DNA of 64,000 nucleotides from Blastococcus tunisiensis. GTDB taxonomy: Bacteria; Actinomycetota; Actinomycetes; Mycobacteriales; Geodermatophilaceae. A program made the position numbers and the translations under genes. This document shows, piece after piece, positions 1-64,000 of this stretch (its first letter is position 1; each line of letters begins with the position of its first letter). The notes below the pieces were generated by a model. It made no database searches and was not told the origin of the DNA. It saw nothing but the letters and a program-made list of their open reading frames with translations. The stretch covers positions 128,216 through 192,215 of the forward strand of contig NZ_FOND01000006.1 in NCBI RefSeq assembly GCF_900112815.1, given 5' to 3'.

Positions 1-144
1 GTTGATGGCACCGACCGACGTCCCGACGATCAGGTCCGGTCGGACGCCGCGGTCGAACAGGGCCTGCAGCATGCCGACCTCGGCCGCCCCGAGCACTCCC
101 CCGCCGCCGAGGACGAACGCCGTGCCGGCCCGCCCGGTGGTCAG
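1..144 (-). CDS. Patatin-like phospholipase, N-terminal fragment
   Basis: Only the first ~48 codons lie in the window; the gene runs off the left edge. The minus-strand translation contains a glycine-rich oxyanion loop (FVLGGGGVLGAAEVG) and then GTSVGA, the G-x-S-x-G nucleophile motif of patatin/RssA-type serine lipid hydrolases. The frame begins where the upstream phospholipase D gene stops. I see no ATG or GTG in frame close to the overlap, so the start is uncertain (a CTG at 142-144, or a start further inside the upstream gene). The pairing suggests a two-gene phospholipid-hydrolysis unit. Confidence 0.72.
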   Translation of the reverse strand, partial: MTTGRAGTAFVLGGGGVLGAAEVGMLQALFDRGVRPDLIVGTSVGAIN

Positions 145-1712
145 GGGCGCACCCGGCCCTTCGGCCGCCGGCGGCGGGCGAAGAACCGCTCCACCCGGCG
201 CCACCGGTTCGGCGTCTTCTCCGGGTCCATGACCTCGGACTCGGCGAGCGCCCGGTCGGCCGGCCCCAGCTCCGGGGGCTCGAACGGCACCAGCGACCGT
301 CCGGCCGGCCGGCGCAGCCGCTCGATGCCCCGCACCAGGGACCCGGTGTCGGCGATCGCGGCCGCGACGTCGTCCGCACTGCACCCCAGGTGCTCGGCGA
401 GCAGCCGGTCGCGGAAGCCGACGACCGTCGCGCCGATCCGTGCGGCGTCCGGCCGCCCCTCGACGGCCTCGATCGCCAGGTCGCACTCGGTGTCCAGGCC
501 CATCGAGCGGTTGTTCACGTTGCTCGATCCGATCCGCAGCAGACGGTCGTCGACGACCGTCACCTTGGCGTGCACGTAGATGTGCTCGCGCTGCTCCGTC
601 ACCGGCGTGTACAGCCGGAACCGGTCGTGCACGTCGGCCTCGCGGACCAGCTCCAGGACCCGGGCGCGGGCGGTGCCCATCGCCTTCTCGGAGAGCCAGC
701 CGTCGGCCGTCTCCGGGTTGACCACGACGACGTCGGGGCCGTCGTCCTCGCGCAGCCGCTCGGCGACCGCCTCGGCGATCCGGCGGCTGGCGAAGTACTG
801 GCTCTCCACGTAGATCGAGCGGCGGGCCGCGGCGATCGCGGCCAGCCACAGCAGCTCGATCTCGTGCACCAGGGGCGTGCCGCCGTGCTCGGGCCGGGTG
901 CGGGAGATCGCGACGTCGACGTCGGTGATCAGCGGCTCGACGTCCTCCGGCCAGTACTCGTGCTCGGTGCTGACGGCGTCGAGCCGCTCCCCGGTGCCGC
1001 TCTCCCACCGCTCGCGGGCGAGCTCGGCGACCGCACGGGCGGCCGGACCGGTCATCATGCTCGTCGCGTCGTGCCATGGCCCGGTCGGCCGGCCCTCGCC
1101 CCTCCTGCTCCCCGGACGGCGCCGGTGCGGGTTGGCGTCGGCGTGCTCGGAGGTGTCCCAGCGGTCGGCGGTGACGTCGATGCCGCCGGCGAACGCCAGG
1201 GAGTCGTCGATCACCACGACCTTCTGGTGGTGCGCCCCGCCGACGGGGTGGTGGGTGTCGACGGCGAAGGTGAGCCGGTCCGGGGTCTGCCGGTCGAGCC
1301 ACACGATCGGCTTGAGCCCCCGGCCGAGGGCACGGAGCATGCCGAGGTCCCACTGCAGGACGCCGACGTGCAGGTCGGGGTTGCCCTCCACCGCCCGGTC
1401 GAGCACGGCACCGAGCTGGTCGTCCTCGGGCCGGCCGCCGTCCAGCGGGTCGAGCCGGATCCGCGGGTCGAAGTCCCAGCCGATGAACAGCACCCGCCGC
1501 TCGGCCTGCAGCACGGCGCGCTTCAGGGCGGCGAAGTAGCCGGCCGCGTCCACGAAGATCGCGAAGCGGGTGGCCCGCTCGATCCGCCAGCAGGTCTCGC
1601 CGGGGATCAGCAGCGCGCCGCCCCGCTCCGGGCCGCGGCCGGCGTCCACCACCGGCAGCGGCAGGGCCGGATCGGTGTCGGGCTCGGTCGTCGTCTGGCC
1701 GCCGTCGATCAC
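141..1712 (-). CDS. Phospholipase D-family protein (two HKD motifs)
   Basis: The 523-residue protein carries two HKD catalytic motifs: HHQKVVVIDD near residue 160 and VHAKVTVVDD near residue 380, the latter followed by the GSSNVNNRS block usual in PLD enzymes. Family members hydrolyse or transphosphatidylate phosphodiesters of phospholipids; cardiolipin synthase-like activity is also possible. No signal peptide is evident. The start is GTG, and the first ~30 residues look non-conserved, so a later start is possible. Its stop overlaps the patatin-like gene downstream, suggesting co-transcription. Confidence 0.88.
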   Translation of the reverse strand: MIDGGQTTTEPDTDPALPLPVVDAGRGPERGGALLIPGETCWRIERATRFAIFVDAAGYFAALKRAVLQAERRVLFIGWDFDPRIRLDPLDGGRPEDDQLGAVLDRAVEGNPDLHVGVLQWDLGMLRALGRGLKPIVWLDRQTPDRLTFAVDTHHPVGGAHHQKVVVIDDSLAFAGGIDVTADRWDTSEHADANPHRRRPGSRRGEGRPTGPWHDATSMMTGPAARAVAELARERWESGTGERLDAVSTEHEYWPEDVEPLITDVDVAISRTRPEHGGTPLVHEIELLWLAAIAAARRSIYVESQYFASRRIAEAVAERLREDDGPDVVVVNPETADGWLSEKAMGTARARVLELVREADVHDRFRLYTPVTEQREHIYVHAKVTVVDDRLLRIGSSNVNNRSMGLDTECDLAIEAVEGRPDAARIGATVVGFRDRLLAEHLGCSADDVAAAIADTGSLVRGIERLRRPAGRSLVPFEPPELGPADRALAESEVMDPEKTPNRWRRVERFFARRRRPKGRVRP

Positions 1713-1772
1713 CCCGGAAGTGTGCCCCCCGGTCCGGACGAAACCAACGATCGGCCCCCGGGCCGCGCCGGG

Positions 1773-3596
1773 TCAGCTCAGGTGGTGCACCTCCTGGAGC
1801 CGGTGGACAGGGGTCGGGATGCCCTCGTACCGGGCCTTGAGCTGCAGCGCGAGGTAGAGCGAGTAGTGCCGTGACTGGTGCAGGTTCCCGCCGTGGAACC
1901 AGAGGGCCTCCTGCCGGGTGGGCTTCCACATGTTGCGCTGCTCGCCCTCCCACGGGCCCGGGTCCTTGGTGGTGTCCGAGCCCAGGCCCCACACCTTGCC
2001 GACCCGGTCGGCGACCTCCTGGCTGATCAGGTCCGCAGCCCAGCCGTTCATGGAGCCGTACCCGGTGGCGTAGACGACGAGGTCGGCGGGCAGCGTCGTG
2101 CCGTCCTCCAGGACGACGGCGTCCTCGGTGAGGTGGTCGACGATCCCGTGGACCAGCTTCACGGAGCCGTCGGCGACGAGCTCGGCGGCACCGACGTCGA
2201 TGTAGTAGCCGGACCCGCGGCGCAGGTACTTCATGAACAGGCCCGACCCGTCCTCGCCGAAGTCGAGCCAGAAGCCGGCCTTCTCCAGCCGGTCGTAGAA
2301 GTCCGCGTCGCGCTCGCGCATCTGGTCGTACAGCGGGATCTGGAACTCGTGCATGATCCGGTACGGCAGCGAGGCGAAGATCAGGTCCGCCTTCTCCGTG
2401 GTGACGCCGGCGGCCACGGCCTGCTCGGAGTAGAGCGCCCCGAGGCCGATGTCCATGAGGGTGTCGCTCTTGACGATGTGGGTCGAGGACCGCTGCACCA
2501 TCGTCACGTCGGCGTCGTGCTCCCACAGCGCCCCGCAGATGTCGAAGGCGGAGTTGTTGCTGCCGATGACCACGACCTTCCGGCCGGCGTAGGCGTCCGG
2601 CCCCGGGTGGGCCGAGGAGTGCTGCTGGTCGCCGCGGAAGACGTCCTGGCCGGGGATGACGGGGATGTTCGGCTTGCCCGACATGCCGGTCGCCAGCACG
2701 AGCTGCGTCGGGCGAAGGGTGAGGGGCTTGCCGTGCCGCTCGACGTCGACCGTCCACTCGCCCTTGTCCGGTGAGTACGTCGCCTTCGTGGCCACGGTGC
2801 TGCCCCAGTAGGGGACCTCCATGAGCCGGACGTAGGACTCCAGCCAGTCGCCGATCTTGTCCTTGGGCGAGAAGACCGGCCAGTTGTCGGGGAACTTCAG
2901 GTACGGCAGGTGGTCGTACCAGACCGGGTCGTGCAGGCAGAGCGACTTGTACCGGCCGCGCCACTGGTCCCCGGGCCGGTCGTGCTTGTCGACGACGAGG
3001 GCCGGCACGCCGAGCTGCCGCAGCCGGGCGCCGAGGGCGATCCCGCCCTGACCACCGCCCACGACCAGCACGTACGGCTGGACGCCGACCCCCAGCTCGG
3101 CCTCCTCCTGCTCCCGGCGCTCCAGCCAGGTCAGGCGGTGCTTGTTCGCGCCGTGCTCGGCGCCCATGGGCCGGGCCGGTCCGCGCGGCTCCTCGTGCCC
3201 CTTCAGCTCGGACAGGGTGGTGAGGAACGTCCACGCCCGGGGTCCGCCGTCCTCCTCGACGAGCCGCAGCAGGCCGCGGCCGCGGCCGACGGCGGTCTCG
3301 AAGGTGTACCAGGCGGTGGTGACGCCGTCGGCCTCCTCCGGCGGCTCCTCGAGCGCGAAGGACGTCGGGTCGGTGCGCTCCAGAGTCTCGGTCAACAGGT
3401 CGGTGACGCCCTGCTGGTTCTCGACGGTGGTGATGTTCCAGGTGAAGGAGACCAGGTCGCGCCAGAAGCTGGTCGCGGCGAACATCCCGGCCGCGCCGGC
3501 GACGTCGCGGGCGCGCAGGGCGGCCTCGAAGTCGGCGAGCCAGCGCCGCGCCCGCTGCTCGGGGGCCCGGGTGGACGTGTCGAGGGTCTGCGTCAT
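1773..3596 (-). CDS. Flavin-containing monooxygenase with N-terminal SnoaL-like domain
   Basis: The 607-residue protein starts at the ATG giving MTQTLDTS; a much longer open frame upstream runs antisense through the divergent regulator and is spurious. Residues ~20-150 look like a SnoaL/NTF2-like domain. An FAD Rossmann motif (GGGQGGIALG) lies near 178, and an NADPH Rossmann motif (VVIGSNNSAFD) near 340. This layout matches actinobacterial NAD(P)-binding monooxygenases of ~600 aa that oxidise ketones or heteroatoms; the substrate is unknown. It is divergent from a GAF-domain regulator only 81 bp away, its likely controller. Confidence 0.88.
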   Translation of the reverse strand: MTQTLDTSTRAPEQRARRWLADFEAALRARDVAGAAGMFAATSFWRDLVSFTWNITTVENQQGVTDLLTETLERTDPTSFALEEPPEEADGVTTAWYTFETAVGRGRGLLRLVEEDGGPRAWTFLTTLSELKGHEEPRGPARPMGAEHGANKHRLTWLERREQEEAELGVGVQPYVLVVGGGQGGIALGARLRQLGVPALVVDKHDRPGDQWRGRYKSLCLHDPVWYDHLPYLKFPDNWPVFSPKDKIGDWLESYVRLMEVPYWGSTVATKATYSPDKGEWTVDVERHGKPLTLRPTQLVLATGMSGKPNIPVIPGQDVFRGDQQHSSAHPGPDAYAGRKVVVIGSNNSAFDICGALWEHDADVTMVQRSSTHIVKSDTLMDIGLGALYSEQAVAAGVTTEKADLIFASLPYRIMHEFQIPLYDQMRERDADFYDRLEKAGFWLDFGEDGSGLFMKYLRRGSGYYIDVGAAELVADGSVKLVHGIVDHLTEDAVVLEDGTTLPADLVVYATGYGSMNGWAADLISQEVADRVGKVWGLGSDTTKDPGPWEGEQRNMWKPTRQEALWFHGGNLHQSRHYSLYLALQLKARYEGIPTPVHRLQEVHHLS

Positions 3597-3613
3597 GCCG
3601 GATACCTCCTGCG

Positions 3614-3671
3614 GACGCCGGTCGGCGTCGGGTCGACCGGCAGCGTGCGACGGACATGCTGTGACAGGCAT
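3614..3671. promoter_or_regulatory. Divergent control region with two inverted repeats
   Basis: The 81-bp gap between the flavin monooxygenase (minus) and the GAF regulator (plus) holds GACGCC-GGTC-GGCGTC at 3614-3629, with perfect 6-bp arms. It also holds ATGCTGTGACAGGCAT at 3656-3671, an imperfect palindrome centred on TGTGACA. The latter sits just before the regulator's start, a good place for autoregulation. No convincing -35/-10 pair was found. Assignment as operator is inference. Confidence 0.35.
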
Positions 3672-3677
3672 GGTGTG

Positions 3678-4955
3678 ATGAGCAGCACACCGTTCGAGGC
3701 GCGGGGGCGGAAGCGTTGCACCGTGTTGCACGCCGTCCGCGATGAGGTGGAGGTGGACGTGACCGGCTTCTCCGCGATCGCCCCGGGCACCGACCTGTCG
3801 CAGCACGCGCGGGTGCTCCTGCGCGTGCACGACGCGGTGCTCGGTGGCGGCCGGTCGCCGGTGCGCCCCCGCGGGGTCGTGGCGCGGTCGTGGTCCCGGG
3901 TGCTCGGCCTCGGGCTCGACGCGACCCGCACCAACGCCCGGGAGCCGCTGCTGCCGGACGAGGTCGAGCGACGGCGGCGGCGTTCCCCGCTGCGGCCGGT
4001 CATCGGGGAGCTGCGGCAGGTCCTCGGCAGCGTCGCGGAGGCGTCGTCGTTCCTCCTGGTGGTCACCGACGCCGACGGGGTCATCCTGTGGCGGGAGGGC
4101 TCCGCACGGGTCCGGCTGCGGGCCGATGCCCTCGGGTTCACCGAGGGTGCCCGCTGGACCGAGGGGACGGTGGGCACCAACGCCATCGGGACGGCGCTGG
4201 CGGAGGCGGCCCCGGTGCAGCTGTTCTCCGCCGAGCACTTCGAGCAGGCGCAGCACCCCTGGTACTGCACGGCCGCCCCGATCCACCACCCGGTCACCGG
4301 TGAGCTGATCGGCATCGTCGACGTGAGCGGGCCCGCGCTGACGCTGCACCCGGTCATCGGCGCCCTCGTGGAGACCGCCGTCCGCCTGGCGGAGGCCCAG
4401 CTGTGGCGGCACCACGAGCAGCGGCTGGAGCGGCTGCGGCAGTCGGCCCGCGGGGTGCTGGCCACCGTCTCCGGCCCCGTGCTGCTGGTCGACGAGCACG
4501 GCTGGGTCGCCCACCAGGCGGGCATCGCCGTGCGGAACCGGGTCGAGGTGCCGCGGGCCGACCGCATGATGGCCGTCCCCGGACTGGGGCTGTGCGCGCC
4601 GGAGCGGATCGGCGACGGCTGGCTGGTCCGCCCGCGCGAGGCCGAACGCGATCTGGTCGCCGAGCTGGACCTGACCGGAGCGCCGGTGCTCCGCCTGCGG
4701 TCGCACGCCGACCCGTGGGTGACCCCGCTGTCCCGGCGGCACGCCGAGGTGCTGGGACTCCTGCAGCGGGCCGGCGCGTCCGGGCTGACCGCCTCGCGGC
4801 TGAGCACCGCGCTCTTCGGCGACGAGGAGCACTGCGTGACCGTCCGGGCGGAGATCTCCCGGCTCCGGAAGGTCGTCGGCGGGCTGGTGGCCACCGCCCC
4901 CTACCGGCTCGCCGACGGCGTCAGCCTGACCGTGGTCCGCCCCGGCCGCGGGTGA
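3678..4955 (+). CDS. GAF-domain transcriptional regulator
   Basis: The 425-residue protein begins at an ATG (MSSTPFEARG); longer frames upstream are antisense to the monooxygenase. The centre (about 90-250) reads as a GAF sensor related to AcoR-type activators (RWTEGTVGTNAIGTALAE, PWYCTAAPIHHPVTGELIG). The C-terminus (LSRRHAEVLGLL ... TVRAEISRLRKVVGG) looks like a winged helix rather than a Fis-type HTH, and there is no AAA+ domain. Family members sense small ligands. The divergent monooxygenase is the obvious target. Confidence 0.82.
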   Translation: MSSTPFEARGRKRCTVLHAVRDEVEVDVTGFSAIAPGTDLSQHARVLLRVHDAVLGGGRSPVRPRGVVARSWSRVLGLGLDATRTNAREPLLPDEVERRRRRSPLRPVIGELRQVLGSVAEASSFLLVVTDADGVILWREGSARVRLRADALGFTEGARWTEGTVGTNAIGTALAEAAPVQLFSAEHFEQAQHPWYCTAAPIHHPVTGELIGIVDVSGPALTLHPVIGALVETAVRLAEAQLWRHHEQRLERLRQSARGVLATVSGPVLLVDEHGWVAHQAGIAVRNRVEVPRADRMMAVPGLGLCAPERIGDGWLVRPREAERDLVAELDLTGAPVLRLRSHADPWVTPLSRRHAEVLGLLQRAGASGLTASRLSTALFGDEEHCVTVRAEISRLRKVVGGLVATAPYRLADGVSLTVVRPGRG

Positions 4956-4973
4956 GCCGGCGCCCTCACCCGG

Positions 4974-5924
4974 TCAGCGTTCCACCACGTTCCGCAGCTC
5001 CCGGCCCGCCAGCAGGGCCGCGACGTTGGCGGCGACCAGCTCGTCGGCGCCGACCGGGCGTCCACCGGCGGCGTGCGGGGTGAGCAGCAGGTTCCTCGCC
5101 TCCCACAGCGGCGAGTCGGCGGGCAGCGGCTCCTCGGCGGTGACGTCGAGGGCCGCCCCGGCGATGCGGCCCTCGTCCAGGGCGGCGACCAGCGCGGGCT
5201 CGTCGACGGTCGAGCCGCGCCCGACGTTGACCACGAGGGCGTGCGGCGGCAGGGCGGCCAGCCGGCCGGCGTCCAGCGCATCCCGGGTGGTGGTGGTCGC
5301 GGGCAGGATCATGACCAGCACGTCGGTGGCCGCCAGCTCGGCGTCCACGTCCCGCTCGGCGACGACGCGGAATCCCGACCGCTCCCCGGCGGTCCGCGCG
5401 ACCCCGCTGACGCGCGCCCCGAGCCCGTGCAGCAGCGGGGCGAGGGTCTGCCCGATGCTGCCGAAGCCCCAGATCAGGACCCGTGCGCCGAGCAGCGTGG
5501 TGACCGCCCCCTCCGGGTGCAGCGGCTGGAGGCCACCCAGCTCCTCGGCCCAGTGGTGCCGGCGCTGCGCCGCCGCCGCGGCGGGCAGCCGGCGCACGAG
5601 GGCGAGGACCAGGGCCAGCGCGTGCTCGGTGACGGGCCGGTCGTGCAGGCCGGTGCCCGCGGTGACGACGACGTCGTCCGGGAAGCCCGCGCCCAGCACT
5701 ACGTCCGGACCGGCCGCCAGGGTCTGCACCCACCGCAGCCGCGGCATGCGCCCCGCGACGGTGGCCAGGTCGGCGCCGGAGCTGCCCCAGACCACCAGCG
5801 CATCGGCGGCCAGGTGCTCGTCGGGCACCGGTGCCGAGGCGTCGTAGGCGATCGCCTCGACCCCCTCGGGCAGCACCGGGTGCAACGGCAGGGAGGTCGG
5901 GACCAGGAGCTTCATCGCGGGCAT
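4974..5924 (-). CDS. D-2-hydroxyacid dehydrogenase (NAD-dependent)
   Basis: The 316-residue protein of the D-isomer-specific 2-hydroxyacid dehydrogenase family has the NAD-binding motif GFGSIGQTLAPLL near residue 155. The catalytic region includes VNVGRGSTVDEPAL and the PHAAGGRP block carrying the catalytic His. It would reduce 2-oxoacids to D-2-hydroxyacids or the reverse. Two ATG codons lie at the start (5924 and 5915); the second gives MKLLVP and neither has a strong Shine-Dalgarno. It converges on the GAF regulator with an 18-bp gap. Confidence 0.88.
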   Translation of the reverse strand: MPAMKLLVPTSLPLHPVLPEGVEAIAYDASAPVPDEHLAADALVVWGSSGADLATVAGRMPRLRWVQTLAAGPDVVLGAGFPDDVVVTAGTGLHDRPVTEHALALVLALVRRLPAAAAAQRRHHWAEELGGLQPLHPEGAVTTLLGARVLIWGFGSIGQTLAPLLHGLGARVSGVARTAGERSGFRVVAERDVDAELAATDVLVMILPATTTTRDALDAGRLAALPPHALVVNVGRGSTVDEPALVAALDEGRIAGAALDVTAEEPLPADSPLWEARNLLLTPHAAGGRPVGADELVAANVAALLAGRELRNVVER

Positions 5925-5994
5925 CCGCCGTCGTGGGAGGGCACCGGGTCATGGTGCCGGGCCGCCGGCCGGATGTCCCGCCGGGTCGGCCGGC

Positions 5995-6099
5995 GGCCGA
6001 GCACCCGACGGCCGGGCACCCGACGGCCGGGCACCCGACGGCCGGACACCGGACGGCCGGGCAGCCGACGGCCGGCTTCGTGAGGGCCGGGCACCCGGA
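5995..6099. repeat. 15-bp tandem repeat array, seven imperfect units
   Basis: Seven adjacent 15-bp units start at 5995, 6010, 6025, 6040, 6055, 6070 and 6085; the clean unit is GGCCGGGCACCCGAC. Units 2 and 3 are identical and the outer ones drift. In one frame they would encode AGHPT repeats, but this lies between a minus-strand dehydrogenase and the likely GTG start of the next plus-strand gene, so it is probably non-coding. No spacers are present, so this is not CRISPR. A related array lies at 19917-20003. Confidence 0.85.
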
Positions 6100-6139
6100 C
6101 GTGCGGAACAGTCCGTGGCCGGACCGCGCTGCACCTGCG

Positions 6140-7171
6140 GTGATCGACCCGGCGCCGCGGCTCTCCCTGCTGGACCGGTCCCGCACGCGGGTGGGCGAGC
6201 CCGACGCCGCCGCGCTCGCCGGCACGGTCGCCCGCGCGGTGCGCGCCGAGGCACTGGGCGTCGAGCGGTTCTGGGTCGCCGAGCACCACGGGGTCCCCGG
6301 CATCGCCGGCGCCGCCCCCGCCGTGCTGCTCGCCGCGATCGCCGGCCGGACGCACCGCATCCGGCTGGGCTCGGCCGGCGTCATGCTGCCCCATCACCAA
6401 CCGCTCGTGGTCGCCGAGCAGTTCGCGACGCTGTCCGCCTTCGCCCCGGGCCGGCTCGACCTGGGGCTGGGCCGCTCCTCCGGCTTCACCCCACCGGTGC
6501 GCCGGGCGCTGCGCGAGACCGAGCGGGACTTCGCCGCCGACCTCGCGGAGGTGCGCGACTTCCTGACCGGCCGGGCGGAGATCACCGCGTACCCGCGGCC
6601 GGCCGGTCCGGTTCCCCTGACCGTGCTGGCCACCGGGGCCGGCCTGCAGGTCGCCGCCGAGCTCGGGCTGCCGGTCGTCGTGGGCGGCCCGCTGCTGGGG
6701 GTGGGCGGGGATCCGGAGCCCGGGCTGGCCGCCCTCGATGGCTACCGGCGCAGCTTCCGGCCCTCCGAGCAGCAGCCGGAGCCGCGGGTGTCCATCAGCC
6801 TCGACGTGCTGGTCGCCGACACGACCGCCGAGGCCGAGGACCTGCTCCTCCCCGAGGCGTGGGCGATGGCCCGGGCACGGACCACCGGCGTCTTCCCGCC
6901 CCTCGAGCCGGTCGCCGCGGTCCGGGACGCCTCCCGCACCCCGCGCCAGCAGGAGTACCTGGACCGGACCGTGGCGGCCGCGGTCGCCGGCACCCCGGCG
7001 CAGGTGGAACGACGGCTCGCCGAGCTGATCGACCGCACGGGGGCCGCCGAGCTGGTCGCCTCGAGCAGCACCTTCGACCGCACCGCCCTGGACACGTCGG
7101 ACGCGGCGCTGGCCGCACTGTTCGGGCCGGCCCGCACCCCCGCGGACGCCTGGGCCGGCCGCGCGGGCTGA
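6140..7171 (+). CDS. LLM-class flavin-dependent oxidoreductase (MsnO8-like)
   Basis: Luciferase-like monooxygenase of 343 residues if started at the GTG giving MIDPAPRLSLLDRSR, which matches the usual beginning of this family. The upstream extension is a low-complexity translation of the tandem repeat array and is unlikely to be protein. Typical blocks are FWVAEHHG, RIRLGSAGVMLPHHQPLVVAEQFATL and PGRLDLGLGR. Such enzymes use reduced FMN or F420; substrate unknown. It is divergent from the hydroxyacid dehydrogenase. Confidence 0.85.
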   Translation: MIDPAPRLSLLDRSRTRVGEPDAAALAGTVARAVRAEALGVERFWVAEHHGVPGIAGAAPAVLLAAIAGRTHRIRLGSAGVMLPHHQPLVVAEQFATLSAFAPGRLDLGLGRSSGFTPPVRRALRETERDFAADLAEVRDFLTGRAEITAYPRPAGPVPLTVLATGAGLQVAAELGLPVVVGGPLLGVGGDPEPGLAALDGYRRSFRPSEQQPEPRVSISLDVLVADTTAEAEDLLLPEAWAMARARTTGVFPPLEPVAAVRDASRTPRQQEYLDRTVAAAVAGTPAQVERRLAELIDRTGAAELVASSSTFDRTALDTSDAALAALFGPARTPADAWAGRAG

Positions 7172-7248
7172 CGAGCCGCGCCGGGGGCGGAAATCCGCTG
7201 TCCCCCGCGCCGCCGCCGGGTGATCATCTCGCCCGGGGAGGCGGCGAC

Positions 7249-7641
7249 ATGACGACGGACGAGGACACCCGGGACGACGGTGCCCAGGGGCTGCGCGCGG
7301 CGCTGCGGACCGACCTCGTCGGCGCGATGCGGGCGCGCCGGCCGGAGGTCGTGGCCACGTTGCGCGGCGCCATCGCCGCCATCGACAACGCCGAGGCGGT
7401 CGAGGTCCCCTCCCGGGTGGCGGACGCCGGGAGCGGTCCCGTCGCCGGCGCGCGCACCGGGGTGGGCTCGACCGAGGCGGCGCGGCGCACCCTGTCCGCC
7501 GACGACGTCCGCGCCGTGCTCCGCGCGCAGATCGCGGAGTGCGCCGTCGCGGCCGACCGCTGCGACGCGCACCGGCAGCCCGAAGCGGCCGCCCGGCTGC
7601 GCCGGGAGGCCGAGGTGCTCCGGGGCTACCTGGGCGGGTGA
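7249..7641 (+). CDS. GatB/YqeY domain-containing protein
   Basis: The 130-residue protein starts at an ATG preceded by GGGGAGGCGG. The N-terminal pattern L-x(4)-DL-x(2)-AMRARRPEVVATLRGAIAAIDNAE is typical of YqeY proteins, which resemble the tRNA-binding tail of GatB and are thought to interact with tRNA or aminoacylation complexes. The C-terminus ends in EVLRGYLGG, like the ...YLP tail of the family. The middle is more divergent than usual. Confidence 0.8.
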   Translation: MTTDEDTRDDGAQGLRAALRTDLVGAMRARRPEVVATLRGAIAAIDNAEAVEVPSRVADAGSGPVAGARTGVGSTEAARRTLSADDVRAVLRAQIAECAVAADRCDAHRQPEAAARLRREAEVLRGYLGG

Positions 7642-7694
7642 ACGGCCCGGCCCACCGGCGGGCCGCCTCCGGCGGGCACGGCAGGATGCGCCCC

Positions 7695-8390
7695 ATGTGC
7701 ACGGTGGTGGTGCGCCGGTCCGCCGGAGGGCCGGCAGAGATCCTCGCCGTCCGCGACGAGGTGACCTCCCGGGAGTTCGACGTCCCCGACCGGTGGTGGC
7801 CCGAGTCGCCCGACCTCGTCGGCGGGCGGGACCGCGTGGCCGGGGGCACGTGGTGCGCGACGCATGTCGGCACCGGCGTCACCGCTCTCGTGGTGAACCG
7901 GTACCACGAGCGGCCCGCCACCCCAGGGGCGGCGAGCCGCGGCGTGCTGCCGCTGCTCGCCGCCGTGCACGGGACGGGCTGGACCTCGCACGTGCGGCTC
8001 GCCGGGATGGCGGGCTTCCTGCTCGTCCTGGTCGCCCCCGACCGGCTGGTCACCTGGGAGTTCGACGGCGACCGGCTCACCGCCGCCGAGCACGCCGACG
8101 GCACGCACCTTCTGACCTCCGGCGGGCCGGAGGACCGCAAGGCCGACCGCTGGCTGGCGGCGTTCACCGAGGCCGCCTTCCCGGAGGGCTGGCGGGACCT
8201 GGTCCGCGGCGTGCCCCCGTCCGAGGACCCCGGGGCCCTGGTCGTGCGGCGCGAGCGGGACGGTCAGGTGTACGGCACCGTGTTCGCCGAGACCATCGAT
8301 GCCCGGCCCGGACGGGTGGAGTTGGAGTACGCCCTCCGGCCTTGGACCCACGCCCGGTGGGACACCGCCACGTTCACCTCGTCGGGCTGA
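7695..8390 (+). CDS. NRDE-family protein (TANGO2-like)
   Basis: The start was placed at the ATG giving MCTVVVRR because NRDE proteins begin Met-Cys, with the Cys as putative N-terminal nucleophile; the ATG 9 bp earlier would bury it. An NRDE-like motif is partly kept (AVRDEVTSREF, VVNRYHER). The protein has 231 residues, with no signal peptide or membrane segment. Eukaryotic TANGO2 is tied to heme and lipid handling; the bacterial role is not settled. Confidence 0.75.
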   Translation: MCTVVVRRSAGGPAEILAVRDEVTSREFDVPDRWWPESPDLVGGRDRVAGGTWCATHVGTGVTALVVNRYHERPATPGAASRGVLPLLAAVHGTGWTSHVRLAGMAGFLLVLVAPDRLVTWEFDGDRLTAAEHADGTHLLTSGGPEDRKADRWLAAFTEAAFPEGWRDLVRGVPPSEDPGALVVRRERDGQVYGTVFAETIDARPGRVELEYALRPWTHARWDTATFTSSG

Positions 8391-8459
8391 CCGGCGGGCC
8401 GGACGCAGCTCCCGCGACAGCGGCATGGCTTGACACGGCTCACGGTGCTGGCGAAGCTG

Positions 8460-8476
8460 GGCTAACAGCGTTAGCC
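8460..8476. promoter_or_regulatory. Palindromic TetR-type operator
   Basis: GGCTAAC-AGC-GTTAGCC is a perfect 7-bp inverted repeat just before the SRPBCC gene start at 8482. It lies about 25 bp downstream of a TTGACA (8430-8435), so a bound repressor would block transcription initiation. The second gene of the unit encodes a TetR-family repressor, the natural candidate to bind it. The matching -10 is weak. Confidence 0.6.
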
Positions 8477-8481
8477 AGTCC

Positions 8482-8958
8482 ATGGACGAGGAGTCCCCCG
8501 TGCACCACGAGATCAGTGCGACCACCACCATCGACGCCCCGCCCGCCCAGGTGTGGCAGGTCCTCGACGAGACCGCCGCGTACGGCGACTGGAACCCGTT
8601 CATCCCGGAGCTCAACGGCGAGCTGGTGGTCGGCAGCCGGCTCCGGGTGCGCATCGTCCCGCCCGGCGGCGGCGGCGGGATGACCTTCCGCCCCACGGTG
8701 ACCGCCGTCGACCGGGAACGGCACCTCGCCTGGCTCGGGCGCCTGGGACTGCCCGGGCTGTTCGACGGCACTCACTCCTTCACCCTGGCCCCGCGACCGG
8801 ACGGCGGCACCGATCTCACCCAGCGCGAGGTCTTCCGCGGCCTGCTGGTGCCGCTCTTCGGCAGCATGCTCCGGCGCACCGAGGCGGGGTTCGTGGCCAT
8901 GAACGACGCGCTCCGGGCCCGCGCCGAGGAACGGAACCGGGCGGGGACCGGGCAGTGA
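8482..8958 (+). CDS. SRPBCC family protein (START-like lipid/ligand-binding fold)
   Basis: The 158-residue protein has the opening TTTIDAPPAQVWQVLDETAAYGDWNPFIPEL, typical of polyketide cyclase/dehydrase SRPBCC proteins, which bind hydrophobic ligands in a helix-grip pocket. It is the first gene of a two-gene unit with a TetR regulator 16 bp downstream and is preceded by a perfect palindrome. The regulator may sense the ligand this protein binds or acts on. No catalytic residues can be assigned. Confidence 0.82.
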   Translation: MDEESPVHHEISATTTIDAPPAQVWQVLDETAAYGDWNPFIPELNGELVVGSRLRVRIVPPGGGGGMTFRPTVTAVDRERHLAWLGRLGLPGLFDGTHSFTLAPRPDGGTDLTQREVFRGLLVPLFGSMLRRTEAGFVAMNDALRARAEERNRAGTGQ

Positions 8959-8974
8959 CCACCGGAACCCCGGT

Positions 8975-9574
8975 GTGCCGGTGAGCCGCCGGGAGCAGAT
9001 CCTCGCGGTCGCCGAGTCGGTGCTGGAGGCGGAGGGGCCGGCGAGCCTGACGATGCGCCGGCTGGCGACGGAGCTGGGCATCCGGGCGCCCTCGCTGTAC
9101 AAGCACGTGCGCAGCAAGGACGACATCGAGGCCGGCCTGCAGGAGCGGGCGCTGCGCGGCATCGGCGAGGCGGTGGCCGCCGCCGGCCCGGAGCTGTCCC
9201 GGCTCACCGCCGCCTACCGGGCCTGGGCGACGGCGCATCCGCGCCTCTACGAGCTCGCCACCCGGCGCCCCCTGCACCGGGAGGCGCTGGGGCCGGACGT
9301 CGAGGAGTCGGCCGCCGCTCCGCTCGTCGCCGCGGCCGGTGGCGACGAGCACCTCGCCCGCGCCATGTGGGCCACGGCCCACGGCCTCGTCGACCTGGAA
9401 CTGGCTCGACGCTTCCCGCCCGGGGCCGACATCGACCGCGCCTGGCGGGTCGCGTTCGAGGCCCTCGCCCCCCGGACGCGACCCGCGCGGGAACGGACGG
9501 GGCTCAGCCGCGACGGGAGCGCGACCGTCGCGCCTTCCCCGGCGCCGGCCGGGCGAGGAACTCCCCCAGGATGA
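8975..9574 (+). CDS. TetR/AcrR family transcriptional regulator
   Basis: The N-terminal HTH reads ILAVAESVLEAEGPASLTMRRLATELGIRAPSLYKHVRSKDDIE, a typical TetR DNA-binding domain; the C-terminal half resembles the WHG effector domain (HPRLYELATRRPL). About 199 residues from GTG 8975; a GTG at 8981 giving MSRREQIL is equally plausible. Its 3' end overlaps the convergent exporter gene by 71 bp. The likely operator is the palindrome at 8460-8476. Confidence 0.85.
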   Translation: MPVSRREQILAVAESVLEAEGPASLTMRRLATELGIRAPSLYKHVRSKDDIEAGLQERALRGIGEAVAAAGPELSRLTAAYRAWATAHPRLYELATRRPLHREALGPDVEESAAAPLVAAAGGDEHLARAMWATAHGLVDLELARRFPPGADIDRAWRVAFEALAPRTRPARERTGLSRDGSATVAPSPAPAGRGTPPG

Positions 9575-10871
9575 CCCCGGCGGCCAGGGCCAGGCCGATC
9601 GTGGTGGCCTGGCTGAGCAGGAGCAGCCCCGTCCCGGTGTTCCCGTCGGCGAGGAACAGCATCCCGCGGTAGATGGTGAGGCCGGGCAACAGCGGGATGA
9701 TCCCGGCGGCGACGTAGACCAGCGGTGAGGCGTGCTGCCGGCGGGCCAGCAGGTAGGCACCCGTTCCCACCAGCACCGCGGCGATCCCCGTCGCCAGGGC
9801 CGGGTCCAGGCCGATCTCGGACAGCCCGCGGAAAGCCCCCCAGCCGAGCGCGCCCGACAGACCTGCGGCCGGCAACGTCCGGCGCGGCGCGTAGTTCGCG
9901 CCCGCCGCACCGACCGCCGACAGGGTCGCCGCGCCCAGCTGCACGGGCACCTCCCCCAGCCCGCTCACGGGCGACTGGCTGACCACGAGCGACATCCCGA
10001 GCTGGTCGGCGACGGAGAGGATCGCGGCCACGCCGCTGACGATCCCCGCGGTCAGCACGAAGACCTCGAAGGCCCGGGCGCTGGCCGTCAGCAGGTAGCC
10101 GTTGATGGCGTCCTGGACCGACCCCACCAACGTCACCCCCGGCAGCAGCAGGATGATGCCGCTCGCCACGATCAGCGACGGCCGGACCCCCAGATCGGTG
10201 GCCATCACGCCCATGGCGACGGAGGTCGCGATCGCCGCACCCACGACGTTGGCGTAGAAGTCCGGCAGCGCGCGGGCCAGCAGGGCCCCGGTGACGCGGT
10301 CGACCAGCACGCTGGTGAGGAAGGCGATCAGCGTCACGAGGGGGCCGGCCCCGAGCAGCACCGCCACGGAGGCCCCGAGCAGTGCCCGGAACCCGGTGAC
10401 CACCCACCGGTGGTAGGGGTGCCGCCGCTGCACGACCTCGTCGAGCCGGCTCATCGCCGCGGGCACGGAGACCTGCCCGCCCACGAGGTCGTCGACCAGG
10501 TTGTGGATCTCGGTCACCCGGGTGTAGTCCGGTGTCCGCTGCTGGACGAGCCGGACGCTCGTGACCGGTGCGACGTCCGGGGCGCGCACGTAGGAGAGCG
10601 TGATGGAGGTGAACGTGACCTCGCAGACCACGCCCCGCAGCCCGCAGGCCCCGGCCAGCGCGATCGTCGCCGCCATCACCTCCGAGGCGGCCGCCCCACC
10701 GGAGAGCAGCACCTCCCCCGCCCGCAGCGCGAAGTCCAGGACGCGGTACGCCTCCCGTTCGTCCGGCTCCGGCAGGTGCACCGGCTCCGGCGCCCCGTCG
10801 GGACCCGACCGTCGCACCCCCCGGCGACGTCCAGCGACCACCGTTCCCCCCTCTTCCCGGCCGACCGACAC
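9504..10871 (-). CDS. Threonine/serine exporter family protein (ThrE-type, fused domains)
   Basis: The 455-residue integral membrane protein has a conserved cytoplasmic N-terminal domain (DFALRAGEVLLSGGAAASEV, VTFTSITLSYVR) followed by about ten hydrophobic segments. This is the single-chain ThrE arrangement (DUF1212 plus ThrE_2) of actinobacteria, implicated in L-threonine/L-serine efflux. The start is GTG. Its 3' end overlaps the TetR gene tail-to-tail; upstream it is divergent from a DUF5655 gene with a 60-bp gap. Confidence 0.85.
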   Translation of the reverse strand: MSVGREEGGTVVAGRRRGVRRSGPDGAPEPVHLPEPDEREAYRVLDFALRAGEVLLSGGAAASEVMAATIALAGACGLRGVVCEVTFTSITLSYVRAPDVAPVTSVRLVQQRTPDYTRVTEIHNLVDDLVGGQVSVPAAMSRLDEVVQRRHPYHRWVVTGFRALLGASVAVLLGAGPLVTLIAFLTSVLVDRVTGALLARALPDFYANVVGAAIATSVAMGVMATDLGVRPSLIVASGIILLLPGVTLVGSVQDAINGYLLTASARAFEVFVLTAGIVSGVAAILSVADQLGMSLVVSQSPVSGLGEVPVQLGAATLSAVGAAGANYAPRRTLPAAGLSGALGWGAFRGLSEIGLDPALATGIAAVLVGTGAYLLARRQHASPLVYVAAGIIPLLPGLTIYRGMLFLADGNTGTGLLLLSQATTIGLALAAGVILGEFLARPAPGKARRSRSRRG

Positions 10872-10931
10872 TCAGGTGCGCACGGTGCCATGCCGGGACG
10901 AGCACGGTTCACCACGGGGGGTGACGGTCCG

Positions 10932-11285
10932 ATGACCCCCGAGGCGTTCTTCGCCGGACGTCCCGTGGCCGGGGAGGTCTTCGAGCGGGTCCGGGTCCTG
11001 CTCGTCGGCCGGGGCGCCGAGGTACGGGTCTCCGCGAGCCAGGTGGCCTTCCGCCGGCGGCGCGGGTTCGCCTACCTCTGGCTGCCCGACCGGTACCTGC
11101 GCCGCCCCACGGCCGAGGTGGTGCTGTCGATCGACCTGGGCCGGCGGGACCCGTCCCCGCGGTTCAAGGAGGTCGCCCACCCCGCGCCCCGCCACTGGAT
11201 GCACCACCTGGAGGTGGACGATCCGGTCGAGATCGACGACGAGGTGGCGGCCTGGCTGGCGGAGGCGGCTGACCGGGCGGGCTGA
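10932..11285 (+). CDS. DUF5655 domain-containing protein
   Basis: The 117-residue protein is compact and soluble, starting MTPEAFFAGRPVAGEVFERV. The pattern VSASQVAFRRRRGFAYLWLPDRYL and the central LSIDLGRRDPSPRFKEVAHPAPRHWMHHLEV match DUF5655 proteins, small actinobacterial proteins of unknown function that resemble the C-terminal part of some DUF4287 proteins. No catalytic motif seen. Confidence 0.75.
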   Translation: MTPEAFFAGRPVAGEVFERVRVLLVGRGAEVRVSASQVAFRRRRGFAYLWLPDRYLRRPTAEVVLSIDLGRRDPSPRFKEVAHPAPRHWMHHLEVDDPVEIDDEVAAWLAEAADRAG

Positions 11286-11348
11286 CCGGGCGACCGCCCC
11301 GGGGCGGTGGCCCGTGCGCGTGCGCCGGTGCCCTGGTTGACTCGCCGC

Positions 11349-11519
11349 ATGGTTGCACCGCTGCCGGAGCCGGATCCCGAGCTGGACCCGAACGAGCCGG
11401 TGCCCGACGACCCGGGCGAGCTGCTCCCCGACGCGCCCGAGCCGCTGCCGCCTCCGCCGATCGAGACGACCCCCGACGACCCCGGTGGCGACCCGGGATC
11501 GGTGCCCGAGCCCGCCTGA
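11349..11519 (+). CDS. Small acidic proline-rich hypothetical protein
   Basis: A 56-residue frame from ATG 11349 encodes an extremely acidic, proline-rich peptide with repeated P-[DE]-P steps and no aromatic residues. It has no signal peptide or fold signature and no clear Shine-Dalgarno. Composition bias could arise from GC-rich non-coding DNA, but the regular Pro/Asp/Glu spacing and position between two plus-strand genes leave it as a possible intrinsically disordered protein. Confidence 0.35.
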   Translation: MVAPLPEPDPELDPNEPVPDDPGELLPDAPEPLPPPPIETTPDDPGGDPGSVPEPA

Positions 11520-11591
11520 TCCGCGGCTCGCCGGGGCGGGCCCGTCCGCCGGCGCGCGGCCGCGGACCGGCAACCTGCCTAACCTCGGTCC

Positions 11592-12101
11592 GTGGCGTTC
11601 ACGGTTCCCGACGCGCACCTGCTCGCGCTGCGGGCGCACGAGGGACAGGTGGACGAGCACGGCCACGACTTCTACCTCGCCCGGCTGCAACCGCTCGCCG
11701 ACGAGCTGCGGAGGTACGGGCCGGACGCGGAGATGGCCGGGGTCCTGCGCGCCGTCGTGGAGGGCACCAGCGATTACGCCGACCCGGACCGCCGCTACGA
11801 CCTCGGCCGACTGCGCGCCCTGGGCGTCCCCGAGCCCGTCGTCCACGCGGTCGACGCCGTGACCCGGCGCCCCGGCGAGCCCTTCATCGGGGGGCTGATC
11901 ACCCGCTCGGCGGCCGATCCGCTGGGCCGGCTGGTCCAGCTGGTCGACAACAAGCGCGACCTGGCGGCCGCCGACGCGTTGGCCGCGGTCGATCCGGAGG
12001 CTGCGCGCCGGGTCCGCGACGGCCGCTACCGGCCGGCCCGCCGGATCCTGCTCGCCGCCGAGGCGGCCGACCGCGTCCACGGTCGCCGGATCCTCGTCTG
12101 A
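11592..12101 (+). CDS. Degenerate HD-domain (RelA/SpoT-like) protein
   Basis: The 169-residue protein starts at GTG. Its layout resembles the (p)ppGpp hydrolase HD domain: A-x-HEGQVDEHGHDFYLARLQPLADEL, then GVLRAVVEGTSDY where active enzymes have LLHDVVEDT, and LVQLVDNKRDL near residue 120. The central His-Asp pair is replaced, so metal-dependent hydrolysis is doubtful even though the fold appears kept. It converges with the alpha/beta hydrolase gene. Confidence 0.65.
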   Translation: MAFTVPDAHLLALRAHEGQVDEHGHDFYLARLQPLADELRRYGPDAEMAGVLRAVVEGTSDYADPDRRYDLGRLRALGVPEPVVHAVDAVTRRPGEPFIGGLITRSAADPLGRLVQLVDNKRDLAAADALAAVDPEAARRVRDGRYRPARRILLAAEAADRVHGRRILV

Positions 12102-12105
12102 TCCC

Positions 12106-12876
12106 TCAGCTCGGCACCTCCCCGCCTCCGGCCGCCGAGAGGGCGTGCAGAGCGGCGGGCACCGCCGGCCACATCGGGCTGTCCGGGTCGATCAGGCCGA
12201 AGTGCCCGCCGGCCACCGGTGTCAGCACCGCCGCCGGGTGCACCTGCCCGTAGGCCTCGCTCACCTCGATCGGCACGATGCCGTCGGCCGTCCCGTGCAG
12301 GACGCGGACCGCTCCCGCGGGCGCCGGCAACCGCACCGGGTCCAGGTCCCGCCGCTCGGCGGCATCGGTCCCCAGGAAGTCCGCCACGGCGTCGTCGCCG
12401 AGCCGCAGCGCCTGCGCCCGGCGCAGGTCGGCCACCGGCGCGAGGGCCAGGACCCCGGCCACCGTGGAGTTCAGGGTGGCGGCCACCTGCAGGGCAAGGT
12501 GCCCGCCGGCGGAGTGCCCGACGAGCAGGATCGGTCGGCCGGCGGACTCGGGACGCCCGGCGACCGTCCGGACGGCGGCGGAGACGTCGGCCACCGTGGC
12601 GTCGGGATGTCCCGGGACCCGCCGGTACTCCGGCGTCACCGTCGACCACCCGGCCGCGGCGAGCGCCTCGGTCATCGGCCGGAGGTGCAGCCGGTCGAAC
12701 CGCGGGCGCCAGAAGCCGCCGTGCACGACCACCAGGAGCGGCCGACCGGGTGGGGACACCGAGGCGATCCGGACGTCGGCCACCTGCTCCGCGTCGGGAC
12801 CGTAGGCGAGAACGGCGTCGGGGGCGGATGCCGGGCGGGTCAGCACCGACCGGTCCTCGGGATCGCCGGCCAGCAT
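12106..12876 (-). CDS. Alpha/beta hydrolase, probable kynurenine formamidase
   Basis: The 256-residue alpha/beta hydrolase has an HGGFWR oxyanion motif near residue 52, the nucleophile elbow GHSAGGHLA near 119, an Asp in HGTADGIVP near 195 and a His in GGHFGLIDP near 224. HGGFW and GHSAGG are typical of arylformamidase-like hydrolases. It is divergent from kynA-kynU, so it would supply the missing middle step (N-formylkynurenine to kynurenine). The role rests on context and motif and is not certain. Confidence 0.72.
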   Translation of the reverse strand: MLAGDPEDRSVLTRPASAPDAVLAYGPDAEQVADVRIASVSPPGRPLLVVVHGGFWRPRFDRLHLRPMTEALAAAGWSTVTPEYRRVPGHPDATVADVSAAVRTVAGRPESAGRPILLVGHSAGGHLALQVAATLNSTVAGVLALAPVADLRRAQALRLGDDAVADFLGTDAAERRDLDPVRLPAPAGAVRVLHGTADGIVPIEVSEAYGQVHPAAVLTPVAGGHFGLIDPDSPMWPAVPAALHALSAAGGGEVPS

Positions 12877-12959
12877 GGGTCAGTAGTACCCGATCGGCCG
12901 ACGGTGGCCCGCGACGGGACCGGACGGCGATACCGTCCGGTACGGACCCGGGAGGCGCC

Positions 12960-13808
12960 ATGGCGATCGAGGACGGCGTCCGCGCCATCGAGGACGGTGT
13001 GCAGACCGACTTCAGCGCGCGGATGGACTACGGCGGCTACCTGTCGCTGGACACGCTGCTGTCCGCCCAGCGGCCGATCAGCGACCACCACGACGAGCCG
13101 CTGTTCATCACCGCGCACCAGACGACCGAGCTGTGGCTGAAGCTCGCCCTGCACGAGCTGACCGCCGTCCGGGGCTACCTGGACGCCGACGACGTCCGCC
13201 GGGCCCGCAAGGGGCTGGCCCGGGTCAAGCACGTCTTCCGGACGATCACCGACCAGTGGTCGGTCCTGGCCACCCTGACGCCGAGCGAGTACGCGGAGTT
13301 CCGCGGCGTGCTGGGGAACGCGTCGGGGTTCCAGTCGTGGTCCTACCGCGGCATCGAGTTCGTCCTCGGCAACAAGAACGAGCGGCTGCTGCCGGTGTTC
13401 GAGGCCCGGCCGGAGGCGCAGGACCTGCTGGCGGAGCTGCTGGGCTCCCCCACCGTCTACGACGCCTTCCTGCGCTTCCTCGCGCGCGGCGGGCACGACG
13501 TCCCGCGGCACCTCCTGGACCGCGACGTGCGGAAGGCCTGGGTCGAGGACCCGGCGCTGCTGCCGGTGTTCCGGACGATCTACGAGGACACCGAGGCGCA
13601 CTGGGCCGAGTACGCCACCTGCGAGGACCTCGTCGACCTCGAGGACGCCGTCCAGCTGTGGCGCTTCCGCCACCTGCGGACGGTGCAGCGGACCATCGGC
13701 TTCAAGACGGGCACCGGCGGCAGCTCCGGGGTCGACTTCCTCAAGCGGGCGCTGGACCTGACCTTCTTCCCCGAGCTCTACACGGTGCGGAGCTCCATCG
13801 GTGGCTGA
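12960..13808 (+). CDS. kynA: Tryptophan 2,3-dioxygenase
   Basis: The 282-residue heme dioxygenase begins at an ATG after GGGAGG. It contains the family block DEPLFITAHQTTELWLKLALHEL, GNASGFQSWSYRGIEF in the middle and FKTGTGGSSGVDFLKRAL near the C-terminus. It opens the indole ring of L-tryptophan to N-formylkynurenine. Its stop overlaps the kynureninase start by 8 bp, indicating translational coupling. Confidence 0.95.
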   Translation: MAIEDGVRAIEDGVQTDFSARMDYGGYLSLDTLLSAQRPISDHHDEPLFITAHQTTELWLKLALHELTAVRGYLDADDVRRARKGLARVKHVFRTITDQWSVLATLTPSEYAEFRGVLGNASGFQSWSYRGIEFVLGNKNERLLPVFEARPEAQDLLAELLGSPTVYDAFLRFLARGGHDVPRHLLDRDVRKAWVEDPALLPVFRTIYEDTEAHWAEYATCEDLVDLEDAVQLWRFRHLRTVQRTIGFKTGTGGSSGVDFLKRALDLTFFPELYTVRSSIGG

Positions 13809-15048
13809 GGACGACGTCCGGCTCCCCCGTGCGTTCGTCGAGCGCGCCGCCGAGCTGGACGACCGCGACCCGCTGCGCGCCTTCCGCGCGGAGTTCGTGC
13901 TGCCGGAGGGGGTGCTGGCCTACCTCGACGGCAACTCCCTCGGCCGGCCGCTGGTGGTCACCCGCGACCGGCTGGCACGGTTCGTGGACGGCGAGTGGGG
14001 CGAGCGGCTGATCCGGGCCTGGGACGAGACCTGGCTGGCCCGCCCGACCGCGGTCGGCGACCTGATCGGGCGGGCGGTGCTCGGCGCCGCACCCGGGCAG
14101 ACGGTGGTCGCCGATTCGACCACGGTGCTGCTCTACAAGCTGGTCCGCGCGGCGGTGGACGCCCGCCCCGGTCGCGGCGAGATCATCGCCGACACGGAGA
14201 ACTTCCCGACCGACCGCTACGTCCTCACCGCGGTCGCCGCGGAGACCGGCCGCACCGTCCGCTGGATCGAGCCCGACCCGGCCACCGGCGTCCGGCCCGC
14301 CGAGGTCGAGGCCCTGCTGAGCGACCGGACGGCGCTGGTGGTGCTCAGCCACGTCGCCTACAAGTCGGCCTACATCGCGGACCTGCCCGGGATCACGGCG
14401 GCCGCCCACCGCGCCGGCGCGCTGGTGCTGTGGGACCTCTGCCACTCCGCCGGGGTGGTCGAGGTCGGGCTGGACGCCGCCGACGTCGACCTGGCCGTCG
14501 GCTGCAGCTACAAGTTCCTGAACGGTGGCCCCGGTGCACCCGCCTGGGCCTACGTCGCCCAGCGGCTCCAGGACCGGCTGGTCCAGCCGATCGCCGGCTG
14601 GATGGGCCACGCCGAGCCCTTCGCCATGGGCCCGGAGTACCGGCCGGCGCCCGGGATCCGGCGCTTCCTCAGCGGCACTCCCCCGGTCCTCGCGATGATC
14701 CCGCTCGAGGACATGCTGACGCTGATCGAGCGGGCCGGGCTCCCGGCGATCCGCGCCAAGTCGGTCTCGCTGACCGAGTACGCGGTCGCCGTCGCCGACG
14801 AGGTGCTGGCCCCGCTCGGCGTCGTCGTCGCCTCGCCCCGCGATCCCGACCACCGGGCCGGGCACGTCCTGCTCGAGCACGACGCGATGGCGACGGTCGT
14901 CGAGGAGCTCTGGCGCCGGGGGGTGATCCCCGACTTCCGGCGGCCCCGCGGTCTGCGGATCGGCCTCTCGCCGCTGAGCACGAGCTTCGCCGAGCTCGCC
15001 ACGGCACTGGGCCATGTCCGGCAGCTGCTGGCCACCCGGGGCGGCTGA
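13801..15048 (+). CDS. kynU: Kynureninase
   Basis: The 415-residue PLP enzyme cleaves kynurenine to anthranilate and alanine. The PLP-lysine block CSYKFLNGGPGAP lies near residue 240. Other family blocks are YLDGNSLGR, SDRTALVVLSHVAYKSAYI and DLCHSAGVVEVGL. The start is a GTG overlapping kynA. With the divergent formamidase it completes tryptophan to anthranilate; no downstream quinolinate or anthranilate genes are nearby. Confidence 0.95.
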   Translation: MAEDDVRLPRAFVERAAELDDRDPLRAFRAEFVLPEGVLAYLDGNSLGRPLVVTRDRLARFVDGEWGERLIRAWDETWLARPTAVGDLIGRAVLGAAPGQTVVADSTTVLLYKLVRAAVDARPGRGEIIADTENFPTDRYVLTAVAAETGRTVRWIEPDPATGVRPAEVEALLSDRTALVVLSHVAYKSAYIADLPGITAAAHRAGALVLWDLCHSAGVVEVGLDAADVDLAVGCSYKFLNGGPGAPAWAYVAQRLQDRLVQPIAGWMGHAEPFAMGPEYRPAPGIRRFLSGTPPVLAMIPLEDMLTLIERAGLPAIRAKSVSLTEYAVAVADEVLAPLGVVVASPRDPDHRAGHVLLEHDAMATVVEELWRRGVIPDFRRPRGLRIGLSPLSTSFAELATALGHVRQLLATRGG

Positions 15049-15135
15049 CGCGGTTGCCTCCACGCCCGGGGTGCAGCAGCCTGGGCCGGTCGGCGCCGCC
15101 GGCGAGAACCGGGCTCCGCTGAGGGGGAACACTGC

Positions 15136-15756
15136 ATGTACGCGCGGTCGACGACGATCCACGGCAACCCGCAGTCCGTCGACGAGGGCATCGCCGTCGT
15201 CCGCACCGAGGACATGCCCGCGCTCCGCCGGCTCGACGGCTGCATGGGTCTGTCCATGCTGGCCGACCGCGACTCCGGCCGGTGCATCGTCACCACGTCC
15301 TGGCGGGACCAGGCCGCCATGAACGCCAGCGAGGACGCCGTCCGCACCGCCTCGCAGCGCACGCTCGAGGTGCTCGGCGGCGAGGCCCGGGTCGAGGAGT
15401 GGGAGATCGCCGCGATGCACCGGGTGCACGAGTCGCACTCCGGCACCTGTTCACGGGTCACCTGGATGCGGACCGCCCCGGAGAACGTGGACAAGGCCGT
15501 GGACGCCGTCCGGCTGTCCCTGATGCCGAAGCTCGACGACCTGCCCGGTTTCTGCAGCGTCAGCGTCCTGGTGCGGCGCGACGAGGGCATCAGCGTGGCG
15601 ACGGTCTCCTACGACTCGCGGGCCGATCTCGAGGCGGCCGCCGAGGGGGCCCGGGAGTTCCGGGAGGACTTCGGGCCGTCGCTCGGGATCGAGGTCACCG
15701 ACACCGCGGACTTCGACCTCTGCATCGCCGACCTGCGGGTGCCCGAGAGCATGTGA
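15136..15756 (+). CDS. Tandem ABM-like (dimeric alpha-beta barrel) protein
   Basis: The 206-residue protein appears to hold two ferredoxin-like ABM units: one around 1-95 (MYARSTTIHGNPQSVDEGIAVV ... IVTTSWRDQAAM) and a second around 105-200 (CSRVTWMRTAPENVDKAVDAV ... VATVSYDSRADLEA). Antibiotic-biosynthesis-monooxygenase-type domains act as small cofactor-free oxygenases or heme-degrading enzymes, usually as dimers; a fused pair mimics the dimer. Function unassigned. It converges with the OsmC gene, with an 8-bp gap. Confidence 0.65.
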   Translation: MYARSTTIHGNPQSVDEGIAVVRTEDMPALRRLDGCMGLSMLADRDSGRCIVTTSWRDQAAMNASEDAVRTASQRTLEVLGGEARVEEWEIAAMHRVHESHSGTCSRVTWMRTAPENVDKAVDAVRLSLMPKLDDLPGFCSVSVLVRRDEGISVATVSYDSRADLEAAAEGAREFREDFGPSLGIEVTDTADFDLCIADLRVPESM

Positions 15757-15764
15757 CCCGGACG

Positions 15765-16958
15765 CTATGCCCTGACGACCGGAGGCAGCCGCAGTCTCGT
15801 CTTCAGATCCGTCCGGCACAGGGCGTGGAGGAAGCACGTCTGCTCCCCCATGTCCACCAGCGTCCGGGCGAAGTCCGCGTCCTCGTCCGTGTCGAGGAAC
15901 ACGTGCGTCTCCACGGGGTCCGCGGCACCGGCCCTGCCGGTGCCACCGGAGGCACCCCCGGCCGAGAAGTGGGTGTCCTGGATGATCCGGTACCGGTCCA
16001 GGCGCTTCCTGGTGATCGCGGCGTACCTGCCGAACTGCGTCATGAAGCAGAAGGCGATCCCCGCCGAGACGAGCGTGGCCGCATCCGGCGCCCGGCCACG
16101 GCCTCCGGAACCCTCCGGCTCGTCGGACAGGAGCCGGAAGCTGGATCCGCTCGGCGTGAGCAGCTGGACGTCGATCACCTTGACGCCGTCGGCCCGCAGC
16201 GTGCAGACGCCGCGTACGTGCAGGGTCCGCTTCTGCTCCGCCCGCAGGCTCGAGCCGGCGCCGCCCTCCCCCTCGTGCCGTTGCGCCGAGGCGACCCTCT
16301 GCATCAGGTCCGCGGCGTCGGCCGGCCCGTCCACGGTGATGTCGCCGTACCGGTCCGCGACGTCCTCGAGCGCCGGCGTCCCCAGTGCCGCCACCCGCGC
16401 AGGTTCCCGCGGCTGTCCGTTGTGGGTCAGCGTGAACAGGCTCGTGCTCCGTCCGCGCAGCAGCCCGTTGAGCGGTGAGGCGTCCGTCGCGTCGGCACCG
16501 AGGCTGCGCAGGGCGGCAGGATCGGCGTCGGCCTCGATGGTGAGCTCGGGCGGCAGCGCACCGCCGATCATGCTGCCGCGGAGTGCTGAGCCCTCCATCG
16601 TGTAGAAGTTCTCCAGGGTCAGCCGCAGGCCGTCGAGCGGCAGGTCCCGCTGCGCGGCGAGAGCCACGACCTCGTTGGCATAGGACGCCACCATGCCGGC
16701 GGTCAGGAAGGCGAGCGGGAACGGGGCCTCGTCGTGGCCGGCGAGGTAGGGGCCCTCGTCGGAGGTGAGCCGCCAGCCCCTCCCGTCCGCGCTGGACACG
16801 ACCAGCGCTTCCTTCTGCATGCCCGCCAGCGAGCGGACGAACGTCCGGACCGCCACGTCCCGTCGCGGCGGCGGCGGGACGAGACCGTGCCGCGCCGGTC
16901 CGTCGAAGGCGAAGAACCGGGGGCGCTGGTCGTCGCCGAGCGCATTGGGTGCGGTCAT
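15765..16958 (-). CDS. Tandem OsmC family protein
   Basis: The 397-residue protein starts at the ATG giving MTAPNALGDD. Two OsmC-like halves can be traced: an N-terminal one (about 60-190: FPLAFLTAGMVASYANEV) without cysteine, and a C-terminal one (about 250-390) with the cysteine motifs SAGIAFCFMTQFGRYA and GEQTCFLHALC. OsmC/Ohr proteins reduce organic hydroperoxides with a pair of thiols. Here only the second half keeps candidate peroxidatic and resolving Cys, so the first may be structural. Confidence 0.75.
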   Translation of the reverse strand: MTAPNALGDDQRPRFFAFDGPARHGLVPPPPRRDVAVRTFVRSLAGMQKEALVVSSADGRGWRLTSDEGPYLAGHDEAPFPLAFLTAGMVASYANEVVALAAQRDLPLDGLRLTLENFYTMEGSALRGSMIGGALPPELTIEADADPAALRSLGADATDASPLNGLLRGRSTSLFTLTHNGQPREPARVAALGTPALEDVADRYGDITVDGPADAADLMQRVASAQRHEGEGGAGSSLRAEQKRTLHVRGVCTLRADGVKVIDVQLLTPSGSSFRLLSDEPEGSGGRGRAPDAATLVSAGIAFCFMTQFGRYAAITRKRLDRYRIIQDTHFSAGGASGGTGRAGAADPVETHVFLDTDEDADFARTLVDMGEQTCFLHALCRTDLKTRLRLPPVVRA

Positions 16959-17161
16959 CTGCTCATCCGTCCGTCGACTCCTGTTCCCACCGGGCGTCGT
17001 CGCGGCCACCGGCGCGTGCAGCCGACCGCGAGTCGTCCACCAGCATGGCCGCAGACGCACGGTCGGGCACCCGCGGGAGGCGACTGCATGCCCACCCGAC
17101 GGCTCACCGACGCGCTGCCTGCCCGCGTGGGAGGCAGGTCCACCGGCGTGCGGGTCGGTCG

Positions 17162-17905
17162 CTAGCCGGCAGCGCTCAGGTCTCGTGCGACGGCGTCGGC
17201 CGCACCGGCCAGCGCACTCCCCCAGCTCGCCGCGAGGTCGCGGGAGAACCGGGCCGCGGGAGCGGCCAGCGACAGCGCGGCACCGGTGACGCCCCCGGCG
17301 GCCGGCACGGCCACCCCCACGGCGACCAGGCCCGGCTCGGTCGCCTGGTCGTTGACCGCGAACCGGCGACGCCGGACCGTGCGCAGCTCCCGTTGCAGTC
17401 TCGCCGCACCGGTCGCGCCGAGCGGCTCGAGGTGGGCGGCGAGCTGCTCGGCGTCCATCGTGGCCAGCACCGCCTTCCCACCCGAGCTCAGGTGGGCCGG
17501 CAGCGTCCGTCCGGTGCGATCGCCGACCCGGAGTACCTGCGGGCTCTCGACCGTCGCGACGAAGCGGACGTCGGAGCCGGCCAGCACCATCGCATTGGCC
17601 GTCTCGCCCACCGTGTCGACCAGGTGCCGCAGGTGCGGCACGGCGGCCTCGCGCAGCCGGGTGACCGGCGCCGGCCGCAGCCCTCCCCGGCCGAGGACCG
17701 GCCCGGCGGTGTAGCGGCGGTCGGGCAGCTGCTCGGCGAAGTCGCGGTAGACGAGCATCCCCAGCAGCCGGTGCGCCGTGGAGACCGAGACGCCGAGACG
17801 GGCGGCCACGTCGGTGACCCGCATGGCCCCCTCCTGCTGCAGCAGGCTGGCCAGCAGCAGGGCGGCGTCCACCGAGGCGATCGCGTACGCAGGTTTGTTC
17901 TTCAC
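17162..17905 (-). CDS. IclR family transcriptional regulator
   Basis: The 247-residue protein starts at GTG. The N-terminal winged HTH (SVDAALLLASLLQQEGAMRVTDVAARLGVSVSTAHRLLGMLVYRDF) is followed by the IclR effector domain, including VGETANAMVLAGSDVRFVATVES and the LPAHLSSGGKAVLA block. IclR proteins control aromatic catabolic operons. It is divergent, across 77 bp, from the FAD hydroxylase that opens the catabolic island, so that gene is the likely target. Confidence 0.9.
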   Translation of the reverse strand: MKNKPAYAIASVDAALLLASLLQQEGAMRVTDVAARLGVSVSTAHRLLGMLVYRDFAEQLPDRRYTAGPVLGRGGLRPAPVTRLREAAVPHLRHLVDTVGETANAMVLAGSDVRFVATVESPQVLRVGDRTGRTLPAHLSSGGKAVLATMDAEQLAAHLEPLGATGAARLQRELRTVRRRRFAVNDQATEPGLVAVGVAVPAAGGVTGAALSLAAPAARFSRDLAASWGSALAGAADAVARDLSAAG

Positions 17906-17982
17906 CGCAGAAAAGGCTATCCCTCGGTATGGGAACCCGGGGACCGTCGGCTCACCGATCCACCTCCGGAGGGACGACCGAC

Positions 17983-19902
17983 GTGCAGTTCTACCTCGAC
18001 GGCTACCGGCCCGGCGATCCGTTCGTCGCGCAACCGCACCCCTCCGTCGCGGACCGCCCCGCCGGCCTGCCCGGCGAGGTCGACGTCCTCATCGTCGGCT
18101 GCGGCCCCGCCGGGATGGTGCTGGCCGCGCAGCTCGCCCAGTTCCCCGAGATCCGGACGGCGATCGTCGACCGCCGGAACGGGCCGCTGGCCGTGGGCCA
18201 GGCCGACGGGGTCGCCTGCCGCACGGTGGAGATGTTCGAGGCCTTCGGGCTGGCCGACCAGCTCGTCGCGGAGGCCTACTGGGTCAACGAGGTGGGCTTC
18301 TGGCGGCCCGACCCCGAGGACCCCTCCCGGATCACGCGGACGGGGCGCATCCAGGACGTCGAGGACGGGCTGTCGGAGTTCCCGCACGTCATCGTCAACC
18401 AGGCCCGGATGCTGGCCTACCTGCGCGACTCCATGGCGCGGTCGGCGTCCCGGCTCGAGCCGTTCTACGGGCTGCAGGCCGCCGACGTGCAGGTCCCGGC
18501 CGAGGACGACGCCCCCGTGACGGTCACCCTCCGCCACGTCGTGGACGGCGAGGAGACCGGGCAGACCTCGACCGTCCGGGCCCGGTACGTCGTCGGCTGC
18601 GACGGCGCCCGGAGCGCGGTGCGCACGTCGATCGGCCAGGAGCTGGTCGGCGACGCGATGAACTCCTCCTGGGGCGTCATGGACGTCCTCGCCGTCACCG
18701 ACTTCCCCGACATCCGGCTCAAGGCCGTCGTCCACTCGGCCGACAAGGGCAACCTGCTGATCATCCCGCGCGAGGGCGGCTACCTGGTGCGGCTCTACAT
18801 CGAGCTCGACCAGGTCCGCGACCGCGACATGCTCGCCGCCCGCAGCGTCACCCCGGAGAAGCTCGCCGCGGTGGCCAACCGGATCCTGCACCCGTACACG
18901 ATCGACGTGCAGAGCGTCGGCTGGTGGTCGGTGTACGAGATCGGCCAGCGGCTGTGCGCGAAGTTCGACGACGTCCCCGTCGAGGAGATGCCGGACCGGC
19001 TCCCGCGGGTGTTCATCGCCGGCGACGCCTGCCACACGCACAGCGCCAAGGCCGGACAGGGGATGAACGTGTCGATGGCCGACGCCTGGAACCTCGGCTG
19101 GAAGCTGGCCGCGGTGCTGCGCGGCACGGCGCGACCCGAGCTGCTGCACACCTACTCCGACGAGCGCCAGAAGGTCGCCCAGGAGCTCATCGACTTCGAC
19201 CGCGAGTTCGCCAGGATGATGAGCGCGAAGCCGCGCAGCTCGTCCGGCGGGGACGACGCCGAGGACCCGGGCGCCTTCCAGGCGCACTTCGCCGCCCAGG
19301 GCCGCTTCACCGCCGGCGTCGCGACCCACTACGGCCCCTCGATGATCACCGGGTCGAGGGAGCACCAGCAGCTCGCCGGCGGCTATCCGGTCGGGATGCG
19401 CTTCCACTCGGCGCCGGTGGTGCGCCTGGCCGACGCCAAGCCGGTCCAGCTGGGGCACGCCGCCCGGGCGGACGGCGCCTGGCGGCTCTACCTCTTCGCC
19501 GACGCCGCCGACCCGGCGTCGCCAGGATCGCGGGCCCGGGCCCTGTGCCAGCACCTCGCGGCCGAGAAGTCCCCGCTGGCCCGCTTCACCCCGGCCGACG
19601 AGAACCCCGACGCGGTTCTCGACGTCCGCGCCGTCTTCCAGCAGGGGCACCGCGACCTCGACGTCGGCTCGCTACCGGCGGTCCTGGTGCCGCGCAAGGG
19701 CCCCTTCGGGCTGGTCGACCACGAGAAGGTCTTCTGCCCCGACCCGAGGACCGACGACGTCTTCGACCTGCGCGGCATCGACCGCGAACAGGGCGCCATG
19801 GTGCTCGTCCGACCCGACCAGTACGTGGCCACCGTGCTGCCGCTGGACGCCTACGAGGAGCTCACCGGTTTCCTGTCCGGCGCCCTCCTCGACGCCCGGT
19901 AG
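17983..19902 (+). CDS. FAD-dependent aromatic hydroxylase (phenol / 3-hydroxybenzoate 4-monooxygenase type)
   Basis: The 639-residue protein starts at GTG (MQFYLDGYRPGDP) with CCGGAGGG 9 bp upstream; an ATG at 17929 would add an unconserved leader. It has an FAD Rossmann motif LIVGCGPAGMVLAAQ near residue 30, the substrate/NADPH motif GCDGARSAVR near 205, the FAD-ribityl motif FIAGDACHTHSAKAGQGMN near 345, and a C-terminal thioredoxin-like domain as in MobA/phenol hydroxylases. It would ortho-hydroxylate a phenolic ring. A divergent IclR regulator suggests substrate induction. Confidence 0.9.
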   Translation: MQFYLDGYRPGDPFVAQPHPSVADRPAGLPGEVDVLIVGCGPAGMVLAAQLAQFPEIRTAIVDRRNGPLAVGQADGVACRTVEMFEAFGLADQLVAEAYWVNEVGFWRPDPEDPSRITRTGRIQDVEDGLSEFPHVIVNQARMLAYLRDSMARSASRLEPFYGLQAADVQVPAEDDAPVTVTLRHVVDGEETGQTSTVRARYVVGCDGARSAVRTSIGQELVGDAMNSSWGVMDVLAVTDFPDIRLKAVVHSADKGNLLIIPREGGYLVRLYIELDQVRDRDMLAARSVTPEKLAAVANRILHPYTIDVQSVGWWSVYEIGQRLCAKFDDVPVEEMPDRLPRVFIAGDACHTHSAKAGQGMNVSMADAWNLGWKLAAVLRGTARPELLHTYSDERQKVAQELIDFDREFARMMSAKPRSSSGGDDAEDPGAFQAHFAAQGRFTAGVATHYGPSMITGSREHQQLAGGYPVGMRFHSAPVVRLADAKPVQLGHAARADGAWRLYLFADAADPASPGSRARALCQHLAAEKSPLARFTPADENPDAVLDVRAVFQQGHRDLDVGSLPAVLVPRKGPFGLVDHEKVFCPDPRTDDVFDLRGIDREQGAMVLVRPDQYVATVLPLDAYEELTGFLSGALLDAR

Positions 19903-19916
19903 GCACCGGTCCTCCC

Positions 19917-20003
19917 ACCCGGCCACTCCCACCCGGTCACTTCGCACCCGGCCACTTCGCAGCCGGCCACTCCCCCCCGGCCGCTCCACCCGGTCACCCG
20001 GCC
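19917..20003. repeat. Short tandem repeat array, 13-15 bp units
   Basis: The intergenic stretch after the hydroxylase holds about six units built on ACCCGGYCACTYC, starting near 19917, 19931, 19946, 19961, 19975 and 19988. Two central units (ACCCGGTCACTTCGC, ACCCGGCCACTTCGC) differ by one base. It shares the CCGGKCAC core with the array at 5995-6099. The rest of the 320-bp gap (20004-20222) holds a promoter/operator candidate and a GC-rich leader with no convincing gene. Confidence 0.75.
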
Positions 20004-20056
20004 CGTCGACCCCCGCGGACGGCGGGCCGGTGCCGTGTCCGGACGCGCCGATTTCA

Positions 20057-20071
20057 TTGACACCTTGTAAA
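20057..20071. promoter_or_regulatory. Candidate TetR operator / -35 upstream of the P450 operon
   Basis: TTGACA-CCT-TGTAAA is an imperfect palindrome (5 of 6 arm positions pair) whose left arm is also a consensus -35 hexamer. A near copy, TTGACACTGTGTCTA, lies at 29596-29610 before the ABC transporter operon. The shared sequence suggests one regulator for both; the TetR protein at 33626 is the nearest candidate. The -10 would fall near 20080-20086 and is weak. The leader to the P450 start is about 130 nt. Confidence 0.5.
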
Positions 20072-20222
20072 CCGACACGACATCGTGCACAGTGAGTTCG
20101 TGACCCCGGGCACACCGCGGCGTCACGTCCACGGGCCCGAGGAGCAGGACGCCCCCACCGGGCGGGCTGCCGGGTCCCGACACCGCAGTGCCGACAACGA
20201 CGTCCGAAGCCCGAGGTGCCTC

Positions 20223-21395
20223 ATGTCCGTCCCGACCTCCCCCGTCGACCTCTTCTCTGACGAGGTCCTGCTCGACCCCTACCCGACCCTCGCCGAGCTC
20301 CGCGAGCTGAGCGGGGTCGTGCACCTGCCGGCGAACGACGTCTGGGCGCTCACCCGGTACAACGTCGTCAGGGACGCCCTCGGGGACTGGGAGACCTTCT
20401 CCTCGGCCGCCGGCATCGGCTTCAACCCGATGGTCAACGAGGCGCTGCAGGGCACCTCGCTCGCCTCCGACCCGCCGCAGCACACCGCCCTGCGGGCAGC
20501 GCTGACCGAGAACCTGTCGCCGCGCGCCCTGCGCGGTCTCAAGGGGCAGATCGACGCCAAGGCCGACGCGCTCGTCGCCGACCTCGTCGCGTCCGGGTCC
20601 TTCGACGCGATCGACTCCATCGCCCGCGCCTTCCCCCTGGAGATCGTCGCCGACCTCGTCGGCTTCACCGGCGAGGTGCGCAGCCACATGCTCGACTGGG
20701 GCAAGGCGGCCAACCAGGTCATCGGCCCGCTCAACCAGCGCACCGCCGAGAGCTTCCCGATCGCCGGTGAGCTCTACGCCTGGTGCTCGACCGTCACCAA
20801 GGGCGACCTGGCCGAGGGCTCTGTCGGCCGTGGCGTCTTCGAGGCCGAGGAGCGCGGTGCGATCCCGCCCGGCTCGGCCGGGCCGATCATCCACCAGTAC
20901 CTGGCGGCCGGTGTGGAGAACACCGTCAGCGCGATCGGCAACATCATCGCGCTGTTCGCCGCACACCCCGACCAGCTGGCGCTCGTCCGCGAGAACGCAT
21001 CGCTCGTCCCGGCCGCCTTCAACGAGGTGCTCCGCTTCTGGGCACCGATCAACGTCTGGGGCCGGCAGGCGACGAAGGACGTCGAGGTCGAGGGCGTCCG
21101 GATCCCCGCGGGTGCCCGCGTGGCTGTCTGCCTGGGCGCCGGCAACCGCGACCCGCGGCACTACGAGGACCCCGACGAGTTCCTGGTCGAGCGCAACCCC
21201 GTCGACCACCTCTCGCTCGGGTACGGCATCCACGGCTGCGCCGGCCAGGGGCTGGCCCGGCTGGAGGCGCACGCCGTGATCGACGCGCTGGCCCGTCGGG
21301 TCGAGCGCCTCGTGGTCGGCGAGGAGGTGCGGGTGCCGCACAACGCGACCCGGAGCATCGACTCGCTCCCCGTCCTCGAGGTGGTGCCGGCATGA
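20223..21395 (+). CDS. Cytochrome P450
   Basis: The 390-residue soluble bacterial P450 has the heme-ligand motif LGYGIHGCAGQGLAR with Cys339, where Leu replaces the usual Phe at the start of the loop. An ExxR-type FNEVLRFWAPI lies near 265, and the I-helix (YLAAGVENTVSAIGN) near 225 has an atypical Glu-Asn-Thr-Val in place of the usual Asp/Glu-Thr-Thr. Ferredoxin and reductase genes follow directly, giving a complete class I system. ATGA overlap with the ferredoxin. Substrate unknown. Confidence 0.92.
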   Translation: MSVPTSPVDLFSDEVLLDPYPTLAELRELSGVVHLPANDVWALTRYNVVRDALGDWETFSSAAGIGFNPMVNEALQGTSLASDPPQHTALRAALTENLSPRALRGLKGQIDAKADALVADLVASGSFDAIDSIARAFPLEIVADLVGFTGEVRSHMLDWGKAANQVIGPLNQRTAESFPIAGELYAWCSTVTKGDLAEGSVGRGVFEAEERGAIPPGSAGPIIHQYLAAGVENTVSAIGNIIALFAAHPDQLALVRENASLVPAAFNEVLRFWAPINVWGRQATKDVEVEGVRIPAGARVAVCLGAGNRDPRHYEDPDEFLVERNPVDHLSLGYGIHGCAGQGLARLEAHAVIDALARRVERLVVGEEVRVPHNATRSIDSLPVLEVVPA

Positions 21396-21583
21396 GGATC
21401 GTCGCCGACCGCGCGCGGTGCGAGGGGCACGGGCTGTGCGCCGACGTCGCCCCGGAGGTCTACGAGCTCGACGACGACGCGATCGTCGTGCTGCTGCACG
21501 AGACCGTGCCGCCGGAGCTGGAGCGCAAGGCCGAGGGCGGGGCACGGGTCTGCCCGGTCGCCGCCCTGCGCGTCGAGGCGTGA
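21392..21583 (+). CDS. [3Fe-4S]-type ferredoxin for the P450
   Basis: The 63-residue ferredoxin has Cys10, Cys16 and Cys54-Pro. The position that would hold a fourth cluster ligand is His13 (CEGHGLC), the signature of P450-partner 3Fe-4S ferredoxins in actinobacteria. It is overlapped by 4 bp on both sides, by the P450 and the reductase, so the three electron-transfer proteins are translated together. Confidence 0.92.
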   Translation: MRIVADRARCEGHGLCADVAPEVYELDDDAIVVLLHETVPPELERKAEGGARVCPVAALRVEA

Positions 21584-22737
21584 GCGTGCGGAGCGTGGTC
21601 GTCGTCGGCGGCTCCATCGCGGCGCTGACCGCGGTCGAGACGCTGCGCATGGCGGACTTCGACGGCCGGATCACCGTGCTCAGCGACGAGGACCTCCCGC
21701 CCTACACCCGGGTGCCGCTGTCCAAGGGCGTCCTGGCCGGACGGGAGACGGCCGACGACGTGGTCCTCGCGCCGCTGTCCGACGAGGTCGACCTCCACCT
21801 GCGCACGCCGGCCACCGGGCTGGACACCGACAACCGCGTCGTCCTGACGCCGGCCGGGCCGGTCCGCTACGACGGCCTGGTCATCGCCACCGGCGCCCGT
21901 GCCCGGCGCATCGGCACGGCCAACCAGGCCGAGCGGGTGCTGCGCAGCTACGACGAGGGGCTCCGGCTGCGCGACTCCCTGGCGCAGGCGTCGTCGGTGC
22001 TCGTGGTCGGCGGCGGCTTCCTCGGCATGGAGATCGCCTCCACCGCGCGGGCACTCGGCAAGGACGTGACCGTCGTCGACCTGGCGCCTCCGCTGGACCG
22101 GCTGCTCGGGACGGCGGTCGGCGGCCACGTCCGCACCGTCGCAGCGCGGGCCGGCGTCCGGTTCGTGCTCACCCACGGTGGCGTCCGACTCCTCGGTGCG
22201 CCCTTCCCCACAGGGGTGGAGACCGCCGACGGGCAGCGGTTCGAGGCCGACCTGGTCGTCTCCGCGGTCGGCGACGTGCCCAATGTCGAATGGCTGGCCG
22301 GCTCCGGCCTGCCGGTCGCCGGCGGTGTGCTCGTCGACGAGCGCTGCCGGGTCAGCCCGCACGTGGTCGCCGCCGGCGACGTCGCGGTGTTCACGACCGG
22401 CGACGGCGCCCTGACCCGCATCCCCAGCTGGACCAACGCCGTCGAGCAGGCTCGCGCCGCGGCGAAGGCGCTGCTGCACGGCGACGACGCACCGGCGTAC
22501 CGGCCCTCCCGCTACTCGTGGACCGAGCAGTTCGGCCTCGACGTGAAGATGGTCGGAGCCGGCGACCCGCAGGGCGAGCCCGTCGTCCTCGACGGCTCCC
22601 TCGACGCCGGCCGCGCGCTCCTGGCCTGGCCCGACGCGACCGCCCCGCAGACCGTCGTCGCGGTCAACCACCCCACCCCGCCCGCGAAGCTCAAGCGCCT
22701 GCTGGCGCGACCCGCCATGGAGGCCGCCGCGTGTTGA
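21580..22737 (+). CDS. Ferredoxin reductase (FAD/NAD(P)-dependent)
   Basis: The 385-residue protein starts at a GTG overlapping the ferredoxin stop. It has an N-terminal FAD motif VVVVGGSIAALTAVE, an NAD(P) Rossmann motif VLVVGGGFLGMEIAS near residue 140, and the late FAD motif VVAAGDVAVF near 265. This is the putidaredoxin-reductase type that passes electrons from NAD(P)H to the adjacent ferredoxin. It overlaps the next gene by 7 bp. Confidence 0.9.
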   Translation: MSVRSVVVVGGSIAALTAVETLRMADFDGRITVLSDEDLPPYTRVPLSKGVLAGRETADDVVLAPLSDEVDLHLRTPATGLDTDNRVVLTPAGPVRYDGLVIATGARARRIGTANQAERVLRSYDEGLRLRDSLAQASSVLVVGGGFLGMEIASTARALGKDVTVVDLAPPLDRLLGTAVGGHVRTVAARAGVRFVLTHGGVRLLGAPFPTGVETADGQRFEADLVVSAVGDVPNVEWLAGSGLPVAGGVLVDERCRVSPHVVAAGDVAVFTTGDGALTRIPSWTNAVEQARAAAKALLHGDDAPAYRPSRYSWTEQFGLDVKMVGAGDPQGEPVVLDGSLDAGRALLAWPDATAPQTVVAVNHPTPPAKLKRLLARPAMEAAAC

Positions 22738-23753
22738 AGGACCCCACTGCCCCCCACCACCCGCAGGCTCGCGGCGGACCCCTGCAGCGCGGCCATGCGC
22801 ACACCGTCCTCGGGCCCGTGCCCGCCGATTCCCTCGGCGTCGTCGCCGTCCACGAGGCGCTGCTGTCCGTCGTCCCGGGCGCCGAGCACGGCTACGACAT
22901 CTCGATGGACCGCGCCGACATCTTCGAGGTCCTGGCCGCCAAGCTGCGTGCCTTCAAGGCGGCCGGCGGCGGCACCGTCGTCGACAGCACCGGCATGTTC
23001 CACGGCCGCGACGTTCCGCTGCTCGAGAACCTGTCCCGGGCGACCGGCGTGCACGTCGTCGCCTCGACCGGCATGGGCCCGGAGGAGAACCTCGGCGGCT
23101 ACTTCCTCACCCCGCAGACCAACCCGCCGACCCCCTGGCCGGCGGAGAAGTTCGCCGACCTGTTCGGCCGCGAGGTCACCGAGGGCATGGTGGTCCCGCG
23201 GGTGGAACGTCGCGGCGCCGCCGGCCTCGTCGCCACCACCGGCACCCGCGGCGGGCTGACCCCCACCGACGAGAGCCTGTTCCGCGGCGCCGCCCGCGCG
23301 GCGGTGGCCACCGGTGTCCCGGTCTCGATCCGCTACGGCGCGGACGCCGTCGCCGAGCTGGAGCTGGTCCTCGCCGAGGGCCTGCCCGCCGACCGCGTCG
23401 TCGTCGGCGACCTGGACCGGGCCGGGGCGGTCGCGGCCGGCTGGCCGGCCGCCGTCGCCGAACGCGGCGCCTACGTCGCCATCGACCACGTCGGCCGCAA
23501 CGACGACGACGCGTTCGTCCGGGACGCCGACCGCGCCGCGCTGGTGGCCGAGCTCGTGGCCGCCGGGCACGCGCACCGCGTCCTGCTGTCGGGCAACGCG
23601 GTCGGCGTGGCCAAGGGGCACGCCCCCTACGAGCTGCCCTACGCGCACGCGCTCACCGCGTTCGCCCCGCTGCTCGCCGCACGCGGCGTGGGCGACGCCG
23701 ACATCCAGCAGATCCTGGTCGCGAACCCGCGCGACCTCCTCGCGGTGCGCTGA
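22731..23753 (+). CDS. Phosphotriesterase-family protein lacking most metal ligands
   Basis: The 340-residue paralogue of the next gene aligns along its whole length (HTVLGPV, GVVAVHE, FHGRDV, TGVHVVASTG). The PTE metal ligands are largely gone: the first HxH is H41-E-A; the bridging Lys region reads AGLVATTGTRG; the third and fourth His blocks read PVSIRYGAD and RVVVGDLDRA; the final Asp block reads LLSGNAVG. It is therefore probably not a metal-dependent hydrolase. It may be a structural or regulatory partner of the intact copy. Start is GTG, overlapping the reductase. Confidence 0.82.
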   Translation: MLKDPTAPHHPQARGGPLQRGHAHTVLGPVPADSLGVVAVHEALLSVVPGAEHGYDISMDRADIFEVLAAKLRAFKAAGGGTVVDSTGMFHGRDVPLLENLSRATGVHVVASTGMGPEENLGGYFLTPQTNPPTPWPAEKFADLFGREVTEGMVVPRVERRGAAGLVATTGTRGGLTPTDESLFRGAARAAVATGVPVSIRYGADAVAELELVLAEGLPADRVVVGDLDRAGAVAAGWPAAVAERGAYVAIDHVGRNDDDAFVRDADRAALVAELVAAGHAHRVLLSGNAVGVAKGHAPYELPYAHALTAFAPLLAARGVGDADIQQILVANPRDLLAVR

Positions 23754-23775
23754 GCGCCGGACCTGGAGAGAGAAC

Positions 23776-24744
23776 ATGTCCCGCGTTCACACAGTCCTCG
23801 GCCCGATCGCGGCCGAGGAGCTCGGGCTGGTCGCCGTGCACGAGCACATCGGCTACGGCATGCCCGGCTCCGAGCTCGACACCCAGTGGTGGAAGACCCC
23901 CGAGCAGCGCTACGGGGAGACCGTCCCCAAGCTGCGCCAGTTCGCCGAGTACAGCCGGGGGTACGGCGGCGCCACGTTCGTCGACGCCACCGGCATCTGC
24001 AACGGCCGCGACGTCGACTACTACCAGTCGCTGTCGGCGAAGACCGGCGTGCACATCGTCGCGGCCACCGGCTTCGTCGGCGGGGACACCGCGCTGCGCT
24101 TCTTCGCCGAGGCGAGCGTCGACTACCTGATGCGCCAGTTCGTCCACGAGATCACCGTCGGCATCGGGAACACCGGCGGCAAGGCCGGGATCATCAAGGT
24201 CGGCGTCAGCCGCGGGTTCCGGATGAAGGAGCTCGACCTCCGGATCTACCGCGCGGCGGCCCGGGCGGCCCTGCTCACCGGCGTGCCGATCTTCACCCAC
24301 CTGGCCGTCGACGTGGAGCCGGCGCTCGCCGTCTTCGCCGAGGAGGGCCTGCCGCTGGACCGGGTGCTGTTCGGGCACGCCGACGACGGCGTCAGCCAGG
24401 GCAAGGTCAACGAGGAGGCCATCCTCGGCGGCGGCGGCCGGATCGGCTTCGACACGTTCGGCTACGACCTGGAGCTGCCCGACCCGCCGTTCTGGGGCCG
24501 GCACCGCCGCGAGCGCCTCGAGCACTTCCTCCGGCTGATCGGCGAGGGCCACCTCGACCAGGTGCTCGCCTCGGCCGACGCCAACTGCAGCCCGCTCGGC
24601 TGGCCCGGCGTCGAGGGCCACACCGTCAACTACATCTACGAGCAGCTCATCCCCGACCTGCGGCAGGAAGGGATCGACGAGGCCACCATCCACCGGGTCT
24701 TCGTCACCAACCCCGCCGAATTCCTGACCCTCACCACGAACTGA
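23776..24744 (+). CDS. Phosphotriesterase-family metal-dependent hydrolase (possible lactonase)
   Basis: The 322-residue TIM-barrel amidohydrolase has all expected ligands: H22 and H24 (VHEHIG), the bridging Lys141 (GIIKVGVSRG), H175 (PIFTHLAV), H201 (LFGHADD) and D268 (LASADANCS). GGAGAG lies upstream of the ATG. Family members hydrolyse phosphotriesters, lactones or related esters; in a catabolic operon after a P450, a lactone or cyclic ester substrate is a reasonable guess but unproven. Confidence 0.88.
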   Translation: MSRVHTVLGPIAAEELGLVAVHEHIGYGMPGSELDTQWWKTPEQRYGETVPKLRQFAEYSRGYGGATFVDATGICNGRDVDYYQSLSAKTGVHIVAATGFVGGDTALRFFAEASVDYLMRQFVHEITVGIGNTGGKAGIIKVGVSRGFRMKELDLRIYRAAARAALLTGVPIFTHLAVDVEPALAVFAEEGLPLDRVLFGHADDGVSQGKVNEEAILGGGGRIGFDTFGYDLELPDPPFWGRHRRERLEHFLRLIGEGHLDQVLASADANCSPLGWPGVEGHTVNYIYEQLIPDLRQEGIDEATIHRVFVTNPAEFLTLTTN

Positions 24745-24757
24745 GAAGAGAACGACC

Positions 24758-25870
24758 ATGGACATCACGAATCTGACCATCGCCGTCGTGGGTGCGGGGT
24801 ACGGCGGTGCCGCGGTCGCCAAGGGCCTCAGCCTGCACGGTGCCGACGTCACCGTGTACGAGCAGGCCACCGAGATCGCCGAGGTCGGCGCCGGCATCGG
24901 CCTGCGCCCCTCGACCATGGACCTGTTCCGTCGCTGGGGGATCTTCGACGCGATCGCCCGCGTGAGCTCGCCGAGCGACTACTTCGAGATCCTCACGGCC
25001 ACCGGCGACCCGATCGCCAAGGACTCGTGGCCGGGGATGGACGACTACGCGGTGAAGACGCACACCCACCTGATCCACCGAGGCGACTTCATCGACGCGC
25101 TCACCGGCGTGCTGCCCGACGGCATGATCGAGCTGGGCCACAAGCTGGAGTCGCTCGATGACCGCGGCGCCACCACGGTGCTGCGTTTCACCAACGGCGA
25201 GACGGTCGAGGCCGACCTGGTCATCGGCGCGGACGGCATCAAGTCCACCGTCCGCCAGCAGCTGTTCGGCGACCACGAGCCGGTGTTCGCCGGTGAGCAC
25301 GCCTACCGCGTGGTCATCCCGACCAGCGCCTGCCACGGCATGGTCGTCGACGACAACCTGCGCATGTACATCGGCCGCGGCACGAAGGTCTACCTGCTGC
25401 CGCTGCGGCACCGCGACGGGCTCTCCTTCGACGTCACCGCGCTGGACGCCGACGGCACCTGGGTGCCGCAGGTGACCAAGGAGGACCTGCTATCCAAGGT
25501 CGAGGGCTTCGACGAGCGGATCGTCGCGATCGCCCGCGACCTGGACCTCTCGACCGTCAACGTCCGGGCCGTCTACGACATCGACCCGGTCGACACCTGG
25601 CACACCGGCTCGGTGACCCTGCTGGGCGACTCCGCCCACGCGATGCTGCACCACCAGGGGCAGGGCGCGAACTCGGCGATCATGGACGCCGGCGCACTGG
25701 TGGACGCCCTGCTCGCTGCCGACTCGGTGCCGGCCGCGCTCGCCGCCTTCCAGGCCGAGCGCAAGCCGGTCACCGACGAGCTGCAGGCCATCTCCCGTCA
25801 CGGCTGGACCGACGACGAGCTCGACGATGTCTTCCCCGGCCAGAAGCCCGCAGCGCAGGCCACCCGATGA
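24758..25870 (+). CDS. FAD-dependent monooxygenase (salicylate / 6-hydroxynicotinate type)
   Basis: The 370-residue single-component flavin hydroxylase has VVGAGYGGAAVAKGL at the N-terminus, VIGADGIKSTVRQ near residue 160, and VTLLGDSAHAMLHHQGQGANSAIMDA near 290. Closest by pattern are hydroxylases such as NicC and salicylate hydroxylase, which oxidatively remove a carboxylate or hydroxylate a ring. Its stop overlaps the next ATG (ATGA). The preferred substrate cannot be read from sequence. Confidence 0.88.
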   Translation: MDITNLTIAVVGAGYGGAAVAKGLSLHGADVTVYEQATEIAEVGAGIGLRPSTMDLFRRWGIFDAIARVSSPSDYFEILTATGDPIAKDSWPGMDDYAVKTHTHLIHRGDFIDALTGVLPDGMIELGHKLESLDDRGATTVLRFTNGETVEADLVIGADGIKSTVRQQLFGDHEPVFAGEHAYRVVIPTSACHGMVVDDNLRMYIGRGTKVYLLPLRHRDGLSFDVTALDADGTWVPQVTKEDLLSKVEGFDERIVAIARDLDLSTVNVRAVYDIDPVDTWHTGSVTLLGDSAHAMLHHQGQGANSAIMDAGALVDALLAADSVPAALAAFQAERKPVTDELQAISRHGWTDDELDDVFPGQKPAAQATR

Positions 25871-26778
25871 CCCTGCACCCCCAGGTCGCGGCCGCGCTGG
25901 CATCGATGCCGGCGCCGCCCCCCGGACCGCTGGACGCGGTGGCCATGCGCGCGGCCGAGGAGGCGCACGTCCCGCCGCTCGCCGAGCGGCCGTCGCTGCA
26001 CGCGGTCGAGGACCGGGACGCGGACGGCGTCCCGGTGCGGATCTACACGCCGGTCGAGGCCGACACCTGCGGCCTGCTCGTCTACTTCCACGGCGGCGCG
26101 TTCTTCCTCGGCAGCCTGGAGACCCACGACCACGTCGCCCGGAACCTGGCGAAGGAGACCGGCCTGACCGTCGTCTCCGTCGGCTACCGGCGGGCGCCCG
26201 AGGCGGCGTTCCCGGCCGGGCTGCAGGACTGCTACGCCGTCGTCCGCTGGGCCGCGGAGCACGGCGACGAGCTCGGCTGGGACGGCGGGACGCTCGCGAT
26301 CGCCGGGGACAGCTCGGGCGGCACGTTCGTGGCCGCGGTCGCCGCGATGGCGCACGACGACGGGTTCGGTGCGATCACCCACCAGGTGCTCTTCTACCCC
26401 TCGCTCGACCTGGATTTCGACGAGGACCGCTACCCCTCGCTGCGGGAGAACGCCGTGGGCTACGGGATGGAGACCGCGGGGCTGAGGCCGTTCAACGCCT
26501 TCTACCTCGACAGCGGCGCCGACCCGGCCGACCCGCTGGTCTCACCGATCAAGCGCGCCGACCTGTCCGGGCTGCCCCCGGCGCTGGTGGTCACCGCGGA
26601 GCACGACCCGCTGCGCGACGAGGGCGAGCTGTACGGCCGCCGTCTGCAGGAGGCCGGGGTGCCGGCCACGGTGTCGCGCTACGACGGCGCCGGGCACGGC
26701 TTCGTGCAGCACTTCTCCTGGATCCCGGAGTTCGCCCGGGTCCACCGGGAGACCGCGGACTTCCTGCGGGGGCGCTGA
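25867..26778 (+). CDS. Alpha/beta hydrolase, hormone-sensitive-lipase family esterase
   Basis: The 303-residue esterase has the HSL-family oxyanion motif YFHGGAFFLGS near residue 77 and the nucleophile motif AGDSSGG near 148. The catalytic Asp is in TAEHDPLRD near 245 and the His in GAGHGFVQH near 277. It would cleave short carboxylic esters. Its position between a ring hydroxylase and an MBL hydrolase suggests it hydrolyses a pathway intermediate. Confidence 0.9.
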   Translation: MTLHPQVAAALASMPAPPPGPLDAVAMRAAEEAHVPPLAERPSLHAVEDRDADGVPVRIYTPVEADTCGLLVYFHGGAFFLGSLETHDHVARNLAKETGLTVVSVGYRRAPEAAFPAGLQDCYAVVRWAAEHGDELGWDGGTLAIAGDSSGGTFVAAVAAMAHDDGFGAITHQVLFYPSLDLDFDEDRYPSLRENAVGYGMETAGLRPFNAFYLDSGADPADPLVSPIKRADLSGLPPALVVTAEHDPLRDEGELYGRRLQEAGVPATVSRYDGAGHGFVQHFSWIPEFARVHRETADFLRGR

Positions 26779-26782
26779 CCAC

Positions 26783-27721
26783 ATGGCCGTCGACATCCAC
26801 CCGCTGGTCTCGCCCTGGGGCCGGTTCGGGCTCTACAGCTTCTTCCTCGACGCTCCGGAGCCGGCGATCGTCGACACCGGCGTCGCCTCCTCCCCCGCCG
26901 AGGGCATGGCTCCGGCACTCGAGGCCCTCGGCCGGCGGATCGAGGACGTCCGCTGGATCCTGCTCACCCACGGGCACGTCGACCACGTCGGCGGCGCGCA
27001 CGCGCTGTGGGAGCTGACCGGCCGCCGCGCGCAGGTGGTGATCGCCGAGGCCGACGCGCGCTACCTGCGCTCCCGCCGCGCGCACGTGCAGAACTATCTG
27101 GACGTGCGGGCGCGGTACCTGTCCGACCCGGAGGCCGAAGAGAAGCAGACCGGCATGGCGTCCGGCGCGATCTCCGGTGAGATGGAGCCGCACGTGCTCG
27201 TCCGCGGGGGCGAGACGCTGTCCCTGGGCGGCGACGTCACCGTCTCGGTGCACGCGATCCCGGGCCACACCGCCGGCTCGGTCGCCTACGTCGTCGACGG
27301 TCAGGACGACGTCTTCGTCGGTGACGCGGTCCAGGTGCACGGAGCGGCCAACGGCTTCCCCGGGTACGAGGACCCGCGGGCCTACCGGTCGAGCCTCGAG
27401 CACCTGCGCGACGTCGTCCGGCCGCGGCACCTGTACCTCGGCCATCCGTACCGGACCGCCGAGGGCGTGCCGTACGGCGTCGAGCTCGACCGGGTGCAGG
27501 CGCAGGAGGCGCTGCAGGGCAGCCTCGACATCGAGGCGCGCATCGCCGCGGCCGCGGGCCAGCACCCGCCGCAGGACGACGACTCGACGTACTCGCCGTT
27601 CGCCGGGGTCGCCGACGAGCTCGGCTACACCGGCGACCCCACACTCGAGCCGTCGCCGTTCTTCACGACGCTGCACGGCTACCGCACCCTGCACGAGAAG
27701 GAGTGGCGCACGCATGCCTGA
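26783..27721 (+). CDS. MBL-fold metallo-hydrolase
   Basis: The 312-residue metallo-beta-lactamase-fold protein has the zinc motif THGHVDHVGG near residue 62, PGHTAGS near 158 and DVFVGDAV near 175, with a distal His in LGHPYR. This is the glyoxalase II/lactonase-like class acting on thioesters or lactones. The gene overlaps the following CocE hydrolase by 8 bp. No signal peptide, so cytoplasmic. Confidence 0.88.
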   Translation: MAVDIHPLVSPWGRFGLYSFFLDAPEPAIVDTGVASSPAEGMAPALEALGRRIEDVRWILLTHGHVDHVGGAHALWELTGRRAQVVIAEADARYLRSRRAHVQNYLDVRARYLSDPEAEEKQTGMASGAISGEMEPHVLVRGGETLSLGGDVTVSVHAIPGHTAGSVAYVVDGQDDVFVGDAVQVHGAANGFPGYEDPRAYRSSLEHLRDVVRPRHLYLGHPYRTAEGVPYGVELDRVQAQEALQGSLDIEARIAAAAGQHPPQDDDSTYSPFAGVADELGYTGDPTLEPSPFFTTLHGYRTLHEKEWRTHA

Positions 27722-29447
27722 CATCCGTCGGATCGAGGCGGGCGGGCAGCAGATCGCCGTCCGCAAGGACCTGCGGGTCCCGATGCGCGACGGCGTCGCG
27801 CTGGCCGCCGACGCCTATGCCGGCGTCGAGGACAGGCCCCGCCCGGCCCTGGTGGCGCTCAGCCCCTACGGCAAGGAACTGCAGGCCCTTGCGCTCACCA
27901 TGCCGCCGCAGCGACGGCCCAGTCCGATGTGGGACGGCTGCATCGAGGCCGGCGACATCGCCCGCGTCGTCGCCGAGGACTACGTCCACGTCATCGGCGA
28001 CCTGCGCGGTTCCGGGGCGTCGGAGGGGACGCACGTCGGCAACTACAACGCCGGCGGCGTGCCGCTGGGCCAGGACGCCTACGACTTCATCGAGTGGGTC
28101 GCCGCGCAGCCGTGGTGCGACGGCAACGTCGGCATGATCGGCATCTCCTACTACGGGTCGATGCAGGTGCTGGCCGCCGCCGAGCGGCCGCCGTCGCTCA
28201 AGGCCATCTTCGTCAGCGGCGGGCACTTCGACTTCTACGAGACGACCTACCACGGCGGCGTCATGTGGTTCATGCCACGGGCCGCGCGCGAAGGCCGGGG
28301 CGGTGACTCCGGCTGGGCGTTCACCGACCGGATCACCTCGCGGATGCTGGAGACGTACTCCGCCGACGAGGTCGCGAAGCGGGTCGCCGAGCGGCTCGCC
28401 GACCCCGACGTCGCCGCCTGGCCCAACCTCGTGCACGTGCTGCACTACCCGAAGCACCACGAGGCCTGGTTCGACATCGTGCTCAACGACCTCGACGGCG
28501 AGTGGTACGAGGAGCGCAACCCGATCAACCTGGCCCGGAGCATCGACATCCCGGTCCACCTGCAGATCGACCAGGGCCGTGGCTGGACCGTCGACGGCCA
28601 CATCGAGCTGTTCGAGACCCTGACGGGCCCGAAGAAGCTGGTCATCGGCTCCTACCCGCCCATGCAGTCGCGCCCCTGGGTCGAGGAGCACGACGAGATG
28701 TTCCGCTGGTACGAGTACTGGCTGAAGGGCGTCGACAACGGGGTCATGGACGAGCCGCCGGTCAGCGTGTTCGTCGAGGGATCCCGCGAGGTGGTCACCG
28801 CCTCCCAGTGGCCGCCGAAGGGGGTCGAGCACCGCCCGCTGTACCTGCGCCCCCGCGGGAAGCTGGCCGCCCGGGCGGAGCTCATGGGCCCCGAGCACGC
28901 GGCCCCGGACGGCTTCTACCAGGCCCCGCTCACGGTGACCGACGAGGTGCAGCTCGTCAGCTGGAGCACCCCACCGGTCGAGGAGCCGACGGAGCTGATC
29001 GGTACCGGCGCCGCGCACCTGTTCGTCGAGATCGACCAGCCGGACACCAACTTCATCCTCCGGCTGTGGGACACCGCCCCGGACGGGAGACGCCAGCTCC
29101 TCACCACCGGGTACCTCAAGGCCTCGCACCGGGAGCTGGACGAGGAGCGGTCCACCGAGGGCAACCCGTACCACCCGCACACGCGGGCGGTTCCGGTGGA
29201 GCCCGGGGTGATCGAGGAGTACGTGCTGCGGCTCTACCCGTTCGCGGCGACGGTCCTGCCCGGTCACCGGCTGGTGGCCGAGCTGTCCAACGACGAGCCG
29301 CTGGCCGACGAGCACAACTCGCTGCTGCCACCGGACGCCTTCCACCTGCCCGTGGGCCGGCCGGTGACGCACAAGATCTACCGCGACGCCGAGCACCCGT
29401 CGCGGCTCGTGCTGCCCTTCACCACCCCGTCGGCGGCGGCCGGGTAG
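27714..29447 (+). CDS. CocE/NonD family hydrolase (X-Pro dipeptidyl-peptidase-like esterase)
   Basis: The 577-residue protein is started at the ATG giving MPDIRRIEAG, inside the MBL gene's end. The alpha/beta hydrolase half has the oxyanion Tyr block LVALSPYGKE, the nucleophile motif GMIGISYYGSMQ near residue 140, and LQIDQGRGW. The C-terminal jelly-roll (LFVEIDQPDTNFILRLWD ... HRLVAELSNDE) is typical of cocaine esterase relatives. It cleaves esters or amides. It is the last gene of the P450 operon; a strong stem-loop follows. Confidence 0.88.
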   Translation: MPDIRRIEAGGQQIAVRKDLRVPMRDGVALAADAYAGVEDRPRPALVALSPYGKELQALALTMPPQRRPSPMWDGCIEAGDIARVVAEDYVHVIGDLRGSGASEGTHVGNYNAGGVPLGQDAYDFIEWVAAQPWCDGNVGMIGISYYGSMQVLAAAERPPSLKAIFVSGGHFDFYETTYHGGVMWFMPRAAREGRGGDSGWAFTDRITSRMLETYSADEVAKRVAERLADPDVAAWPNLVHVLHYPKHHEAWFDIVLNDLDGEWYEERNPINLARSIDIPVHLQIDQGRGWTVDGHIELFETLTGPKKLVIGSYPPMQSRPWVEEHDEMFRWYEYWLKGVDNGVMDEPPVSVFVEGSREVVTASQWPPKGVEHRPLYLRPRGKLAARAELMGPEHAAPDGFYQAPLTVTDEVQLVSWSTPPVEEPTELIGTGAAHLFVEIDQPDTNFILRLWDTAPDGRRQLLTTGYLKASHRELDEERSTEGNPYHPHTRAVPVEPGVIEEYVLRLYPFAATVLPGHRLVAELSNDEPLADEHNSLLPPDAFHLPVGRPVTHKIYRDAEHPSRLVLPFTTPSAAAG

Positions 29448-29472
29448 CCCGCCGACCGGCCACGCCTGGCAT

Positions 29473-29507
29473 GGCCGCGACGTCCAGCACCCCGGGACGT
29501 CGCGGCC
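29473..29507 (+). terminator. Strong stem-loop after the P450-CocE operon
   Basis: GGCCGCGACGTCC (29473-29485) and GGACGTCGCGGCC (29495-29507) form a perfect 13-bp stem around a 9-nt loop, 25 bp after the CocE stop. No T-run follows, as is common for high-GC actinobacterial terminators. It separates the hydrolase operon from the promoter region of the ABC transporter. Confidence 0.65.
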
Positions 29508-29595
29508 GCCGGCATGCCCGCACGTGCCTCTGACCAGCGGGTTCGCCGCCGCGGCCGCCGTTCCCGAGTTGTGACACGACGTATCGGCGCTGCTA

Positions 29596-29615
29596 TTGAC
29601 ACTGTGTCTAGTCAA
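29596..29615. promoter_or_regulatory. Candidate TetR operator upstream of the ABC transporter
   Basis: TTGACACTGTGTCTAGTCAA contains the perfect palindrome GACAC-T-GTGTC (29598-29608) and outer TTGAC...GTCAA arms. Its first 15 bases match the site upstream of the P450 operon at 11 of 15 positions. It lies 58-77 bp before the permease GTG. An AT-richer stretch, unusual here, surrounds it (29570-29640), consistent with a promoter. The nearby TetR gene at 33626 is the probable regulator. Confidence 0.55.
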
Positions 29616-29672
29616 CTGTCAGCCTGTCTCGACTGTTAGCTCCGCCACAACGACGCGCCGCAGGAGGCCGCC

Positions 29673-30713
29673 GTGCCCGCCGTACCCGCACCCGCTCCGA
29701 CGCCCGCCCCCGCGGCGCCGCCGGAGACCCACGAGGCGCCCGCAGCCCCTGGCCGCTCCAGTGGCCCGTCGCCGGTCGGCATGTTCGCCTCCCGCTTCGC
29801 CGTCATCGGGGTCTGGCTGGCGCTGATCGCCGTCTACGGCGTGCTGAGGCCCGACACGTTCCTCACCACCGGCACCTTCCAGACGATCTTCGGCAGCCAG
29901 CTCGCGCTGGTGTTCCTCACCGCCGCCCTGCTGTGCACCATCTGCGTCGGCGAGTTCGTCGACCTCTCCGTCGCCTCCGTGCTCGGGCTGTCGGCCACGC
30001 TGCTCCCGGTCCTGGTCGTCGACCACGGGTGGAACGTCTGGGCGGCCTCCGTCGCCGCCGTCGCGGCCGGCGCCCTCGTGGGCGCGGTCAACGGCTTCCT
30101 CGTCGTCCGGCTGGGCGTGAACACCATCGTCGTCACCCTCGGCATGGGCACCCTGCTGCTCGGCGTCGCACTCTGGATGACGAACCTGACCGCGAAGAGC
30201 GGGCTGCCGCGGGAGTTCGGCGAGGTCTCGCTGTACCGCGTGGCCGGCCTGCCACTCGGCTTCTACTGGGGCCTGGCCCTCATGCTGGTGTTCGGCTACG
30301 TGCTCGCCGTCACCCCGCTCGGCCGCAACATGCGCTTCGTCGGGGCCAACCGCGAGGTCAGCCGGCTCGCCGGGGTGCGGGTCGACCGCATCCGGTTCGG
30401 CGCGTTCGTCGCCGCCGGGACCATCTGCGGGCTCGGCGGCGTGCTCGCCGCCGCGGCCGTGGGCGGCTTCGACCCGACGACGTCGCAGAGCTACCTGCTG
30501 CCCACCTTCGCCGCGACGTTCCTCGGCACCGCGGTGCTGCAGCCGGGCCGGTTCAACCCGCTCGGGACGCTCATCGCCGTCTACTTCCTGGCCACCGGCA
30601 TCCTCGGCCTCAACCTGCTCGGCTACACCGGCTGGGTCACCAGCGTCTTCTACGGCGGGGTCCTCGTCGTCGCCGTGACCGTCTCCTCGCTGCTGCACCG
30701 CCGCGCCGGCTGA
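29673..30713 (+). CDS. ABC transporter permease, ribose/branched sugar type
   Basis: The 346-residue protein has an Ala/Pro-rich cytoplasmic head (about 40 residues) followed by about nine hydrophobic segments. RbsC-type permease motifs include VGEFVDLSVASVLGL, GAVNGFLVVRLGVNTIVVTLGMGT and GANREVSRLAGVRVDRIRF (the loop contacting the ATPase). The start is GTG after CAGGAGG. It heads an importer operon of permease, binding protein and ATPase. Only one permease is encoded, so a homodimer is expected. Confidence 0.88.
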   Translation: MPAVPAPAPTPAPAAPPETHEAPAAPGRSSGPSPVGMFASRFAVIGVWLALIAVYGVLRPDTFLTTGTFQTIFGSQLALVFLTAALLCTICVGEFVDLSVASVLGLSATLLPVLVVDHGWNVWAASVAAVAAGALVGAVNGFLVVRLGVNTIVVTLGMGTLLLGVALWMTNLTAKSGLPREFGEVSLYRVAGLPLGFYWGLALMLVFGYVLAVTPLGRNMRFVGANREVSRLAGVRVDRIRFGAFVAAGTICGLGGVLAAAAVGGFDPTTSQSYLLPTFAATFLGTAVLQPGRFNPLGTLIAVYFLATGILGLNLLGYTGWVTSVFYGGVLVVAVTVSSLLHRRAG

Positions 30714-30778
30714 CCCTCCCCGCACCCGCACTCCCCTCCCCCTGGGCACTGCCGCCCACGTCGAAAGGTGATCCCCCC

Positions 30779-31933
30779 ATGCGCACTCGCCGGTACGGCT
30801 CCACCGGGGCTGCGGCCCTCGCGGTCGCCCTGCTCGCCGCCTGCTCCTCCGGCACCACCGATGCCTCCGGCGGGTCGGACGGCGGCGCCAGCGCCGACGG
30901 CCCGCTCGCCGAGGTGGTGGCCGACGTCGACGCCGCCGCCCAGGCCCGGGACACCTTCGCGGTCCCCAGCGAGCCGGTCGACGTCTCCGGCTGGGAAGGG
31001 AGGACGGTCTACTACGTGCCGATCACCGCGCAGATCAGCGTCTTCCAGGTGTACGGCGAGAAGATCGGCGAGGCGCTCGAGACCGTCGGCGCCGACCTGC
31101 AGATCTGCGACGGCGGCTCCAACCCCTCGCAGATCTCCGGCTGCATCGACCAGGCGGTCGGCGCCTCGGCCGCCGCGATCATCACCGACAACGTGCCCTA
31201 CGGGATGGCCGCCAACGCCCTGGACGGCGCACGGTCCGCCGGCATCCCGGTGCTCATCGCCAACCAGCTCCCCGACCCGGCGCACCCGGCCGACGAGTCG
31301 CTGGCCTACGTCGAGGGCCCCGCCACGGAGATGATCACCAGCGTCGCCGACTGGGTGGTCGCCGACTCCGACGGCGAGGCCACCGTCGTGCTGCAGAAGG
31401 TGACCGACAACCCCTCGACCATCGCCTGGGCAGAGGCGGCCGAGCAGCGGATCGACGAGCGCTGCCCGGACTGCACCGTCGTCGTCAACGAGGTCTCGGC
31501 GTCGAACTTCCCGCTGATCCCGTCGTCGACCAGCTCGGCACTCCTCGCCAATCCCGACGCGCGTTACGTGCTGGCCGAGTTCGAGCACTTCGTGCAGCCC
31601 ACCCTCGGCGGCATCCAGCAGAGCCCGAACGCCGCCGACATCAAGATCGTGGCCAGCGCCGCGACCCTGAGCGGACTGCAGATGCTCGCCGACGGCGCCC
31701 AGCTGCACGCCGACGCCGGGCAGAACTTCGCGTTCCAGGGCTGGGCCACCGCCGACGCGCTGTTCCGCCTCGTGGCCGGCCAGGAGATCCCGGAGTACGA
31801 CTACTCCTTCCGCCTGTTCACGCAGGACAACGTCGCCGACCTCGACCTCAGCGACGAGGGCCAGGCGTCGGGCTCCTGGTACGGCCCGACCGACTACGCC
31901 GACGAGTTCGCAGCGCTCTGGGTCGAGGGGTGA
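30779..31933 (+). CDS. Sugar-type ABC transporter substrate-binding lipoprotein
   Basis: The 384-residue protein has a signal peptide ending in a lipobox (LLAACSS, Cys22). The mature part is a periplasmic-binding-protein type I fold: YYVPITAQISVFQVYGEKI, CIDQAVGASAAAIITDNVPYG and GIPVLIANQLPD. Ligand class is usually sugar, but homologues in aromatic catabolic islands may bind other molecules. It lies between the permease and ATPase genes and overlaps the latter by 4 bp. Confidence 0.88.
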   Translation: MRTRRYGSTGAAALAVALLAACSSGTTDASGGSDGGASADGPLAEVVADVDAAAQARDTFAVPSEPVDVSGWEGRTVYYVPITAQISVFQVYGEKIGEALETVGADLQICDGGSNPSQISGCIDQAVGASAAAIITDNVPYGMAANALDGARSAGIPVLIANQLPDPAHPADESLAYVEGPATEMITSVADWVVADSDGEATVVLQKVTDNPSTIAWAEAAEQRIDERCPDCTVVVNEVSASNFPLIPSSTSSALLANPDARYVLAEFEHFVQPTLGGIQQSPNAADIKIVASAATLSGLQMLADGAQLHADAGQNFAFQGWATADALFRLVAGQEIPEYDYSFRLFTQDNVADLDLSDEGQASGSWYGPTDYADEFAALWVEG

Positions 31934-33543
31934 GCCTCGCCGGAACCGCCGAACGCGGGCCCTCCCCGGCCGGGAGCTCCCTGACCGGAGCCCGCCTGGA
32001 GGTCCGGTCGGTCTCCAAGACCTTCGGCCGCCACCAGGCGCTGTCCGCGGTGTCGCTGGAGGTGGCGCCCGGCGAGATCCACGGGCTCATCGGGCAGAAC
32101 GGCTCCGGCAAGTCCACCCTCGCCAAGATCCTCACCGGGTACCACGCGCCCGATCCCGGCGGACAGGTCCTGGTGGACGGGCAGCAGCTGCGGCTGCCCG
32201 TCCGCCCCCGCGAGGCCGCGGTGCGCGGACTCGCGGTGGTCCACCAGAGCCTGGGCCTGGTCGACGACCTCACCGTGGTGGAGAACCTCCGGGTGGGCCG
32301 GTTCCGTGCGAACCGGCTCACCCGGGCCATCCGCTGGGACGACGAGCGCCGGGACGCCGAGGCGGTGCTCGAGCGCCTCGGCCGACCGGTGCGGCTGGAC
32401 GTCCGCGTGGCCGAGCTCTCCGAGGAGGAACGGGCGACGGTCGCCATCGCGCGCGCCCTGCAGGACGCCACGCCCGGGCGGGGGCTCGTCGTCTTCGACG
32501 AGTCCACCCGCTCGCTGAGCCGGGCCAGCCTCGAGCACTTCTACGACCTGCTCGAGGACGTCGTCGCCACCGGGACGGCGGCGCTGCTGATCAGCCACCA
32601 CATGGAGGAGGTGCTGGAGGCGACCGACCGGGTGACCGTGCTCCGCGACGGGGTGGTCGTCGAGGGCGGGCTCCCCACCGCGGGCCTGACCGAGAACGAC
32701 CTCGTGCGGGCGATCATGGGGCGCTCGCTCGAGCAGCTCCCCGCCCGCCCGGCCTGCCCCCGTCGCCGCGTCGGCGACGCCGTCACCGTCCGGGGCCTCC
32801 GTGGAGAGCTCCTGGACGGCGTCGACCTCGAGCTGCACCCCGGCGAGGTGGTCGGGGTGACCGGTCTGGCCGGGTCGGGCCACGACGAGCTGCCCTACCT
32901 GCTCACCGGCGCCCGTCCGGCCCGGGACGGCACCCTGCAGCTCGGCGACGACACGCACGATCTGGCGCGCTTCGAGGTCGGGACGGCGATGGCGGCCGGG
33001 GTGGCGCTGGTCCCGGAGGGCCGCGAGCACGCCGGCCTGGCGCTGGACCTCACCGTGGCCGACAACGTGCTGCTGCCGCGGCGCCGCTCCCGCTCCGCCG
33101 TCCTGCCGGTCGAGCGGTCGGCCGAGACCGCCGTCGTCGGCGAGTGGGTGCAGCGGCTCGACGTCCGTCCCCCGGACCCGGCGCAGGTCGTCGGGAAGCT
33201 CAGCGGTGGCAACCAGCAGAAGGTGCTGCTCGCCAAGTGGCTGGCCACCGCCCCTCGGCTGCTCGTCCTGCACGAGCCGACCCAGGCGGTGGACGTGGGT
33301 GCCCGCCGGACGATCGGCGAGGCCGTCCGCCGGGCGGCGGACGAGGGCTGCGCCGTCCTCGTCGCGGGCACCGACGAGACCGAGCTGACCATGCTCTGCG
33401 ACCGGGTGCTGGTCTTCCGGGACGGTCGCCCGGCGGCCGAGCTGACCGGGGACTTCACGCCCGACGAGGTCGTCGAGGCGATCTTCTCCGGGCACATCCG
33501 CAAGCGGCTGCGGTCGGCGTCCCCGCCGGCCGGGGACGGTTGA
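31930..33543 (+). CDS. Sugar-type ABC transporter ATP-binding protein (two NBDs)
   Basis: The 537-residue tandem ATPase of RbsA type. NBD1 has an intact Walker A (GQNGSGKST), but its signature is AELSEEERATVAIARAL and its Walker B ends VVFDEST. NBD2 has a degenerate Walker A (GLAGSGHDE), a canonical signature (LSGGNQQKVLLAKWL), and a Walker B with LVLHEPT, where His replaces the usual Asp. The GTG start overlaps the binding-protein stop. One composite active site seems functional. Confidence 0.88.
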   Translation: MSLAGTAERGPSPAGSSLTGARLEVRSVSKTFGRHQALSAVSLEVAPGEIHGLIGQNGSGKSTLAKILTGYHAPDPGGQVLVDGQQLRLPVRPREAAVRGLAVVHQSLGLVDDLTVVENLRVGRFRANRLTRAIRWDDERRDAEAVLERLGRPVRLDVRVAELSEEERATVAIARALQDATPGRGLVVFDESTRSLSRASLEHFYDLLEDVVATGTAALLISHHMEEVLEATDRVTVLRDGVVVEGGLPTAGLTENDLVRAIMGRSLEQLPARPACPRRRVGDAVTVRGLRGELLDGVDLELHPGEVVGVTGLAGSGHDELPYLLTGARPARDGTLQLGDDTHDLARFEVGTAMAAGVALVPEGREHAGLALDLTVADNVLLPRRRSRSAVLPVERSAETAVVGEWVQRLDVRPPDPAQVVGKLSGGNQQKVLLAKWLATAPRLLVLHEPTQAVDVGARRTIGEAVRRAADEGCAVLVAGTDETELTMLCDRVLVFRDGRPAAELTGDFTPDEVVEAIFSGHIRKRLRSASPPAGDG

Positions 33544-33560
33544 GGGTGCCGATGTCCCGG

Positions 33561-33599
33561 CCGTCGAGCCGGCACGCCCCCGCACCTGGGGCTCGACGG
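33561..33599 (+). terminator. Stem-loop after the ABC operon
   Basis: CCGTCGAGCC (33561-33570) and GGCTCGACGG (33590-33599) form a perfect 10-bp stem with a 19-nt loop, between the ATPase stop and the TetR start. There is no T-tract. It may attenuate or end the transporter transcript, or form part of the TetR gene's control region. Confidence 0.45.
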
Positions 33600-33625
33600 C
33601 GTTCCGCTCTGCCTAAGGTTGCGTC

Positions 33626-34210
33626 GTGAACCTCCGCCAAGCGCAGAAGCGCCTGACCAGCGAGCTGCTGCTCAAGGAGGGCCTGGCGCTGTTCGAGGCC
33701 AAGGGCTACGCGGCGACGACGATCGACGACATCGCCGCCGCCGCGGGCACCACCCGCCAGACCTTCTACCAGCACTTCGCCTCGAAGGCCGCGCTGATGA
33801 AGCAGCTCATCACCGCGGTCGACGAGCTGCTGATCGCCGTCGACGACCCGCGGCTGTCAGCCGTCGTCGAGTCCGGCGACCGGGCCAAGATCCACGCCTG
33901 GCTGGGCAAGAAGATCGACCAGTGGCCGGCGATCAAGCCCTACGTCACCGCCGCGCACGAGGCGGCCGCGCAGGACGCCGAGATCCAGGACGCCATCGAC
34001 GTCTGGTTCGAGAGCGCGATCACCGACATCCACCGGGGGCTGGACGCGGCGGACCGCTTCACCCCGTCCTCGCGCCGGGTGCGGGGCACCCTCGCCTTCG
34101 GCCAGCTGGAGTTCGCCTCGACACGGTGGATGCGGCACGGCTGGGACGTCGACCGCGACGAGACCCACGCCGTGCTCACCGAGTCCTGGCTCGCACTGCT
34201 CGTCGGCTGA
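33626..34210 (+). CDS. TetR/AcrR family transcriptional regulator
   Basis: The 194-residue repressor starts at GTG. The HTH reads LFEAKGYAATTIDDIAAAAGTTRQTFYQHFASKAALM; the ligand domain is alpha-helical (KIDQWPAIKPYVTAAHEAA). It lies directly after the importer operon and is the best candidate to recognise the twin TTGACA-N3-TGT sites at 20057 and 29596, which would tie uptake and degradation to the same inducer. Confidence 0.88.
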   Translation: MNLRQAQKRLTSELLLKEGLALFEAKGYAATTIDDIAAAAGTTRQTFYQHFASKAALMKQLITAVDELLIAVDDPRLSAVVESGDRAKIHAWLGKKIDQWPAIKPYVTAAHEAAAQDAEIQDAIDVWFESAITDIHRGLDAADRFTPSSRRVRGTLAFGQLEFASTRWMRHGWDVDRDETHAVLTESWLALLVG

Positions 34211-34239
34211 CCCGCCCGGGCCCCGCCTACGGTGGGCAC

Positions 34240-34638
34240 ATGACCGTCGCCCGGACCGCCGCCCGGTTGCTGCTCGGCGCGACCATGGTGGGCGCCGGGG
34301 TGCTGCACCTGACGGCCCAGCGCCAGGAGTTCCGGGCCCAGGTGCCCGAGTGGTTCCCCGTCGACGAGGACCTCACCGTGCTGGGCTCCGGCGTCGCCGA
34401 GATCGCCCTGGGCACGGCCTTCGTCCTGCTCCCCCGCCGGCGGCGGCTCGTCGGCGGGTTGCTGGCGGCGTTCTTCGTGGTGATCTTCCCGGGCAACGTC
34501 GCGCAGTACCTGGAGGGCACCGACGCGTTCGGACTCGACACCGACACCAAGCGCCTGGTCCGGCTCTTCTTCCAGCCGTTGCTCGTCCTCTGGGCCCTGT
34601 TCGGCGGCGGCTGGTTGCGGTCCCGCCGACACGGGTGA
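34240..34638 (+). CDS. DoxX-like membrane protein
   Basis: The 132-residue protein has four predicted membrane helices: ARLLLGATMVGAGVLHL, a second around 45-65, GLLAAFFVVIFPGNVAQYL, and FFQPLLVLWALFGGGWL. This matches small DoxX/DUF4267-type proteins, which can support quinone- or thiol-linked redox reactions at the membrane. ATG start; 29 bp after the TetR gene. It converges with the UGSC selenoprotein gene. Confidence 0.78.
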   Translation: MTVARTAARLLLGATMVGAGVLHLTAQRQEFRAQVPEWFPVDEDLTVLGSGVAEIALGTAFVLLPRRRRLVGGLLAAFFVVIFPGNVAQYLEGTDAFGLDTDTKRLVRLFFQPLLVLWALFGGGWLRSRRHG

Positions 34639-34669
34639 CCACCGGAAGGACCGATCCCCCGGCCGCGTT

Positions 34670-35182
34670 TCAGGCGGTCAGCGCGGCGACCACCTGCGGG
34701 TGGATCCGCTCGGCGGTGGCCCGCAGCTCCTCGTCCGTGCGGTCCTGCACCGGGTGCGGCACCAGCACGAACGGGGCCGGGAAGCCCAGCGCCTCGCCCT
34801 GCAGGCGGGCGGCGTCGGCGAAGGCCTCGCTGGCGAGGAAGAGACCCACCACGCCGCGGCGCTCGAGGTCGGCGATGTCGTGCACACTGCACGACGTGCA
34901 CGAGCCCTAATCGGCCAGCGCCTCGATGACCACCTCGCACTGCTCGGCGATCTCGTGCCGCAGGTCGACCGGCGCGGTCCGGGCGAACGTGGGCTTGCGG
35001 TACCGGTGCACCACGGCGCCGTCGGCGGTGAGCAGCTCCTCGAGACGGTCCAGGACCACGTCGCCCCGTGCCTTGCTGATGTCGAGCAGCCCCACGCGCC
35101 GGCCCCGCAGCGAGGACGGGCGGGGCAGCAGCTCGCGTGCCGACGTCTGCCGCTCGCCGGTCGGGTCCAGGACGGTTCTCAT
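34670..35182 (-). CDS. UGSC-family selenoprotein with selenocysteine encoded by UAG
   Basis: The 170-residue frame begins at ATG 35182 (MRTVLDPTGE), overlapping the upstream thioredoxin-like gene by ATGA, and ends at TGA 34670. Codon 92 is UAG (34907-34909), placed exactly where selenocysteine sits in the UGSC motif: E-A-L-A-D-[UAG]-G-S-C-T-S-C-S-V-H-D. Coding continues for 78 conserved-looking residues (GFPAPFVLVPHPVQDRTDEE). A hairpin of bacterial SECIS geometry follows the UAG. UAG-programmed selenocysteine is reported in Geodermatophilus and Blastococcus. A conventional gene caller would split or truncate this gene at 34907. Function is probably thiol/selenol redox chemistry; substrate unknown. 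Confidence 0.82.
34877..34895 (-). promoter_or_regulatory. Putative bacterial SECIS hairpin
   Basis: On the minus strand, 11 nt after the UAG, GTCGTGCA pairs perfectly with TGCACGAC around the loop GTG. That is an 8-bp stem whose apical loop begins with G, 19 nt from the recoded codon. These features fit the published bacterial SECIS pattern (loop about 16-37 nt after the codon, G at loop position 1 or 2). It lies inside the coding region, as bacterial SECIS elements do. Confidence 0.7.
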
Positions 35183-36597
35183 GCGTGCACCTCTCTGCTG
35201 ACCGGGGAGCTCCCGGCCTCCCCGGACACCCACCCGCCGATGATCGCGCTGAACAGTCCGGCGTCGCCGCCCGCGTGCGCCACCAGCAGGCCGCCGGGTC
35301 GGAACTTGGGCAGGTCGGCGCCCGCCAGGTTGGCGGGCACGCCTTCGGCCATCCCCCCGACGCCGCGCAGCAGTTCCCCGGCGGGCAGGGTGAGCAGGCC
35401 GTCCAGCTCGGCGAGCAGCCGGGCCCGGTCCCAGCCGGCCTCCCGGAACACCCGCCCGTGCTCCGGGGAGACGACGAGCATCGCGTCGAAGGCCATCGGC
35501 AGTTTCGGGTGCGCGTTGACCCGCAGGCAGGCGGCGAACGTCCGGGCCAGCGACTCCGGGTCCCGGCTGAGCTGGTCGACCACCGGCTGCACCCCCGACC
35601 CGGCGAAGAGCGTGACCGCGTCGCCGGGGACGCCGCGGTCGGCGGCCAGCGGCGCGAACGGGCTGTCCTCCTCCCGCTCGGCGAAGCAGAAGGTGGTCTT
35701 GCCCGGATTGCCCAGGGTCGCCCGGTCCACCTCCCCCGGCCGTCCCCCGCCGACGTTGCGCTCGACGAGCTGCAGCGCCCGGCCGATCGTCGCGTTGGCC
35801 CGGTTCCCCTGGCCGAGGGCGTTGACGCCGCTGTTCATCCCGATCCGCCGGGCCACGGGACCGTTGACGACGATCAGCGGGCCGGAGAAGTACGTCGTGG
35901 CCAGCAGCCCGTGCAGCGCGAACTCCTCCGCGCAGGCGGCCTCGAGCGCGGCCAGCACGACCGGCAGGTGCTCGGGCAGGCAGCCGGCCATGACCGCGTT
36001 GACGGCGACCTTCTCGACGGTGCACTCCACGAGGTCCGGCGGCACGACGGCCACCACCTCCCGCGGGTCCCGCGGCGTGCCACGCAGCATCCGCAGCACC
36101 CGCTCGGGGGTCGGTGGGACGACGGGCAGCCCGTCGGTCCAGCCGCGGTCGAACAGCGCCTCGTGCTCGTCCTCGAGGTCGGCCAGCTCCACCCGTCGGC
36201 TGCTCAGCCCGCTGCCGCCGTACCGCGCCTCCAGTGCGTCGATCCGGCCCGGGTCCACCGACAGCGACCCGCAGCCGGGCCGGTGCTCGGGCAGCCCGGG
36301 TCCGAGCCCGGTCACGCCGGTGAGGCCCTCCCACTGCTCCCGGCTCCAGCCGACCACCCGGGCCGTCTCGGTCCCGCCCTCCACCCGCATCAGCGTCGGG
36401 ACGGTCTCGATCCCCAGCCGGTAGGACAGTTCCAGCTCGGTGTCGTCGCCGTCGAACCAGCCGGCGTCGTCCTGGCACCAGACGGCGGCACCCAGCTCGC
36501 GCAGCACCGGCTCGACCAGCACGCAGGTCGGGCAGTCGCGCTTGACCACCGCGACGAGTCCGTCCGAGAGCAGCACGCTGCCGACCGTAGCGCCCAC
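35179..36597 (-). CDS. Thioredoxin-domain protein coupled to the UGSC selenoprotein
   Basis: The 472-residue protein has an N-terminal thioredoxin-like domain with a C-P-T-C redox pair (VVKRDCPTCVLVEPVL, Cys22/Cys25), then a cis-Pro region ETVPTLMRVEGG. The remaining ~370 residues form a separate conserved domain (WTDGLPVVPPTPERVLRML, VNAVMAGCLPEHLPVVLAAL, GMNSGVNALGQGNRANATIGRA) that I cannot assign. Start is GTG 36597 or GTG 36576. ATGA coupling with the selenoprotein suggests the two act together, perhaps with this protein supplying electrons. Confidence 0.78.
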   Translation of the reverse strand: MGATVGSVLLSDGLVAVVKRDCPTCVLVEPVLRELGAAVWCQDDAGWFDGDDTELELSYRLGIETVPTLMRVEGGTETARVVGWSREQWEGLTGVTGLGPGLPEHRPGCGSLSVDPGRIDALEARYGGSGLSSRRVELADLEDEHEALFDRGWTDGLPVVPPTPERVLRMLRGTPRDPREVVAVVPPDLVECTVEKVAVNAVMAGCLPEHLPVVLAALEAACAEEFALHGLLATTYFSGPLIVVNGPVARRIGMNSGVNALGQGNRANATIGRALQLVERNVGGGRPGEVDRATLGNPGKTTFCFAEREEDSPFAPLAADRGVPGDAVTLFAGSGVQPVVDQLSRDPESLARTFAACLRVNAHPKLPMAFDAMLVVSPEHGRVFREAGWDRARLLAELDGLLTLPAGELLRGVGGMAEGVPANLAGADLPKFRPGGLLVAHAGGDAGLFSAIIGGWVSGEAGSSPVSREVHA

Positions 36598-36635
36598 GCC
36601 CTCCGACGGCGCCCCCGAGGCAGGGGCGCGGAAAA

Positions 36636-36677
36636 CCGACGGCCCCCGCGATGCCGGTGCACCGCGGGGGCCGTCGG
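36636..36677 (-). terminator. Rho-independent terminator of the ALDH operon
   Basis: CCGACGGCCCCCGCG (36636-36650) and CGCGGGGGCCGTCGG (36663-36677) form a perfect 15-bp stem with a 12-nt loop. On the minus strand the stem is followed by TTTTCC, giving a canonical intrinsic terminator 15 bp after the aldehyde dehydrogenase stop. It implies that the thioredoxin-UGSC pair has its own promoter or depends on read-through. Confidence 0.92.
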
Positions 36678-36691
36678 ACGTGCCGCCGACG

Positions 36692-38158
36692 TCAGGCGAG
36701 GGAGATGATCACCGACTTGCTGCGGGTGTAGGCCTCGAGCCCCTCGGGGCCGTTCTCCCGGCCGTAGCCGGAGTCGCCGACGCCGCCGAACGGCAGGGCG
36801 GGGTCGAGCATCGCCCAGTCGTTGATCCAGACGATCCCGGCCTTCAGCGCGGCGGCCACCCGGTGCGCCCGGGCCAGGTTCGTCGTGTGCAGCCCCGCGG
36901 CCAGCCCGTAGGGGGTGCTGTTGGCCAGCGCGACGGCCTCCTCCTCGGTGTCGAAGGCCTGCACGGTGACGACCGGGCCGAAGATCTCCTCCTGCACCGC
37001 GCGCGATTCGTTGGGCAGGCCGGTGATCACCGTCGGCTCGTAGAAGAATCCGCCGGCCGACTCGCGGCGCTTGCCGCCGGCGACGACCTTGCCGCCGTCC
37101 TCCCGGGCGATGGCGACGTAGCGCTCCACGTTCTGCAGGTGCCGCTCGGCGGCCATCGGGCCGATGACCGTGCCTGGGTCGAACGGGTCGCCGACCGGGA
37201 CGCCGGGGACGGCGTCGGTGAGGATGCCGACCAGGGTGTCGTGCAGCGGGCGGGCCACGAGCAGCCGCGGCGCGCCCATGCAGAACTGCCCGGTGTTGAA
37301 CACGAAGCCCTTGATCGCCGCCCCGACGGCCTTCTCCAGGTCGGCGTCGTCGAAGACGATCTGCGGCGCGTTGCCGCCGAGCTCCAGCGTGAGCGGGGTG
37401 AGGTTCCGGCCGGCGGACTCCGCGACCGAGCGCCCGACTGCCGTCGACCCGGTGAAGGTCACCTTGTCGACGTCCGGGTGCGCCACGAGAGCCTGCGCCA
37501 TCTCCGGGGACGCGCCGGTGAGGACGTTCACCGTGCCGGCCGGCACCCCGGCCTCGGTGAGGATGCGCGCCATCAGCAGGGCCGACAGCGGGGTGTCCGG
37601 CGCCGGCTTGTGCACGACGGTGTTGCCGGCCGCCAGCGCCGGGGCGATCTTGGCGCTGCTGAGGATCAGCGGGAAGTTGAACGGCGTCACGACCGCCACG
37701 ACGCCGAGGGCCTCCCGACGGGTGTAGGCGTGCGACGGGATGCCGACCGGCCGGACGGACCCGTCGATGCTCTGCGCCAGGGCCGAGTAGTACTCGTAGG
37801 TCTCGGCCGCGGTGTTCACGTCCACGGCGGCGCACAGCGAGACCGGCTTCCCGACGTCGACGCTCTCCACGGCCGTGAGCTCGGCCGCGTGCTCGCGGAT
37901 CAGGTCGGCCACGCGGTGCAGCACGCGGGCCCGGTCGCGGGGCGAGGTGCGCGCCCACTCCCCCGTGTCGTACGCCGTGCGGGCCGCGGCGACGGCGCGG
38001 TCGACGTCCTCGATCGTCGCGTCGGCCACGGTGGTCGCCACCTGGCCGGTGGACGGGTCGACGACGTCCATCCGGCCCCCGCCGGTGGACTCGACCCACT
38101 CGCCCCCGATCAGCAGGCGGCCCGGGTCGAGGGTGGGGCGGGTGATCGGCTGGGTCAT
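36692..38158 (-). CDS. Aldehyde dehydrogenase (NAD(P)+-dependent)
   Basis: The 488-residue protein starts at the ATG giving MTQPITRPTL; the longer frame upstream is not conserved. It has the family motifs VTPFNFPL near 152, FTGSTAVGRSVAE near 225, ELGGNAPQIV with the catalytic Glu near 250, and FNTGQFCMGAPRL with the nucleophilic Cys near 284. It oxidises an aldehyde intermediate to an acid, which the adjacent acyl-CoA ligase could activate. Last gene of a five-gene minus operon; a clear terminator follows. Confidence 0.93.
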   Translation of the reverse strand: MTQPITRPTLDPGRLLIGGEWVESTGGGRMDVVDPSTGQVATTVADATIEDVDRAVAAARTAYDTGEWARTSPRDRARVLHRVADLIREHAAELTAVESVDVGKPVSLCAAVDVNTAAETYEYYSALAQSIDGSVRPVGIPSHAYTRREALGVVAVVTPFNFPLILSSAKIAPALAAGNTVVHKPAPDTPLSALLMARILTEAGVPAGTVNVLTGASPEMAQALVAHPDVDKVTFTGSTAVGRSVAESAGRNLTPLTLELGGNAPQIVFDDADLEKAVGAAIKGFVFNTGQFCMGAPRLLVARPLHDTLVGILTDAVPGVPVGDPFDPGTVIGPMAAERHLQNVERYVAIAREDGGKVVAGGKRRESAGGFFYEPTVITGLPNESRAVQEEIFGPVVTVQAFDTEEEAVALANSTPYGLAAGLHTTNLARAHRVAAALKAGIVWINDWAMLDPALPFGGVGDSGYGRENGPEGLEAYTRSKSVIISLA

Positions 38159-38219
38159 GGGTGCTCGCTCTCTCCCGGGTGCGACGGTGCGCCCGGGCCG
38201 GATGAGGGGGACGGGCGGA

Positions 38220-38684
38220 TCAGAGGTAGTAGCGGACGACGATCGTGGCCACGCACGCGGGCTTCGTGCCGCCCTCCACCTCGAAGGTGGCCGAGGTCTG
38301 CAGCTGCACGCCACCGGGGACGTCGGTGACCGAGTCGACGACGGCGCGCGCCCGCAGCTTGCTGCCGACCGGCACCGGCGAGGGGAAGCGCACCTTCTCG
38401 GTGCCGTAGTTGACGCCCATCCCGAACCCGGTGACGTTCATGATCTGCGGCGCCAGCCGCGGCCACAGCGACAGGGTGAGGTAGCCGTGGGCGATCGGGC
38501 CGCCGAACGGGCTCTCCTTGGTCGCGCGCTCGACGTCGACGTGGATCCACTGGTGGTCACCGGTGGCGTCGGCGAAGAGGTTGACCATGTCCTGGGTGAT
38601 CTCGACCCAGTCGCTGGGGCCGAGCTCCTTGCCGGCGAGGCTCTTCGCGCCCTCGACGCCGTCGACGCTGATGGGGGTGGCCAT
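38220..38684 (-). CDS. MaoC family dehydratase
   Basis: The 154-residue hot-dog-fold protein has the (R)-specific enoyl-CoA hydratase signature: FADATGDHQWIHVD with the catalytic Asp/His near residues 40-45, followed by FGGPIAHGYLTLSLWP. It hydrates enoyl-CoA thioesters. Gene order next to an acyl-CoA ligase, an SDR and an aldehyde dehydrogenase fits a side-chain beta-oxidation-like route. Confidence 0.9.
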   Translation of the reverse strand: MATPISVDGVEGAKSLAGKELGPSDWVEITQDMVNLFADATGDHQWIHVDVERATKESPFGGPIAHGYLTLSLWPRLAPQIMNVTGFGMGVNYGTEKVRFPSPVPVGSKLRARAVVDSVTDVPGGVQLQTSATFEVEGGTKPACVATIVVRYYL

Positions 38685-38758
38685 GGGGATCTCCTGTTTC
38701 CTCGGGGTGCTGGGCCGGCCGCGCCGGTCCAGGGGTGTGCCGGTCGTGTGGGTGCGGT

Positions 38759-40372
38759 CTAGGGGGTGTGCTGGGCGACGTCGCGCGCCCAGGAGAGGTC
38801 GGCCTTGCCGGACGGGCTGCGCCTGAGCTCGTCGACGACGACCAGCTCGCGCGGGCGCTTGTGATCGGCCAGCCGCGCGCCCACGTAGGCGGCGGCCTCC
38901 TCGTCGGTGAGCGTGGCGCCGGGGCGCAGCGAGACGACGGCGACGATCCGCGATCCCCACCGCTGGTCGGGCGCACCGACGACGATCGCGTCCCGGACCG
39001 CCGGATGGGTGAGCAGCAGCTGCTCGACCTCCTCGGCGTGCACCTTCTCGCCGCCGGTGTTGATCACCCGGCTGCCACGGCCGTGGAACACCACGGTCCC
39101 GTCGGCGTCCAGGCTGGCCATGTCACCGGGGACGACCCACCGGGTCCCGCCGAACTCGCGGAACGTCGCGGCGGTAGCCGCGTCGTCGCCCTGGTACCGG
39201 ATGTGCGCGTCCACCGGGGCGGCGAGGAACCCGAGCTCGCCCGAGCCCGGTGTGACGGGCCGGCCGGCGTCGTCGATCACCTGGGCGCCCGGGAACAACC
39301 GGAAGCGGGCGGTCTCGGCCGGATCGCCGCGGCGGGTCTCCTGCACGGCGTACGGGCCGCCCTCGGAGGAGGCGACCAGGTCGCGGCAGACCAGGTCGGC
39401 GTGGTGCAGCAGCCGCTGCTTGACGTCGGCACTCCAGGTGACCCCGACGCTGATGATCCGCCGCATGGTGCTCAGGTCGTAGGGCCGGCCGGCCGCCTCG
39501 GCGGCGTCGAGCGCGTCGGCCAGCGGCCGGGCGAAGACGTCGCCGACGATCGAGACGGTGTCGACCCGCTCGCGCGCGACCGTCGCCGCCAGCTCGTCGG
39601 CGTCGTAGGACCTCGACGGCAGGTAGACCACCCGCCCGCCGGCCAGCAGCGCGCCGAGGGTGGTGTACATGCCGGTCGCGTGCATCAGCGGCGGCGCGGG
39701 CAGGCAGACCATCGCGTCGCGGTCGGTGCCGAGCCGCTCCAGCGTCGACCGCAGCTCCGCCAGGGTCCGGGGCAGCGGCTCCCCCAGCAGCAGCAGCCCG
39801 TTGGCGCTGCAGGTGGCGAACAGGCCGGAGTGCCGGGAGAGGACGCCCTTGGGCCGGCCGGTGGTGCCGCCGGTGTACATCAGCCAGTGGTCGTTCCCGC
39901 GCTCGATGCGCGGCGCCGGCTCGGCGGCGGCGAGGGCCTGCTCGTAGTCGGCCGCCCACGCCGGCGCGGCGTCCGGCCCGCCGACCTGGACCAGCGCGCG
40001 GAGCCCGGGGAGGTCGCCCCGGGCCTCGCCGAACCGCTCGGCGAGCGAGGCGTCGAAGACAACCGCCTCGGCCCGCGCGTCGTCGAGCAGCTGCACGAGC
40101 TCCTCGCGCCGGTACCGGTAGTTCACGTTCAGCGGGACGGCGCGGAGCTTGAGGATCGCGTAGACGCTCTCCACGTACTCGATGCCGTTGTAGAGGGCGA
40201 CCGCCACCCGCGACTCCGGGCCGATGCCCTGCCCGGCCAGGTGCGCGGCCAGCCGTGCCGCCCGCGCGTCGAGCTCCGCCCAGGTCCGGGTGCGCGACCC
40301 GTGGCTCACCGCGAGCCGGTCGCGCCGCAGGTCCCCCACCGTCTCCAGGACGGTCGCGAAGCTCTCGTTCAC
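38759..40372 (-). CDS. Acyl-CoA synthetase (AMP-forming)
   Basis: The 537-residue ANL-superfamily ligase starts at GTG with GAGAGAGGA upstream. Motifs are MYTGGTTGRPKGVLSRH (P-loop) near 168, SEGGPYAVQET near 315, DMASLDADGTVVFHGRGSRVINTGGEKV (hinge) near 415, and a C-terminal SPSGKADLSW with the catalytic Lys. It activates a carboxylic acid to an acyl-CoA; family resemblance is to fatty or aromatic acid ligases. Substrate unknown. Confidence 0.92.
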   Translation of the reverse strand: MNESFATVLETVGDLRRDRLAVSHGSRTRTWAELDARAARLAAHLAGQGIGPESRVAVALYNGIEYVESVYAILKLRAVPLNVNYRYRREELVQLLDDARAEAVVFDASLAERFGEARGDLPGLRALVQVGGPDAAPAWAADYEQALAAAEPAPRIERGNDHWLMYTGGTTGRPKGVLSRHSGLFATCSANGLLLLGEPLPRTLAELRSTLERLGTDRDAMVCLPAPPLMHATGMYTTLGALLAGGRVVYLPSRSYDADELAATVARERVDTVSIVGDVFARPLADALDAAEAAGRPYDLSTMRRIISVGVTWSADVKQRLLHHADLVCRDLVASSEGGPYAVQETRRGDPAETARFRLFPGAQVIDDAGRPVTPGSGELGFLAAPVDAHIRYQGDDAATAATFREFGGTRWVVPGDMASLDADGTVVFHGRGSRVINTGGEKVHAEEVEQLLLTHPAVRDAIVVGAPDQRWGSRIVAVVSLRPGATLTDEEAAAYVGARLADHKRPRELVVVDELRRSPSGKADLSWARDVAQHTP

Positions 40373-40385
40373 GCGGGGTCCTCTC

Positions 40386-41285
40386 TCATGCGGGCTGCGC
40401 TGGGCCGGCGAGGCCGAGCAGCCGGGCGGCGTTGTCCTTCATGATCTTCGGCCGGACCTCGTCCTTGATGGGCAGGCCGGCGAAGTCCTTCATCCACCGG
40501 TCCGGGGTGATCACGGGGAAGTCCGAGCCGAACAGCACCTTGTCCTTGAGCAGCGAGTTGGCGTACTGCACCAGCTGCGGCGGGAAGTACTTGGGCGACC
40601 AGCCGGACAGGTCGATGTGCACCCGGGGCTTGTGGGTGGCCACCGACAGCGCCTCGTCCTGCCAGGGGAAGGACGGGTGGGCCAGGATGATGTCCAGGTC
40701 CGGGAAGTCCACCGCGACGTCGTCGACGTGCAGCGGGTTGGAGTACTTCAGCCGGATCCCGCCACCGCCGGGCGAGCCGGCACCCACCCCGGTCTGCCCG
40801 GAGTGGAACAGGGCGATCAGCCCGTGCTCGGCGATCACCTCGTACAGCGGGTAGGCCGCCCGGTCGTTGGGGAAGAAGCCCTGGGTGTTGGGGTGGAACT
40901 TGAACCCCCGCACGCCGTGCTCGGTGATCAGCCGACGCGCCGCGCGCACCCCGGCCGCCCCGCGGCCGGGGTCGATGCTGGCGAACGGGATCAGCACGTC
41001 GGCGTGCTCGGCGGCCAGCTCGGCGATCTCCTCGTTGCCGGGCACCATCTCCTCCCCGGTCTGGGAGACGCTGTCCACGCCGAAGACGACCGCGGCCATC
41101 TTCCGCTCGCGGTAGTAGTCGGCCAGCTCCGACACGGAGTACCGGGGCATCGAGCCGATGCCGAAGTACTCCCCCATGTCCTCCCCCGCGGCGCGGTGGG
41201 TCTCGCCGCGGACGGACCGGTGGACGTGGGTGTGCACGTCGATGGCGACGAGCTGGTCGAGGTCCATGGTGGGCACGTCGCTCAC
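40386..41285 (-). CDS. Amidohydrolase 2 family metal-dependent hydrolase/decarboxylase
   Basis: The 299-residue TIM-barrel protein has the N-terminal AIDVHTHVHRS metal motif, VRGFKFHPNTQGFFPND near 130, IILAHPSFPWQDE near 200 and FGSDFPVITPD near 258. This is the ACMSD/gamma-resorcylate decarboxylase group, which acts on aromatic acids or ring-cleavage products. The GTG start overlaps the SDR stop by 4 bp. Confidence 0.85.
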   Translation of the reverse strand: MSDVPTMDLDQLVAIDVHTHVHRSVRGETHRAAGEDMGEYFGIGSMPRYSVSELADYYRERKMAAVVFGVDSVSQTGEEMVPGNEEIAELAAEHADVLIPFASIDPGRGAAGVRAARRLITEHGVRGFKFHPNTQGFFPNDRAAYPLYEVIAEHGLIALFHSGQTGVGAGSPGGGGIRLKYSNPLHVDDVAVDFPDLDIILAHPSFPWQDEALSVATHKPRVHIDLSGWSPKYFPPQLVQYANSLLKDKVLFGSDFPVITPDRWMKDFAGLPIKDEVRPKIMKDNAARLLGLAGPAQPA

Positions 41286-42184
41286 TTCCCGGAGTCCTGG
41301 GAGAGCTGCTGGAAGTCCTGCAGGTGTGGCGCGAAGGTCGTCGGGAAGGCCTCGGCGAGGGCGTCGGCGCTCCAGCCGCCCTCGCGGACCTCGGCGACGA
41401 CCTCGGTCGGGTGCGACCAGATCGCGATCCGGTCCCCGCCGGCGCCGATCGCCTGCCCGGTGATGCCCGCGGCCTCGTCGGAGGCGAGGAAGACCACCAG
41501 CGGGGCGACGTCGTCGGAGGTGCCGAGCCCGCCGGCGCGGACGTCGGCCGGGATCGGCTCGCCGCGCTCGGCCTTCTCCACCAGCTCGGCCAGCGCCGGG
41601 ATGGTGGCGACCATCCGGGTCAGCGCCACCGGGATGACCGCGTTGACCGTCGTGCCGCTGCGCTGCAGCTCGGCCGCCCAGGTGCGGGTGAGGCCGACGA
41701 TGCCCGCCTTCGAGGCGGTGTAGCCGGTCTGCCCGAAGCTGGCGCGCTGGCCGGCCGGTGACCCGATGAGGATGAGCCGGCCCCCGCCGCCCTGCTCCTT
41801 GAACTGCCGGGCCGCGGCGCGGCCGCAGGTGAAGGTGCCGCGTAGGTGCGTCTCGACGACGAGGTCGAAGTCGGGGTCCTCCATCTTGAGCAGCGACCGG
41901 TCCCGGAGCACACCGGCGTTGGTCACCATGACGTCCAGCCGGCCGAACTGCTCGACCGCCGTGGCCACGATCGCCTCGGCCGCCTCGGTGGACCCGACGG
42001 CGGAGCCCTCGGCCACCGCTGTGCCGCCGGCGGCCCGGATCGCGGCGACCGTCTCCTCGGCCAGGTCCAGGTCGAGGTCGTTCACGACGACCGCGGCGCC
42101 CGCGGCGGCGAGTGCTCTGGCGTACGCCTGGCCGAGACCGCGACCGGCGCCGGTGACGACGGCGACCTTGCCGGTGAGCTGCAT
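41282..42184 (-). CDS. SDR-family NAD(P)-dependent oxidoreductase
   Basis: The 300-residue short-chain dehydrogenase has the cofactor motif TGAGRGLGQAYARAL, NDLDLD, VTNAGVLRD, a catalytic Ser in LIGSPAG, and YTASK. Length and the C-terminal tail resemble 3-hydroxyacyl-CoA dehydrogenases of the MFE-2 type. It is first in the operon, with a good promoter about 70 bp upstream and AGAGGAA before the ATG. Confidence 0.92.
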   Translation of the reverse strand: MQLTGKVAVVTGAGRGLGQAYARALAAAGAAVVVNDLDLDLAEETVAAIRAAGGTAVAEGSAVGSTEAAEAIVATAVEQFGRLDVMVTNAGVLRDRSLLKMEDPDFDLVVETHLRGTFTCGRAAARQFKEQGGGGRLILIGSPAGQRASFGQTGYTASKAGIVGLTRTWAAELQRSGTTVNAVIPVALTRMVATIPALAELVEKAERGEPIPADVRAGGLGTSDDVAPLVVFLASDEAAGITGQAIGAGGDRIAIWSHPTEVVAEVREGGWSADALAEAFPTTFAPHLQDFQQLSQDSGK

Positions 42185-42253
42185 GGGGTTCCTCTCGAGA
42201 GCTGGGGAGTCCGCCGTCCGGCGCTGCGATCCGCCGACGGTGACGACCCCCTG

Positions 42254-42282
42254 ACGTTATTCACTGCTCTGTCGGCCGTCAA
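42254..42282 (-). promoter_or_regulatory. Promoter of the SDR-to-ALDH operon
   Basis: On the minus strand TTGACG (42277-42282), a 17-bp spacer and TAACGT (42254-42259) make a near-consensus housekeeping promoter about 70 bp upstream of the SDR ATG, in one of the few AT-rich patches of the region. It faces away from the PaaX gene, which ends at 42310. Confidence 0.6.
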
Positions 42283-42309
42283 TGCAGCGCCACAGTCACC
42301 GGCGGACGG

Positions 42310-43194
42310 TCACCGGTTCCCGTCCCCGTCCGGCTCGTGCATGGGCACCACCAGCTCCCGGGCGAGCGCCGCCGCTGCCGCCTCGTACCGCGCGCGCAGC
42401 CGGAGCGCCACGTGCTCGGCGCGGACCGCCGGCCAGTCCGCCGGCAGGTACTCCACCGGCAGCCCCGGGTCGGTCCGGGCCAGCAGCGTCCACTCCCCCA
42501 GCAGCCACAGCTGGCGGGCCAGGTCGTCGGCCGCCCCCGGGAGCGGGTCGGGCCGGTCCCAGCGCTGCAGGAAGCGGGCGTAGCCCCGTGCGATCCCCGC
42601 CAGGTCCCAGGCGTCGTCGATGAGCTCCGCCACCTGGGTGGGTGCGGCGACCTCGGCCCGGAACACCTTCAGGTGGTCCAGCACGTCCAGCGGCCCGAGC
42701 AGCTCCGCCACGTCGATGCGCCGGGGCGCCACCCACAACCCGTTCTGCAGCAGGCCGAACCCGGCCCATTCCAGCCGGGAGCGCAGCAGGTGCCGGTCGG
42801 CCCGGCGGCTCTCGGGCAGGGAGAAGCCCAGCAGCGTCCACTGCCCGTCCCAGGTGCGGTTGACCGGCGACTGCCAGGCCCGCTCCCCACCGCGGGCCAG
42901 GGTCACCCGCGTGGCCGTCGTCGGCGCCAGGTGGCTGCGCTTGCCCACGCGGCGGCTCTGCAGCGTGCCCCGCTGGAGCATGCGGTTGACCGTCGAGCGG
43001 GCCGCGTGCTCGCCGACCCCCACCCGGGCCAGCACGTCCACCATCGCCGGGGTGGGCACGGTGAGGCCGGGATCGAGCAGGTGGATGCCGCAGAACATCA
43101 GCACGTGCGTCTGGGGGCGGATCGCCGTCGGCGAGGAGTCGGGCCCGCCGTCGAGAGCCGCGCCGGGATCGAGCGGGAGAACGCTGCCGGGCAT
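42310..43194 (-). CDS. PaaX family transcriptional regulator
   Basis: The 294-residue protein has the N-terminal winged-helix pattern of PaaX proteins (RSTVNRMLQRGTLQSRRVGKRSHLAPT), a central domain (WTLLGFSLPESRRADRHLLRSRLEWAGFGLLQNGLWVAP) and the C-terminal helical domain (WLLGEWTLLARTDPGLPVEYLPADWP). PaaX-type repressors respond to aryl-CoA esters. It sits at the head of the CoA-ligase operon on the same strand, so it probably controls that operon. Confidence 0.88.
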   Translation of the reverse strand: MPGSVLPLDPGAALDGGPDSSPTAIRPQTHVLMFCGIHLLDPGLTVPTPAMVDVLARVGVGEHAARSTVNRMLQRGTLQSRRVGKRSHLAPTTATRVTLARGGERAWQSPVNRTWDGQWTLLGFSLPESRRADRHLLRSRLEWAGFGLLQNGLWVAPRRIDVAELLGPLDVLDHLKVFRAEVAAPTQVAELIDDAWDLAGIARGYARFLQRWDRPDPLPGAADDLARQLWLLGEWTLLARTDPGLPVEYLPADWPAVRAEHVALRLRARYEAAAAALARELVVPMHEPDGDGNR

Positions 43195-43206
43195 GGCGTG
43201 CTCCTG

Positions 43207-43234
43207 ACTGTGCGGGGGACGATCGACGCACAGT
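43207..43234. promoter_or_regulatory. Palindrome at the PaaX gene start
   Basis: ACTGTGCG (43207-43214) and CGCACAGT (43227-43234) are a perfect 8-bp inverted repeat with a 12-bp spacer, 13-40 bp upstream of the PaaX start codon. The position is suited to autoregulation. No second copy was found near the SDR promoter. Confidence 0.5.
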
Positions 43235-43320
43235 GTAGGGACGCGCGGCCGCGCCCTCGGGGGCCGAGGATGGGCACAGGCGCGACGGCCGCCAGCGGAG
43301 CGCGACGGATGGAGCCCGGC

Positions 43321-43614
43321 TCAGGTGCCGTGGACCCCGCCGTCCGATCGTCCTGGGCGACCGGACGCCGACCGCGGGCGGGCGGCCCCGTCGGCCCCGA
43401 GCGGCCGGGCGGGAGCCTGGCCGCGTGTGGACCGCGCGTCCAGCCACGCCTGCCACTCCGACCGTTCGGTGGAGCCGGACCGGGCCGCCGCGACCACGAG
43501 GAACGTGATCCCGAGGACGACCAGGAGTCCCAGCACGACCGCGATCCCCTGCCACCCGGACAGCGGCGGCACGGTCAGGCTGCCGGGTGGCGGCGGCGTC
43601 AGCTCGGGAGGCAT
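43321..43614 (-). CDS. Small single-pass membrane protein
   Basis: The 97-residue protein from ATG 43614 has a proline-rich N-terminus (MPPELTPPPPGSLTVPPL), one clear transmembrane helix (residues ~19-45), then WQAWLDARSTRGQ and a basic, disordered tail. No Shine-Dalgarno is evident. It is divergent from the DivIVA-like gene. I do not recognise the family. Confidence 0.6.
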   Translation of the reverse strand: MPPELTPPPPGSLTVPPLSGWQGIAVVLGLLVVLGITFLVVAAARSGSTERSEWQAWLDARSTRGQAPARPLGADGAARPRSASGRPGRSDGGVHGT

Positions 43615-43827
43615 GGCTCGAGGGTGCGGCACGCCGCGGAGCACCGCGCGGTCCGGGCGGGTGGCCTCACCCACGCGAGCGACGTGACGCAGTGCGATCG
43701 CCGCGGACTCCCACCGCCGGATCGGGCGGCGACCCGGCCCCTCCGGGTGACCCCGCTCCAGCTGCGGCCCGGATGTGCCGATCCGGAGCCGATGGTGGGA
43801 ACCGAACTGCGCGGGGAGGAAGGCGGG

Positions 43828-44865
43828 ATGAGCATCGAGCTGCACGTCGGCGGCGAGGTGGACCGACCGGGTACGGGGCCGGTGGAGGCCGGTGGGCAGG
43901 ACCGCGAGCGCCCGCACGTCTCCGGTGACCTCCCCACGGTGCTCGGGACCGGGCCGATGTTCCGCCGTGCGGTGGCCGGCTACGACCGCTTCCAGGTCGA
44001 CACCTACGTCCAGTGGGCGGAGGACGAGCTCGCCACCGCCGACCGGGAGCGCGAGCACCTGCTCGCCGGGCACCTGCGCACCCAGGCGGAGCTCGACGAG
44101 GCCCGCGAGCTGCTCGCGCACTCGTCGGGCGGCGGGGAGTTCCTCCAGCTCTCCCGGCGGATCGGCTCGATGCTCGCCTCGGCCGCGGACCAGGCCGACG
44201 GCATGCACACCGAGGCCCGGGCCGAGCGCGCCGCCGCCGCCGCGGAGGCGGCCCGGATGGCCGCGCACGCCGACGACCTGGTCCGCGGTGCCCGGACGGA
44301 GGCCGACCGGCTCGTCGCCGACGCGGCCGCCCGGGCGCAGCAGATGTCCGCGGCGGCCGACCGGGTGGTCGCCGACGCGGAGCGCTCCCGGCGCGAGGCG
44401 CACGAGGAGATCGCGGAGCGCCTGGCGGCGGTGCGCCGCACCGAGCAGCGCGCCGCCGAGGCCGCTCAGCTGCTCCGCCAGCGGGCGATCGAGGAGGCGG
44501 CCGCCGGCCGACGGGACGCCCGGGCCGAGATCGTGCGGATGCTGGAGCTGGCCCGCGAGGAGCGCCGCCGGGCGGACGCCGAGGCAGCCGGCCTGCGCGA
44601 ACGCCTGGATCGGGACGCCGCCGCACGGCGGACCGCCCTCGCGGCGGAGGTGGCGGACCTCGAGCACCGGCGCGACACCCTGTGGGCCGATCTGGAGACC
44701 GAGACCGAGACCGATCCCCTTCCCGCCCCGTCCCCGACACACCTCGTGCCCGTCCGGGCGCTCCTCGAACGCATCCAGGACCGGCTGGGCCGGCAGGTGC
44801 CGCCCCGGCGGGAAGCGACTGCACCGCCCGCCGGAGCCAGGGGTAGGCAGCGCACGGCGGCCTGA
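43828..44865 (+). CDS. DivIVA-like coiled-coil protein
   Basis: The 345-residue protein starts at an ATG after GGGAGGAAGGCGG. After a 45-residue variable head comes a DivIVA-type motif (FRRAVAGYDRFQVDTYVQWAEDEL), then about 230 residues of Ala/Glu/Arg-rich heptads forming a long coiled coil, and a basic tail. Such proteins organise polar growth or septation in actinobacteria. Not the essential Wag31 by length and context; more likely an accessory cell-envelope organiser. Confidence 0.75.
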   Translation: MSIELHVGGEVDRPGTGPVEAGGQDRERPHVSGDLPTVLGTGPMFRRAVAGYDRFQVDTYVQWAEDELATADREREHLLAGHLRTQAELDEARELLAHSSGGGEFLQLSRRIGSMLASAADQADGMHTEARAERAAAAAEAARMAAHADDLVRGARTEADRLVADAAARAQQMSAAADRVVADAERSRREAHEEIAERLAAVRRTEQRAAEAAQLLRQRAIEEAAAGRRDARAEIVRMLELAREERRRADAEAAGLRERLDRDAAARRTALAAEVADLEHRRDTLWADLETETETDPLPAPSPTHLVPVRALLERIQDRLGRQVPPRREATAPPAGARGRQRTAA

Positions 44866-44948
44866 CGGTGGGCGCGGCCCGATGGCATCCGCCGCCGGAG
44901 CCGGCGCCGATACTGACCCCGACGACGGCCGGGAACAGGGGGCAGCGG

Positions 44949-45620
44949 ATGGCCACGGCGGATCCGATCGTGCTCGCGCTGCCCTTCCGGGGCACGTGGA
45001 TCGTCCAGAACAGTCCCGCGCGTCGGGTGCCCAGCCACGGCACCCATCTGTTCGCCACGACGTACGCCATCGACTTCGTCGCCGTCCGGGGACGGCGGAC
45101 GGCGACCAGGCGGGACTGGCGCACCCTGCTGTCGACGGAACCGGTCGACCGGTTCGTCGGCTACGGGCTGCCGGTCCTCGCGCCCGGGTCCGGCCGCGTG
45201 GTGGCGGTCCACGACGGAGAGCCCGACCACGACGCGCGGCGGTCGCAGGTGGCGCTGGTCTCCTACGCGCTGACCCAGGCCGCCCGCGCACGAGGGGGCG
45301 CGGGTGCCCTCGCGGGCAACCACGTGATCCTCGAGCTGCCGGGCGGCGGCTTCGTCGTCCTGGCCCATCTGCGGCAAGGATCCATCCAGGTGGCCCCGGA
45401 CGAGACGGTGGGAGCCGGGCAGCCGCTGGGGACGTGCGGTAACTCGGGCAACTCCACCCAACCGCACGTGCACCTGCAGGCCATGGACTCGGCGGATCCG
45501 TTCACTGCCCGGGGCCTCCCGCTGGCCTTCCGGGACTACCGGATCCGGCCCCGGCACGGCCGGCCGGTCGACGTCCCGCAGGGCGTACCCGGGGAGGCGG
45601 AGGTCGTCGAGCCGCTCTGA
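44949..45620 (+). CDS. M23-type peptidase domain protein
   Basis: The 223-residue protein has LytM/M23 zinc-site features: SHGTHLFATTYAIDFV (His/Asp ligands), GNHVILELPGGGFVVLAHLRQGSIQV, and GNSGNSTQPHVHLQ with the catalytic HxH. No signal peptide is evident from ATG 44949, so it may be cytoplasmic or use a non-classical route; a longer start at 44868 does not add one. Proposed role: peptidoglycan or peptide hydrolysis. Confidence 0.82.
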   Translation: MATADPIVLALPFRGTWIVQNSPARRVPSHGTHLFATTYAIDFVAVRGRRTATRRDWRTLLSTEPVDRFVGYGLPVLAPGSGRVVAVHDGEPDHDARRSQVALVSYALTQAARARGGAGALAGNHVILELPGGGFVVLAHLRQGSIQVAPDETVGAGQPLGTCGNSGNSTQPHVHLQAMDSADPFTARGLPLAFRDYRIRPRHGRPVDVPQGVPGEAEVVEPL

Positions 45621-45636
45621 GGACCGGGACAGGGCG

Positions 45637-47163
45637 TCAGCGGATGCCGGCCCAGAGGGCCCGCTCGCGGGCGTAGGGGTCCTCCAGCACGGACGGCGTC
45701 GTGTCCAGCCGCATCGTCGCCCGCCGCTCGAGGTCGTACGGCGGCCAGCCGGGATCGCCGGTCGCGGCGAACCGGACCCAGGCGCCGTGCACCACGTCGG
45801 CGAGCTGCTGGGGCGGGGACTCCCCCAGCGCGCCGCCCATCATCTGCGCGCGCCCGAGGTCGAGGGTGTCGAAGACGAACGGGATCTCCAGGGCGTGGCA
45901 GGCACCGAGCCGCCCGTCGAAGGCCGGTGACGGCCAGGCGAACTCGTACGCGAACGTGGCGCCCGGGAACGGTGCGTGCGCATCGGCCAGCCGCAGGGCC
46001 GGAACGCGAACCCACCAGTCGGTCAGGACCTCTGCCAGCACGTCGCCGGAGCTGCTGCCGGGATGCGCATCGCGGTAGGCGGGCACAGCCGTGCCGGCCG
46101 GGAGCCCGAAGGCCTCGACGCTCCACGACCCGAAGACCTCCGCGGGGCCGGCCAGCGCCTCGTCCGTCACCTGGTCGATGAAGCCTCCGAGGACCGGGAA
46201 CATCCGCCAGTCGTCGGAGTTCGTGCCCACCAGCACGTCGACGTCCCCGGAGGCGCCGGCGGCGACCCGGTCGATGGGCACGCCCGGGACGACGTCCCCG
46301 TCGACGACAGGGTGGAACGGCATCGTGCTGGCGACGACCTCGGCTCCCCACCGCCGCGGGTCCGGAGCTGCCAGCAGCTCGGCACGCACCTGCGCCTGCG
46401 CCCCGAGCACCCGGTCGACCGGGACGCCGGCCACGGCGTCCCGGGTCGGGGGAACCCCGAGGATCTCGGCGAGCCGCGCCCCTATCCGCGTCGCGTCCGC
46501 GGGCGGGACCACGTGGTGGGCGGCCCCGCTCTGCAGGATCACCCGCCGGAACAGCCCCTCCGCGCTCGGCATCGACAGCAGGACGCCGATGCTCATGGCG
46601 CCGGCGGACTCGCCGAAGACGGTGACGCGGTCCGGGTCACCCCCGAACGCCCCGATCTCCTCCCGGACCCAGGTGAGGGCGGCGACCTGGTCGAGCAGGC
46701 CGAGGTTCGCACCGTCGTCGCCCGGCCCGAGGTAGAGGAAGCCGTCGGCTCCCGTCCGCCAGTTGATGGTCACGCAGACCACCCCGTCGCGGGCGAAGCG
46801 GCTGCCGTCGTAGCTGCCGCCGGAGGAGAACTCGAACTGTCCACCCGGGATCCAGACCATGACCGGAAGGCCCGCCGCTGCTGGTTCGGGGGTCCAGACG
46901 TTCAGGTTGAGGCAGTCGTCCCCGGGCACGGCGGGATCGAAGACCAGCCCGGAGGGATCGCTCGCGCCGAACTGCGGCTGGGGCGGCTCCGGCCCGAGGA
47001 CGGTGGCGTCCCGGATCCCGGTCCACGGCTGGACGGGCTGGGGTGGGCGGAGCCGGTGGCGTCCGACCGGGGGTGCCGCGTAGGGCAGGCCCAGGAAGGT
47101 GCTCACCCCGTCCGTGGTCCGGCCGCGCACCGGTCCGGCGCTGGTTCGGACGATCGTCGTCAT
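45637..47163 (-). CDS. Carboxylesterase/lipase family protein (type B)
   Basis: The 508-residue carboxylesterase has the oxyanion region VMVWIPGGQFEF, the nucleophile motif VTVFGESAGAMS near residue 187, an acidic block LVGTNSDDWRMF near 300, and the catalytic His in GACHALEIPFVF near 425. No signal peptide is visible. ATGA overlap with a small upstream frame, and GGAGAGAGGG precedes the ATG. Confidence 0.9.
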   Translation of the reverse strand: MTTIVRTSAGPVRGRTTDGVSTFLGLPYAAPPVGRHRLRPPQPVQPWTGIRDATVLGPEPPQPQFGASDPSGLVFDPAVPGDDCLNLNVWTPEPAAAGLPVMVWIPGGQFEFSSGGSYDGSRFARDGVVCVTINWRTGADGFLYLGPGDDGANLGLLDQVAALTWVREEIGAFGGDPDRVTVFGESAGAMSIGVLLSMPSAEGLFRRVILQSGAAHHVVPPADATRIGARLAEILGVPPTRDAVAGVPVDRVLGAQAQVRAELLAAPDPRRWGAEVVASTMPFHPVVDGDVVPGVPIDRVAAGASGDVDVLVGTNSDDWRMFPVLGGFIDQVTDEALAGPAEVFGSWSVEAFGLPAGTAVPAYRDAHPGSSSGDVLAEVLTDWWVRVPALRLADAHAPFPGATFAYEFAWPSPAFDGRLGACHALEIPFVFDTLDLGRAQMMGGALGESPPQQLADVVHGAWVRFAATGDPGWPPYDLERRATMRLDTTPSVLEDPYARERALWAGIR

Positions 47164-47402
47164 CGTGCACGCCCTCTCTCCGTGGGCAGGGAGGCTCCGC
47201 CGTCAGGAGCTGAGCGGTCGGTCAGGCCATGCCCCCGCCGGCGCCTCCACCGGGGACGCCGGGGGAGTCCGGTGGAGGGAGCATCGCGCCGCTTGCCGCA
47301 CCGCCGGCAGATCTGCTGGTCCGGCCCGTGCGGCCGCTCGTCGGCCGGGTGCCGCCGGACGTCGGAGTGGAAGCCCGACCTGCAGCGCATCGGGGTCCTC
47401 AT
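47160..47402 (-). CDS. Small Cys/His protein coupled to the carboxylesterase
   Basis: The 80-residue frame from ATG 47402 has a zinc-ribbon-like layout: Cys7, His12, then ICRRCGKRRD with Cys32 and Cys35, followed by a basic tail. Small actinobacterial proteins of the form C-x(4)-H ... C-x(2)-C-G-[KR] are common but uncharacterised. Its TGA overlaps the esterase ATG, a hallmark of translational coupling. It has no Shine-Dalgarno, so it could be leaderless or spurious. Confidence 0.45.
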   Translation of the reverse strand: MRTPMRCRSGFHSDVRRHPADERPHGPDQQICRRCGKRRDAPSTGLPRRPRWRRRRGHGLTDRSAPDGGASLPTERGRAR

Positions 47403-47453
47403 GCGGACCGACGCTAGGGGCCACGGCAGAACCCCGAAGCGGTCCTCCGACCC

Positions 47454-47468
47454 GGGACGCAGGGGCCG
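47454..47468 (+). promoter_or_regulatory. DosR-like box upstream of the flavodoxin gene
   Basis: GGGACGCAGGGGCCG resembles the GGGAC-N3/4-GGCCC dormancy-regulator box and lies 106 bp before the flavodoxin ATG. It is embedded in a larger inverted repeat (CAGGGGCC-GA-GGCCCCCTG). G+C-rich background makes single matches weak; support comes from similar boxes before neighbouring genes. Confidence 0.3.
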
Positions 47469-47573
47469 AGGCCCCCTGTGCCGGCGAGGTGCAGCGGTCG
47501 ATGCTCGGACGGGGCTACCCCGCAGCCGGGGCGCTTTGCGGGATCCGACCCGACGGAGGAGAGGACGGCCGAC

Positions 47574-48143
47574 ATGGAGATCGCCGTGGTGTTCGAGAGC
47601 ATGTTCGGGGCGACGCACGAGGTGGCCGACGCGATCGCCGCGGGCGCGGCCGGGGCCCGGCCCGACGCGACCGTGACCTGCGTGCGGGTGGGCGACGCCG
47701 ACCCGGAGCTGGTCGCCCGGGCCGACCTGGTCATCGTGGGCGGCCCCACCCACATGCGTGGCATGACGTCGGGGATGACCCGGAAGATGGCCGTGCAGAT
47801 GGAGCAGAAGAAGGGGCAGGAGGACGGCGGGCACGTGGGCCACGGCCTCGAGCCGGACGTCCCGGGTCCGGGCCTCCGGGACTGGTTCCACACCCTGCCG
47901 AAAGCCGCGACGGGCACGTCGGCCGCCGCGTTCGACACCCGGGGCGAGGGCAGCATGATGGGTGGCGCCGCGCGAGGCATCGCGCGTCGCCTCGAGAGCC
48001 ACGGCTACGAGCTGGTGGCCGGGCCGGAGGGGTTCGTCATCGAGGGGGACGACCAGCTGCTGCGTGACGGCGAGCAGATCAGGGCACGGGCGTGGGCGGC
48101 GGACCTGGTACGGACGACGGCAGCCTCGGGCGCCGCCCGCTGA
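47574..48143 (+). CDS. Flavodoxin-family protein
   Basis: The 189-residue protein starts at ATG after GGAGGAGAGG. The N-terminus VVFESMFGATHEVADAIAAG is an FMN phosphate-binding loop, followed by VIVGGPTHMRGM for the isoalloxazine contact. An insert with KKGQEDGGHVGHG precedes GTSAAAFDTRGEG. Likely a low-potential electron carrier or FMN-binding oxidoreductase induced under stress. It is convergent with the aldolase gene. Confidence 0.85.
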   Translation: MEIAVVFESMFGATHEVADAIAAGAAGARPDATVTCVRVGDADPELVARADLVIVGGPTHMRGMTSGMTRKMAVQMEQKKGQEDGGHVGHGLEPDVPGPGLRDWFHTLPKAATGTSAAAFDTRGEGSMMGGAARGIARRLESHGYELVAGPEGFVIEGDDQLLRDGEQIRARAWAADLVRTTAASGAAR

Positions 48144-48144
48144 C

Positions 48145-48178
48145 CCGCGGGGCCACCGCGTCCGCAGCTGCCCCGCGG
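48145..48178. terminator. Stem-loop between convergent flavodoxin and aldolase genes
   Basis: CCGCGGGGC (48145-48153) and GCCCCGCGG (48170-48178) form a perfect 9-bp stem with a 16-nt loop just after the flavodoxin stop. No T-run follows. It could act as a terminator for the plus-strand gene. Confidence 0.45.
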
Positions 48179-48265
48179 CGACCCGCACCCGCCCCCGGCC
48201 CGAGGAGGGGCCCGGATGAGTGGACGGCCGGATCGATCCCATGGGTGTGCCGCCCAGGCGTCGGG

Positions 48266-49297
48266 TCAGAGCCCGGTCGCGACGGGCGTCTCCAGCTCCC
48301 TCCGGTACGCACCGCGCCGGGCGTCGCCGTTCATCGTCGCCCGGTGGAGCAGCGCGGCCTGCGCCGCCTCCGCGTGCGCGTCCTCGCCGGCCCAGGCGCG
48401 CAGCACCGGGGCCTGGAGCGCCCGGCCGAAGGAGAAGCTCAGCTCCCACGGCTGCGGGCCCGTGCGGTTGAGCGCATCCAGGTTCGCCGTCGCCTCCTCG
48501 TCGGACTGGCCCCCCGAGAGGAACACGATCCCCGGGACGGCGGCGGGCACGGTCTCCCGGAGGATCCGGATCGTCGCTCCTGCGACCTCCTGCGGGGCGG
48601 CCCGCCCGGCGAACTCGGTCCCCGGCACCACCATGTTGGGCTTCAGCAGGCTCGCCTCCAGCACCACGCGGTGCCGCGCCAGCTGGTCGTACACGACCCG
48701 GAGCGTCTCCGCCGTGACCTCCGCACACCGTTCCAGGCTGTGCGGCCCGTCCATCAGCACCTCCGGCTCCACGATCGGCACCAGGCCGGCCTCCTGGGTC
48801 AGTGCCGCGTAGCGGGCCAGGGCATGGGCGTTCGCCTCGATGGCGGCGGGCGTGGGCCGGCCGTCCCCGATCCGGATCACGGCACGCCACTTGGCGAAGC
48901 GGAGCCCCATCGCGGCGTACTCCTCCAGCCGCCCCCGCAGCCCGTCGAGCCCGTCGGTCACCACCTCGTGCGGGAATCCGGCGAGCGGCGTGGTCCCGAG
49001 GTCGACCTTGATGCCCGGGATCACCCCGCGGTCGCGCAGCAGATCGGGCAGCGGGCGGCCGTCGTCGTCCCGCTGGCGGGTCGTCTCGTCGAACAGGATC
49101 ACCCCGCTGATGTGCTCGCCGATCCCCGGTGCGCCGAACAGCAGCTGCCGGTAGCGCCGGCGGTGCTCCTCGGTGGACTCGACGCCGACCGCCGCCAGCC
49201 GCTTCGTCATCGTCGGTGTGCTCTCGTCGGCAGCGAGGATGCCCTTACCGGGCTCCACCAGCTCACGCGCGGTCGCGATCATCGTCTCCAGCGGCAC
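48266..49297 (-). CDS. Class I fructose-bisphosphate aldolase
   Basis: The 343-residue protein has the class I hallmarks GKGILAADESTPTM near the N-terminus, GVILFDETTRQ, IPGIKVDLG, and the Schiff-base region VVLEASLLKPNMVVPG near residue 220, then FLSGGQSDEEA and WELSFSFGRALQ. It interconverts fructose-1,6-bisphosphate and triose phosphates without metal. It is 25 bp downstream of an SDR gene on the same strand, suggesting one transcript. Confidence 0.92.
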   Translation of the reverse strand: MPLETMIATARELVEPGKGILAADESTPTMTKRLAAVGVESTEEHRRRYRQLLFGAPGIGEHISGVILFDETTRQRDDDGRPLPDLLRDRGVIPGIKVDLGTTPLAGFPHEVVTDGLDGLRGRLEEYAAMGLRFAKWRAVIRIGDGRPTPAAIEANAHALARYAALTQEAGLVPIVEPEVLMDGPHSLERCAEVTAETLRVVYDQLARHRVVLEASLLKPNMVVPGTEFAGRAAPQEVAGATIRILRETVPAAVPGIVFLSGGQSDEEATANLDALNRTGPQPWELSFSFGRALQAPVLRAWAGEDAHAEAAQAALLHRATMNGDARRGAYRRELETPVATGL

Positions 49298-49322
49298 GGC
49301 GTCCTCCCCTTCCGTCCGGTCG

Positions 49323-50081
49323 TCAGCTGCTCGCCGGGAGCACCGGCACGACGCCGGCCGTCGCGCCGCCGTCGACCACGAACTCGCTGCCGGTCGAGAA
49401 GGTCGCCTGCCCGGCCACGAAGGCCACCATCGCGGCCACCTCGTCCGGTTCGCCGAACCGCTCGATCGGCTGTCCCGCGACCGACGCCTCGCCCATTCCC
49501 GCGGTCATCGGCGTGCGGATCGGGCCGGGGTGCACGGAGCAGACGCGGATCCCGTCCGCGGCGAACTCCAGCGCCGCCGCCTTCGTCAGGCCGCGCATGC
49601 CCCACTTGGCCGATACGTACCCCGCGATCCCGGCGTACCCGATCAGGCCCGCGGTGGAGGAGATGTTCACGATCACGCCGCCACCCGCCCGGCGCATGGA
49701 CGGCAGGACGGCGCGCATGCCGAAGAAGGCGCCGACCAGGTCGATCTCCAGCACCCGCCGGAAGACCTCGTCCGTCGACGCCTCGATCGTGGCGAACTCG
49801 ACGACACCGGCGTTGTTGACCAGGACCGACACGGGGCCGAACGTCGCCTCCGCCTCGCCCAGCGCCGTCCGCCAGGCGTCGGACTCGCTCACGTCCAGGT
49901 GCACGTAGCTGGCCGCGTCCCCCAGTGCATCGGCGAGCTGCTTGCCTTCGGCGTCCAGGACGTCCGCCACGACCACCCGCGCGCCCTCGGCGACGAACGC
50001 CGCGGCGACGGCCGCGCCGATCCCGCGCGCACCGCCGGTCACGAGCGCCACCCGCCCGGCCAGTCCTCCCGCTGCTGCCAT
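49323..50081 (-). CDS. SDR-family NAD(P)-dependent oxidoreductase
   Basis: The 252-residue classical SDR starts at the ATG giving MAAAGGLAG; longer open frames upstream are spurious. TGGARGIGAAVAAAF binds the cofactor; NNAG, ISSTAGL and YVSAKWGMRGL carry the catalytic Ser-Tyr-Lys; HPGPIRTPMT follows. Similar to glucose 1-dehydrogenase and 3-alpha-hydroxysteroid dehydrogenase-like SDRs. First gene of a pair with the class I aldolase. Confidence 0.9.
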   Translation of the reverse strand: MAAAGGLAGRVALVTGGARGIGAAVAAAFVAEGARVVVADVLDAEGKQLADALGDAASYVHLDVSESDAWRTALGEAEATFGPVSVLVNNAGVVEFATIEASTDEVFRRVLEIDLVGAFFGMRAVLPSMRRAGGGVIVNISSTAGLIGYAGIAGYVSAKWGMRGLTKAAALEFAADGIRVCSVHPGPIRTPMTAGMGEASVAGQPIERFGEPDEVAAMVAFVAGQATFSTGSEFVVDGGATAGVVPVLPASS

Positions 50082-50170
50082 GCCCGCTCCTCGATCGCCC
50101 TCGTCCCGTCGACCGCCATCCAAGGACGGGCAGCCCCGCCGTGCGACGGCCGGAAGTACCGCACGGCCAG

Positions 50171-50210
50171 GGGACGACGTCCCGTGGACCACGTCGGGAC
50201 CTTCGCCGGT
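50171..50210. promoter_or_regulatory. Two DosR-like boxes between divergent genes
   Basis: GGGAC-GAC-GTCCC (50171-50183) is a perfect palindrome and GGGACCTTCGCCGGT (50196-50210) matches the DosR-type half-site GGGACCTTNGNCC. They lie in the 185-bp gap between the SDR-aldolase pair (minus) and the AMIN-like lipoprotein gene (plus), and could serve either. Confidence 0.42.
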
Positions 50211-50266
50211 GCCGAGGCGCCGTTGGCCTCGGGCGGCCGGCGCTCCGCACGGTGCAGGGTCGCGAC

Positions 50267-50923
50267 ATGAGAACGCGCGTCGCCGCCGCCCTTCCCGCCG
50301 TCGTGGCCGTCGCCCTCGTCGTCGCCTGCGGGGGGAACGGCGACGACAGCGACACGGGCGCCACCGGCTCTGCATCCCCGAGTTCGGCGACGTCGAGCTC
50401 GGCACCCGCGACGACGTCCGGCGCCGCCGGGAGCGGGACCCCGGCCACCGGCGGCGACGACAGCACCGATGCCCCACCGTTCCCGGCGAACACCGAGCCG
50501 GACACCGGGCAGGCGTCCGCGGACTCCTTCGTCACCGTGACCGACATCCGGACCGGCCGGCACGACGGCTTCGACCGGGTGGTCTTCGACGTGGCGGGGA
50601 CCGGCACCCCCGGGTGGGACGTCCGGTTCGTCCCCGAGGCCAGGAGCCAGGGCAGTGGGAACACCGTCCCGGTCGAGGGCGACGCGATCCTCCAGGTCAC
50701 GCTCAGCGGGGTCGGCTACCCGACCGAGACGGGCATCGACGAGGTCGACGGCTCCGCGCCGATCCCCGGGCAGGGGACGGAGGTCGTGACCGAGGTCGTC
50801 TGGGACACCACCTTCGAGGGGACGTCGGTGGCCTTCGTCGGAGCGACGGAGCGGACGCCGTTCCGCGTGTACCTGCTCGAGAGCCCCACCCGGGTCGTGC
50901 TGGACGTGGTCCACCCCCGCTGA
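50267..50923 (+). CDS. AMIN-like domain lipoprotein
   Basis: The 218-residue lipoprotein has the signal peptide MRTRVAAALPAVVAVALVVACGG with lipobox Cys21, then a ~60-residue Ser/Thr/Ala-rich linker, then a compact beta-rich domain (FVTVTDIRTGRHDGFDRVVFDVAG ... TPFRVYLLESPTRVVLDVVHP). The domain resembles the AMIN-like module of actinobacterial envelope proteins, thought to contact cell-wall material. Confidence 0.78.
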   Translation: MRTRVAAALPAVVAVALVVACGGNGDDSDTGATGSASPSSATSSSAPATTSGAAGSGTPATGGDDSTDAPPFPANTEPDTGQASADSFVTVTDIRTGRHDGFDRVVFDVAGTGTPGWDVRFVPEARSQGSGNTVPVEGDAILQVTLSGVGYPTETGIDEVDGSAPIPGQGTEVVTEVVWDTTFEGTSVAFVGATERTPFRVYLLESPTRVVLDVVHPR

Positions 50924-51084
50924 CCCAGCGGCTGCCGGTCTCCCGGCGCCGGCATGACCTTGGACTCCGCCCGAGCGGCCGACAGGCCCTGCAGACCCGT
51001 CCCCGGCCGCCCTAGCGTCGGTCGAGGAAGCCCGCGGCGGGCAGCGCTCCGCACCGGGGCCGGCCGGGCGACGAGGAGGACACC

Positions 51085-51309
51085 GTGCGCGCGCAGGTCG
51101 GACACTGGATCGTGGTGCACGGGCGGACACTGGACGCACCGGTCCGGGAGGGGCGGATCGACGAGCTGCTGCACGCCGACGGCTCACCGCCCTACCTCGT
51201 CCACTGGCTGGACGACGACCGGCGGAGCGTGGTGTTCCCGGGTCCCGACGCGACCATCGTCCCGCAGCGACCGCATGCGGCACGGTCCGCGCCGGCTGAC
51301 GGCGGCTGA
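51085..51309 (+). CDS. DUF1918 domain-containing protein
   Basis: The 74-residue protein starts at GTG with CGAGGAGGA upstream. The pattern VGHWIVVHGRTLDAPVREGRIDELLHADGSPPYLVHWLDDDRRSVVFPGPDATI matches DUF1918, a small SH3-like domain common in actinobacteria and often found among stress-induced genes. ATGACCTTGG at 50954 is a weak dormancy-box candidate ~130 bp upstream. Confidence 0.9.
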   Translation: MRAQVGHWIVVHGRTLDAPVREGRIDELLHADGSPPYLVHWLDDDRRSVVFPGPDATIVPQRPHAARSAPADGG

Positions 51310-51339
51310 CGGCGGAGCGGGTCACTGCGGCCGCTGGTA

Positions 51340-51687
51340 TCAGCGGCCGCGCCGCCCCGCCCAGAGGAACGGGTGCCGCCACCGCGACGGCGCGCGCGGG
51401 GCCTCGGCCGTCGGACGTGCGGTCTCGGACGACTCGCCGACCGCTGCCTCGTCCTGACGAGGCCGGGGAGGAGGCGGGGTGCGCCCGCTGCTCTCCACCA
51501 GCCGTTCGTGGGCGACGTAGTGCTGCACCACATCGGGCGCGCTCCGCCGGCCACGGGAGGCGACGTCGTGCCTGGCCTCCCACTCGGCGGCGAGCTTCTC
51601 GGCCTCGGTCATGCCGAGGGGGTCGCCGCTCGGGGTCGTGCGGCGGCGCGGTCGGTCCGCCGGCGTCGCCGGGCCGTTGACGGTCAT
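51340..51687 (-). CDS. Hypothetical protein with charged helix and basic tail
   Basis: The 115-residue protein starts at ATG 51687 with a strong CCAGGAGGCG Shine-Dalgarno. The middle (LGMTEAEKLAAEWEARHDVASRGR, VVQHYVAHERLVESSG) is predicted helical and charged; the ends are disordered and Pro/Arg-rich. No known domain recognised. It is divergent from the USP gene, with which it shares an upstream region bearing DosR-like boxes. Confidence 0.65.
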   Translation of the reverse strand: MTVNGPATPADRPRRRTTPSGDPLGMTEAEKLAAEWEARHDVASRGRRSAPDVVQHYVAHERLVESSGRTPPPPRPRQDEAAVGESSETARPTAEAPRAPSRWRHPFLWAGRRGR

Positions 51688-51755
51688 GTCGCCTCCTGGA
51701 GGGCTGTTCGTGGTGTCCACGCTGGCGACCGGCCGGCGGCCCGGCGAGTGCGCAA

Positions 51756-51831
51756 GGTCCCGCGGGGGCGGGACCACCGTCGGAGCGGCGGCTCCGGGCC
51801 CTCGGCCACCCGGCCCGGGACTTCCGGCCCC
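51756..51831. promoter_or_regulatory. DosR-like boxes in the hypothetical protein / USP divergent region
   Basis: GGTCCCGC-GGGG-GCGGGACC (51756-51775) is a perfect 8-bp inverted repeat made of two GGGAC half-sites. GGGACTTCCGGCCCC (51817-51831) is the best match in the window to the actinobacterial DosR/DevR box, 30-44 bp before the USP start. Both lie in the 173-bp divergent gap. Confidence 0.55.
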
Positions 51832-51860
51832 TCCTCGGAAGCCGGTCGGGGAAGAACGCT

Positions 51861-52799
51861 GTGGGCATGGAGCGCTCAGGCAGCCGCACGGGCACGGCGG
51901 CTCCCCGTCCGGAGGCCGCGCCCCCCGAGGTGTCGATCCCCCCAGGTTCGGTGGTGGTGGCCTTCGACGGGTCGGTGCCGGCCCGCGACGCTGCGCACTG
52001 GGCGGCCCACGAGGTCGCCGGCTCGGGACGGCCGCTGCGCCTGCTGCACGTGCTGCACTGGCCGCGCCGGGAGCTCGCCGGCCTGGGCCTCCCCCCGGCA
52101 GCGCTCGACGTCGACCGCGCCCGACGGGCGGCGACGGCGGCTGTCGCCCTCACCGTCGATCGCTGTCGTCAGGAGGCGCCGGGCGCCGACATCGACGGGA
52201 GCGTCGTCGTCGGCGACGCCCTCGCGTTGCTGAGGGGGACCGCCGCCGACGCGGACCTCCTCGTCCTGGGCGCCTCCGGCCAGACCGACACCCCGCAGGT
52301 GCTGCTCGGCTCCAGTGCGGACGAGCTGCTCCGCACCGTGACCATCCCGGTGGTCGTCGTCCGCGACCGTCCGACGCGCGGTCCCGCACCGGTGGTCATC
52401 GGGGTCGACGGATCGCCGGGCGCGGAGGAGGCCGTCCGCGTCGGATTCGAGCTCGCGGCCCGGCGAGGTCACGACGTCGTCGCCGTCCACACGTGGTCGG
52501 ACATCCCGCTCGCCGCCCTGGCCGGTGGTGTCGACCTCGATCCCGACGAGCTTGCCGAACGCGCCGCGGCGTTCCTCGCGGCACGGATCGAGGAGGCCGC
52601 GCACCGGCACCGGGGCGTCCACGTCCACGCGGTGACGGCGGCCGACCACCCGGCCCGGCTGCTCCTGGAGCGGGCACGGGGCGCGGCGCTCCTGGTGGTC
52701 GGCCGCCACGGCCGGGCCCGGACCGGTGCCCGGCTCGGCAGCGTGAGCCATGCGGTCGCCCACTACGCCCGGTGCCCCGTGGCCGTCGTCGGTGACTGA
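51861..52799 (+). CDS. Tandem universal stress protein
   Basis: Two USP domains in about 312 residues: the first opens VVVAFDGSVPARDAAHWA and ends near LVLGASGQTDTPQVLLGSSADELLRTVTIPVVVV; the second opens PVVIGVDGSPGAEEAVRVG and ends LLVVGRHGRARTGARLGSVSHAVAHYARCPVAVV. The second keeps the G-x2-G-x9-G(S) ATP-binding signature; the first is altered. GTG 51861 fits the GGGGAAG spacing; ATG 51867 is an alternative. Confidence 0.9.
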   Translation: MGMERSGSRTGTAAPRPEAAPPEVSIPPGSVVVAFDGSVPARDAAHWAAHEVAGSGRPLRLLHVLHWPRRELAGLGLPPAALDVDRARRAATAAVALTVDRCRQEAPGADIDGSVVVGDALALLRGTAADADLLVLGASGQTDTPQVLLGSSADELLRTVTIPVVVVRDRPTRGPAPVVIGVDGSPGAEEAVRVGFELAARRGHDVVAVHTWSDIPLAALAGGVDLDPDELAERAAAFLAARIEEAAHRHRGVHVHAVTAADHPARLLLERARGAALLVVGRHGRARTGARLGSVSHAVAHYARCPVAVVGD

Positions 52800-52845
52800 G
52801 CCGGCGCCGACGACGAGGGTCCCGGGCCGCACAGCCCCCCGTATC

Positions 52846-52860
52846 GGGGACCAACCGCAC
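52846..52860 (+). promoter_or_regulatory. Weak DosR-like box upstream of Hsp20
   Basis: GGGGACCAACCGCAC begins with the GGGACC half-site but its second half is poor. It lies 58 bp before the Hsp20 start; GAGGGTCCCGGGCC at 52814 may be a second, inverted half-site. Recorded because hsp20 (acr) is a classic DosR target. Confidence 0.25.
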
Positions 52861-52917
52861 TTCGCGGCGCGACGGGACCGGACGACGGTGGTGACCCACC
52901 CACCAGGAGGAGGACCC

Positions 52918-53394
52918 ATGAGCAGCCTGCAGCGACGCGAGAAGAGCGGGATCCCGGCATCACCCTTCAGCCGGTTGGACCGGATGTTCGACGAGTGGAT
53001 GCGGACCCTGCCGATGAACCGCACCCCGGGCATGGCCTGGGAGACGCGTGGTGAGGACGTGATCGGCGTCGACGAGTACCGCGACGGCGACACCCAGGTC
53101 ATCCGGGCGGAACTCGCGGGCATCGACCCGGACGAGGACGTCGAGCTCACCGTCACCGACGGGATGCTGCGCATCGACGCCGAGCGCCGGGTCGAGAAGG
53201 ACACCGAGGACAAGGGTTACACCCGGCACGAGCTCCGCTACGGGAGGTTCACCCGGAGCCTGCCGATCCCCGACGGCGTCTCCGCGGACGACGTCACGGC
53301 CACCTACAAGGACGGCATCCTCGAGGTCCGCGTCCCCGTCCCGGAGCCGCCGGCACCGCCGGCCCCCACGAAGATCGCCATCAGCAAGGGCTGA
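52918..53394 (+). CDS. Hsp20/alpha-crystallin small heat-shock protein
   Basis: The 158-residue protein starts at an ATG after AGGAGGAGG. The N-terminus is short (PFSRLDRMFDEWMRTLP). The alpha-crystallin domain spans about 45-140: VIRAELAGIDPDEDVELTVTDGMLRIDAER, GYTRHELRYGRFTRSLPIPDGV, and ATYKDGILEVRVPVPE. It is an ATP-independent holdase, close to the Acr/HspX type induced in hypoxic actinobacteria. Confidence 0.94.
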   Translation: MSSLQRREKSGIPASPFSRLDRMFDEWMRTLPMNRTPGMAWETRGEDVIGVDEYRDGDTQVIRAELAGIDPDEDVELTVTDGMLRIDAERRVEKDTEDKGYTRHELRYGRFTRSLPIPDGVSADDVTATYKDGILEVRVPVPEPPAPPAPTKIAISKG

Positions 53395-53500
53395 CGTCCC
53401 GCCCGCCCGGCCCACGGACGGGCGGGCACCACCTGTCGCGCGCGACCAGGGGTCGGCGCACCGGGTCCCACCCGCTCCCCGCGAGAAGGACAGCACCGGC

Positions 53501-53956
53501 ATGACGACCGTTCCGATCGAACTCATCGAGCGGGTACGGACTCCGGCGGCCGTCGTCCGCGGCCACGTCACCGTCCCGGAGATCGCCGGTTTCCTGGGCA
53601 CCGCGTTCACCGACGTGCTGGAGCTCCTGGAGCGCCAGCACCGGGAGCCTGCCGGGCCACCGTTCGCCCGGTACCGGCCGACCGGCGACGGCTTCGACGT
53701 CGAGGCCGGGTTTCCCTCCAGCGCGCCCGTCGACCCGATCGGGTCCGTCATGCCGGCAGAGCTGCCGGAAGGCCTCGCCGCCACCGCGGTGCACCGGGGC
53801 TCCTACGAGACGGTGGACGAGACCTGCGACGCCGTCGCGGCGTGGATGACCGCGCACGGCTACCGTCCGGCGGGCGACGCCTGGGAGTCCTACCTCTCCG
53901 GTCCCGGGGTTGCCGAACCCCGGACGCTCGTGACCGTCCCCTGCGTGGCCGGCTGA
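53501..53956 (+). CDS. GyrI-like small-molecule-binding domain protein
   Basis: The 151-residue protein consists of a single AraC-effector-binding (GyrI-like/SHS2) domain: RTPAAVVRGHVTVPEI, FEVEAGFP-like FDVEAGFPSSAPV, ATAVHRGSYETVDETCDAVAAWM, and a late WESYLSGPG with the binding-site Glu. There is no DNA-binding domain, so it probably acts as a ligand-binding or hydrolytic stand-alone protein. It converges with the P-type ATPase gene, with a 10-bp gap. Confidence 0.82.
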   Translation: MTTVPIELIERVRTPAAVVRGHVTVPEIAGFLGTAFTDVLELLERQHREPAGPPFARYRPTGDGFDVEAGFPSSAPVDPIGSVMPAELPEGLAATAVHRGSYETVDETCDAVAAWMTAHGYRPAGDAWESYLSGPGVAEPRTLVTVPCVAG

Positions 53957-53966
53957 GTCTCGGGCC

Positions 53967-56438
53967 TCAGCCGTGGCCGCCGACCGGCGCACCGGCGCGC
54001 CGGTCCGCCACGGTAGCCGTGACGCGCTCGGCGGCCTCCACGACGAGCGCGCCCGCGACCCCGATGGGCACCGCGAGCAGCAGAGTGCGGGGCGTCACCT
54101 CGAGCAGCACGATCCCGCTGCCGATCGCCGGCACCAGCAGCACCAGGAGGACGATCCCGGCCATGGTCCCGATCAGCGCCAGCTTCCAGGCCACCAGCGG
54201 GCGGGCGAGGATCACCAGCGTCCACAGCGCGACCATGAGCACCACGACGGTCGCCGTCGTCCGCGCCCCCGCGACCCCGTCGCCCGGGTCGAGGGCCCTG
54301 GACAGCGCGTAGCCGGCGTACGCGGCGACGCCGATGGTCGCCCCGGCCGGCAGGGAGAACCGCAGCACCCGGGCGAGGAAGCCGGGGACGTACCGGCGCC
54401 GGTTGGGGCCGAGCGCCAGGAAGAAGCCGGGCACCCCGATCGTCACGATCGAGATGAGGGTGAGCTGGATCGGCTCGAGCGGATAGGCGCTCAGCGTGGC
54501 GACGGTGATCAGGGCCAGCACGACCGAGTACACGTTCTTGACCAGGAACAGGCTGGCCGCGCGCTCGATGTTGGCGATGACCCGGCGCCCCTCCGCCACG
54601 GCGGCCGGGAGGTGGGCGAACCGCCCGTCGAGCAGGACCAGCTGGGCGACCGCACGGGTGGCCGGTGATCCGTTGCCCATGGCCACGCCGATGTCGGCGT
54701 CCTTCAGCGCCAGTGCGTCGTTGACCCCGTCCCCCGTCATCGCGACCACGTGGCCGCGCCGCTGCAGGGCGGCCACCATCGCCCGCTTCTGGTGCGGGGT
54801 GACGCGACCGAAGACGCTGTGCGCCTCCATGGCCTCCGCCAGCGCCTCGAGGTCCTCGGGCAGCGTCCGGGCGTCGACGGCGTCCGCCGCCCCGGTGACG
54901 CCCGGGACCCCCACGCTCGCCGCCACGACGCCGACCGTCCGCGGGTTGTCCCCGGAGATGACCTTGAGCGCCACCCCCTGCTCGGTGAAGAAGCCGAGCA
55001 CGTCCGCGGCGTCCTCGCGGATGCGTTCGGCGAGGACGACCAGGGCGACGGGCTCGAGGCCGGCCGGCAGCACGGCGTCGCCGTCGAGCACGGCCGGCGC
55101 CTGCTTCGAGCAGGCGAGCAGGAGGACCCGGCGGCCCTCCGCCGCCAGGGCGTCCGAGCGGGTTCGTGCCTGCCCCGTGGCCCCGGGCGCTGGGACCGGC
55201 AGCAACATCTCGGGTGCACCCAGCACCCAGGTGGACCCGGTCGTGGTCCGGACGGCGGACCACTTGCGCGCCGACGAGAACGGCACCGTGTCGACGGGCG
55301 CCCCGTCCGGGGACGGGAACGCCGCGGCGAGCGCGGCCGCGGTGGCGTTGGCGCTGTCCGACCCGGCGAGCAGGCCGAGGGCCCCGCGGACCTGGCCCTC
55401 CGGGACGGCACTCCCGTCGAGCCGCTCCAGCCGGTCGAACCGGACGTCGCCGTAGGTGAGCGTGCCGGTCTTGTCCAGGCAGACGACGTCCACCCGGGCC
55501 AGGCCCTCGACCGCCGGGAGCTCCTGGACGAGCACCTGGCGGCGGGCCAGGCTGAGCGTCGCGACCATGAAGGCCAGCGTCGTGAGGAGGACGAGCCCCT
55601 CCGGGATCATGCCGACGAGCGCGGCGACCGTGCCGGTCACCGCCTCCCGCCACCCCTCGTTCTCGGTCGTGCGGAACTGGCTCCACAGCACCAGCGGCCC
55701 GACGACCACCAGCACGACCGCGATCGCGCGCAGCAGCCGGTTCGTGCTCGACACGAGCTCGGAGAAGGTGATGGTGAACCGGCGGGCCTCCGTCGACAGC
55801 CGGGTCGCGTAGGCGGAGTCCCCGACCGCGACCGCCTGGACCGTTGCCTGGCCGGCCACCACGATCGAGCCGGACCACACGTCGTCCCCGGCGTCCTTGG
55901 CGACGGCGTCGGCCTCACCCGTGAGCAGTGATTCGTCCACCGCCAGACCGGCCGAGTCCAGCACCACGCCGTCGGCCGGCACCTGGTCCCCGGCGGCCAG
56001 GACGAGCAGGTCGTCGAGCACCACCTCAGCCACGGGGAACTCGCGCTCGATCCCGTCCCGGACGACCCGGGCCCGGGGGGCGTTGAGCACGGCGAGCCGG
56101 TCGAGGGTCCGCTTGGCCCGCAGCTCCTGGACGATCCCGATCGCGGCGTTGGCGACCACCACGCCCCCGAAGGTGGCGTTCTGCCAGCGGCCGGTGAGCG
56201 CGGCGACCACCCACAGCGCCGCGAGCAGCCCGTTGAAGAAGGTGAAGACGTTGGCCCGCACGATCTCCGCCAGGGTCCGGCTCGTGCGGACCGAGGTGAC
56301 GTTGGTCCGCCCCGCCGCGATCCGCTCCCGCACGGCCGCGGCGGTCAGGCCCTCCGGCGCCGTCACGGGCCGCTGCGGCAACATCGCCCGTGAGGCCGGG
56401 CCGGGCCGCCCGCCGGCGGCGTCCTCGGTGGTGGTCAC
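53967..56438 (-). CDS. P-type cation-transporting ATPase (CtpE-like)
   Basis: The 823-residue ATPase has the actuator motif LLTGEADAV near 168, the membrane motif GMIPEGLVLLTTLAFM near 277, the phosphorylation site CLDKTGTLTYGD with the aspartate near 310, and the hinge AMTGDGVNDALALKDADIGVAMGNG near 580, with about ten helices. PEGLVLL is the CtpE pattern; the mycobacterial homologue is linked to Ca2+ uptake. Its GTG start overlaps the stop of the membrane kinase gene by 4 bp. Confidence 0.9.
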   Translation of the reverse strand: MTTTEDAAGGRPGPASRAMLPQRPVTAPEGLTAAAVRERIAAGRTNVTSVRTSRTLAEIVRANVFTFFNGLLAALWVVAALTGRWQNATFGGVVVANAAIGIVQELRAKRTLDRLAVLNAPRARVVRDGIEREFPVAEVVLDDLLVLAAGDQVPADGVVLDSAGLAVDESLLTGEADAVAKDAGDDVWSGSIVVAGQATVQAVAVGDSAYATRLSTEARRFTITFSELVSSTNRLLRAIAVVLVVVGPLVLWSQFRTTENEGWREAVTGTVAALVGMIPEGLVLLTTLAFMVATLSLARRQVLVQELPAVEGLARVDVVCLDKTGTLTYGDVRFDRLERLDGSAVPEGQVRGALGLLAGSDSANATAAALAAAFPSPDGAPVDTVPFSSARKWSAVRTTTGSTWVLGAPEMLLPVPAPGATGQARTRSDALAAEGRRVLLLACSKQAPAVLDGDAVLPAGLEPVALVVLAERIREDAADVLGFFTEQGVALKVISGDNPRTVGVVAASVGVPGVTGAADAVDARTLPEDLEALAEAMEAHSVFGRVTPHQKRAMVAALQRRGHVVAMTGDGVNDALALKDADIGVAMGNGSPATRAVAQLVLLDGRFAHLPAAVAEGRRVIANIERAASLFLVKNVYSVVLALITVATLSAYPLEPIQLTLISIVTIGVPGFFLALGPNRRRYVPGFLARVLRFSLPAGATIGVAAYAGYALSRALDPGDGVAGARTTATVVVLMVALWTLVILARPLVAWKLALIGTMAGIVLLVLLVPAIGSGIVLLEVTPRTLLLAVPIGVAGALVVEAAERVTATVADRRAGAPVGGHG

Positions 56439-58117
56439 AGGAGGCCACCGGCCCGCAGGTTCAGCCCCACGACGAGCAGCGCCAGCACGATGCCCACGAC
56501 GGCGCCCACGGCCAGCAGCACGCGGAGCAGGCTCCAGCTCTGCATGCTGATCCGCGGGTGCGCCGGCAGCGAGCGGCGGAACTCGGCCGGCAGGTCACGG
56601 TGGTGGGCGTCGAGCAGGCGGCGCAGCTGGCGGGGCACCGTCAGCGAACTAGTCGCCGCGAAGGCCTCGGCCAGGTCCTCCGCCGCGAAGAGCCGACCCG
56701 CCCGGGCCAGCACGCGCTCGGGCCCGGCCACCAGCGCCAGGATCAGCATCATGTTGGCCAGGTCGACGGCCTGCCGCCACCGCGACGGGCGCAGCTCGCC
56801 GAAGGAGACGTCGATCAGGACCACCCGGCTCCCCTGGACCAGGACGTTCGAGGGCTTGATGTCGCGGTGCGCGGCGCCGGCCTGCCACAGCCGGTGGATC
56901 TGCAGCAGGGCGTCGTCGATCACGGCGTCGGACACCCCGGACTCGAGGATCTCCACCGAGTCCGGGACCAGCTCGGTCACCAGCAGGTACTCCCGGCCGG
57001 CGACCACCTCGACCACTCCCCCGGGCTCGGGTACCTGCACACCGCCGTCGCGCAGCAGCCGGAGCATGTAGTCCTCGTGCTCGACCAGGCGGCGGACGGA
57101 GGAGAACGGGGCCTCGTCCTCCAGCCGGCCGTACCGGAGCACGCGCACGTACTTGTACCACCGGTCCGACCGCAGGTGCGTGGTCGCGTACAGCTTGCCG
57201 AACAGCACACCGGGAGCGCCGTCGGCGACGACCAGCCGGCACGGGGTGGACCCGGCGGACCCGTCGAGCCGGTACGGGTCGATGTCGCGGAGCGGGATGC
57301 CGAGCTGGTCGCGCACCGCGGCGACGATCCGGCCCTTGCGTGCGGCGTCGAGGCGCAGGTGGGCCCGCACCTGGCGGTGGTAGACGACGGGGAACTCGCG
57401 TTCCGGCGCGAAGAGGGCGAAGGCGAGCGCCGCGGTACTGCACCCCAGTCCGGCGCTGACCACCGTCGCGGTGGCGCTGTCCAGGCTCATCGCCACCCGG
57501 TCGGCGGCGACGGCGACGACGGCCAGCACCCCCGCCGCACCCGCGACCCGGCGCCAGCGGCCGGGCGGAGCGAGCACCAGGACCGTCGCGGCGACCAGCG
57601 CCGACACGACGATCACCGGCCAGGCCGGAACGACGACGGCGTCGTCGGAGCCGGTCACCCCGCGCCGTACCGCCCGGACGAACGCACCGTCGCCCGCGAT
57701 CACCTGCGCCGCCGCCGCGACGACCGACACCGTGCCGAGGTACACGACCAGGTGCCGCCACCGGGCGAACCACGCCAGCACGACGGCGGCCGGCACCCAG
57801 ATGACGCGGTACTCCGCCATGTCCGCGATCCCGTCGAGTTCCCTGGCCAGCGTCGGCAGGTCCCCACCACGCAGCAGGTCACCGACGGCGCGGTCGACGG
57901 TCTGCACGGCGCTCGTCTGCTCGGTGACCACCCGGAGCAGCACGAGGGCGACGATCGACGCGACGAGGACGGCCGACCACACCGCCAGCAGGCGCCGGTC
58001 ACGCCCGGTCGGGACCGGCTCCTGGCCGGACGGACGGCGCCGCGCCACGGCGGCCGACCACGGCGGGCGCCGGACGTCCGAAGCGCGCACGAACGTGCCG
58101 CGGGGCGGGGTGTCCAC
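56435..58117 (-). CDS. Membrane-anchored kinase-like protein with decayed PAP2 region
   Basis: The 560-residue protein has about six N-terminal helices (40-230), a cytoplasmic kinase-like domain and C-terminal helices (530-555). The kinase part has a Lys in LFGKLYATT, a full HRDIKPSNVLV catalytic loop near 417 and VLIDVSFGEL, where DVS replaces DFG. The membrane half corresponds in position to the PAP2 domain of the paralogue at 59609, but the K-x6-RP, SGH and R-x5-H signatures are absent. Coupled to the P-type ATPase; it may regulate transport or phosphorylate a lipid. Confidence 0.75.
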   Translation of the reverse strand: MDTPPRGTFVRASDVRRPPWSAAVARRRPSGQEPVPTGRDRRLLAVWSAVLVASIVALVLLRVVTEQTSAVQTVDRAVGDLLRGGDLPTLARELDGIADMAEYRVIWVPAAVVLAWFARWRHLVVYLGTVSVVAAAAQVIAGDGAFVRAVRRGVTGSDDAVVVPAWPVIVVSALVAATVLVLAPPGRWRRVAGAAGVLAVVAVAADRVAMSLDSATATVVSAGLGCSTAALAFALFAPEREFPVVYHRQVRAHLRLDAARKGRIVAAVRDQLGIPLRDIDPYRLDGSAGSTPCRLVVADGAPGVLFGKLYATTHLRSDRWYKYVRVLRYGRLEDEAPFSSVRRLVEHEDYMLRLLRDGGVQVPEPGGVVEVVAGREYLLVTELVPDSVEILESGVSDAVIDDALLQIHRLWQAGAAHRDIKPSNVLVQGSRVVLIDVSFGELRPSRWRQAVDLANMMLILALVAGPERVLARAGRLFAAEDLAEAFAATSSLTVPRQLRRLLDAHHRDLPAEFRRSLPAHPRISMQSWSLLRVLLAVGAVVGIVLALLVVGLNLRAGGLL

Positions 58118-58184
58118 GTCGTCCTCCCGGTACCGGTCTCCCGGTGAGCACCGGACCCCCGCGATCCTGCCTCACGGGCGGGGT

Positions 58185-58295
58185 CGGGTCCCGGGACGAG
58201 CGGCCCTGCCCGCCGGGACGGAGGTCCTGCCAGCGGGCAGGGCCGGGTCCCGGGACGAGCGGCCTTGCCCGCCGGGACGGAGGTCCTGCCAGCGG
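58185..58295. repeat. Direct repeat, 2 x 52 bp, with DosR-like boxes
   Basis: 58185-58236 and 58244-58295 are 52-bp copies (period 59) with a single C/T mismatch. Each copy contains GGGACGAGCGGCCYT (58193-58207; 58252-58266) and GGGACGGAGGTCCT (58215-58228; 58274-58287), both resembling dormancy-regulator boxes. GGCCCTGCCCGC (58203-58214) also pairs with GCGGGCAGGGCC (58233-58244). It lies upstream of the kinase-ATPase operon, which starts at 58117. Confidence 0.8.
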
Positions 58296-58318
58296 TCTGC
58301 CGGCCGCGCCGGCGGCCG

Positions 58319-59344
58319 TCAGGACGCGGCGACTGCAGGCCGCACGTGCCCGGGAGCCTCCGCCGGCCGGTCGGCCCCGGGCGGCACGACGAGGACGGGG
58401 CAGGCCGAGGAGACCAGGCAGCGCAGGGCCACCGACCCCAGCAGCAGCCCGCGGATCCCCCCGCGACCACGGCTGCCCACCACGAGCAGCTCCGCGCCGT
58501 GGGACCAGCTGACCAGCACCTCCGCCGGGATCCCCTCGACGACGGCCACCCGCACGTCGGGGGCCGACCCGCCGCCGGCGGCTCGATCGTCGGCGAGCGC
58601 CTCGTCGACCATCGCGGCGGCGCCGTGCTCCACGTCGGCCCGGATGCCCTCGAAGCTCGGGGCCACGCTCTCGTCGAGCTCGGTCCACCTGCCACCGGGG
58701 TCGTAGGCGGCGACGGCCTCCACGGCGGCGCCCAGCCGTCGCGCTTCGGTGATCGCGACCCGGAGGGCGGCCCGGGCGTGGGCGGAGCCGTCGATGCCGA
58801 CCACCACGAGCGGTGGCCCGGCGGGCCGTTCCGCCGCAGGCGACGGCACGACGAGCACCGGGCACGCGGCCCCGGCCACGCACTGCAGCGCCACCGAGCC
58901 GAGCACCGCGCTCCGCACCGCCCCCCGCCCGCGGCTGCCCACCACGAGCAGGTCCGCGTGCCGCGAGCGCTCGACGAGCACCGGCGCGGCCGGGCCCTCG
59001 GAGACGGAGACCAGGATCCGCGGCGCACCGCCGTCGGCGGCCGGGACCCCCGACGGGCCCCGCTGGACGTCGGCGACGATCTCCCGGACGGCGGCCTCGA
59101 GACCCTGCCGGAGGGCTGCCGGGTCAGGCACCACCGCGGGCGTCCCGCCGGCCCACGGGAGCGGCAGCGGGTACGTCGCGACCACCTCCACGTCCACCCC
59201 TCGCCGGGCCGCGGCCGTCAACCCGTACGCGAGTGCCTCCCGGCTGCCCGGCGAGCCGTCGACCCCGACCACGACGTGCCGCCCGCCGCCATCGGCGAGC
59301 CGCCGGTCCTCGGCCGTGCGCCCGGACGGAAACTCCTCGTGCAT
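58319..59344 (-). CDS. Tandem universal stress protein
   Basis: The 341-residue protein starts at the ATG giving MHEEFPSG with GAGGAGCAG upstream; the longer frame is unconserved. Two USP domains: VVVGVDGSPGSREALAYG ... LLVVGSRGRGAVRSAVLGSVALQCV, and VVVGIDGSAHARAALRVA ... LLVVGSRGRGGIRGLLLGSVALRCL. Both keep the G-x2-G-x9-G(S) nucleotide-binding motif, so this copy should bind ATP, like Rv2623-type proteins. Confidence 0.92.
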   Translation of the reverse strand: MHEEFPSGRTAEDRRLADGGGRHVVVGVDGSPGSREALAYGLTAAARRGVDVEVVATYPLPLPWAGGTPAVVPDPAALRQGLEAAVREIVADVQRGPSGVPAADGGAPRILVSVSEGPAAPVLVERSRHADLLVVGSRGRGAVRSAVLGSVALQCVAGAACPVLVVPSPAAERPAGPPLVVVGIDGSAHARAALRVAITEARRLGAAVEAVAAYDPGGRWTELDESVAPSFEGIRADVEHGAAAMVDEALADDRAAGGGSAPDVRVAVVEGIPAEVLVSWSHGAELLVVGSRGRGGIRGLLLGSVALRCLVSSACPVLVVPPGADRPAEAPGHVRPAVAAS

Positions 59345-59420
59345 GGCTGCTCCTCGCTGGCCGGCCCGGCGACACCGGGGACTGGGACCGACGATGTCGA
59401 CGGTCGCCCGTGCCCGCCGC

Positions 59421-59456
59421 GGGCCAAGGTCTCGAGGACGGGATGACCTTGTGCCC
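59421..59456. promoter_or_regulatory. DosR-like boxes between USP and PAP2-kinase genes
   Basis: GGGCCAAGGTCTC (59421-59433; reverse GAGACCTTGGCCC) and GGATGACCTTGTGCCC (59441-59456) lie in the divergent gap between the USP (minus, start 59344) and the PAP2-kinase fusion (plus). Both share the ACCTTGNNCCC core seen at other stress genes in this window. Confidence 0.42.
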
Positions 59457-59608
59457 GGTCCGCCGCCCGACGGTTCCCGCGGTGCGCGCACGAGGGGTGC
59501 GCCCTGGTGAGCCGGTCAGTAGCCTCCGTGGTGCGCCGGGACCGGGTGCCTTCCCGCCCGGGTCGGAAGACCCTCCCTGGTCGCCCCGGCAGGAAGTGGA
59601 CTGGCACG

Positions 59609-62041
59609 GTGACGATCGAAGAGGTGACTCCTCCGGCGACCGCGCAGCCCGGTGCCGAGCGCCGGCACCGCGTGCCGAGGGTGCAGCGGCATCCCGTCGA
59701 CCTGGTCCGGGTCGCGCTGGGGCTGGCGATCTTCGGCGTCGGGTTCCTCATCGCGCAGCGCGGCGAACTGCCGGTGCTCGAGCGGGACCTGTTCCGGATC
59801 GTCAACGACCTGCCCGAGATCGTCTTCCCGATCGTCTGGGCCGTCATGCAGCTCGGCAACGTCGTCGCCGTGCCGGTCGTCGCCGGCGTCGCCGCGCTGA
59901 CCCGGCGCTTCCGCATGGCCCGCGACATGCTGGTGGCGGGGCTGCTCGCCTACCTCGCCGCCGACCTGGTCAAGAGCGTCGTCGGGCGCGAACGGCCGGT
60001 GGGGCTGGTCGAGGCGAACCTGCTCGACGGCAACGTCAGCGGGATCGGCTTCATCTCCGGTCACGCCGCCGTGGCGGCGGCCCTGGCGACGGCCGCGGTG
60101 CCCTACCTCTCCCGTCGCGGGCGGCGGATGGCGTGGGCGCTGGCCTGGACGGTGGCGATCGCCCGGGTCTACGTCGGCGCGCACCTCCCGCTGGACATCC
60201 TCGGCGGAGCGGCGGTGGGCTGGGCGATCGGCTCCCTCGTGCACTACCTGTTCGGAGTGCCGCGCTGGGAGCCGGAGCCGGCCCGGATCGCGGGGATGCT
60301 GCAGCGCTTCGGCCTCCCCGTGCGTGACCTCCGCCCCGCCGACGTGGTCGCCCGCAGCTCGCACCCGTTCGTCGCGGTGGACGACGACGGGCGGCGGCTC
60401 TACGTCAAGGCGCTCGACCCCGACCGGTTCGAGCGGGACTGGCTCTACCGGCTCTGGCGGGTGATCGCCGTGCGCGACATCAAGGACGCGGACGCCGTCG
60501 CGCCGCTGGGCCAGCAGGCGGAGCACGAGGCGGTGGCGGCCATGACCGCGCGGGAGCGCGGGGTTCGGGTTCCGGCCGTGGTGCTGGCCCGGGGCACCGA
60601 CCGGGGCGGCGTCGTGGTCCAGGAGCACGTCCCCGGGCGGCCGCTGGACGACCTCCTGCCCGCGGAGATCACGCCGGACCTGCTCGGGGCGGTGTGGCAG
60701 CAGGTCGCCCGCCTCCGGGCCGCCCGCATCGCCCACCACGACCTGGTGGCCTCCAGCGTGCTCGTCGACGGCAGCGGCGCCCCCTGGATCGTCGACTTCG
60801 GCAACGCGCAGACGGGCGCCGACGAGCAGTCGCTGGACGGCGACGCGGCCGAGCTCATGGCCTCCCTGGCGCTGCACGTCGAGCCGGAGCTGGTCGTCGG
60901 GTCCGCCATCGACGGTCTGGGGGCGGGCGCGGTCGCGGCCGCGCTGCCGGGGCTCGCGCCGCTGACTCTCTCCTCGGTCACCCGGGACGGGATGCGCACC
61001 CGGCCCGGCCGGCTCCGGGCGCTGCGCCGCGAGGTCCGGCGACGGCTGCAGCTTCCGGACCCGGACCGCCCGGAGTTCGGGCCGCCCGGCGCCGTGGCCC
61101 GGACGGCGGTCGGGACCGGTGTCGTCCTCGTCCTCGTCGGGATGCCCCTCCTGGCCGGGGCGTCCGCGGTGCTCGGGTCCGTCGAGGAGGGCGGCTGGCG
61201 CTGGCTGGGCGGCGCGCTCGCCCTGGCGGTGCTGGCCCGTGTCGCGATGGCGGCCGCTGCACTGCTCACCGTCGACCGCCGGCTGGCGCTGGGCCGCACC
61301 GTCGGCGCGACGATGGCCGCGGACGGGGCCTCGCTGCTGCACGGGCGAATCGGATGGCGGCGCTCGGCGGCCCGGTTCCTGGAGCGCGCCGGCGTGGTCC
61401 CCGAGGAAGCCCGCCGGGCCACGGACCGGTTCGTCGCCGGGGCGATCGCTGCCGCCCTCGTCGTCGCCCTGGTCACCTTGGTCCTCGCCGTCGTCGAGGG
61501 ACGGCTCACCGGCTGGCGCAGTCCGGAGGCGCTCGTCCCGGCCGTCCTGCTCGGGCTGGCTGCGTGGGCGCTCGTCCTCACCGGCCAGGAGCTGGCCGGT
61601 CGGCACGGTGCCGCGACCGCCCCGCAGGGGGGCGCGGAGCCACCGCGGCAGGTGACCCGGACGCTGCGCGACGCCCTCGCGTGGCGGCCCGGTCGTCCGG
61701 CTCCGGCCTGGAACTGGTGGCCGCAGCTGGGATGGGCGACGGCGGGCGTGGCCCTGGAAGCCGCAGTCCTCGCCGCGACGGTGCACGCCGTGGGCGGTGA
61801 CGTGGCGCTGCTGGCGACCACCACCGTCTACGGCGCGCTGCACCTGCTGTGGTCGGTGTTCCCGGTCACCGGCATGCCCGGTGCCGCCGACGTCTCCCTC
61901 CTGCTGGCCCTCCTCTCGCTGGGGGCGCCGCTGGCCAGCGCCTGTGCAGGGGTGCTCGCCTTCCGGTTGCTGACCTTCTGGATCCCGGCCGGTCTGGGTT
62001 CGCTCCTCTCCGTCCGGTTCGAGCACCGTCACCTGACGTGA
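59609..62041 (+). CDS. PAP2 phosphatase - kinase-like - flippase-like trimodular membrane protein
   Basis: About 810 residues from GTG 59609; GTG 59507 would add 34 basic residues. The PAP2 domain (to ~215) is intact: KSVVGRERP, ISGHAAVAAAL and RVYVGAHLPLDILGG. A kinase/APH-like domain follows (240-470) with LYVKALDPDR, HHDLVASSVLV and WIVDFGNAQ; the usual catalytic-loop Asn is Ser. The C-terminal ~300 residues have several helices and a PG-x(2)-DVSLLLALLSLG block like the lysyl-PG synthase/flippase (UPF0104) domain. GTGA overlap with the next flippase-like gene. Likely envelope lipid remodelling. Confidence 0.8.
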   Translation: MTIEEVTPPATAQPGAERRHRVPRVQRHPVDLVRVALGLAIFGVGFLIAQRGELPVLERDLFRIVNDLPEIVFPIVWAVMQLGNVVAVPVVAGVAALTRRFRMARDMLVAGLLAYLAADLVKSVVGRERPVGLVEANLLDGNVSGIGFISGHAAVAAALATAAVPYLSRRGRRMAWALAWTVAIARVYVGAHLPLDILGGAAVGWAIGSLVHYLFGVPRWEPEPARIAGMLQRFGLPVRDLRPADVVARSSHPFVAVDDDGRRLYVKALDPDRFERDWLYRLWRVIAVRDIKDADAVAPLGQQAEHEAVAAMTARERGVRVPAVVLARGTDRGGVVVQEHVPGRPLDDLLPAEITPDLLGAVWQQVARLRAARIAHHDLVASSVLVDGSGAPWIVDFGNAQTGADEQSLDGDAAELMASLALHVEPELVVGSAIDGLGAGAVAAALPGLAPLTLSSVTRDGMRTRPGRLRALRREVRRRLQLPDPDRPEFGPPGAVARTAVGTGVVLVLVGMPLLAGASAVLGSVEEGGWRWLGGALALAVLARVAMAAAALLTVDRRLALGRTVGATMAADGASLLHGRIGWRRSAARFLERAGVVPEEARRATDRFVAGAIAAALVVALVTLVLAVVEGRLTGWRSPEALVPAVLLGLAAWALVLTGQELAGRHGAATAPQGGAEPPRQVTRTLRDALAWRPGRPAPAWNWWPQLGWATAGVALEAAVLAATVHAVGGDVALLATTTVYGALHLLWSVFPVTGMPGAADVSLLLALLSLGAPLASACAGVLAFRLLTFWIPAGLGSLLSVRFEHRHLT

Positions 62042-63114
62042 CCCGTCCGCTCGCCCCGGACGGCGCCCTGCGCCGGAACGTTTCCGGCCGACTGGGGCGG
62101 CTGGTGCTCACCGTCGGGGTGGTCGTGGCCATCTTCGCCGGGGTCCTGCCGCAGATCGCCGACTACGGCCGCGCCTGGGAGCTGGTGCGCGCGCTCACCT
62201 GGGCGGAGACGGCGCTGGTGGTCGCCGTCGGGGCGCTGAACCTGGTGTCCTACGCGCCGCTCTGGGTGGCGGCCGTGCCGGGACTCACCTGGTGGCGGGC
62301 GCTCCTGGCCGACCAGGCCTCGACGGCCATCTCCAACACCGTGCCGGTGGGCTTCGCCTTCGGTGTCGGGACGACCGCGGCGATGCACCACTCCTTCGGC
62401 TTCTCCCCCGCCGTCATCGCCCGCGCGGTGGCCCTCACCGGGGTATGGAACAACCTGGTCAAACTGGCGATGCCGGCGCTCGCCCTCGGCGGCCTCGTCC
62501 TCGTGCGCGACCCGCACCCCGGGCTGACCGTGGCGGCCGTCCTCGGCAGCGTCCTCCTGCTGATCGCGGTGGCCGCGCTGGTGGCCGGGCTGACCCACCG
62601 CCGGGCCGGTGCCGTCCTCGCCGCCGCGGCCCAGCGAGTGGCCACGACGGTCGCCCGCCGGCGCAACCGGTCCGGACCGTCGGACTGGGTCGAACGCACC
62701 GAACGCTTCCGCACCGACTCGGTGCAGCTGCTGAGGAACCGCTGGCTGCTGATGAGCGCCGCTGCCGTCGTCAGCCACGTGGTGCTGTTCCTGCTGCTGC
62801 TGACCTGCCTGCGCACGGTGGACGGGCAGGGCGCGGAGCTGCACTGGATCGTCGTCCTGGCGGTCTTCTCCGTCACCCGCCTCGTGACGATGGTGCCGAT
62901 CACGCCGGGGGCCCTCGGTGTCGCCGAGCTGAGCTACGTCGCGGGGCTCACGGCCGTGGGCGTCGGTCCCGGGGCGGCGGCCGGTGCGGTCCTGCTGTTC
63001 CGGCTCCTCACCTGGTTCCTCCCCATCCCGCTCGGGCTCGCGGCCTGGCTGCTCTGGCGGCGTGGTGTGGGGCGGGTTGGGGAACCCGTCGTCCCGGTCG
63101 GAGCCGCGGCGTGA
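62038..63114 (+). CDS. Lysylphosphatidylglycerol synthase-type flippase domain protein (UPF0104)
   Basis: The 358-residue membrane protein has about eight helices. Family blocks are the helix-loop NTVPVGFAFGVGTTAAMHH, FSVTRLVTMVPITPGALGVAELSYVAGLTAVGV, and LLFRLLTWFLPIPLGLAAWLLW. It is the membrane flippase-like domain without the soluble aminoacyltransferase half. GTG start overlapping the fusion gene, and GTGA overlap with the PAP2 gene after it: a three-gene operon. Confidence 0.88.
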   Translation: MTRPLAPDGALRRNVSGRLGRLVLTVGVVVAIFAGVLPQIADYGRAWELVRALTWAETALVVAVGALNLVSYAPLWVAAVPGLTWWRALLADQASTAISNTVPVGFAFGVGTTAAMHHSFGFSPAVIARAVALTGVWNNLVKLAMPALALGGLVLVRDPHPGLTVAAVLGSVLLLIAVAALVAGLTHRRAGAVLAAAAQRVATTVARRRNRSGPSDWVERTERFRTDSVQLLRNRWLLMSAAAVVSHVVLFLLLLTCLRTVDGQGAELHWIVVLAVFSVTRLVTMVPITPGALGVAELSYVAGLTAVGVGPGAAAGAVLLFRLLTWFLPIPLGLAAWLLWRRGVGRVGEPVVPVGAAA

Positions 63115-63779
63115 GCAGGGGCTACCGGCGGCGGTGGGCCGACGTGCGCACGGCGGCAGTGGCGGCCGCGGCCACCGGGCTCTGCGCCTGGGCGGTGGCC
63201 CCGGGAACGGTCGGCGCTCTCGAGCGACGGGTGTTCACCGCCGTGAACGGCTGGCCGGACACCCTGCAGTGGCCGCTGTGGAGCTTCCAGATCCTCGGTG
63301 TGCTCGGGATGCCGCTGCTCGTGGCCGCCGTTGCGCTGCTCCTGCGGCGGTGGCGGCTGGCGCTGGCGCTCGCCCTGCTGGTCCCGCTCAAGCTGGTCGT
63401 GGAACGGGAGCTCCTGAAGGTCCTGGTGCAGCGCGAACGCCCCGGCACCACGATCCCGGGAGCCGTCCTCCGCGACGTCCCGTCGGCCGGCCTGTCCTTC
63501 CCGTCGGGCCACGCCGTCGTCGCGTTCGGGATCGTCGTCCTGCTCGCCCCGTACCTGCGCCGCCGCTGGCTCCTGGTGGTGGTGGCGCTGGCCCTGCTCA
63601 ACTCGGTGGCCCGCGCGTACCTCGGTGGCCACGCCCCGCTCGACGTCCTCGGCGGCGCGGCCGCCGGAGCGGCGGCAGGAGCTCTCCTCAACCTGCTGGT
63701 GGGCGTGCCCTCCACCGCCGGGCCTCCGCTGCGCGCGCCCGTCGCGCTCCGCGGCGGGCGGGCCCTCCCGGGAGGCTGA
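63111..63779 (+). CDS. PAP2-family phosphatase
   Basis: The 222-residue membrane phosphatase has an intact catalytic set: KVLVQRERPG (K-x6-RP), SFPSGHAVVAFG, and ARAYLGGHAPLDVLGG (R-x5-H-x3-D). About six helices. It dephosphorylates lipid phosphates such as phosphatidate or undecaprenyl pyrophosphate. Coupled to the flippase-like gene by a GTGA overlap. Confidence 0.92.
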   Translation: MSRGYRRRWADVRTAAVAAAATGLCAWAVAPGTVGALERRVFTAVNGWPDTLQWPLWSFQILGVLGMPLLVAAVALLLRRWRLALALALLVPLKLVVERELLKVLVQRERPGTTIPGAVLRDVPSAGLSFPSGHAVVAFGIVVLLAPYLRRRWLLVVVALALLNSVARAYLGGHAPLDVLGGAAAGAAAGALLNLLVGVPSTAGPPLRAPVALRGGRALPGG

Positions 63780-63792
63780 CCGCCCTGCCGGC

Positions 63793-63807
63793 GATGCCCT
63801 TGGTCCC
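63793..63807 (-). promoter_or_regulatory. DosR-like box before the terminal lipoprotein gene
   Basis: Read on the minus strand, GGGACCAAGGGCATC fits the GGGACC-N3-GG-type box. It lies 75-89 bp upstream of the lipoprotein ATG at 63882, in the only gap (63780-63881) after the lipid operon. Confidence 0.35.
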
Positions 63808-63881
63808 GACGGGCCGATGTCCTGCGGCGGTGGCCCCCTGGCCGGTCCGGCGCTGTGCTGTGCACGACGTGAGGAGTCGGC

Positions 63882-64000
63882 ATGGCGGGCGTGGCGCGAC
63901 GCGTGGGTCCGGCGGCGGCGGTGGCGGCCGTCCTGGTCCTGACACTGGTGGGCTGCGGTGGGGGGCGGGAGGACGGCCGGGCCGCGGGAACACCGACGTC
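63882..64000 (+). CDS. Lipoprotein, N-terminal fragment
   Basis: Thirty-nine codons from ATG 63882, with GAGGAG upstream, run off the right edge. The translation is a lipoprotein signal peptide (MAGVARRVGPAAAVAAVLVL, then TLVGCGGG with the lipobox Cys) followed by a Gly/Arg/Asp-rich linker. Function cannot be told from this fragment. Confidence 0.75.
   Translation, partial: MAGVARRVGPAAAVAAVLVLTLVGCGGGREDGRAAGTPT

Follow-up and report, generated by a model that had tools for sequence, protein, structure and literature searches.

In Geodermatophilaceae, formate dehydrogenases and proteins with the UGSC motif have been described as carrying selenocysteine programmed by UAG (Mukai and others 2016, as given in the excerpts of PMC5330540 consulted), and the same excerpts add AhpC of Blastococcus saxobsidens. 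The related UGSC selenoproteins of the UGA type (PMC2398784; family models NF041046 and PF24696) were deemed likely, in the part of PMC2398784 consulted, to have a Trx-like fold. In this work, a window of 64,000 nucleotides from Blastococcus tunisiensis (C19:128216-192215 of genome G000) was analyzed, and it contains a UGSC-family gene which, on the sequence evidence, is almost certainly a selenoprotein gene with selenocysteine programmed by UAG. The initial annotation had cited the 2016 report of UAG selenoproteins, and the excerpts of PMC5330540 bear this out. The use of UAG for selenocysteine is thus not new in kind, having already been reported for Geodermatophilaceae. The locus shares with the systems in these excerpts the family, a CUA tRNA-Sec, and UAG in both UGSC proteins and formate dehydrogenases, whereas the genome and the gene copy are different ones. 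Compared with the UGA-type proteins in the consulted part of PMC2398784, it belongs to the same HMM family and has the same motif, but the codon is UAG and not UGA, and its predicted fold is Rossmann/flavodoxin-like, where a Trx-like one is considered likely there. What is added here is that some genera of the family decode UGA and that two UGSC lineages carry TAG; the excerpts of open-licence literature on UAG selenocysteine and Geodermatophilaceae, which was not queried for these points, describe neither.

The UGSC gene (34670..35182, minus strand) was recognized from its frame and HMM matches and encodes 170 residues when UAG is counted as selenocysteine. Translation from ATG at 35182 to TGA at 34670 gives 170 codons and the final stop, and TAG at 34909-34907 (codon 92; feature 34907..34909, minus strand) is the sole internal stop, just as the initial annotation had it. 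GSCTSC follows directly, so UAG takes the U position of the UGSC motif, a placement also borne out by the orthologue column. In this column, which is common to TGA and TGC/TGT copies, TAG precedes GSC in agreement with the U-or-C-G-S-C pattern of the family. The read-through protein matches Pfam UGSC (PF24696) over residues 3-169 with an E-value of 2.5e-45 (155.1 bits against a cut-off of 25) and exceeds the cut-off of NCBIfam UGSC_fam (NF041046) with 148.7 bits against 125. The Pfam match bears out the earlier reading of both sides of the UAG as coding sequence, and by comparison with orthologues the 78 residues downstream of codon 92 are coding and conserved. It had also been correctly stated that TAG lies two substitutions away from TGA, TGC, and TGT. 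A sequence search of solved structures for the UGSC protein returned nothing useful.

The gene directly upstream (35179..36597, minus strand) encodes a partner protein of 472 residues with an N-terminal thioredoxin-like domain (CPTC) and a larger unassigned part, and its stop TGA overlaps the UGSC start codon as ATGA at 35182-35179. In front of this module lies a run of catabolic genes on the minus strand (window 36692-43194) for an aldehyde dehydrogenase, an AMP ligase, an amidohydrolase, an SDR, and a PaaX-like regulator. Within flanks of at most about 4 kb at 80 loci, these genes are not kept beside the orthologues, where one ALDH and two SDR matches of 37-40% identity were found, and therefore the catabolic neighbors give no function for UGSC.

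A predicted SECIS-type hairpin (34877..34895, minus strand) starts 11 bases 3' of the UAG and has the form GUCGUGC-AGUGU-GCACGAC, with seven pairs and a five-base loop. For covariation, 59 TAG rows were reduced to 19 distinct UGSC and formate dehydrogenase elements, in which 90.2% of cells are paired, both sides have changed in six of the seven pairs, and RGUNU is the loop consensus, with G, U, and U invariant. Three measures (the share of paired cells, that of cells changed on both sides, and the covariation score) were above every one of 500 shuffles. The other two of the five measures failed against the shuffles, namely pairs changed on both sides (33/500) and further pair types (186/500), and the two basal pairs are broken in one paralogue clade (six of the 19 elements). 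The loop serine codon is AGT in 103/103 distinct Sec copies and in 0/13 others; AGT makes up 1.9% of serine codons (18/956) in 50 gene-like ORFs. Furthermore, as a likeness to the UGA-type proteins, the TGA orthologues have a hairpin of identical or almost identical sequence. The 19-base hairpin taken alone has a folding z of -3.44, while the 38-base stretch folds no better than its shuffles (z -0.60), with a different pairing as the minimum-energy fold. Since folding energy by itself is weak evidence, it is covariation, together with the conserved codon, that supports the hairpin.

The covariance model gave 28 matches in the whole genome. Its four strong places are two UGSC genes and two formate dehydrogenases, all with an in-frame UAG, so that the genome has three further UAG selenoprotein genes besides the UGSC gene of the window. 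They are a remote UGSC paralogue with UAG and hairpin (L068, G000:C28:477978-478487) and two TAG-type formate dehydrogenases, one at C19:114337-116115, which is 12 kb before the window, and one on C42. Sixteen of the other 24 matches were inspected by eye, and none of the sixteen was convincing. The fifth match (C27:274889, 25 bits) was taken as false, the opposite frame being of coding type and alpha/beta hydrolase-like just below the Pfam cut-offs. Two long open frames around TAG (L230 and L231) were also set aside, with opposite frames of coding-type composition. UAG genes whose hairpin is of another kind, for example the AhpC of PMC5330540, could escape this model.

The initial annotation had proposed searching the genome for selA, selB, selD, and a tRNA-Sec with a CUA anticodon, and all four were found. 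The scores of selA, selB, and selD (418.6, 279.4, and 389.4 bits) are each above the NCBIfam cut-off, and the tRNA-Sec (G000:C26:210373-210464, 69.1 bits) is above the Rfam cut-off and flanked by selD on one side and by selA and selB on the other. Of the matches in the genome, two above this cut-off and five weaker, the two were read, and they are the CUA tRNA and a tRNA-Ser. The CUA tRNA-Sec is also present in all 16 genomes of the same genus that were searched. Release factor RF1 is encoded in the genome (477.3 bits, cut-off 423.25), and among 40 gene-like ORFs of the window, picked by base composition and not by annotation, five end in TAG and 35 in TGA. The presence of RF1 and the ending of ordinary genes at UAG therefore indicate recoding, not reassignment. 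A second release-factor-like gene (L246, G000:C35:20079-21107), with 249 bits to the RF1 model and below its cut-off, is probably RF2.

By comparing relatives, the agreement of codon and anticodon can be followed beyond this genome. A UGSC-like match is present in 54 of 112 genomes of Geodermatophilaceae. The close orthologues of the family, at about 69-99% identity, carry exactly one TAG, in the same column, in 36/36 cases (window included), and a CUA tRNA-Sec was found in all 36 of their genomes (29 from the order draw and seven from a further search). The order draw gave the CUA pattern in 75/75 family genomes against 1/322 others. With genera g5-g7 set apart, the further search covered 22 family genomes and gave it in 20, the two misses being 72% and 80% complete. 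In the phylum draw of 396 genomes, the matches were the window's own genome and G579, for which ARAGORN detects no tRNA. Codon 92 had been suggested for an orthologue alignment, and there the named loci on GTDB contigs, taken as the best 80 of 300 relatives, have TAG in 27 cases, TGA in 53, and a sense codon in none. Each of the 27 TAG records bears Blastococcus or Geodermatophilus as its title, and the TGA loci come from MAGs or environmental assemblies whose record titles, as given, name Acidimicrobiia, Ilumatobacteraceae, Frankiales, one Anaerolineales, and others. A tRNA-Sec was sought in eight of the genomes whose orthologue has TGA; seven gave one, with UCA in 7/7, and none was recovered from the genome of L146. 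Outside the family, the order draw gave a single CUA match (G230; L112, L113), in a genome that also has a UCA tRNA-Sec. Its sel regions align to that of the window's genome at 78% identity over 2.9 kb on the CUA contig and at 69% over 2.0 kb on the UCA contig; because of this difference G230 is possibly a mixed MAG, and two systems in one genome are also possible. Pairs of Cys-type UGSC genes, 3-5 kb apart and without the hairpin, occur in three genomes of genus g9 (L080, L114, L115).

These comparisons bear directly on other explanations of the UAG. That it is a true nonsense mutation or a sequencing error in a Cys-type UGSC gene would fit the in-frame stop and the Cys forms among the remote paralogue copies, in which the Sec column holds TAG in 13, Cys in 12, and an aligned TCG in one of the 26 fetched. 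However, the sharing of the same TAG by every close orthologue and by the 27 named records already refutes this explanation, coding continues past the TAG into the conserved 78 residues, and its probability is negligible. Nor do the orthologues end before the motif, the outcome that the initial annotation had named as contrary to its reading; they run through it.

The pyrrolysine system likewise has a CUA anticodon and a UAG codon, and ARAGORN calls the CUA tRNA a tRNA-Pyl (cta) in all 17 copies. That pyrrolysine is inserted at this UAG, or that a general amber suppressor reads it, is nevertheless very improbable, as the tRNA is above the Rfam tRNA-Sec cut-off and adjoined by selA, selB, and selD, and as the site is TGA in orthologues and Cys in remote paralogues. 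Moreover, no pyrrolysyl-tRNA synthetase was found above the cut-off (best 22.9 bits against 178.15), with a model that also matches 13 of 14 control genomes, one of them above the cut-off. A table in the consulted part of PMC3639795 has for Geodermatophilus obscurus a tRNA-Pyl that is marked as Infernal-verified and footnoted 'No UAG-anticodon', and nothing is entered for PylS; this was perhaps the CUA tRNA-Sec, mistaken as by ARAGORN here, although the footnote fits poorly. It is also conceivable, if rather unlikely, that reading of the UAG as selenocysteine is only partial and that a truncated form of 91 residues is a functional product as well. Competition is to be expected with RF1 present and UAG ending other genes, but the sequence beyond the UAG is conserved, and nothing noticed here points to selection for the short form. 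Selenocysteine as the meaning of UAG in this organism, as the initial annotation had proposed, thus appears well supported by the CUA tRNA-Sec, by selA, selB, and selD, and by orthologues with TAG or TGA; of the refuting outcomes listed there, none of those that sequence can probe was found.

For formate dehydrogenase, a TIGR01591 query gave mostly molybdoenzyme matches without inner stops, and a query built from the TAG type worked better. With the latter (E 1e-60), 97 of 108 genomes of the family gave a formate dehydrogenase of the TAG type, and 95 of these have at least one copy bearing one TAG. The two exceptions are G011, where the match begins past the Sec site, and G079 (L209, L210), where both copies are without the segment of Sec codon and hairpin and the frame is shifted there. 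G079 nonetheless has a CUA tRNA-Sec, and the loss of the segment may be either an assembly artefact or a recent loss.

In three genera of the family, g5, g6, and g7 (L097-L103), the CUA pattern was found in 0/9 genomes and UCA in 7/9; a UCA tRNA-Sec was found in 0/22 other family genomes tested. A formate dehydrogenase with TGA at the Sec site is present in 4/4 g7 genomes (L107-L110), and the TAG type in none of the nine g5-g7 genomes, so TGA and TAG are seen here on different types of formate dehydrogenase and not on a single orthologue. Because g5-g7 have UCA and the g7 formate dehydrogenase has TGA, the change from UGA to UAG seems to lie inside the family. By inference, g5-g7 may have branched first and UGA would have preceded UAG.

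The history of the UGSC genes was followed in a protein tree of UGSC and partner with 81 rows, of which ten are less than half filled. The 28 TAG rows form two groups kept apart by starred branches, and the fewest codon changes are two, likewise in the bootstrap trees. An AU test on a reduced set of 24 rows, selected after the first tree had been inspected, rejects a single TAG clade (p 0.00086). Group A (24 rows, the window among them) adjoins TGA row L146, which fills 33% of columns. Group B (four Geodermatophilus) adjoins TGA rows L151 and L164, and nearest to it are TGA copies of MAGs titled Frankiaceae or Frankineae. With this AU result, TAG appears to occur in two separate UGSC gene lineages. 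Either both lineages were present at the tRNA change and both were rewritten, or group B was acquired later from a lineage that decodes UGA and rewritten afterwards. A broader account, to which we give slightly less than even chances, is that UAG replaced UGA as the selenocysteine codon inside the family and that selenoprotein genes arriving later from UGA-decoding neighbors were rewritten by two substitutions, the UGSC-partner module carrying TAG in two lineages.

We hypothesize that the UGSC protein is made as follows. By the established bacterial pathway, the tRNA-Sec would be charged with serine, and SelA would convert the serine on the tRNA to selenocysteine with selenophosphate from SelD. 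SelB would then bring the Sec-tRNA to those UAG codons that precede a hairpin, and this delivery would compete with RF1, which still ends ordinary genes at UAG. In the protein, Sec-92 would sit where a helix begins in the predicted Rossmann/flavodoxin-like domain and could, with Cys-95 and the thioredoxin-like partner, carry out a thiol/selenol redox step; both this function and the involvement of the partner are inferred.

Standard annotation ends such proteins at the UAG. The UGA- and UAG-decoding genera offer a natural before-and-after comparison within one family, and the genome data support a family moving an encoded amino acid between stop codons while the hairpin signal is kept.
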